Both the position numbers and the translations under genes were made by a program. A DNA stretch of 25,410 nt, from IMG/VR virus record IMGVR_UViG_3300022074_000342, positions 1 to 25,410 of that record; one strand, given 5' to 3'. The notes below the pieces were generated by a model. It had not been told where the DNA came from. It searched no databases and was given only the letters and a program-made list of their open reading frames with translations. Below are positions 1-25,410 of this stretch, piece by piece; the stretch's first letter is position 1, and each line of letters begins with the position of its first letter. Origin of the DNA: a virus.

Positions 1-250
1 GGGTAAACTCGCTCCTCACCAGATCATCACCGCTTCCTCTCCAGGGCTCCGCCCAGTGTTGACGGGGCTTTCAGTAACCCTTGGAGATATGGAGAGATGA
101 TTTCGAAAAAATTATTTTGTACCAAGCATGTGTAATGATGAGCCGCGTCATTGCTGGGATGCGGGCAGATACGCCTAGATGTGAGAAACAAACTTTGCGA
201 ATGCTTCCTCTCCATCTCACCGCTCACAACGGCAGTTGTATCATTGTTCC
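1..250. other. Gene-free leader before the HNH/terminase genes; possible packaging (cos/pac) region
   Basis: I find no convincing gene here. The stretch has short repeats. GCTTCCTCTCCA occurs at 32-43 and again at 203-214. TCACCGCT occurs at 27-34 and 217-224, so the two blocks are arranged A-B at the left and B-A at the right. ATGGAGAG (89-96) is the inverse of CTCTCCAT (208-215). Phages that package from cos ends usually carry that site next to the terminase genes and often have an HNH gene beside them, as here. That makes a terminase recognition role possible, but nothing proves it. One plus-strand frame is open from the left edge to a TGA near 100 and cannot be judged. Confidence 0.3.
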
Positions 251-676
251 ATGGATCTGAAACGCAGGGCACGTAAGAAGCCATGGATGTCCGACAAGCG
301 CGGAAGGAATGCTCGCGACAAGGATGGCGAACTCCGCAAACCTTTTAAGGGCGCTGAGGCGTCTCAATCCAATAGTCTTTACAAGACAGCCGAGTGGATT
401 GCCACGAGGGAAGCTGTCCTGATGCGTGACCCCCTGTGTCAGTGGTGCCAGGCTTGCGGCTTGGCCGTGGAAGCGACAGAGGCTGACCACATTATTCCAG
501 CAAGTCACACGACCACCCGCGCAGAATTCTACGATCAGGACAACATTGTTGGAAGCTGCCGATCTTGTAACACCCGTCGAGCGAGCTACGCAGCGAAGGG
601 GGTCTACTACGAAACCAAGAAGGAATGGCAGGACTTTCTCCGCCGCAAGTATTTTCGCAAAAACACTAGAACATGA
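251..676 (+). CDS. HNH endonuclease, terminase-associated
   Basis: A 141-residue HNH-family nuclease. It has a zinc-type pair C63-x2-C66, the ADHIIP core with D79-H80, N98 in DNIVGSC, and a second pair C103-x2-C106 followed by N107. The first 40 residues are very basic. HNH proteins beside terminase genes in HK97-like cos phages help the terminase cut DNA at cos; that role is inferred here from position. The ATG at 251 is preferred over an upstream in-frame TTG at 236, which would add only five residues. There is no Shine-Dalgarno sequence. The stop overlaps the next start (ATGA, 673-676), so the two genes are probably translated together. Confidence 0.9.
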   Translation: MDLKRRARKKPWMSDKRGRNARDKDGELRKPFKGAEASQSNSLYKTAEWIATREAVLMRDPLCQWCQACGLAVEATEADHIIPASHTTTRAEFYDQDNIVGSCRSCNTRRASYAAKGVYYETKKEWQDFLRRKYFRKNTRT

Positions 677-1077
677 GTATGAGCTCATTGCTGATCGCGG
701 TTCGCAACACCCTGATCACTGACACAAACATCACCGCTAAGGTCAGCGCCGATAAGATTACGTTTGCCCGGCGCCCCCAGCGCGACCAGATGCCTGGCAT
801 GACCTTCAGCATCGGTACAGTCGCCTACGATGAGACAATCTTAGACGCAGACGCAGCGACCACATACCGAGTTAACATCAACGTGTATGGACGCACAGCT
901 CAAGAGACTACTGAAATTCACGATTTGGTGAAGGCCAACATCAAGGCATACGCCAGCTCTATCAGTCAACTTCCCGTACAGCCCTACAAGTCTGTGAGAT
1001 TAGAGGATGAGCGGTACACGGTCGATGTAGATAATAATCATGTAGCTTTGCTGGCAACCACTTGGCAGATTAGCTGA
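673..1077 (+). CDS. Tail terminator/tail-completion-like protein (DUF3168-like), displaced
   Basis: A 134-residue protein whose layout resembles the tail terminator family (DUF3168 / lambda gpU-like). There is an N-terminal helix, a strand region with RRPQRDQMPGMTFSI, a central beta segment TTYRVNINVYGRTAQE, a helix (IHDLVKANIKAYASS), and a C-terminal strand ending LLATTWQIS. Such proteins cap the tail tube and join it to the head. Most siphophages encode it just after the gp10-like neck gene and before the tail tube. Here that slot (9140-9163) is empty and the candidate lies between the HNH and small terminase genes. The assignment comes from pattern recognition only; a structure search is the deciding test. 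It overlaps both neighbours by 1-4 bases. Confidence 0.55.
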   Translation: MSMSSLLIAVRNTLITDTNITAKVSADKITFARRPQRDQMPGMTFSIGTVAYDETILDADAATTYRVNINVYGRTAQETTEIHDLVKANIKAYASSISQLPVQPYKSVRLEDERYTVDVDNNHVALLATTWQIS

Positions 1078-1559
1078 TGAGCAAACCGCTGGATAAAATG
1101 CGCATGGCCGTGCAGGAGCTGAATGAAAGCAAGCAGGGCGATGAAGTGAAAGAAGCTATTAGGAAGATAGGCGATGGAGACATGCAGCCCATCTTTCAAT
1201 TGGACGGTGATGGTGAGCGTCTCTTCAACATTGTAGTCGACTACCTTAGTGAGCGCGGCTTGATCGAGAGTGTAGACGTTATCACCATCACTATGCTGGC
1301 AAAGTCTTTAGCGATTTACATTGAGGTCGCCAGGCACATGCACGGTTACGGAGACGCCATTCAGATCTACCCCAACGGCACCAGCAACGTCTCTGGAGCT
1401 TTTACGGCTCTGAGCAAAGCCCAGGACCAAGTGCTTAAGCTGAGCGCGAAACTCGGCCTGAGCCCTATGGATAGATCTAGAATTCTTGGAGCGGCCAGCA
1501 ACGCCAAAGCCGCCAACGACAAAAGCAGCGAAGGCGACGATATTGACGAATTGATTTGA
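1077..1559 (+). CDS. terS: Terminase small subunit, P27 family
   Basis: A 160-residue DNA-recognition subunit of the packaging motor. It fits the P27-type small terminase: a helical middle with a D..ITMLAKSLAIYIEVARHM segment, a G-containing NGTSN turn, a helix KAQDQVLKLSAKLGLSP, and the family's closing LGLSPMDRSRIL motif. The tail after about residue 140 is acidic and low-complexity (KSSEGDDIDELI). It is placed directly before the large subunit and overlaps its TTG start by four bases (TTGA, 1556-1559). It overlaps the preceding gene by one base (TGATG). The DNA site it binds is unknown; repeats at 27-224 are candidates. Confidence 0.85.
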   Translation: MSKPLDKMRMAVQELNESKQGDEVKEAIRKIGDGDMQPIFQLDGDGERLFNIVVDYLSERGLIESVDVITITMLAKSLAIYIEVARHMHGYGDAIQIYPNGTSNVSGAFTALSKAQDQVLKLSAKLGLSPMDRSRILGAASNAKAANDKSSEGDDIDELI

Positions 1560-3316
1560 GCGTAGATGTTCGCGCACTAGAAAGAATGTGGGACTACGTG
1601 GAAGACGTAGTCGAGGAACGTATTGTGTCGTGTGAATACATTAAGAAAGCTTGTGAGCGATACATCAGCGATTGCGATCGCGAAGACTGGGAGTGGCGAT
1701 TTGACTTCCACACTGCGGCCAGATATGTAAATTTCATCGAACGTGTGTGCGTGCATACTCGTGGTGAGATGGCCGGAACCAAGTTCATTCTGGCGCCGTG
1801 GCAAGTATTCTTCGTAGGTCAACTCTTTGGCTGGGTGAGTAAGGGCGATGGAAGAATTCGCAGGTTTACAACAGCACACCTCTTTGTTGCGAGGAAAAAC
1901 GGTAAGTCCCAATTGGCCGCAGCCATAGCCCTGGCGATGTCGGTACTGGATGGCGACGGCGCACCCCAGCTCGTTACCGCAGCCACAAAAAGAGATCAGG
2001 CACGAGAAGTGTTCGATGAAATCTGTCGATGCATCAAGTCGAGCGCACCTCTGTCAAAGAGATTCAATGTCCATCGAACAGAGGTGAAAGCTCCTCGCGA
2101 CGGAATAATTAAACCGTTGTCATCTGACGCAAACACCCTTGACGGTCTCAATCTGAATCTAGCTGTGGTGGACGAATTTCACGCGATGAAAAACGCAGAC
2201 CTCTACCGAGTGCTGGCATCGTCCATGGGGTCACGCAAGTCCCCGATCATGTTGGCGATTACGACGGCAGGTTTTGTGGCTGATGGGCCGTGCGCTATGT
2301 TTATGTCGGCAGGTAAGTCAGTGCTGGACGGGGTCAAGGAGAATGATCGACTTCTTATTTTGCCCTACGAGATGGACGAGGGCGATGCTTGGGAAGACCC
2401 CAAGACATGGCTCAAATCAAACCCAAACCTTTCGGTCTCAATTAGTGAAGAGTACTTAAGCACTCAATGTCAAAACGCCAAACTCTACGGAAGCCGTTCT
2501 ATCACAGAATTTATGGTCAAGCACTTGAACGTGTTCGTTGGCTCAAGCGCCGTTTGGATCCCAGACGACGATTGGATGGCCGAGGGCAACTGCCGCCCGG
2601 TGTCCGATACACACGTCATAGACGAGAAAACGAACAAACCCGTCGCCTATCTCGGTCTCGATTTGGCCGCAACTGACGATATGACTGCCCTGGCTATATG
2701 CACTGGCAATGATGAGTTGGGTTGGGGATTTGAAATGCACTACTTCCTACCGGAAAGAGCGGTCGAGCGCAGGCTGGACAAAGATGAGAACAGCGTGTAC
2801 AGTCAGTTCCACGAGCTAGATAATGTACATCTTACCCCTGGGAACGTGACTGACTACAACGTCATCAGGCGACTCTTGAGCGGCCACTACGTTATGGACG
2901 GAAAGGTCGAGTACGATCCAGACAACCTCATGGAGAAGTACAACATCAAAGGCGTTGCCTACGACAGATGGAATTCACTTAACCTTATTAGAGACCTGGA
3001 GGGTGACGGTGTCCCCTGCGATCCGTTTGGTCAAGGATTCAGCAGCATGTCCTTCCCAAGCAAAGAGTACGAGAAGAATGCTTTGCAAGGCAAACTGCTT
3101 CACGGGGGAGACGAGGTGTTGAGGTGGATGATGGGCAACGTGAAGCTTCGCCTTGATCCGAGCGGGAACATCAAACCTGACAAATCTAAGAGCGGAGACA
3201 AGATTGACGGGGTGGTTGCAGCAGTCATGGCTATTGGTGAAGCCCTAACATTTGAGGAGGAGATAGAAAACGACTTCGAGTTCTTTATGGCGGTGGTCGG
3301 GGGCGATAGTGTGTAA
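1556..3316 (+). CDS. terL: Terminase large subunit (ATPase-nuclease)
   Basis: A 586-residue packaging motor of the HK97/P27-type Terminase_1 group. ATPase half: adenine-binding PWQVFF (81-86), Walker A ARKNGKS (112-118), Walker B AVVDEF with D206-E207, and the coupling motif TTAG (236-239). Nuclease half: D369 in YLGLDLAATDD, D470 in GVAYDRW, and D551 in DKIDGVVA, giving the expected RNase H-like acidic residues. The length is normal. The start is TTG at 1556 overlapping the terS stop; the first ATG is residue 11 (1586) and cannot be excluded. No ribosome-binding sequence is seen. A 50-base gap without clear signals separates it from the portal gene. Confidence 0.97.
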   Translation: MSVDVRALERMWDYVEDVVEERIVSCEYIKKACERYISDCDREDWEWRFDFHTAARYVNFIERVCVHTRGEMAGTKFILAPWQVFFVGQLFGWVSKGDGRIRRFTTAHLFVARKNGKSQLAAAIALAMSVLDGDGAPQLVTAATKRDQAREVFDEICRCIKSSAPLSKRFNVHRTEVKAPRDGIIKPLSSDANTLDGLNLNLAVVDEFHAMKNADLYRVLASSMGSRKSPIMLAITTAGFVADGPCAMFMSAGKSVLDGVKENDRLLILPYEMDEGDAWEDPKTWLKSNPNLSVSISEEYLSTQCQNAKLYGSRSITEFMVKHLNVFVGSSAVWIPDDDWMAEGNCRPVSDTHVIDEKTNKPVAYLGLDLAATDDMTALAICTGNDELGWGFEMHYFLPERAVERRLDKDENSVYSQFHELDNVHLTPGNVTDYNVIRRLLSGHYVMDGKVEYDPDNLMEKYNIKGVAYDRWNSLNLIRDLEGDGVPCDPFGQGFSSMSFPSKEYEKNALQGKLLHGGDEVLRWMMGNVKLRLDPSGNIKPDKSKSGDKIDGVVAAVMAIGEALTFEEEIENDFEFFMAVVGGDSV

Positions 3317-3366
3317 GGATGCTTGTCTCACAGAGTTGGTCATAGTTTAGCGCGTAATCTCCCTAC

Positions 3367-4599
3367 ATGGCTGAGAACCAAGGCACCCCCAGTATTTTCC
3401 GACGTATTTACGACAGTTTCAACGAGTCTCGCTACACTCAGCAGAACTCGCCCTTGTCGTACATGGGTCCGTCATCGCTTTTAAGCAATACGCTTGCGGG
3501 GATCAATAGCGGCGCTGAGTCATTACAACTCACGGCTGTGTACGCTTGCGTATCGAGAATCGCTGACACCATTGCAATGATGGAGGCGGGCGTGATCCGT
3601 GTGGGTCGTGACGGATCACGACGCAAGATGAAGAACAATCAGATTAACAACCTGATTAGCCGAGAGCCCAATGAGTACATCGGCGCCTATGAGTTCTTCC
3701 AAAGGATCGTCAGCGACGCTTTGCTGTATGGCACGGGGCACGCCTTCATTGATCGGAGCAATGCGAAGGTGCAGATGTACCACATTCCCGCAAGCCGGAT
3801 CACCGTCATCAACAACCCATTGACGGGGGAGAAGTTCTACAGCTACGATGGCGCTCCAACGAAGATTCCTCAGCGCGATATCCTAGAGATCCAAGCCTTC
3901 CGTGGCCTGAACCCGACGCACACGCAACTCCAAAACCTCGGCACAGCAAAAGCAGTCCAGGACTTTGGGTCAACGTTCTTCAAGAACGGAGGTATGCTTG
4001 GCGGCATCCTCAGCACCAAGGAGCATATGAGCGCGGAGCAAATGAAGCAAGCGCAGAGGACATGGGAGAGTGAGTATTCTGGCAGCCACAATGCCCACAA
4101 GGTAGCTATTCTCGGCGGCGGTTTTCAGTACCAACCACTTAGCGTTCCTCTTGAACAACTTCAGTTCCTGGAGATGAAGAAGTACAGCACAGAGGAGATT
4201 GCCCGGATGTATCAAGTGCCTCCCGCCATGATTGGCATGGAGAGCAATACCGCCTATAGCAACTATGAGCAACAAGTCTTGCAATTCCACCAAGGGTGCA
4301 TCTTGCCCTGGGTGCGCCGTATCGAACTTGAAATCGAGCGTAAGTTGTTGCGGGGCGATAAGAACTTGCAATGCGTGTTTGACGTCGACGTGTTGCTGCG
4401 AGCAGACAGTGAGAACAGAGCTAAGTTCTACCACTCCCTCCTGCAAGACGGCGTCATGTCAATCAATGAGGTGCGTGGTCGTGAAGGACTTGGTCCAGTT
4501 GATGGAGGCAATGAACACCACATCCTCATGAATTCAATCCCACTTAGCCGAATGAGCGACTACGCAGACTCGGTCACTAACACAACATCAGAAGAATAA
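3367..4599 (+). CDS. Portal protein, HK97 family
   Basis: A 410-residue portal of the HK97 family, forming the dodecameric DNA channel at one capsid vertex. Family signatures include LTAVYACVSRIADTIA near residues 55-72, the region NEYIGAYEFFQRIVSDALLYGTGHAFI, and the C-terminal EEIARMYQVPPAMIG followed by YSNYEQQVLQFHQGCILPWVRRIE. The length fits HK97-type portals. The short serine/glutamate-rich C-terminus (VTNTTSEE) is not conserved. The ATG at 3367 has no Shine-Dalgarno sequence. The stop overlaps the next gene's start by one base (TAATG). Confidence 0.96.
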   Translation: MAENQGTPSIFRRIYDSFNESRYTQQNSPLSYMGPSSLLSNTLAGINSGAESLQLTAVYACVSRIADTIAMMEAGVIRVGRDGSRRKMKNNQINNLISREPNEYIGAYEFFQRIVSDALLYGTGHAFIDRSNAKVQMYHIPASRITVINNPLTGEKFYSYDGAPTKIPQRDILEIQAFRGLNPTHTQLQNLGTAKAVQDFGSTFFKNGGMLGGILSTKEHMSAEQMKQAQRTWESEYSGSHNAHKVAILGGGFQYQPLSVPLEQLQFLEMKKYSTEEIARMYQVPPAMIGMESNTAYSNYEQQVLQFHQGCILPWVRRIELEIERKLLRGDKNLQCVFDVDVLLRADSENRAKFYHSLLQDGVMSINEVRGREGLGPVDGGNEHHILMNSIPLSRMSDYADSVTNTTSEE

Positions 4600-5000
4600 T
4601 GGCTGTACATCACTACAACTTGAAAGTCGTAATGTGCCGTGAGCGCGGCGACGAAAAAGCGGTTGGAAGCAAAACCTATTCTGAACCCACCCGCACCCCA
4701 TGGGTCTTTACTTTTGAATCCACTGACGTTACTGCCGCAGCCGCCGAAGCGGAATTCCTTGCCGCAATGGAAGCAGGTATTGCCAGCGCTCCGCAGCACA
4801 TCAAGCTAATTAAAAAATCTGGCGACGGCTCCCTCAAAGCCGCCCTAGACTCTTCAGCAACTGTCACGAACGACGAAGTCGCAGCGAGTGGGCCATATTC
4901 AGAACGAGTGGGCAAGGACGTTTTCCGCTATGAAATTGGTGTATCTACAACGTCAGCAGCAGACGCCCTTTCCAAGCGCACCGCTCACAACCTCTCCTAA
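4599..5000 (+). CDS. Hypothetical protein between portal and head-protease genes
   Basis: I do not recognise this 133-residue protein. The N-terminal 45 residues look like a small beta-rich unit (YNLKVVMCRERGDEK, TPWVFTFES). An alanine-rich helix follows (AAAAEAEFLAAMEAGIA), then a Ser/Thr/Ala-rich C-terminal half with no obvious fold. There is no signal peptide, membrane segment or catalytic motif. It is locked between the portal and the next gene by one-base TAATG overlaps at both ends, so it is made with the head proteins. It could be a minor head component or an accessory of the downstream module protein; this is context only. Confidence 0.75.
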   Translation: MAVHHYNLKVVMCRERGDEKAVGSKTYSEPTRTPWVFTFESTDVTAAAAEAEFLAAMEAGIASAPQHIKLIKKSGDGSLKAALDSSATVTNDEVAASGPYSERVGKDVFRYEIGVSTTSAADALSKRTAHNLS

Positions 5001-5785
5001 TGGCTGAAACCTACGGAGGATACCCAGACTCTGCAAAGGCAGCCGCCAGGCGCGCCTTGCGTCACCGTGACAAAAACGGGACGAAGTGTGGCACACCCGT
5101 AGGTTGGGAGCGCGCGAATCAGATTGCCTCTGGGGAGAAGCTTTCCCTGAAGACCATCAAGCGCACCTTCTCGTTTCTATCCCGGGCTGAGACATACAAC
5201 CAAACCAAATTCAAGAACGAGAAAGGGCAGGAGATTTGCGGCAGCATCATGTACGCCGCATGGGGCGGGACATCTATGCGAAGCTGGGCAAGCGGCATCA
5301 TCAATAAGGTGGAGGGCAGAAAGCAGTTGGGCACCGTAGATGGAGAACCCGTTTTCGACACCCCAGCGGCAGCAGAAGCATATGCCAAGGAGATTGGTTG
5401 CAGCGGGCACCATGAGCACGAGCTAGAAGGCAAGACGGTGTACATGGCTTGCACCAGTCATTCCGACGCAACCAACGATGAGCGGGCTGAGATCAGCGGG
5501 GCAATCAAAAAAGGATTGCAGAAGAAGGCCGACGATCACAACGCAAAGGTCACCGTGCCGCACAAAAAGACAAGTGTACGCACGCTGTCGGCAGTTTTCC
5601 GTCGAGGAGTAGGCGCATACAAAACGAACCCTGGCAGCGTTCGACCAACAGTAAAATCACCAGAGCAGTGGGCATATGCACGGGTGAACAGTTTTATTTA
5701 TGCCCTTAAGAATGAGAAATTTAGAAGCGGCAAGCACGACACGGACTTGTTCCCGAAAGGCCATCCGCTGAGCTCAAAAGACTAA
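5000..5785 (+). CDS. Three-module phage protein of unknown function (head gene cluster)
   Basis: A 261-residue protein with three parts. Module 1 (about 8-105) contains AKAAARRALRHRDK, VGWERANQIASGEKLS and YAAWGGTSMRSWAS; a similar uncharacterised domain is common beside phage portal and protease genes (from memory). Module 2 (about 113-157) has FDTPAAAEAYAKEIGC, then GHHEHELEGKTVYMAC; C134, H137, H138, H140, C151 and H154 could bind a metal (inference). Module 3 (about 190-261) carries FRRGVGAYKTNPGSVRP, QWAYARVNSFIYALKNE and LFPKGHPLSSK, a motif set recurring in phages and large viruses without known function. It lies two bases before the protease-capsid gene, suggesting a head-assembly role. 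Confidence 0.8.
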   Translation: MAETYGGYPDSAKAAARRALRHRDKNGTKCGTPVGWERANQIASGEKLSLKTIKRTFSFLSRAETYNQTKFKNEKGQEICGSIMYAAWGGTSMRSWASGIINKVEGRKQLGTVDGEPVFDTPAAAEAYAKEIGCSGHHEHELEGKTVYMACTSHSDATNDERAEISGAIKKGLQKKADDHNAKVTVPHKKTSVRTLSAVFRRGVGAYKTNPGSVRPTVKSPEQWAYARVNSFIYALKNEKFRSGKHDTDLFPKGHPLSSKD

Positions 5786-5787
5786 TC

Positions 5788-7617
5788 ATGGCTAACAACG
5801 TAGAAAAGCGATTTCTGACGAACGGCTTTGAGGTCCGTGCCGAAGAAGGCAAGCCCACTGTTGTGGAGGGCTATGCTGCTGTCTTTAATGATGAGACGGT
5901 GATCGGTGGATCCTTTGCTGAACGAATTGATCGCAATGCATTCAAAGGAGCTGACATGACCAACACGGTGGCTCTCTTCAACCATGACGTCAACAAACCT
6001 CTCGCTCGTGCTGGTCACGGCCTTGAGCTGTCTGTAGACGATCGTGGATTGAAGTACCGCTTTGAAGTTGGTAATCAAAGCTACGCAAAAGACCTGGTGG
6101 AAAACATCCGCCTCGGCAACGTCTCTACGAGCAGCTTCGGCTTCACCGTCCGCGACGATGAGTGGGAGATGCGAGATGAGATGAACTTACGCACCATCAA
6201 GGAAGTAGGACTACTCTTTGATGTGTCACCAACAACGCAAGGAGCGTACCCCACAACCGAAGTGGGCCTGCGCTCTATGGAGCTCGCCTTGGAAAACGAG
6301 GGAGTGCTTGCTGCTGAAGAAGAGGTAGCACGCATGTACCACGACAAGGACGAGGAGGAGGAAGAAGAGGACGAAGATCGCGACGAAGACGAGGACGAAG
6401 AGGAGGAGAAGGAGAACAAGTCCAAGCGATCTGAGGAAAAGGATGAGGAAGATTGCGGATGTGGTGACAACGAAATTAAGCCCGTACAACGCGAGGCTGA
6501 TCAAGAACTCGAAACGGCGGACGCCCCCGTCGCCGAAGAGAGCGATTCAATTATTCAACGGGGCGCAGAATCTGAAATCTCTATGAACGAAGAGAAAAAC
6601 GCACCAGCAGTGGTGCAAGGATTGGGCGACGCAGTCCAAAACGTCCGCGCCCGTTTTGATTTGGGCAAGGCCATCCGCGAAGCGGCTAGCGGTGGTCTCA
6701 CAGGACTCGAGGCCGAAATGAGCCAGGAAGGAAGCAGCGAGTTCCGTCAAGGTGGTGTAGCACCCGGTACAGGCATCAACATCCCGTCGATGCTCTTGCG
6801 TGCTGACGCAGTGCCTATGGCAACCGAAGCTGTGAACACCGTACAAGCTGCTGGTGGCGCTATCGCTACTGAGGTGCAAGGTCCAGTGGGTCGCTACCGT
6901 CCCGTGACCTTTGCTGACAAGATGGGTGTTCGTCGCATCACTGGTGTGACTGGAGACATCTCTATTCCTGTCCAGGGTAACAGCATCACAGTGTCTGAAA
7001 CAACCAATGAGACCACGGCTCAGGACTCAGCAAACATGACGTTCTCGTCCGTGACATTGTCACCAGACCGTATCTCGTCTCACACCAAGGCTTCGCAGAT
7101 GTTGCTCGCTCAGAACAGCTTCGACTTGCAAGCTTTCTTGGCTGACGATATGCGCCGTGGATTGGAGAATCAGTACAACGTCAAGCTGAAGGATGTCATC
7201 GAGGGTATCACTGAGCTTGACGCAAGCGACACCAGCCTTGCGAAGGAACACTACGCATACAAGCTCGAGGAGCTCTTGCGCGAAGGTGATGTTGATCCCG
7301 CTGGAGCATTCTTCTTGACTGAGCCCACGCTTTACCGCGAAATGCGTCAAGCTACCCTCGACGCTGGTTCAGGTGTGTTTGCCGCTACTTCTGCTAGCCG
7401 CATCGGAGAGTACGAAGCAATCGTTTCTACCCTCTTCACAAACGGCAACGCCTACATGGTGAAGCCAGAAGATTTGGTGGTCGCAGAGTGGGGTGGATTG
7501 AACATCCAGGTCGATCCTTACACCGAGGCGCACAAGGACGTGGTCCGGATCATTGCCAACATGTACGTGGACTGCAAGATCTTGCGTGCCGCAGGCGTGA
7601 AGGGTATTACGGAGTAA
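5788..7617 (+). CDS. Prohead protease-major capsid protein fusion (HK97 fold)
   Basis: One 609-residue reading frame joins two head proteins. Residues 1-170 are an HK97/U35-type prohead protease with VEGYAAVFN, catalytic-type His66 in ALFNHDVNKPLA, Ser116 in VSTSSFGF, and FDVSPTTQGAYPTTEVG. Residues 171-322 include an extremely acidic stretch (about 186-222), a CGCG motif and a region that could serve as scaffold. Residues 323-609 are an HK97-fold capsid: TGINIPSMLLRADAV, GRYRPVTFADKMGVRR, TFSSVTLSPDRISSHTKAS, FDLQAFLADDMRRGLENQYN and the C-terminal VVAEWGGLNIQVDPYTEAHKD. In most relatives protease and capsid are separate genes. An in-frame ATG at 6583 (Met266) could start a capsid-only product, though it has no clear ribosome site. 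Confidence 0.93.
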   Translation: MANNVEKRFLTNGFEVRAEEGKPTVVEGYAAVFNDETVIGGSFAERIDRNAFKGADMTNTVALFNHDVNKPLARAGHGLELSVDDRGLKYRFEVGNQSYAKDLVENIRLGNVSTSSFGFTVRDDEWEMRDEMNLRTIKEVGLLFDVSPTTQGAYPTTEVGLRSMELALENEGVLAAEEEVARMYHDKDEEEEEEDEDRDEDEDEEEEKENKSKRSEEKDEEDCGCGDNEIKPVQREADQELETADAPVAEESDSIIQRGAESEISMNEEKNAPAVVQGLGDAVQNVRARFDLGKAIREAASGGLTGLEAEMSQEGSSEFRQGGVAPGTGINIPSMLLRADAVPMATEAVNTVQAAGGAIATEVQGPVGRYRPVTFADKMGVRRITGVTGDISIPVQGNSITVSETTNETTAQDSANMTFSSVTLSPDRISSHTKASQMLLAQNSFDLQAFLADDMRRGLENQYNVKLKDVIEGITELDASDTSLAKEHYAYKLEELLREGDVDPAGAFFLTEPTLYREMRQATLDAGSGVFAATSASRIGEYEAIVSTLFTNGNAYMVKPEDLVVAEWGGLNIQVDPYTEAHKDVVRIIANMYVDCKILRAAGVKGITE

Positions 7618-7632
7618 GACTAACAACTAATG

Positions 7633-7663
7633 AAAGGGGTCAGGAAATGGCCTGGCCCCTTTT
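7633..7663 (+). terminator. Intrinsic terminator after the capsid gene
   Basis: Arms 7633-7644 and 7651-7662 form a 12-bp stem (one G-T wobble) around a six-base loop, ending in TTTT. It lies 16 bases after the capsid stop and 12 bases before the connector's ATG. Genes on both sides are co-directional, so it probably works as a partial terminator that lowers downstream transcription relative to the capsid. It also shows that the in-frame ATG at 7630 is not the connector start. Confidence 0.85.
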
Positions 7664-7674
7664 ATCCTATTTGC

Positions 7675-8310
7675 ATGAATATCAAGGTCACACGTACTTC
7701 AGTAGCTAGCACTACACTCTTCGACGCAAGCGAGGCGACAGCCTTGGCGTTGATGCGCAACCATGTGCGAGCTATCGACAACAGTGATGACGACCTACTC
7801 AAGGTCTACCTTGACGCGGCGCTTGATTACATGCAGTCTATTACCAATCGACTACTAGGATCTCACACAGTTGAGGTGTTGGTGGATTATGATGAGCTCA
7901 AATCACGAATTGAACTAGTAGGGATAAACGAGATTGCTTCTCCAGGCATGACGGCCAAGTACCGGAAGGCAAACGGCACTTACAGCGCTGACATACTTGA
8001 CTCTCACAATTCTGATTACATCTCAGACCTGGAGTATCTGATTATCGACGACATCTATCCAGCATATATCTACTTCGACAACCTCCTTGACAAGGTGGGC
8101 GAGAAAGACACTGAGTTCAGTAAAGGATATGTGAAACTGGAGATGACGGCAGGTACGGCCCTGGCTTCACTGCCATCACAATACAAGCAAGCTGCTCTGC
8201 TGCTGGTTGGTCACTATTACAACATGCGTGAAGCCGAAGCTATCGGCGGCATCACCATGGAACTCAAGGAGGGCGTCCAACGTCTTATGTCTAGCGCTAG
8301 ATTGTACTGA
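7675..8310 (+). CDS. Head-tail connector, HK97 gp6-like
   Basis: A 211-residue head-tail connector (adaptor) that sits under the portal. The N-terminal helices contain LLKVYLDAALDYMQSITNRLLG, typical of the gp6/QLRG family. The C-terminal part has LPSQYKQAALLLVGHYYNMREAEAIGG and ends LKEGVQRLMSSARLY, the usual closing helix. It is longer than the roughly 100-residue minimal family because of an inserted beta domain (about 70-160). The ATG at 7675 is chosen because the longer frame from 7630 would run through the terminator hairpin. The stop overlaps the next ATG by one base (TGATG). Confidence 0.85.
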   Translation: MNIKVTRTSVASTTLFDASEATALALMRNHVRAIDNSDDDLLKVYLDAALDYMQSITNRLLGSHTVEVLVDYDELKSRIELVGINEIASPGMTAKYRKANGTYSADILDSHNSDYISDLEYLIIDDIYPAYIYFDNLLDKVGEKDTEFSKGYVKLEMTAGTALASLPSQYKQAALLLVGHYYNMREAEAIGGITMELKEGVQRLMSSARLY

Positions 8311-8666
8311 TGAGAGCTGGCGAACTCAATGAGAAGATTACCATCAAGCGGGTTACGCGCACTGTGAATAGTTACGGTGACGCGATCGACGCATTGAGTG
8401 ATTTTAAGGTTGATGTTCGCTGCAAGATCATGCATCTTGGCACCCCATCAGCGGGAGCTAGCGAGTTCAATGACGACGCCCAAACCGTCGCAGAGATGAA
8501 GGCGGAGTTTCGGTGTCGGTACATCAGCGGGCTGCGCTTTGACGACGTGATCCTCTGGAACGGAGGGACGTTTGACATCTACTCCATCATACCCATTGGA
8601 CGCAGGGAGGGCATGAATGTTCGCGCCCGACTCCGCGACAATGAAGGAACACTACCAACCACATGA
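8310..8666 (+). CDS. Head closure / head-tail joining protein
   Basis: A 118-residue beta-barrel head-tail joining protein of the Phage_H_T_join (SPP1 gp16-like) type. It starts with the family's RAGELNEKITIKRVTRTVNSYGD pattern, has central strands VDVRCKIMHL and EMKAEFRCRYI, a loop ISGLRFDDVILWNGGTFDI, and ends in the conserved region near RREGMNVRARLRD. It would close the connector after DNA packaging and provide the tail docking face. It overlaps the previous gene by one base and the next by four (ATGA, 8663-8666). Confidence 0.85.
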   Translation: MRAGELNEKITIKRVTRTVNSYGDAIDALSDFKVDVRCKIMHLGTPSAGASEFNDDAQTVAEMKAEFRCRYISGLRFDDVILWNGGTFDIYSIIPIGRREGMNVRARLRDNEGTLPTT

Positions 8667-9139
8667 GCATCAACGTAGGAAAGGGAGGCAGGTTCCGATC
8701 GAACTTTACGCTGACGGGCTTCGAGAGAAACGACCCGGGCCCAGCGACGCTGCGAGCCATGCTGTCCCTCAAGGACCGTATGGGCGCTCTGAATAAGATT
8801 ATGCGCAGGGCACTTGAGCCTATGCGCAGAGATATGGGCTCACGAGCACCCGTAGACACGGGAGCTTTGTCTGAGTCATTCCGCGTGCGACGCTTACGCA
8901 GGCTGCCAAGAAACACCCTTGGCTGGCGAGTGGGCGCCGTTAGCGGAGAAGGTGTAGGGGTAGGCGGTCTTGGATTCCAACTCGCGGGGTGGCGCGATCA
9001 CTTCGCTGAATTGGGGACGGACCATCACGAAGCCAGCCCACACGTTCAACCAGCAATTCGCGCGAACGCCGCTCGTGTAGAGGTAAACATTCGCAGCGAG
9101 TTTTTCAATTTTGTAGACGGCCTACTTAGAAGTGAGTAG
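8663..9139 (+). CDS. Neck/tail-completion protein, HK97 gp10-like
   Basis: A 158-residue member of the HK97-gp10-like family of neck proteins. Recognisable blocks are ALEPMRRDMGSRAPVDTGAL, SESFRVRRLRR, a short beta hairpin (LGWRVGAVS), FAELGTDHHEASPHVQPAI and a final helix ending NFVDGLLRSE. The N-terminal 35 residues (basic and glycine-rich) are an extra extension. The protein acts at the head-tail junction. In most relatives the next gene is the tail terminator, which is missing here and may be the gene at 673-1077. A 24-base A-rich gap leads to the tail-tube genes. Confidence 0.85.
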   Translation: MSINVGKGGRFRSNFTLTGFERNDPGPATLRAMLSLKDRMGALNKIMRRALEPMRRDMGSRAPVDTGALSESFRVRRLRRLPRNTLGWRVGAVSGEGVGVGGLGFQLAGWRDHFAELGTDHHEASPHVQPAIRANAARVEVNIRSEFFNFVDGLLRSE

Positions 9140-9163
9140 GGCGTAACCCCAAACAAACAAACC

Positions 9164-9805
9164 ATGGCACTACTTAATGCAAACTTTATGGGGCTCTACG
9201 CCCTGTCCAAGTCCTCGACCACGGCATATACCGTTGGCGTGGGGGCCACTCAAAACGCCGCCACAGCAGATGCGTTCGCCCAAAACGGGAGCGGTACAGG
9301 AGCGGCACTCCTCGTCGACGCGGATGACGATGTTTATGAAATCTCCAGCAAACCAGCTATCGTAAGCGTCACAGGCGCAAGCACTACCAGCTTTACTGGT
9401 TACGACCTGAATCTGTTGGCCGCCGCCACCAGTACATCACTGGATTTGACGAACAGCCAAACCGAGGTTGTGGCGCGCACCAGCACCGTATGTGGCAGCG
9501 AGACATTCATCGTTGGCGGAGCTCAGAACTGGAGCCTCCAGGCTGACGGATTGATCGAAGCTGGAGCGGTATCGGGCTACGGCGCGATGAACCTTATGGA
9601 CTTCGCTCGCAAGGGCTTCTATGTCTTCGTTCGCTTCGTGCTCAACAACCAAGCGATGGACGATAACGCCGACAACGACGAGAACGTAAGCTACATCGGC
9701 CAGGCACTGATTGAAAACGTCAATATCAGCGGTGGATTCGATGAGACGCAAGTCTATAGCTGCACATTGAACGGATACGGAAAACTCTACAAGTACCAAT
9801 CATAA
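9164..9805 (+). CDS. Major tail tube protein, copy 1
   Basis: A 213-residue tail-tube-type protein. It opens with ALLNANFMGLYAL, has Ala/Thr/Ser-rich strands in the middle, and closes with a typical tube block: NWSLQADGLIE, FARKGFYVFVRFVLNN, YIGQALIENVNISGGFDETQVYSCTLNGYGKLYK (written here with key segments only). This repeats in the next gene, so the two are paralogues. Copy 1 has extra acidic residues (DDNADNDENVS) in a loop. The leader AACAAACAAACC before the ATG is A-rich without a Shine-Dalgarno sequence. The tube role follows from position just before the chaperone and tape measure genes. Confidence 0.8.
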   Translation: MALLNANFMGLYALSKSSTTAYTVGVGATQNAATADAFAQNGSGTGAALLVDADDDVYEISSKPAIVSVTGASTTSFTGYDLNLLAAATSTSLDLTNSQTEVVARTSTVCGSETFIVGGAQNWSLQADGLIEAGAVSGYGAMNLMDFARKGFYVFVRFVLNNQAMDDNADNDENVSYIGQALIENVNISGGFDETQVYSCTLNGYGKLYKYQS

Positions 9806-9814
9806 CCTAGAACC

Positions 9815-10366
9815 ATGTCAGTACTAAACGCAAACTGCCTCGCTATCTACTACCATGGTGCAGGCAGCACAAACAAATACAACGTCCTCAAAAGTGCGGA
9901 CAGCCAGGCGGCATACAACACTGCTTTGTCGTCAGATGTGTCGGACACAATTTTCTTGAAGACAGACGGCAAAACCTTTCTGGGTTTTGGCTCAGTCGCT
10001 CATGCCACTGACACTTTCACGGCAGCTACGCTCACCCTGGCGGCAGCAGCTACGAGCTCCACTCTCGAGGTGAGCAATGCCGTTGAAGACGTGGCTCGCG
10101 ATGGCGCTGGAGGCACCCTTCAGCAAAGCGAGATGACTTTCAGCATCTCTGCTGACGGTCTTGTCAAGTCTGCGAATGACTCAGGTGAAGACATCCTGGA
10201 CTTGGCTCGCGACAAGAAGTACGTCCTTGTCCGCTTTCAGATCGACGACCTCGACTACTACTGTCAAGCATTGATTGACAACGTGTCTATCTCTGGGAAC
10301 GTCGACGAGATTGCTACATACTCTATCAGCCTCACAGGCGTAGACGACCTGTACAAGGCAGAATAA
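9815..10366 (+). CDS. Major tail tube protein, copy 2 (paralogue)
   Basis: A 183-residue protein clearly related to the preceding one. Matching blocks are LNANCLAIYY against LNANFMGLYA at the start, ISADGLVKSANDS against LQADGLIEAG, LDLARDKKYVLVRFQIDD against MDFARKGFYVFVRFVLN, and CQALIDNVSISGNVDE against GQALIENVNISGGFDE. It is 30 residues shorter, mostly in the N-terminal third and the acidic loop. Both copies may build the tube, or one may be a tube decoration or a specialised ring. It starts nine bases after copy 1 and is followed at once by a strong terminator, as expected for a highly expressed gene. Confidence 0.8.
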   Translation: MSVLNANCLAIYYHGAGSTNKYNVLKSADSQAAYNTALSSDVSDTIFLKTDGKTFLGFGSVAHATDTFTAATLTLAAAATSSTLEVSNAVEDVARDGAGGTLQQSEMTFSISADGLVKSANDSGEDILDLARDKKYVLVRFQIDDLDYYCQALIDNVSISGNVDEIATYSISLTGVDDLYKAE

Positions 10367-10373
10367 TTCTTAT

Positions 10374-10404
10374 GGGCGGCGGCACACGGTCGTCGCCCTT
10401 TTTT
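10374..10404 (+). terminator. Intrinsic terminator after the tail tube genes
   Basis: GGGCGGCGGC (10374-10383) pairs with GTCGTCGCCC-type bases (10389-10398), giving a 10-bp stem with two G-T wobbles, a five-base loop, and then TTTTTT at 10399-10404. Only 16 bases separate it from the next ATG (10421), too few for an obvious promoter, so tail chaperone and tape measure expression probably depends on readthrough. Confidence 0.88.
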
Positions 10405-10420
10405 ACTTAATACAACCACA

Positions 10421-10762
10421 ATGAAGAATACTCTTCGGGGCGAGTTCGCCTTTGCCATTGGCAAGAAGCGCTACAACGCATCTCTAACTCTGAACTCTTT
10501 GCGCCTCATGTGTCAAGCGCACGGCAAGAAGATTGAGGAGCTTGACAAGTGGATGGCAGAGGACCCCCTCACGGCGGTATGTGCCTTTTGCTTTTTCGGA
10601 GTCAAGAACGATGGTCTGCGCAAGGGCAAAGACCCCAAGCTTCCTGACTTTGAGACATTCTGCGCTCAGGCTCTGGACAACGACGACACCATCGCATCTA
10701 TGATGGAAGCTGTCACCCAGGCTATTGGAGGAAGCGAAGACGCCCCAGACTCGGGAAACTGA
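10421..10762 (+). CDS. Tail assembly chaperone G-like
   Basis: A 113-residue protein in the slot of lambda gene G, right after the tube and before the tape measure. It opens with a beta segment (EFAFAIGKKRYNASLTL), has helices around SLRLMCQAHGKKIEELDKWM and PLTAVCAFCFFGV, and ends in an acidic Ser/Asp/Gly-rich tail (GGSEDAPDSGN). The last two codons lie inside a GGGAAAC slippery heptamer directly before the TGA. A fraction of ribosomes should therefore shift -1 and continue into the next frame. The product is expected to bind the tape measure protein during tail assembly, not to be part of the finished tail. The ATG is preceded by an A-rich leader without a Shine-Dalgarno sequence. Confidence 0.8.
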   Translation: MKNTLRGEFAFAIGKKRYNASLTLNSLRLMCQAHGKKIEELDKWMAEDPLTAVCAFCFFGVKNDGLRKGKDPKLPDFETFCAQALDNDDTIASMMEAVTQAIGGSEDAPDSGN

Positions 10763-10801
10763 GCATACCCCAGGGAGAGTCTAACGAGGCACTCACCTGG
10801 G
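10753..10801 (+). promoter_or_regulatory. Programmed -1 ribosomal frameshift site (GGGAAAC plus stem)
   Basis: The heptamer G GGA AAC (10753-10759) has the X XXY YYZ form in the frame of the upstream chaperone and touches its TGA stop (10760-10762). A -1 slip continues at CTG (10759) in a frame that stays open to 11079. Nine bases downstream, CCCAGG (10769-10774) pairs with CCTGGG (10796-10801), with an inner stem GAGT (10777-10780)/ACTC (10791-10794). The spacing suits a stimulatory hairpin. The fusion would be 219 residues: 113 from G and 106 from the second frame. Confidence 0.85.
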
Positions 10802-10806
10802 ACGCG

Positions 10807-11079
10807 ATGTACAGATCGGCGTTCGCCATAGGCATCTCCCCAGATGACTTTTGGAACATGACGCTTCGGGAGTACACGTACTACAGGGACGGGTATTTCA
10901 ACAGGATGCGCTTGGAGTGGGATCACACCGCAAGTCTCATGGCGCTACTGGTGAACATAAACGCCCCAAAGGGTAAGCGATACGACGTAAAGGATTTCCA
11001 TCCTTTCGAACAAAACAATCAGGGAGTTCGATCCAAGGCTGAAGCCGAGGCGCTCCTGGAGAAACTAAAAGACTTCTGA
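10807..11079 (+). CDS. Tail assembly chaperone T-like (frameshift partner)
   Basis: The 90 residues after the ATG at 10807 contain FAIGISPDDFWNMTLREYTYYRDGY, then RMRLEWDHTASLMALLVNIN (shown as motifs), and an acidic/basic helical C-terminus. This is the pattern of the second tail chaperone domain in siphophages: a short helical unit with a D-FW--T--E motif. The frame is open upstream to 10759, giving 16 extra in-frame residues that begin at the frameshift site, so the natural product is probably the G-T fusion and not a protein started at 10807. The stop overlaps the tape measure ATG by one base. Confidence 0.75.
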   Translation: MYRSAFAIGISPDDFWNMTLREYTYYRDGYFNRMRLEWDHTASLMALLVNINAPKGKRYDVKDFHPFEQNNQGVRSKAEAEALLEKLKDF

Positions 11080-14000
11080 TGCCGAACATTGGTACAACTA
11101 GCAGGCTGGCGTTCATCGCAACGATGGACATCACCAACTTCCTGAAGAACTCCGAGAGGTTGAACAACTTCGTGGGGAGGCTAGGCCAGAGTTTCGTCAG
11201 ATTCGGACAAACCCTTTCTAGGAGCCTGTCACTCGTCACAGGTCTCTTAGAGGGGTTTGCTGTTAAGGTAGCTTCTAGTTTCGACGAGATCGCCGCCCAA
11301 CTCTCAGCCATATCTGGTGGCGAGGGTTTCAATGAGCTCATTGACAATGCTCGTCAATTAGGGCGATCCACAAAGTTTACGGCCACCGAGGTTCTGACGC
11401 TGACCCGAGAACTCAAGAAGCTTGGTCTTAGTACTGAAGAAACCGCGCAGGCTGTAAAGTCAACTATTGGTGTGACCACCGTCTTTGGCGGTGACCTCGT
11501 CAATGTAGGCGATGCGCTGGCTTCTCTTACCCGTCAGTTTCAGGGGCTCGAGTTAGCCAAAGCAGCAGACGTGCTTTCGGTAGCTTTCCGTAAGACAGCC
11601 CTAGGCACAGACAACTTCAAAGAATCGTTTAAGAACGTTGGCGCTATTGCGAGCCTGACGGGGCTTAGTTTTGAAAGAACTGTCGCGGCTCTGGGTATCC
11701 TCGCAAACACGGCTCAGAAAGCAGGCATTTCGGGTAACAGGTTTAAGACCGTTCTTGCCAAGCTGGCCGAAAATGGTATTGATGCAAGCGAGGGGCTGCT
11801 CGCTGTGCAAGCCGGGGGCAACACCTTTATCCAGCTTCTCGACATCTTCAAGCAGCGAGGCGTCGTAGCGGCCGGTTCTATCCAGGGCTTGGGCCTTGAG
11901 ATGGAAGAGCTTGCCTTGCTACTTGAGGATGTGACGGGCGCTTCTGATGCTTTCAGCGACCAGATGAAGGACAGGTTGTTCTTCTCTGTGGCTCGAGCTA
12001 GGGCGGCCATTGAAGACATCGGCATCTCCATGGGCAACACTCTTGCCCCATTCATAGCGAAGGTGTCCGATGGCTTGGAAGCATTGGCAGATAGGTTTGC
12101 CAAGATGGATGCTCAGGCCGCCGCCTCGCAAGCGGGCTTTGCTCTCTTGCTGATTGGTATCGGCCCGCTCATTTTCTCGCTCGGTCAATTCGTTATTGCT
12201 GCTACAGCATTGCTCAGTCCTTTAGGTGGATTGGTAATTCTTCTCACAGCGTTTACGGCTGGAGTGGTGCGTGCGGCAACATCACAATTACTGCTCGATG
12301 GCACCATCGCCAAGACGACAAAGGCTTTCGAGGGGTTCAGGGATGTGCTCGCAGAAGTTGACGGCGATCTATCCAAGCTCAGTACAGCCCAGTTAGAAGG
12401 TCAATTAACAAACCTGCGGAGCCAGCTTGCCAGGGGCTCAGATAGCGTAACGCAAGAGGTTGCGGACATTCTCGATGTAGGCCAGACCATTGGGCCTCTG
12501 GCTAGATTTATTGCATCGGGGATTGCCAACCCTGACAAGAATGTATTTCAAGAGTTTGCGTCAAACATCATTGACCCTACTCTTGCAACAGCTTTTGGCG
12601 TTGACAGTGAGTCTCAGATAAGACTGATCGAGCTTCTAGGAGAAGCTCAAGAGCGTCAGAGCGGCATACTTTCTGATATTGCTCGTATTACAGAAGAGCT
12701 GGCTAAGAGAGAGGCGGAGCGTAAGCGCATTGCAGCTGAGCGATTGAAGATTGCTCAGAGTCTTGGTTTGCTTGGTAAAGAAGAACTCAAGGCCAACGAA
12801 GATCTCTTTGGCAACATCATCGGAAAGCTGAAGAAGGCTGTATCTGAATTTGGTGTTGAAACCAAGAAGATCACGTCAGTATTTGACGATCTTAACGCCC
12901 TTGATCTTGCGACGCTCGAGGACGTTATTCTTGGGAAATTTCCAGAGCTCCTAGCCGGAGACCTAGACGCGTCTACATTGCAGCAGCAAGCGGACATTCT
13001 TGCAAGTTTAGGCGACATCTTCCGGGACGGAGCAGAGGGCTTTACTGAACTCAAGTCTGCGGACGCGGCTGGCACATTCTTGGTTCTACAGCAAAGGGCA
13101 GAGGAGCTTGCCAAAAGCATAGGGCAAAGGTTACTAGCGAAAGAGCTTCAGAACGCAACGGACAAGGCCATCTTACTTGCCAGGGGCTTGGAAGATTTGA
13201 CGGCAGCGTCTAAGAGTGACACTCTCTCAGCGGAGATTCGGGCTCTGCAACAGGAGCTGAGTGGTTTGCTAGAAATTGATGATCCCAGTGACGCTACGCA
13301 AAGCCGCATCAACAAGGTTGCTGACGACATCAAGAAAGCGGAGCTCGAATTGCAGCGCGCGAATCTGGTCGCGAAGCTCCAGGAGCTAAGGAAAGAGCTG
13401 GATTTCTCTGCTAGTGAGTTACAGAATCCATTTAAGCCTCTTAAGGAAGCGCCCGCGATCACTCAGGAGATTTCTTCCCTACAAAAAAACCTGGTCGAGC
13501 TCAAGGATACACTTGCAAAGTCAGTTGAGGCAGGCGTCGGTCCGGCTGAGCAAAAGTTCGCTGAGCTTGCGATTGCGGCTAAAGAAACAGCTCTTCAGGT
13601 TTTGTTTGGTGAGGAGGCTCTTGCTTTGTTCAATGATGAGATACGCAAGCTCGATGGCGAGTTGGCTCAGATCAAAGACCTAGAGGAGCTTGGCGTTGTA
13701 GACGGATTTACAACAGCCAAAAACACCGTCAAGAACCTTACGGATCAAGTCGCTTTGGCGCAGGTTGCGCTGTCGAAAGGTCTTATCCCAAAAGAAACAC
13801 TGGAAGATCTGGTTGCAAAGCTTAGAGAAGCTCAGCAAGAACTAAACCAGTTCTTTGTGGCATTCCTTTTGATTCGAGGGATTGCGAGCTTTGCCAACCT
13901 AGTGGCCGATGCCTTTACAAGGGCAAAGGAAGAGAGCCGTAAGTTCGGTGATGTATTGAAGGAGAGCCTGACAAAAGCCTTGAACGAACTCATTGTCAAG

Positions 14001-14285
14001 CTTGCGGTATTGACTACGCTCTTCTTGATCCTCACCGCTCTCTCTGGCGGCACAGGAAAGATTGCGGCGGTCGCTTCGAATGCGCTGGGAGGTCAGAATC
14101 TAGGTTCGTTCTTGGCAACGGGACTCACCTCGGGCGGCCCAGGCTTCCGCAGCTTAGCCACAGGCGCGACAGGCGGGGGTGGCACAACAGCGCCAGCCGT
14201 TCGTGTTGAAGGTCTCTTGGCTGGGGACAATATCGTAATTGCAAATCAGCGCGGTACACGCGCAATTGATCGCACCTTTGGGTAA
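11079..14285 (+). CDS. Tape measure protein (TP901-1-type core)
   Basis: A 1068-residue tape measure that sets tail length and helps DNA entry. The N-terminal core (about 45-300) is of the TP901 type: ASSFDEIAAQLSAISG, ARQLGRSTKFTATEVL, and LSFERTVAALGILANTAQKAGISG. A hydrophobic block (about 350-400) includes GFALLLIGIGPLIFSLGQF and a second run, likely membrane-active. A long helical, coiled-coil-rich region (about 410-960) follows, with another hydrophobic run near 972-990 (LAVLTTLFLILTAL). The C-terminus is glycine-rich and ends GTRAIDRTFG. At about 0.15 nm per residue the tail would be near 160 nm (an estimate). It overlaps the chaperone stop and the next start by one base. Confidence 0.95.
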   Translation: MPNIGTTSRLAFIATMDITNFLKNSERLNNFVGRLGQSFVRFGQTLSRSLSLVTGLLEGFAVKVASSFDEIAAQLSAISGGEGFNELIDNARQLGRSTKFTATEVLTLTRELKKLGLSTEETAQAVKSTIGVTTVFGGDLVNVGDALASLTRQFQGLELAKAADVLSVAFRKTALGTDNFKESFKNVGAIASLTGLSFERTVAALGILANTAQKAGISGNRFKTVLAKLAENGIDASEGLLAVQAGGNTFIQLLDIFKQRGVVAAGSIQGLGLEMEELALLLEDVTGASDAFSDQMKDRLFFSVARARAAIEDIGISMGNTLAPFIAKVSDGLEALADRFAKMDAQAAASQAGFALLLIGIGPLIFSLGQFVIAATALLSPLGGLVILLTAFTAGVVRAATSQLLLDGTIAKTTKAFEGFRDVLAEVDGDLSKLSTAQLEGQLTNLRSQLARGSDSVTQEVADILDVGQTIGPLARFIASGIANPDKNVFQEFASNIIDPTLATAFGVDSESQIRLIELLGEAQERQSGILSDIARITEELAKREAERKRIAAERLKIAQSLGLLGKEELKANEDLFGNIIGKLKKAVSEFGVETKKITSVFDDLNALDLATLEDVILGKFPELLAGDLDASTLQQQADILASLGDIFRDGAEGFTELKSADAAGTFLVLQQRAEELAKSIGQRLLAKELQNATDKAILLARGLEDLTAASKSDTLSAEIRALQQELSGLLEIDDPSDATQSRINKVADDIKKAELELQRANLVAKLQELRKELDFSASELQNPFKPLKEAPAITQEISSLQKNLVELKDTLAKSVEAGVGPAEQKFAELAIAAKETALQVLFGEEALALFNDEIRKLDGELAQIKDLEELGVVDGFTTAKNTVKNLTDQVALAQVALSKGLIPKETLEDLVAKLREAQQELNQFFVAFLLIRGIASFANLVADAFTRAKEESRKFGDVLKESLTKALNELIVKLAVLTTLFLILTALSGGTGKIAAVASNALGGQNLGSFLATGLTSGGPGFRSLATGATGGGGTTAPAVRVEGLLAGDNIVIANQRGTRAIDRTFG

Positions 14286-17200
14286 TGGCAGTCTCTTACT
14301 TATTTGATACAGTATACAGCCCTAAGAATGTGGGCACGGGGGCAAAGCACCGATTGGTGATTGGTACTACCGAAACGACTGGCGGGGCGACAACTCAGCT
14401 CGAGCTACTTGACCCGGGAATCAAGCTGCAATGGCAAGGTGACGCCGAGAGGTTCAACAAGGCCGTCATGGGGTCGACCCTGTCTTTCACAGCGTATGTC
14501 GATGACAATCAGTTGACCAAGTGGGAGAATCTTCTCAATCAGAATGAAGGCAAGTGCTTCTGCTTGTTTTTTGACAGTGACGCCGCAGACGCAAAGCCAT
14601 ACTGGTATGGATCGTTGCTGATTGAATCTACATCAATTGAAGTGGCTTGTGAGCGACGTAAGATTGACGTGGTATTTACTGATGGGCTAGCCATGCTTCG
14701 CGGGGCTCCATGGGTCAAGGCGAATGGGGACGCTTACACAGGTCGCAAAACCCTGGCGTTCTACATGAACGAAATCGTGTCCAAGCTCGGTGGCTTTACC
14801 GGGTACAAGGACTACATGAACAATCAGATCAATCAGACTGTCGTTCCTAAATTTCGAGAGGTTGGTTTCCCCTGGCCCTCTGTAGAAAATCATGATGATG
14901 AGATCTTCTATGACTGGCACGAAGCAGATGGCGTGCTTGAGCACTGCGCGGTTGAGTCTCGCACATTTCACAAGCCAAAAAAGAATGTAGACCGCCTGCG
15001 AGAATTGGCAGCGAGGCCGGAGTATTTCAACACCGGGGACGTTCTTGAGGATATATGCAAAGCCTTTGGAGCTACTGCATGCATGTTTGAGGGGCGGGTA
15101 AATCTCGTGTGTAGGCAAGAACTGGCGTTCATGAAGGGTGCCGGAGTGTATGGCGTCAAGTACGACAAGAACACCAGCAACCCCTTCAATGACGTTGTCA
15201 GTGCTGACACAACAGGACTGTTTGGAATTGAAGGCACCAACTTCGACGACCACTACGTTATTCGTGCGGGGGCCACAAAAGGCAAGAGCCTGCCCTTCTC
15301 TCAAGCAATACTGATCCACGAAGATGGCGGTAGCGATAACCTCGTTCAGCAGGGATTCTTTGATCCACGTGGCGGCGCAGAAACGGGTGGTAGGCCAAAT
15401 ATATTCTCAGACTCACTCGGTCACCTCATCTCCAATACCGGATATAGGGCCGACGTCAAGTACGTCTTTGACGAAGTGCCCATCAATGTCCCAGACAATC
15501 TGGTTGCCAACCCGACAACAGGGCACATCATTGAAGAGCCTTACCTGACATTTCCCAAAGACCCGTCAACATACATGGGCTTCCCATCTCAGGAGGCCAC
15601 CGACCTAGAGGTGTTCAGTGGAGAACAGGTGCGATTGACATTTGGTGGCAACGTTGAGTTTCGTCATGTCAGTTCGCCACCGCCAAACGTCGCCCTAGGT
15701 AGGAACGTCTTCGGCAGTCACATGGTTGTTCGCGTGAGGTTGCAATTCACAACAACGGGCGATGTGGGTTATCGAGCAAGCCGCACTGTACAAACTCATG
15801 TGTTGAGCAATGGCTCGGCGGACAGCATACTAATTGACTTTGGTGGCCTCGGCACCGCCTCTGATCGCAGGTTTTTCCGCAAGCTATACAACAATTTTGC
15901 CTGGATTCAAGAAGGGTCTGCTGGGTACGACGACGCCTTCTATGAAATCCTTGTGCCACACGGAGACACAAACAACACGGGGGATGGTTATGGGGCCACG
16001 GTTCACCCACTCACCGTGCAATATGCTGGGCAAACCCCTTACGCGCCTATCGGAACTAAGATACAGGGTGAAGACGACGGGACGGGTGTTATCCTCGATC
16101 GTGATGTCGGCACTGAGCACATGTATCACTACTTCAGGGAGGACATCCAGCTTGAGTTGCCATTCGCATCAAACGACACCATCCTGTCTTTTGAGAAGTG
16201 CTACTTTGAGCAAGGGGCATCGCTATTCGAGCCAGAGAACGGGCCCAACCCCAACACTACTGCCCAGAACAATGGCTCTCCAGACTTCGACGGCACCACG
16301 CCGTTGTGGAGGAGTGCAAACGCAGACGGCACTGGGGGAAGTAAGGTCTACAGCACAGGGGCGCATTGGATGTCCAAGCCCAAGCACTTGCATTTTGTAG
16401 GTGTACGTGTCGCAATTGGTGATGGATCAGACACAGCGGACATCACGACAAAGATGACCGGAGGTGACGGATATGAAATCTTTGCCATGGGTAGCTCGCG
16501 GATTGGATCCAGAACCACCTTCTTCAACAAGCACACCAGTGGCACTGTGTTCGCCCCAATGAAGGAGAGTGCGGCAGAAAACGACTTTAGCCTCGTGTCT
16601 GGCGCAAAGGTATTCAAGGAGAATATCAAATGGAAGGGTCATGCCCATGGTGAAACGAACGCTTCTCCCGACACATTTGTGGACTCGCTGCATTCCTATG
16701 TGGCCGACACCCACCTGAAGTTGCTCGGGGAAAGCGCAGACATCTACACGCTTTCAGCCATGCCTCGGCCTGGATCAAATCCAGATGTAGTCAAATCCCC
16801 ATTCGCTGTATTTAAGACAGATCAACTGGAGACAAACACTACAGTTTTCCTCATGCCCTTGAATCTAAATTGGGCGTCGAATCAGGGTTTCTCTGGCACG
16901 TTCTTGAAGGTTGGTCAGGCAAGAGACTTATCTACGATTCAAGAGATAGATGACCCCGTGCGGCGCGGTGGCCCATCTCAGGACGGCGGCGGCGGAGGAG
17001 GTATCGTCGGGATGACGGGCGTGATTGAGAGGATCAACACCACGCGAACGAGCCTCAATACCACCAACGTAGCGGTGGCGGTGAATACGGCTAAGGTTGC
17101 GCCATTAACGCTCAACGCCGGGGGCACAGCTTTCACATCTGTCGCAATCGAACAAGACGCAATCCGTGCGGATAAATTGTTCACGTCAACCGACCATCAA

Positions 17201-18337
17201 CTGATAACGCAGACTCAGTTAAATGCGATTGCGTCAAACACAGTCACTAACGTCTCGCACACAACATCTATCAGTGACATTGAGGACAAAACAGACCTCA
17301 TCAGCATTTCCGCGCAGCATAATCTTGACGACACCAAAAGCAAGGTTGGGCACATCCAAATTGACGGCAGCAATGGAATCACAGGGTTCACTGTCAAGCC
17401 GGGGAGCACGCCCATCACGGCCGATGAGGTTACCACTTCGGGGACAACAAATAAGTTTGCTACGCAAGCTCAGATAAACAAGGTTGATAATCTCACTGTC
17501 ACCTCAACTACTAACCTTGACACGCACCGCCAAAAACTCAGTTACATCGGAGCCACAGCTCAGGGTATCAACAGCTTTACTCTGATCGGTCAACCTATTA
17601 CCGCCGACAAGATAGACGACAGTAGTACCGACAACAAGTTTACCAATGCCGCCGGCGTGCAGGCGATAGGGTTTTTGACTAGTGACTCAACCGGAATTAC
17701 TTCTATCACAGTCAGTGCCAGTGTCGACGTTGACCTCGACGATGCAGGTGCTTTCTTTGCAGGTAGTTCAGGTGAGACAGCCAGCCGTGCTGGAGTCACA
17801 GGCAACCGCGTTCTGCTCATTGACTCCAATGGTGGCATGGATGAAGTCGCTGATGGTTCTGCTGGTCAATTCTTGCAGACCAATGGCTCAGGCTCTTATT
17901 CCTTTGCCAACGCTGGCGGCGGTGGTGGATGGCATGGCAGCACAAGCCTCATCAAAGTCTTGCCAACAGAGTGGATGGGCAACGATGTAGGCCGTGCTAT
18001 CGTACAAGCACGTATCGAGGATGACACTGCAAATACACTTGGTGTTCAAATCAATCAGTCAACAGGGAGCATCTTCGCTTTCAATGAAATCCCGACGGGC
18101 TACAAGGCGACGCACGTCCATGTCTACACGAGTTCTGCGGTCACGAATGGAGTGACAGTACTGCACTACAACACAACCACTGGGGCCACAAGCAACTCCA
18201 CAACTGGGAACACAAACACCAGCATTGACATTACAGACTTAACGTCGTCAACAACCAACGCCCTTGTCATTCAAGTCAGCCCGGGGTCAACGTCTGTATT
18301 CACCTTTTCAGCATCCATTACAATTACATCTGTTTGA
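14285..18337 (+). CDS. Giant tail-tip / receptor-binding fibre protein
   Basis: At 1350 residues this is the largest gene and the only one between the tape measure and lysis genes. The first 140 residues resemble a distal-tail protein: WQGDAERFNKAVMGSTLSFTAYV, YWYGSLLIESTSIEV and VVFTDGLAMLRG, a pattern of minor tail proteins in Bacteroidota phages. The middle (about 140-900) is long, mostly beta and unrecognised. At 904-912 there is a Gly-rich linker (GGGGGG). Three fibre repeats follow around residues 960, 1044 and 1105. A C-terminal knob begins near GQFLQTNGSGSYSF, then GGGGGWHGSTSLIKVLPTEW, like knobs in marine phage tail proteins, and ends in a Thr/Ser-rich beta domain. It probably combines hub, shaft and receptor binding. 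Confidence 0.8.
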   Translation: MAVSYLFDTVYSPKNVGTGAKHRLVIGTTETTGGATTQLELLDPGIKLQWQGDAERFNKAVMGSTLSFTAYVDDNQLTKWENLLNQNEGKCFCLFFDSDAADAKPYWYGSLLIESTSIEVACERRKIDVVFTDGLAMLRGAPWVKANGDAYTGRKTLAFYMNEIVSKLGGFTGYKDYMNNQINQTVVPKFREVGFPWPSVENHDDEIFYDWHEADGVLEHCAVESRTFHKPKKNVDRLRELAARPEYFNTGDVLEDICKAFGATACMFEGRVNLVCRQELAFMKGAGVYGVKYDKNTSNPFNDVVSADTTGLFGIEGTNFDDHYVIRAGATKGKSLPFSQAILIHEDGGSDNLVQQGFFDPRGGAETGGRPNIFSDSLGHLISNTGYRADVKYVFDEVPINVPDNLVANPTTGHIIEEPYLTFPKDPSTYMGFPSQEATDLEVFSGEQVRLTFGGNVEFRHVSSPPPNVALGRNVFGSHMVVRVRLQFTTTGDVGYRASRTVQTHVLSNGSADSILIDFGGLGTASDRRFFRKLYNNFAWIQEGSAGYDDAFYEILVPHGDTNNTGDGYGATVHPLTVQYAGQTPYAPIGTKIQGEDDGTGVILDRDVGTEHMYHYFREDIQLELPFASNDTILSFEKCYFEQGASLFEPENGPNPNTTAQNNGSPDFDGTTPLWRSANADGTGGSKVYSTGAHWMSKPKHLHFVGVRVAIGDGSDTADITTKMTGGDGYEIFAMGSSRIGSRTTFFNKHTSGTVFAPMKESAAENDFSLVSGAKVFKENIKWKGHAHGETNASPDTFVDSLHSYVADTHLKLLGESADIYTLSAMPRPGSNPDVVKSPFAVFKTDQLETNTTVFLMPLNLNWASNQGFSGTFLKVGQARDLSTIQEIDDPVRRGGPSQDGGGGGGIVGMTGVIERINTTRTSLNTTNVAVAVNTAKVAPLTLNAGGTAFTSVAIEQDAIRADKLFTSTDHQLITQTQLNAIASNTVTNVSHTTSISDIEDKTDLISISAQHNLDDTKSKVGHIQIDGSNGITGFTVKPGSTPITADEVTTSGTTNKFATQAQINKVDNLTVTSTTNLDTHRQKLSYIGATAQGINSFTLIGQPITADKIDDSSTDNKFTNAAGVQAIGFLTSDSTGITSITVSASVDVDLDDAGAFFAGSSGETASRAGVTGNRVLLIDSNGGMDEVADGSAGQFLQTNGSGSYSFANAGGGGGWHGSTSLIKVLPTEWMGNDVGRAIVQARIEDDTANTLGVQINQSTGSIFAFNEIPTGYKATHVHVYTSSAVTNGVTVLHYNTTTGATSNSTTGNTNTSIDITDLTSSTTNALVIQVSPGSTSVFTFSASITITSV
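17162..17676 (+). repeat. Three degenerate fibre repeats inside the tail-tip gene
   Basis: The protein-level unit I-x-ADK/E-x2-TS-x-T-x-KF/LI-TQAQ/L-x-NAI recurs at residue 960 (IRADKLFTSTDHQLITQTQL), 1044 (ITADEVTTSGTTNKFATQAQ) and 1105 (ITADKIDDSSTDNKFTNAAG). The spacing is 84 and 61 residues. Units one and two are each followed by an N-L-D-[DT]-[TH]-[KR]-x-K-[VL]-x-[HY]-I segment. Such repeats suit a trimeric fibre shaft, and variable copy number would change its length. Confidence 0.6.
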
Positions 18338-18340
18338 GTT

Positions 18341-18550
18341 ATGATCGAGAATCTTACACACTTTGAGTTCTTAACTGTGGCAGGCGCCTTAGTCGCGGCA
18401 TGGGTCAAGTTTCAAAATGATTACAGTAGGCTAAGCTCTCGAGTTCATGCCTTAGAAGCTGACAACCAAGAATTCAAAGACGATGTCAAGCAACTACTCA
18501 AAGACATTCAAGAAATCAAGCTATTGCTTGCTAAGAACAAGGTGGAGTAA
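18341..18550 (+). CDS. Small membrane protein with coiled coil, possible holin
   Basis: A 69-residue protein with one hydrophobic segment (about 8-24, FEFLTVAGALVAAWVKF) and then a charged helix with heptad-like spacing (RLSSRVHALEADNQEF ... LLKDIQEIKLLL). It lies directly before the endolysin and overlaps its ATG by one base (TAATG). Size, membrane helix and position suggest a holin or holin partner that lets the endolysin reach the cell wall. The layout is the reverse of XhlA-type proteins, which carry the coiled coil first. The function is inferred from context. Confidence 0.65.
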   Translation: MIENLTHFEFLTVAGALVAAWVKFQNDYSRLSSRVHALEADNQEFKDDVKQLLKDIQEIKLLLAKNKVE

Positions 18551-19107
18551 TGAGGGACATTACACACATTGTAGTTCACTGCTCGGCAACACCTCCGAGC
18601 TTAGATATAGGAGCTGATGAAATCAGAAGATGGCACACGGAAGAGCGTGGCTGGACGGATATTGGGTATCACTTTGTCTGTCGCCGTGACGGTACTATCG
18701 AGGAAGGTCGCCCCCTTAAACGTCCTGGGGCGCACGTTAAAGGTCACAACCATTCGTCGATTGGCATCTGTTGGGTGGGCGGCGTTTCGTCATCGCAAAA
18801 AGCTGAAGACAACCGCACGGCTGATCAAAGCTTGGCGCTCTATAAAAAAATCCGAGAACTCAAAGAAGAATACCCGCAAGCAGAAGTCTTAGGTCACAGA
18901 GACTTTCCTGGAGTCAGGAAGGCTTGCCCTTGTTTTGACGTGAGGACATGGTACAATGAACAATGCGATACAAGAGAAAAGGCGGCAACAGCCAGCGAGG
19001 AAAGAAAAAGAACGGAAGTCCAGAGCACGACATACAAGTGCTCATTGTTGACCACCTGGAAGCAATGGATCCTGAACCACTCTACTCGGCTACGGTTGGG
19101 GGAGTAA
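18550..19107 (+). CDS. N-acetylmuramoyl-L-alanine amidase endolysin (Amidase_2)
   Basis: A T7-lysozyme-like amidase that cuts the bond between muramic acid and L-alanine in peptidoglycan. Zinc ligands are H10 (IVVHCSATP), H116 (LGHRDFPG) and C126 (RKACPCFDV); Y40 in DIGYHF and K124 match the catalytic Tyr and Lys. The domain ends near residue 137 (RTWYNEQ). The remaining 48 residues (DTREKAATASEERKR...) are unlike the family, and nearly all of them overlap the next gene in another frame. They may be a real tail or result from loss of an earlier stop. There is no signal peptide, so release needs the holin. Confidence 0.93.
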   Translation: MRDITHIVVHCSATPPSLDIGADEIRRWHTEERGWTDIGYHFVCRRDGTIEEGRPLKRPGAHVKGHNHSSIGICWVGGVSSSQKAEDNRTADQSLALYKKIRELKEEYPQAEVLGHRDFPGVRKACPCFDVRTWYNEQCDTREKAATASEERKRTEVQSTTYKCSLLTTWKQWILNHSTRLRLGE

Positions 19108-19370
19108 GGGTGGCGATGCATACAGCGCTGCGCATGAAGCAGGCTGGCTACAAGAAAGGCATTCCAGATCTATTGATATTTGAGCCCAGGAATGGCTACG
19201 CTGGATTGGCATTAGAGGTCAAGACGATGGTGGGGCGCGCAAGCCCTCATCAAAAAGAATGGCAGGCCAAGCTAAGGGACAGGGGCTGGAAGGCCGAGAT
19301 CTGCAAAGGTCTCAATTCATGCATCGAATGCATTGACGAATACTTTGGCGTCAACACCGACGTCTTATAG
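18963..19370 (+). CDS. VRR-NUC domain nuclease
   Basis: A 135-residue PD-(D/E)xK-type nuclease of the VRR-NUC family. After a basic N-terminus (MRYKRKGGNSQRGKKK) come E21 and Q25 (EHDIQVLIVDHL), the catalytic set PD69 in KKGIPDLLIF and E85-x-K87 in ALEVKT, Q97 in SPHQKEWQ, and a closing segment GLNSCIECIDEYF. Phage VRR-NUC proteins process branched DNA or act near packaging; the exact role is unknown. The first 48 codons overlap the end of the amidase gene in a different frame (145 bases). The domain core begins around codon 21, still inside the overlap, so the overlap is genuine. It is the last plus-strand gene. Confidence 0.88.
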   Translation: MRYKRKGGNSQRGKKKNGSPEHDIQVLIVDHLEAMDPEPLYSATVGGVRVAMHTALRMKQAGYKKGIPDLLIFEPRNGYAGLALEVKTMVGRASPHQKEWQAKLRDRGWKAEICKGLNSCIECIDEYFGVNTDVL

Positions 19371-19408
19371 ACTTCATTGTGGTTGGTGAAGGGCGTCTTA
19401 GACGTCAG

Positions 19409-19431
19409 GAGGGGGCTTCGGTCCCCTCTTT
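19409..19431 (+). terminator. Intrinsic terminator with UUCG tetraloop at the end of the late operon
   Basis: GAGGGGGC (19409-19416) pairs with GTCCCCTC (19421-19428) around a TTCG loop closed by C-G, followed by TTT and then a mixed run. The C(UUCG)G loop is exceptionally stable. It lies 39 bases after the nuclease stop and directly before the stop of the convergent minus-strand gene. The T-run is on the plus side only, so it mainly ends plus-strand transcription. Confidence 0.88.
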
Positions 19432-19719
19432 CTATTCCGTCATGTCATAGAAATAATCTTCGGCATCGTGTCTGCGCTCTTCTCCAGAGCCATCGAATGT
19501 GTGCATGAAGATCGGCGTTAACTCCCCCATGTAAGAGCACCAGGTATTGAAGGATAGATCCTCCACCGCATCCTCCCAAGACGCATCTGTGTACATTGCT
19601 CGATATACATCGACCATCGCCCACTTGTCATATACGACCACAAGAAAACCATCTCTTTCCACGATGCCCAGGATTGCAGCATCGTAGCCCTCAACAAACA
19701 TAATACCTTCTTGACTCAT
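19432..19719 (-). CDS. Small conserved phage protein of unknown function
   Basis: A 95-residue protein beginning EGIMFVEGYDAAILGIVERDG and containing LVVVYDKWAMVDVY, MYTDASWEDAVEDLSFNTWC and YMGELTPIFM. Similar small proteins with an EDA-E-L-FN-----Y-GE-TP pattern occur in many phages with no known function (from memory). The ATG at 19719 is chosen because it makes an ATGA overlap with the upstream stop; a longer frame to 19791 would lie wholly inside the previous gene. The C-terminus is acidic. It is the last gene of the minus-strand block. Confidence 0.75.
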   Translation of the reverse strand: MSQEGIMFVEGYDAAILGIVERDGFLVVVYDKWAMVDVYRAMYTDASWEDAVEDLSFNTWCSYMGELTPIFMHTFDGSGEERRHDAEDYFYDMTE

Positions 19720-20468
19720 TTGATGATGTTGTTTTGCACTCTTACGATTCCCTTGCGGGTGACTTCGACTAGCGCATAGCCGTGTTGCCAATCATTTCTC
19801 GGGTGATACTTGGGTGAAGGCTCACCCAGGTGACCAACGACGTGACATTGCAGAAGCTTACCAGCGCCGTCCCGGGTATAGAAAGATTCCGGTCGATGAA
19901 GGTGTCCGCAGATGGCTGACTTTTTCATCTTACCAAAGAGCTTCCGGCTGGGATTGACACCGCCTACTCCCCGTAGTTCATGGCCGTGCAGGAAGCTCAT
20001 GTCGCCACAGTGTATAAAGCCGTTAGGGATCCAGCGAACCTCTTGCGCGTGCATGTCCAGCATCCTCTCCATCTCCAACCCAGGCACGCCTTCAAGCTCA
20101 GACGCGTGGTGCTGGACGTAATGCTGCAAGCGTATTTCATGATTGCCTTCAATGTAGTAAATATCTGCTTCACGAAAGCATTCACGTATGCCAAAAAGAA
20201 GTTGAGCGCCGACCGAAATCTCGTCAGCAAAGCTAAGTGTGTCAGGTTCGTTGGGATACTTGCTGATTCGGTGGAAATCCATCATGTCCCCAAGAATGAT
20301 CACCGTGTCTGCACCAAATTCCTGGCCTTTCACCATTGCCTCTTGCAACGCATGCACATCGTGGTACGGGCAGTGGATGTCTGCTAATACCAGAATCCTG
20401 CGGTTCTTGCTTATCGTCAGATCCTGCTTGCGATTCTTGTAGTAGCTTTTAGGTATGAGCTCAATCAT
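19716..20468 (-). CDS. Calcineurin-like metallophosphoesterase
   Basis: A 250-residue metal-dependent phosphoesterase. All family motifs are present: D30-x-H32 (LADIH), G60-D61 (ILGDMMDFH), G108-N109-H110-E111 (EGNHE), H161-x-H163 (FLHGHE) and G188-H189-x-H191 (CGHLHRP). Phage members include nucleases, phosphatases and cyclic-nucleotide-type phosphodiesterases, so the substrate cannot be named. The ATG at 20468 overlaps the previous gene's stop by eight bases (ATGATTGA). A longer frame to 20531 would add 21 residues inside the upstream gene and is less likely. There is no signal peptide, so the enzyme is cytoplasmic. Confidence 0.9.
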   Translation of the reverse strand: MIELIPKSYYKNRKQDLTISKNRRILVLADIHCPYHDVHALQEAMVKGQEFGADTVIILGDMMDFHRISKYPNEPDTLSFADEISVGAQLLFGIRECFREADIYYIEGNHEIRLQHYVQHHASELEGVPGLEMERMLDMHAQEVRWIPNGFIHCGDMSFLHGHELRGVGGVNPSRKLFGKMKKSAICGHLHRPESFYTRDGAGKLLQCHVVGHLGEPSPKYHPRNDWQHGYALVEVTRKGIVRVQNNIIK

Positions 20469-20988
20469 GGTAGTCAATTCGATAGTGTTCCATAATGGCT
20501 TTCCCCATCCACCCCCCAGCAGGAAGCCCAAGCAACCTTAACAACTCGTCAACCATTTCTGACTGCTCGGGCTCCATGTCATCATCGTCGTACCAGCCGC
20601 AAATCTTTTGCGCCGTCCACTTCAGGTACGCCTTCTCCTTGATGTCCAAGACCATAGAAAGCTCTTTGTTCTTCGCGCCATAAACAGTGCGTGCGATCTC
20701 ATCAATGTTCTCGATGTGCTCCCTGTAACTCTCATTCATAGTCACTGGCAAACGCACGTCTTCAGCCGACTCCATCATCCTTGTGATCGTTTGGTTCACG
20801 TGCCATCTGCGCCGACCGAAGAGCTGTCCAATCAAATCATTTGGAAGATAAAGGAATTGAGACAGGTAGTATTGAATCGCAGCGCCCTCTGCTCGCTGAT
20901 AGGTTTTTTCGACATAGGTGTCGCGATAAAGAGCAAGCAATTCTTCCGCTTCCTCATAAGTGAAAAAATGCTGAGACCCTTTATTCAT
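20461..20988 (-). CDS. Hypothetical protein, mostly helical
   Basis: I do not recognise this 175-residue protein. It is largely helical: FFTYEEAEELLALYRDTYVE near the start, then YYLSQFLYLPNDLIGQLFGRRRW followed by HVNQTITRMMES, which has a helix-turn-helix look, and an acidic region DDDDMEPEQSEM near 134-145. It ends MGKAIMEHYRIDYHD. No catalytic motif is seen. It overlaps both neighbours (ATGA upstream; eight bases with the phosphoesterase). A DNA-binding or regulatory role is possible but unproven. Confidence 0.75.
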   Translation of the reverse strand: MNKGSQHFFTYEEAEELLALYRDTYVEKTYQRAEGAAIQYYLSQFLYLPNDLIGQLFGRRRWHVNQTITRMMESAEDVRLPVTMNESYREHIENIDEIARTVYGAKNKELSMVLDIKEKAYLKWTAQKICGWYDDDDMEPEQSEMVDELLRLLGLPAGGWMGKAIMEHYRIDYHD

Positions 20989-21218
20989 GCGTTGTTAAAA
21001 TCAAAGCCGTACAAACCGTGATAACCAAAACCTTCAAACACATCTACCTCCACACTATGCTCCTCTCTTTTTATCTCATAAGTCAAGAAGCCAAATGAGG
21101 ATACATACTTGCCTGGCTTTGGGTATGCCTCCGCCAAAATGGTTGCCATGTCCACCACTTCTCGCACTGATATATGATGGTCATCTAAGTCCAGGTGGAT
21201 TTTGATGCGGGGTTTCAA
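20985..21218 (-). CDS. Small hypothetical protein, TTG start
   Basis: A 77-residue protein of unknown function starting KPRIKIHLDLDDHHISVREVVDM and ending FEGFGYHGLYGFDFNNA. The predicted layout is a beta-alpha-beta unit with an acidic/His cluster (DLDDHH). The only start that keeps the N-terminal strand is TTG at 21218, because an in-frame TAA lies two codons upstream; the next ATG is residue 24 (21149). The stop overlaps the next ATG (ATGA). The 39 bases upstream, to the helicase stop, are A/T-rich and hold no clear promoter or terminator. Confidence 0.6.
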   Translation of the reverse strand: MKPRIKIHLDLDDHHISVREVVDMATILAEAYPKPGKYVSSFGFLTYEIKREEHSVEVDVFEGFGYHGLYGFDFNNA

Positions 21219-21257
21219 TCTTTATGTTTACACAAATAACCAACCGCATGTGTGAGA

Positions 21258-22730
21258 TTATATCAACCGCACCACTTGAGCCAGCTTGGCAAGATTCATG
21301 TCTTTCACATAGAAGTAGTATGCGTGCTTACCGCCGTGCCTGCCCTGCTCTTCCAGGTTCAGCGCCCGGAGTCTCGCCTTGAATCTTCGAATCGACCATG
21401 CGTTATACCCGCTGTTGGCGCAATAACACTTAAAGGACTCATGCGCACGGTCTTGATGCACCTCTACAGAGTTTTGAATCTCTGGATCTGCGGAGAGCCC
21501 GCTTGCCACCATCCACGACATGAAAGGGTCACCTTCAATCCGAAGACGTTCAATCTCTTTTTCTACAACACCCGGTCTTTCAAGCTTCCCGTTACCCCGC
21601 TTGACCTCTTCCAACAGGCAAGTGCCCAGGCTAATTCCAATACCAGCTTTCGCCTTGTCGGTAGCCAGCTTTTCATGAAGGGCAATGTCTCGCTTTCTCC
21701 AGTCCTTCGCCTTCTTAAAGCTTATGATGTCAAACCTTCGGGCCACGCCTGGGTCACTTAAGACGTAGCTCAGGCCCATCTCATTGGAAGCGACAACCAA
21801 GCACGCGCGAGGAGTTATCTCTAGCGGTTCACTGTAAAGTTTGCGCGCAATGATGGGCTCCTTGCTGACTATCATCTTCAGCGCATCCTTGTCGCCAATG
21901 TTCTCACTGGCATCTGCGCTTACACACAACGTGGCGTGCGCAAGCCGCATACGGTGGCGGCTGTCATCCCTTGTAATCTGAGCTAGGTTGTCTGTACGCA
22001 TAACGTTCTGTGATCCAATACAACCGACTATTGCTTCAATCAAAGTAGACTTACCTGCGCCAGCAGCACCAATGAGAAGCATGATCTTCTGTGCGTTCAT
22101 TGGGTCACCAGCTATCGCATTCCCAAACATGCCTAAGAGATACTGCCGTGTGTCTACACAGGGAACTGATTCGTCCAGGAACTTCTGCCAAGTCTTGTCT
22201 TCAGAACGAAGCTTCCATTTTGCAGGTATGCAGTAAGTCGTTAAGTCTTCAGGGCGATGGCCGCTAATGAAGCACTCCTTTCCATTGCGGACTGTCAACA
22301 CCCCGTCTTGATAATTGATGCCACGTATCGGACGGGCTCCGTGTCCGAATACGCTCGAGGGCTTGCCGTGCGCAGAGAAGCTCTTGTCAAACTCCCTTGC
22401 GAAGTCTGACGTAAGGATGCTCGGCTTGAGCAACCTGGCACCTGTGGCAAACGCCTTGATGACACTTGACATTTGAGCATCAGTTAGTGGTTCGTAATGC
22501 GTACCTGTCCACACACTACGCAAACCCCCCAACTCCAACAACGGGCTCCCACACAACTTGCTAAGCTGTGGTATGGCGATCCCAAGCATAGCGGCAGCGG
22601 ACTTGGCCGCGCACTTTTCGGGATCGTAAGGCACATCGACTACTTCAATGACCTTGTCTGGGGTGACCATATGCTTTGCCAGCTTACATAGCTGGTCTAC
22701 ACATTCATCAGTCGTCCCCCTTGTTCCCAT
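21258..22730 (-). CDS. D5/P4-type SF3 replicative helicase
   Basis: A 490-residue helicase of the phage/plasmid primase (P4, D5) group. A D5_N-like region (about 138-215) holds YQDGVLTVRNGKECFISGHRPED and YLLGMFGNAIAG. Superfamily 3 motifs follow: Walker A GAAGAGKST (221-229), the B region TLCVSADASE (267-276), B' LKMIVSKEPIIARKLYSEPL (284-303), motif C LVVASNEM (311-318) and Arg finger VARRF (329-333). A C-terminal winged-helix-like domain has YNAWSIRRFKARLRALNL. No primase motif is seen in the first 130 residues, so a primase must come from elsewhere. The ATG at 22730 overlaps the upstream gene by 23 bases; Met21 (22670) is an alternative start. Confidence 0.9.
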   Translation of the reverse strand: MGTRGTTDECVDQLCKLAKHMVTPDKVIEVVDVPYDPEKCAAKSAAAMLGIAIPQLSKLCGSPLLELGGLRSVWTGTHYEPLTDAQMSSVIKAFATGARLLKPSILTSDFAREFDKSFSAHGKPSSVFGHGARPIRGINYQDGVLTVRNGKECFISGHRPEDLTTYCIPAKWKLRSEDKTWQKFLDESVPCVDTRQYLLGMFGNAIAGDPMNAQKIMLLIGAAGAGKSTLIEAIVGCIGSQNVMRTDNLAQITRDDSRHRMRLAHATLCVSADASENIGDKDALKMIVSKEPIIARKLYSEPLEITPRACLVVASNEMGLSYVLSDPGVARRFDIISFKKAKDWRKRDIALHEKLATDKAKAGIGISLGTCLLEEVKRGNGKLERPGVVEKEIERLRIEGDPFMSWMVASGLSADPEIQNSVEVHQDRAHESFKCYCANSGYNAWSIRRFKARLRALNLEEQGRHGGKHAYYFYVKDMNLAKLAQVVRLI

Positions 22731-23082
22731 ACCTGTGCTGCTTATACTTTGAAATGTGGATATTGAGCCTTGCGTTCAGTGCATAGATACATGACTCCAT
22801 GAGCCGTATGCGGTCTACTGGATCAAAAGATTCTAACATGCCACTGTGGAAAACCGAAGTGTAGTCGTGGGCGAGGTGTATGCCCTCGTCTTCCAGGTCA
22901 ATGATGTCGGCAGGATCCGACGATTCTTCAAAGTTGTCGGTTTCTTGGTACAGAATGTAGAAATTCAATGTGTTCAAGAAGATCTGATACACTGCGTCAC
23001 TTTCGCTTTCGTCATTATCGAAGTAAGTTCGAATTGACTTGCGGAAATCTTTCTTGAATTTGTCCAGGGCGCTCTGTGTCAT
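22708..23082 (-). CDS. Hypothetical acidic protein upstream of the helicase
   Basis: I do not recognise this 124-residue protein. It begins TQSALDKFKKDFRKSIRTYFDND, is acidic in the middle (ETDNFEESSDPADIIDLEDEG), and turns basic at the end (LNIHISKYKQHRYGNKGDD). It is predicted to be helical and soluble, without a known motif. It is the first gene after an internal terminator on this strand and overlaps the helicase start by 23 bases. It may therefore be co-translated with the helicase and assist it, but this is context only. Confidence 0.72.
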   Translation of the reverse strand: MTQSALDKFKKDFRKSIRTYFDNDESESDAVYQIFLNTLNFYILYQETDNFEESSDPADIIDLEDEGIHLAHDYTSVFHSGMLESFDPVDRIRLMESCIYALNARLNIHISKYKQHRYGNKGDD

Positions 23083-23087
23083 AGTCT

Positions 23088-23126
23088 AAAATAAGAATGA
23101 GGGAGCCGAACTTGCCGACTCCCTCA
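23088..23126 (-). terminator. Intrinsic terminator inside the minus-strand block
   Basis: Read on the minus strand, TGAGGGAGTCGG pairs with TCGGCTCCCTCA (plus positions 23098-23109 and 23115-23126), a 12-bp stem with two wobbles around a five-base loop. TTCTTATTTT follows (plus 23088-23097). It sits between the SSB-like gene and the gene before the helicase, so helicase-side genes may need readthrough or another promoter. No consensus Bacteroidota promoter was seen in the 66-base gap. Confidence 0.85.
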
Positions 23127-23148
23127 CCTACTTACCTATAACCCAAAC

Positions 23149-23478
23149 TTAAAACGGGAGATCACCATCGCTGGCACCTCCGGCTTGCACCTGAGTATTG
23201 TTTTGGGGCTCAGCCTTTGAGCCAGCCCCAGATGTCATTTGCTCTTTCAACCAGTCTGGAACGGATACGTTTCCAATGATTGGGTCTTTGTGTCCTGCTT
23301 CTCTTGCCTCCTTTGGAAGGCGCAGCGTGACCATACAATCATTATACTCATTGTTTGGCGTGGCCTTGACTCGGATAGGAACCCACTTGCCTTTCTTTCC
23401 GTCTCGAACCTGGCTCTTGTCGATGTCTGTAAGGTAGATGATACCGTCTAGTACGTCTGGAATTGTAATGTCACTCAT
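23149..23478 (-). CDS. Single-stranded DNA-binding-like protein (DGDLPF tail)
   Basis: A 109-residue protein whose last six residues are DGDLPF, closely matching the acidic tip of bacterial SSB proteins that recruits partner enzymes. A low-complexity Gln/Gly/Ala linker precedes it (QNNTQVQAGGASDG), again SSB-like. The first 80 residues look like a small beta-barrel (GIIYLTDID, KWVPIRVKATP, CMVTLRLP), possibly an OB fold, but I see no classical SSB signature. The ATG at 23478 is chosen because it overlaps the upstream stop by eight bases (ATGAGTGA); a longer frame to 23589 would lie inside that gene. Its place among replication genes supports the role. Confidence 0.7.
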   Translation of the reverse strand: MSDITIPDVLDGIIYLTDIDKSQVRDGKKGKWVPIRVKATPNNEYNDCMVTLRLPKEAREAGHKDPIIGNVSVPDWLKEQMTSGAGSKAEPQNNTQVQAGGASDGDLPF

Positions 23479-23764
23479 CGCTTGTGATGTTTTTAATGTG
23501 GTTGGTGATGTCGCGTTGGCTTGGAGCATAGAACTCCATACTTGCTTTTTGATTGAGTTGTAGGCGTGTGATGATTTCTTGGATTTCATCGCTTGTCATT
23601 TCGATGTCGAAGTCCAGGAGGGTGTCGATCAAGTCGTCCTGCTCCTCCTTCAGCAAGGTGCTTGTTCTGCAAAGCGAGACAGCAAACCTCCTACTATTGT
23701 GATACACATTGCTGTAATCGTTTTCGGGTCCGCAGTCAAAGAGTTCGTCAATCCAGTCAGCCAT
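23471..23764 (-). CDS. Hypothetical protein, acidic helical
   Basis: An unrecognised 97-residue acidic protein: ADWIDELFDCGPENDYSNVY, then a helical centre (LLKEEQDDLIDTLLDFDIEM) and TSDEIQEIITRLQLNQKAS. It has no known motif, signal peptide or membrane helix. The ATG at 23764 is preferred over a TTG one codon earlier. It overlaps the stop of the small membrane frame upstream (TGATG) and the SSB-like start downstream (eight bases), so translation is probably coupled through all three. Confidence 0.72.
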   Translation of the reverse strand: MADWIDELFDCGPENDYSNVYHNSRRFAVSLCRTSTLLKEEQDDLIDTLLDFDIEMTSDEIQEIITRLQLNQKASMEFYAPSQRDITNHIKNITSDE

Positions 23765-23835
23765 CAATTTCGTTTAAGTGCGATCGCCGCAGAGAATAGC
23801 AGCACGATAACAATGGTAATGTACAAAGGAATCAA
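23764..23835 (-). CDS. Possible 23-residue single-pass membrane peptide
   Basis: This very short frame starts at TTG (23835) and encodes IPLYITIVIVLLF followed by SAAIALKRN, a typical transmembrane helix with a positive end. Its TGA overlaps the next gene's ATG by one base, the same coupling used across the operon. It is also in frame with the preceding gene, separated from it by that gene's TAA and four codons, so readthrough would add a C-terminal membrane anchor. The start codon is uncertain and no Shine-Dalgarno sequence is seen. Chance cannot be ruled out at this size. Confidence 0.4.
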   Translation of the reverse strand: MIPLYITIVIVLLFSAAIALKRN

Positions 23836-23847
23836 GAGTCTTACAAC

Positions 23848-24090
23848 TTAGTCGATCCATTTCCATCTAACCTGAAACGCTTCGGGAATCTCGCATGTTT
23901 TTGTCTCAGGCCAAAGATCATAAACGCATTGAACAATCTGTGGCTCAAGATAATGATGAATGACATTACTCGCCTCGACAGTTACCTCGTGCCGGATCTG
24001 GCCCGTCACAGGGCAGCGACCAGCGTTGATCTCAAGAAACTTCAAATCCCGTGTTGCCGTAACATTGATGATGGTAGGGTCGATCTTCAT
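23848..24090 (-). CDS. Small hypothetical protein
   Basis: An unrecognised 80-residue protein: KIDPTIINVTATRDLKFLEINAG, CPVTGQIRHEVTVEASNVI, then LEPQIVQCVYDLWPETKTCEIPEAFQVRW. The pattern is mainly beta strands with three cysteines (C26, C55, C66) and no signal peptide. The ATG at 24090 shares a base with the upstream TAA (TAATG). The stop is followed in the same frame by a hydrophobic helix-coding stretch, which is odd (see the small membrane peptide). Confidence 0.65.
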   Translation of the reverse strand: MKIDPTIINVTATRDLKFLEINAGRCPVTGQIRHEVTVEASNVIHHYLEPQIVQCVYDLWPETKTCEIPEAFQVRWKWID

Positions 24091-24278
24091 TACTGTATGA
24101 TTGGTGGCTGTTCAGACAGCATCTGCAAAAAGTCAACCATACCAATAAACCCATCACCGTCAAAGTCGAAAGCAGAGGCTTGACTTCCAGGTGTTACTGC
24201 TTCTCCATACGCTTGGAGCAGAAGAAGCAAATCCATGATGTATGTTGACCACATACTTGGAGTACGCAATTTTCGCAC
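24090..24278 (-). CDS. Dockerin/EF-hand-like calcium-binding mini-protein
   Basis: A 62-residue frame with a complete EF-hand/dockerin-type loop: D38-x-D40-x-D42-G43-x-I45-x3-D49 (FDFDGDGFIGMVDF), after a leucine-rich helix MDLLLLLQAYGE. The pairing of DLLLLLxxxG with DGDG-I----DFLxxL is the layout of dockerin-like C-terminal repeats in secreted proteins of aquatic bacteria. The start is uncertain: GTG at 24278, or ATG at 24254 or 24236; the last fits the domain edge best. It is in the same frame as the secreted protein upstream, separated by one TAA and two codons. Confidence 0.6.
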   Translation of the reverse strand: MRKLRTPSMWSTYIMDLLLLLQAYGEAVTPGSQASAFDFDGDGFIGMVDFLQMLSEQPPIIQ

Positions 24279-24284
24279 ATATTG

Positions 24285-24614
24285 TTACCAGTATCCGGGC
24301 CGACCATTCACGATTCCCCATGAACCTGATGGGTATCGAATGCGGTACGGCACATTGTTAAACATTGGGTGATGGATGTAAAGCTCGAGGCGCGTCATGC
24401 GCAAGCCAGCTTTAACTTCCGTGACAGTTACGGGCGCAATTAAAACTTCACACGAGGAAGCTGATTCAAGTTGAATTGAATCCAACTGCACTGTAAATCT
24501 AGCTACATATATCTCGTCATTGTGATCTGCGAGCATACCAAACATGCCGCAATTGTAGCACTGACCGTAAGCCGTTGTTGTTAGAAAGAGGAGGAGGACG
24601 TTTACTAGTTTCAT
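24285..24614 (-). CDS. Secreted protein with signal peptide
   Basis: A 109-residue protein with a clear signal peptide (KLVNVLLLFLTTTAYG) and probable cleavage before Q18, giving a mature start QCYNCG. A Gln-Cys start after cleavage is common in Bacteroidota secreted proteins. It is not a lipobox, because position -1 to the Cys is Gln. The mature part is beta-rich (IYVARFTVQLDSIQL, CEVLIAPVTVTEV, RLELYIHHPMF) with three cysteines. I do not recognise the fold. It overlaps the upstream stop (ATGA, 24611-24614). An exported protein among replication genes might alter the host envelope, for instance to block other phages; that is speculation. Confidence 0.75.
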   Translation of the reverse strand: MKLVNVLLLFLTTTAYGQCYNCGMFGMLADHNDEIYVARFTVQLDSIQLESASSCEVLIAPVTVTEVKAGLRMTRLELYIHHPMFNNVPYRIRYPSGSWGIVNGRPGYW

Positions 24615-25039
24615 TCTATTTCATCTTGACCCTTAATACCCAGCTCATAAAGGTGAGCGCTTTTGAGAACAACGCGAGACAGGGCTCGCTTCTCAGCCAT
24701 AGCAACGGGATAGGAGTTTCTACAGTTTTTAGGGCTGGCCTCTCCATAGGATTCCTTAAAGGACTCATGGACTTCCGGTTTACCCTTATCATTCATAAGG
24801 GTTTGTTGGAGCACTGCCGTTGCCTTGATGACATAATGACCCGACTCCACGTTGCATAGCGTCTCAACAACTTCATAGTGCACCACAAGACCAATACCCC
24901 TCTCGATTTTCTCAATACCGTTTCGGGTAATGATGATGAAGCCCTGCGGGGCTTTGAAGAAGTCATCCTTGTCCAATCCAAACTGATCTGTCAGTTTGCG
25001 AAAGGTCGCCTTCTGTTCTTCAGATAAGCCCTTAGCCAT
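24611..25039 (-). CDS. Possible DNA recombination (single-strand annealing-like) protein
   Basis: A 142-residue protein with a central beta region (FIIITRNGIEKIERGIGLVVHYEVVE, HYVIKATAVLQQ), then ESYGEASPKNCRNSYPVAMAEKRALSRVVLKSAHLYELG. The A-x-A-E-K-R-A-L-S-R helix after a beta sheet recalls the closing helix of Rad52/Erf-type annealing proteins, and the gene sits close to the SSB-like gene. This is resemblance, not a firm family match. Related small proteins occur in phages of Bacteroidota (from memory). The ATG overlaps the upstream stop by eight bases (ATGGCTAA). Confidence 0.7.
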   Translation of the reverse strand: MAKGLSEEQKATFRKLTDQFGLDKDDFFKAPQGFIIITRNGIEKIERGIGLVVHYEVVETLCNVESGHYVIKATAVLQQTLMNDKGKPEVHESFKESYGEASPKNCRNSYPVAMAEKRALSRVVLKSAHLYELGIKGQDEIE

Positions 25040-25304
25040 AATTCTTATTGATAATATCGCTAATCATTGATGTCTTGAAGTCCAACTCACGCTGCGTTGA
25101 CCATAACGCGCGCTTGACATCCTCTCGCTGCTCGAGTAGCGTGGAGATTGCAAAGTCTGCTGCTCGAAGCAAGGCGTAATGTTTGGAGTACTCCTCACTC
25201 TTACCTTCGGGGATTGCTGTAGGATTGAGATCCATGGTGAGTTCCATGTGATCTGCCTTCAATCCAAGCTTCATACCGATTGATGTCAGTTCAGCAGTTG
25301 TCAC
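25032..25304 (-). CDS. Small hypothetical protein, GTG start
   Basis: An unrecognised 90-residue helical protein: TTAELTSIGMKLGLKADHMEL, then EEYSKHYALLRAADFAISTLLEQREDVKRALW and a basic/acidic end. The GTG at 25304 is supported by a four-base GTGA overlap with the stop of the partial gene upstream; Met11 (25274) is the alternative. It has no motif, signal peptide or membrane helix. It sits at the upstream end of this chain of coupled genes. Confidence 0.68.
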   Translation of the reverse strand: MTTAELTSIGMKLGLKADHMELTMDLNPTAIPEGKSEEYSKHYALLRAADFAISTLLEQREDVKRALWSTQRELDFKTSMISDIINKNYG

Positions 25305-25410
25305 TTTCGCTTACGTCGATCGCCAGTGATGGCGGTTATGAGTACATCAATGTATCCAAACACTTGATTGTCACGTTCGGAAGGAGTGAGATTGACGACC
25401 ACCTTTGCAA
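25301..25410 (-). CDS. Partial gene at the right edge (C-terminal 35 residues)
   Basis: One minus-strand frame is open from the right edge to a TGA at 25303-25301, encoding AKVVVNLTPSERDNQVFGY and then IDVLITAITGDRRKRK. The other two frames are stopped early. The stop overlaps the following GTG (GTGA), the coupling pattern of this operon. The residues are too few to name a function. Confidence 0.6.
   Translation of the reverse strand, partial: AKVVVNLTPSERDNQVFGYIDVLITAITGDRRKRK

Follow-up and report, generated by a model that had tools for sequence, protein, structure and literature searches.

The window analyzed here is the whole 25,410-nucleotide stretch (positions 1-25,410) of IMG/VR virus record IMGVR_UViG_3300022074_000342, which comes from a marine phage. 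It carries on its plus strand a reading frame for a 609-residue protein in which a prohead protease is joined through an acidic linker to a major capsid protein (Table 1); coordinates, frame, length and the absence of an internal stop are exactly as given in an earlier sequence-only reading of this DNA. Residues 14-165 match Pfam Peptidase_S78 (PF04586; E = 2.7e-37, 128.9 bits, cut-off 21), and residues 25-160 match NCBIfam proheadase_HK97 (TIGR01543; 86.9 bits, cut-off 59). The conserved catalytic His and Ser are present: alignment A1 is invariant at H66, S115 and S116, among them the H66 and S116 that the sequence-only reading had picked out. The N-terminal part is a predicted S78/HK97-family prohead protease. 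Toward the other end of the same stop-free frame, residues 381-607 match Pfam Phage_capsid (PF05065; E = 9.7e-14, 51.9 bits, cut-off 24.2), and NCBIfam major_cap_HK97 (TIGR01554) scores 35.3 bits (cut-off 27.5). The matches bear out the proposal that a complete protease runs into a complete capsid protein. No second copy of the fused gene was found in the 25,410-base record, which may be a fragment, so that a separate gene might lie outside it.

An AlphaFold2 model of the 609-residue fusion, built on an 85-row alignment, has a mean pLDDT of 81; an earlier model from 8 rows only was poor (pLDDT 40). Protease and capsid are modeled confidently, with pLDDT mostly >90 across protease residues ~20-160, and the low-confidence parts are residues ~199-279 and 341-358. 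Foldseek searches with the model returned HK97-fold capsids, the best being R4C (8gta, E = 1.8e-14), followed by D3 and HK97 (1ohg matched at E = 7.6e-12). Structure prediction, proposed earlier as a check, hence gives an HK97-fold capsid, and by both the curated models and the predicted fold the C-terminal domain of the window protein is an HK97-fold major capsid protein.

Table 1. Features of the fused protease-capsid gene in the window
Feature	Coordinates	Strand	Basis or remark
Protease-acidic linker-capsid fusion ORF	5788..7617	+	609 aa; frame without internal stop
S78/HK97-family prohead protease domain, residues ~14-165 (predicted)	5827..6282	+	Pfam, alignment A1, model
Polyacidic stretch, residues ~176-222	6313..6453	+	Predicted helix passing into low-confidence region
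CGCG motif, residues 223-226	6454..6465	+	Found in part of clade only
Presumed translation-initiation element, 20 codons before internal ATG	6523..6582	+	Silent-site conservation
Presumed nested capsid precursor, M266-E609, 344 aa	6583..7617	+	Conserved Met; start-like upstream GC
Compact helical pre-capsid region, residues ~280-335	6625..6792	+	Conserved LTGLEAEMSQE
Predicted cleavage zone, residues ~341-356	6808..6855	+	Low pLDDT at 341-358; R4C chain start; GGAIATE at 356
Mature HK97-fold capsid domain, residues ~361-609	6868..7614	+	Pfam, model, Foldseek

Scans of IMG/VR found the fused layout in 44 non-identical sequences, 13 of which have a coiled-coil region and 31 of which, the window included, form an acid clade. 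The suggested search for further fusions with the same linker was productive. In a tree of capsid domains, the 29 acid-clade rows fall into a single branch (99% SH-aLRT), and every member of that branch is fused. In split relatives, the protease gene precedes a capsid gene whose N-terminal ~80 residues form a delta-like coiled coil; the tree requires at least three changes between the fused and split states. The gene directly 5′ of the protease is also fused in frame in L033 (3671-5875) and in L050 and L051, giving a three-part polypeptide; its counterpart in the window, at 5000-5785, matches DUF5824. Elsewhere in the window, 21258-22730 on the minus strand matches DUF5906 and a VapE-like P-loop and probably encodes a replication protein.

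The acid clade lacks the coiled coil and has an acidic stretch at its position, and it keeps the compact helical region that follows. In the window, acidic density is highest at residues 177-206, where 22 of 30 residues are D or E; the maximum per 30 residues in the 14 other window genes never exceeds 10. The acidic linker of the sequence-only reading is real and conserved in the clade, and a polyacidic stretch at the site of the relatives' coiled-coil, delta-like domain looks new. A role as a built-in scaffold is plausible for it because of this position. The CGCG motif that had also been pointed out is present, although it is not conserved across the clade, CGC-type motifs recurring in only about one-third of members; we rejected it as a key motif. 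Variants of the form CGC(G/E/D) lie at varying positions of the acidic linker in L027, L030, L031, L034, L035, and others. In L050 and L051, the protease-capsid linker is just 46 residues long and nonacidic, and an acidic run lies ahead of the protease, at residues ~114-143 of the fused ORF.

Fusion of protease and capsid is itself already known. Fused protease-capsid genes have been described in Arthrobacter AM/AU and AN phages and in Rhodococcus phage RRH1 (Klyczek et al. 2017, PMC5513430), and such fusions have been termed common in small-genome siphoviruses (PMC9671004); the parts of the Arthrobacter and RRH1 papers available to us describe no nested start. These phages resemble the window in that protease and major capsid functions share one gene, and since RRH1 Orf7 has no Pfam match, sequence kinship with the window fusion is remote. 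Corndog (cluster O) was rejected as a fused case, its protease and capsid genes being separate. Fused proteins of the window's general type are covered by PHROG_617 (R4C, RcRhea, Jilinvirus, Murka, PPpW-3, and Mano). Like the window protein, they are fused precursors with an internal boundary Met; unlike it, those inspected have no polyacidic linker, and in the capsid tree they branch apart from it. S78 and capsid domains were detected in most of those tested; the protease part of RcRhea gave no Pfam detection, and that of S-CBS1 fell under the cut-off. The PPpW-3 protein carries the annotation capsid and peptidase U35, and 54 phage records cover 80% or more of the RcRhea fused protein in their matches. 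A protease-capsid fusion is thus ordinary, and what is unusual is the clade-specific acidic linker together with the conserved internal start.

The fate of one such precursor can be read from R4C, whose capsid gene encodes 629 residues and whose virion is a T=7 shell with 415 capsid copies. The solved chain comprises precursor residues 362-629, the last 268 residues, although it may omit disordered N-terminal residues (PMC10276861); the fusion is not discussed in the available parts of that paper. In at least one relative, the fused precursor therefore ends as a short capsid chain, allowing for such residues. Because the start of the R4C chain aligns near window residue 356, cleavage in the window protein probably occurs at residues ~341-356, and the zone expected earlier (266-325) is probably too far upstream. 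Extrapolating from R4C, the compact pre-capsid region is probably part of the propeptide.

M266, encoded by the ATG at 6583, lies at the junction of the variable linker with the conserved capsid precursor. With boundary Mets chosen by family motif in the IMG/VR set and by eye in annotated phages, a Met occupies the capsid boundary in 44 of 44 fused homologues and in all 19 annotated fused phages inspected; elsewhere, Met makes up 1.7% of linker residues. Silent sites are constrained at the same place. In the 20-codon block before ATG 6583, 154 of 164 codons are identical (0.62 gene-wide), and across residues 253-266 in the window clade all 91 of 91 are identical (0.616 overall), which is the silent-site maximum of the gene. 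Silent-site conservation is strongest just upstream of the boundary Met in four of six sequence sets: peaks like that of the window clade occur in the L030, L040, and L053/L055 sets, the L038/L048/L005 set has no peak (random-column p = 0.35), and the L059/L086 set, with two sequences, is too small for the test. Random-column tests of the 20-codon block gave p < 5e-5 in three acid subclades and p = 0.0002 in one coiled-coil lineage, values that are optimistic because the pairwise comparisons are nonindependent and ancestry is shared. The signal is not general, since a silent-site scan of Jilinvirus-like phages gave no peak at the boundary Met.

Base composition before the internal Met also resembles that of a start. 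GC content of the 20 nt upstream is 0.31 at internal Mets and 0.31 at fusion starts, compared with 0.54 for the 490 other Mets in frame (p = 3e-17). Synonymous AT bias upstream of the boundary Met has the same sign in 32 of 32 representatives (mean z = -2.04); the bias in this phage's own gene is modest (z = -1.37, within the lowest 10% of windows). No Shine–Dalgarno sequence is visible before ATG 6583 in the window itself. Matches of 4 nt or more within range occur in 15 of the 19 annotated fused phages (for example, TAAGGAG in CRP-811, GGAGG in R4C, and GAGGTG in VP882) and also at about one-quarter of other in-frame ATGs. On this comparative evidence, ATG 6583 is probably a real start, and no part of the earlier interpretation is better supported than its suggestion of extra capsid from this ATG. 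The feature is apparently new, as searches of open-licence PMC papers found no description of a nested start in protease-capsid fusions.

Two well-studied systems frame the interpretation. In HK97, protease gp4 and capsid protein gp5, the latter with a 102-residue delta domain, are encoded by two separate genes. The predicted capsid fold of the window protein matches HK97 prohead and head structures and its protease fits the HK97-family model, whereas the window has one ORF and lacks a coiled-coil delta region. In lambda, the protease and scaffold genes C and Nu3 are nested. An in-frame internal start in the window would likewise yield a shorter C-terminal product and set the protease dose; the difference is that here the major capsid protein itself would be nested.

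We favor, with fair though far from full confidence, a model in which one gene gives two co-terminal products. The long product, of 609 residues, would contain protease, acidic stretch, and capsid precursor; the short one, of ~344 residues, would begin at the internal ATG and be a capsid precursor that includes a ~90-residue propeptide. Joining assembly through its capsid domain, the long form would thereby bring both its protease and its acidic stretch inside the prohead, and there the two might also serve as an internal scaffold. After assembly, the protease would cut within the predicted zone and leave the mature capsid domain, the short form losing ~90 residues, near the size of the HK97 delta domain. 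The nested start probably limits the dose of protease. That every capsid subunit brings its own protease, as the sequence-only reading had it, is doubtful: the comparative evidence favors initiation at 6583, and many subunits may therefore lack one.

Alternatively, every capsid subunit could be made as the 609-residue fusion, with the proteases inside the head and cut out together and the boundary Met a relic left over from a once-separate capsid gene. The single stop-free ORF across the clade is consistent with this arrangement, and the authors of the Murka study regard its gene as a single propeptide of capsid protein, protease, and scaffold (PMC10892653). Space would suffice as well: residues 1-355 in 415 copies need ~19,600 nm3, and a head assumed to be T=7 with an inner radius of 19-23 nm would offer 29,000-51,000 nm3. 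Against a relic, however, stand the retention of the Met in every homologue and a silent-site peak at that exact spot, both unexpected for a leftover, and we consider exclusive use of the fusion unlikely.

The conserved nucleotides before 6583 might instead serve a purpose other than translation initiation, as an internal promoter, in RNA processing or RNA structure, or in a frameshift that frees the protease. An inverted repeat, GAGCC-n-GGCTC, which codes for EPEAR-like residues and has a loop of variable length, precedes the internal Met in many relatives (L030, L033-L037, and L040-L049), and in L005 and L040 the stretches upstream of this Met have more stable folds than shuffled sequences (z = -3.57 and -2.10). 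The window subclade, however, lacks the repeat, the stretch upstream of ATG 6583 shows no folding advantage over shuffles (z = 0.69), and the overlap of the conserved block with a retained ATG and a start-like composition would stay unexplained. We judge such a purpose improbable. A hairpin before the internal ATG was rejected as a general element, given that the window stretch folds like shuffles, and so was a frameshift yielding protease alone, the out-of-frame stops after the acidic run following from AT-rich Asn codons. An error of sequencing or assembly as the source of the fused frame, conceivable for a metagenomic contig, is exceedingly improbable because many contigs carry the same stop-free layout, in all 31 non-identical sequences that group in one well-supported clade.

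The two-product model can be extended, tentatively and with slightly less than an even chance of holding, to protease-capsid fusion phages in general. In these phages, a conserved internal start may direct synthesis of a nested capsid precursor, giving a system of two products that resembles retroviral Gag and Gag-Pol in its dosage logic, and in the marine clade the polyacidic stretch and fused protease may replace part of the delta-domain scaffold. If the hidden second start is real, many phage capsid genes would be incompletely annotated, and heads with hundreds of proteases would cease to be a puzzle. The acid-linker clade, for its part, would represent a natural swap of a coiled-coil delta region for an acidic, probably disordered segment.
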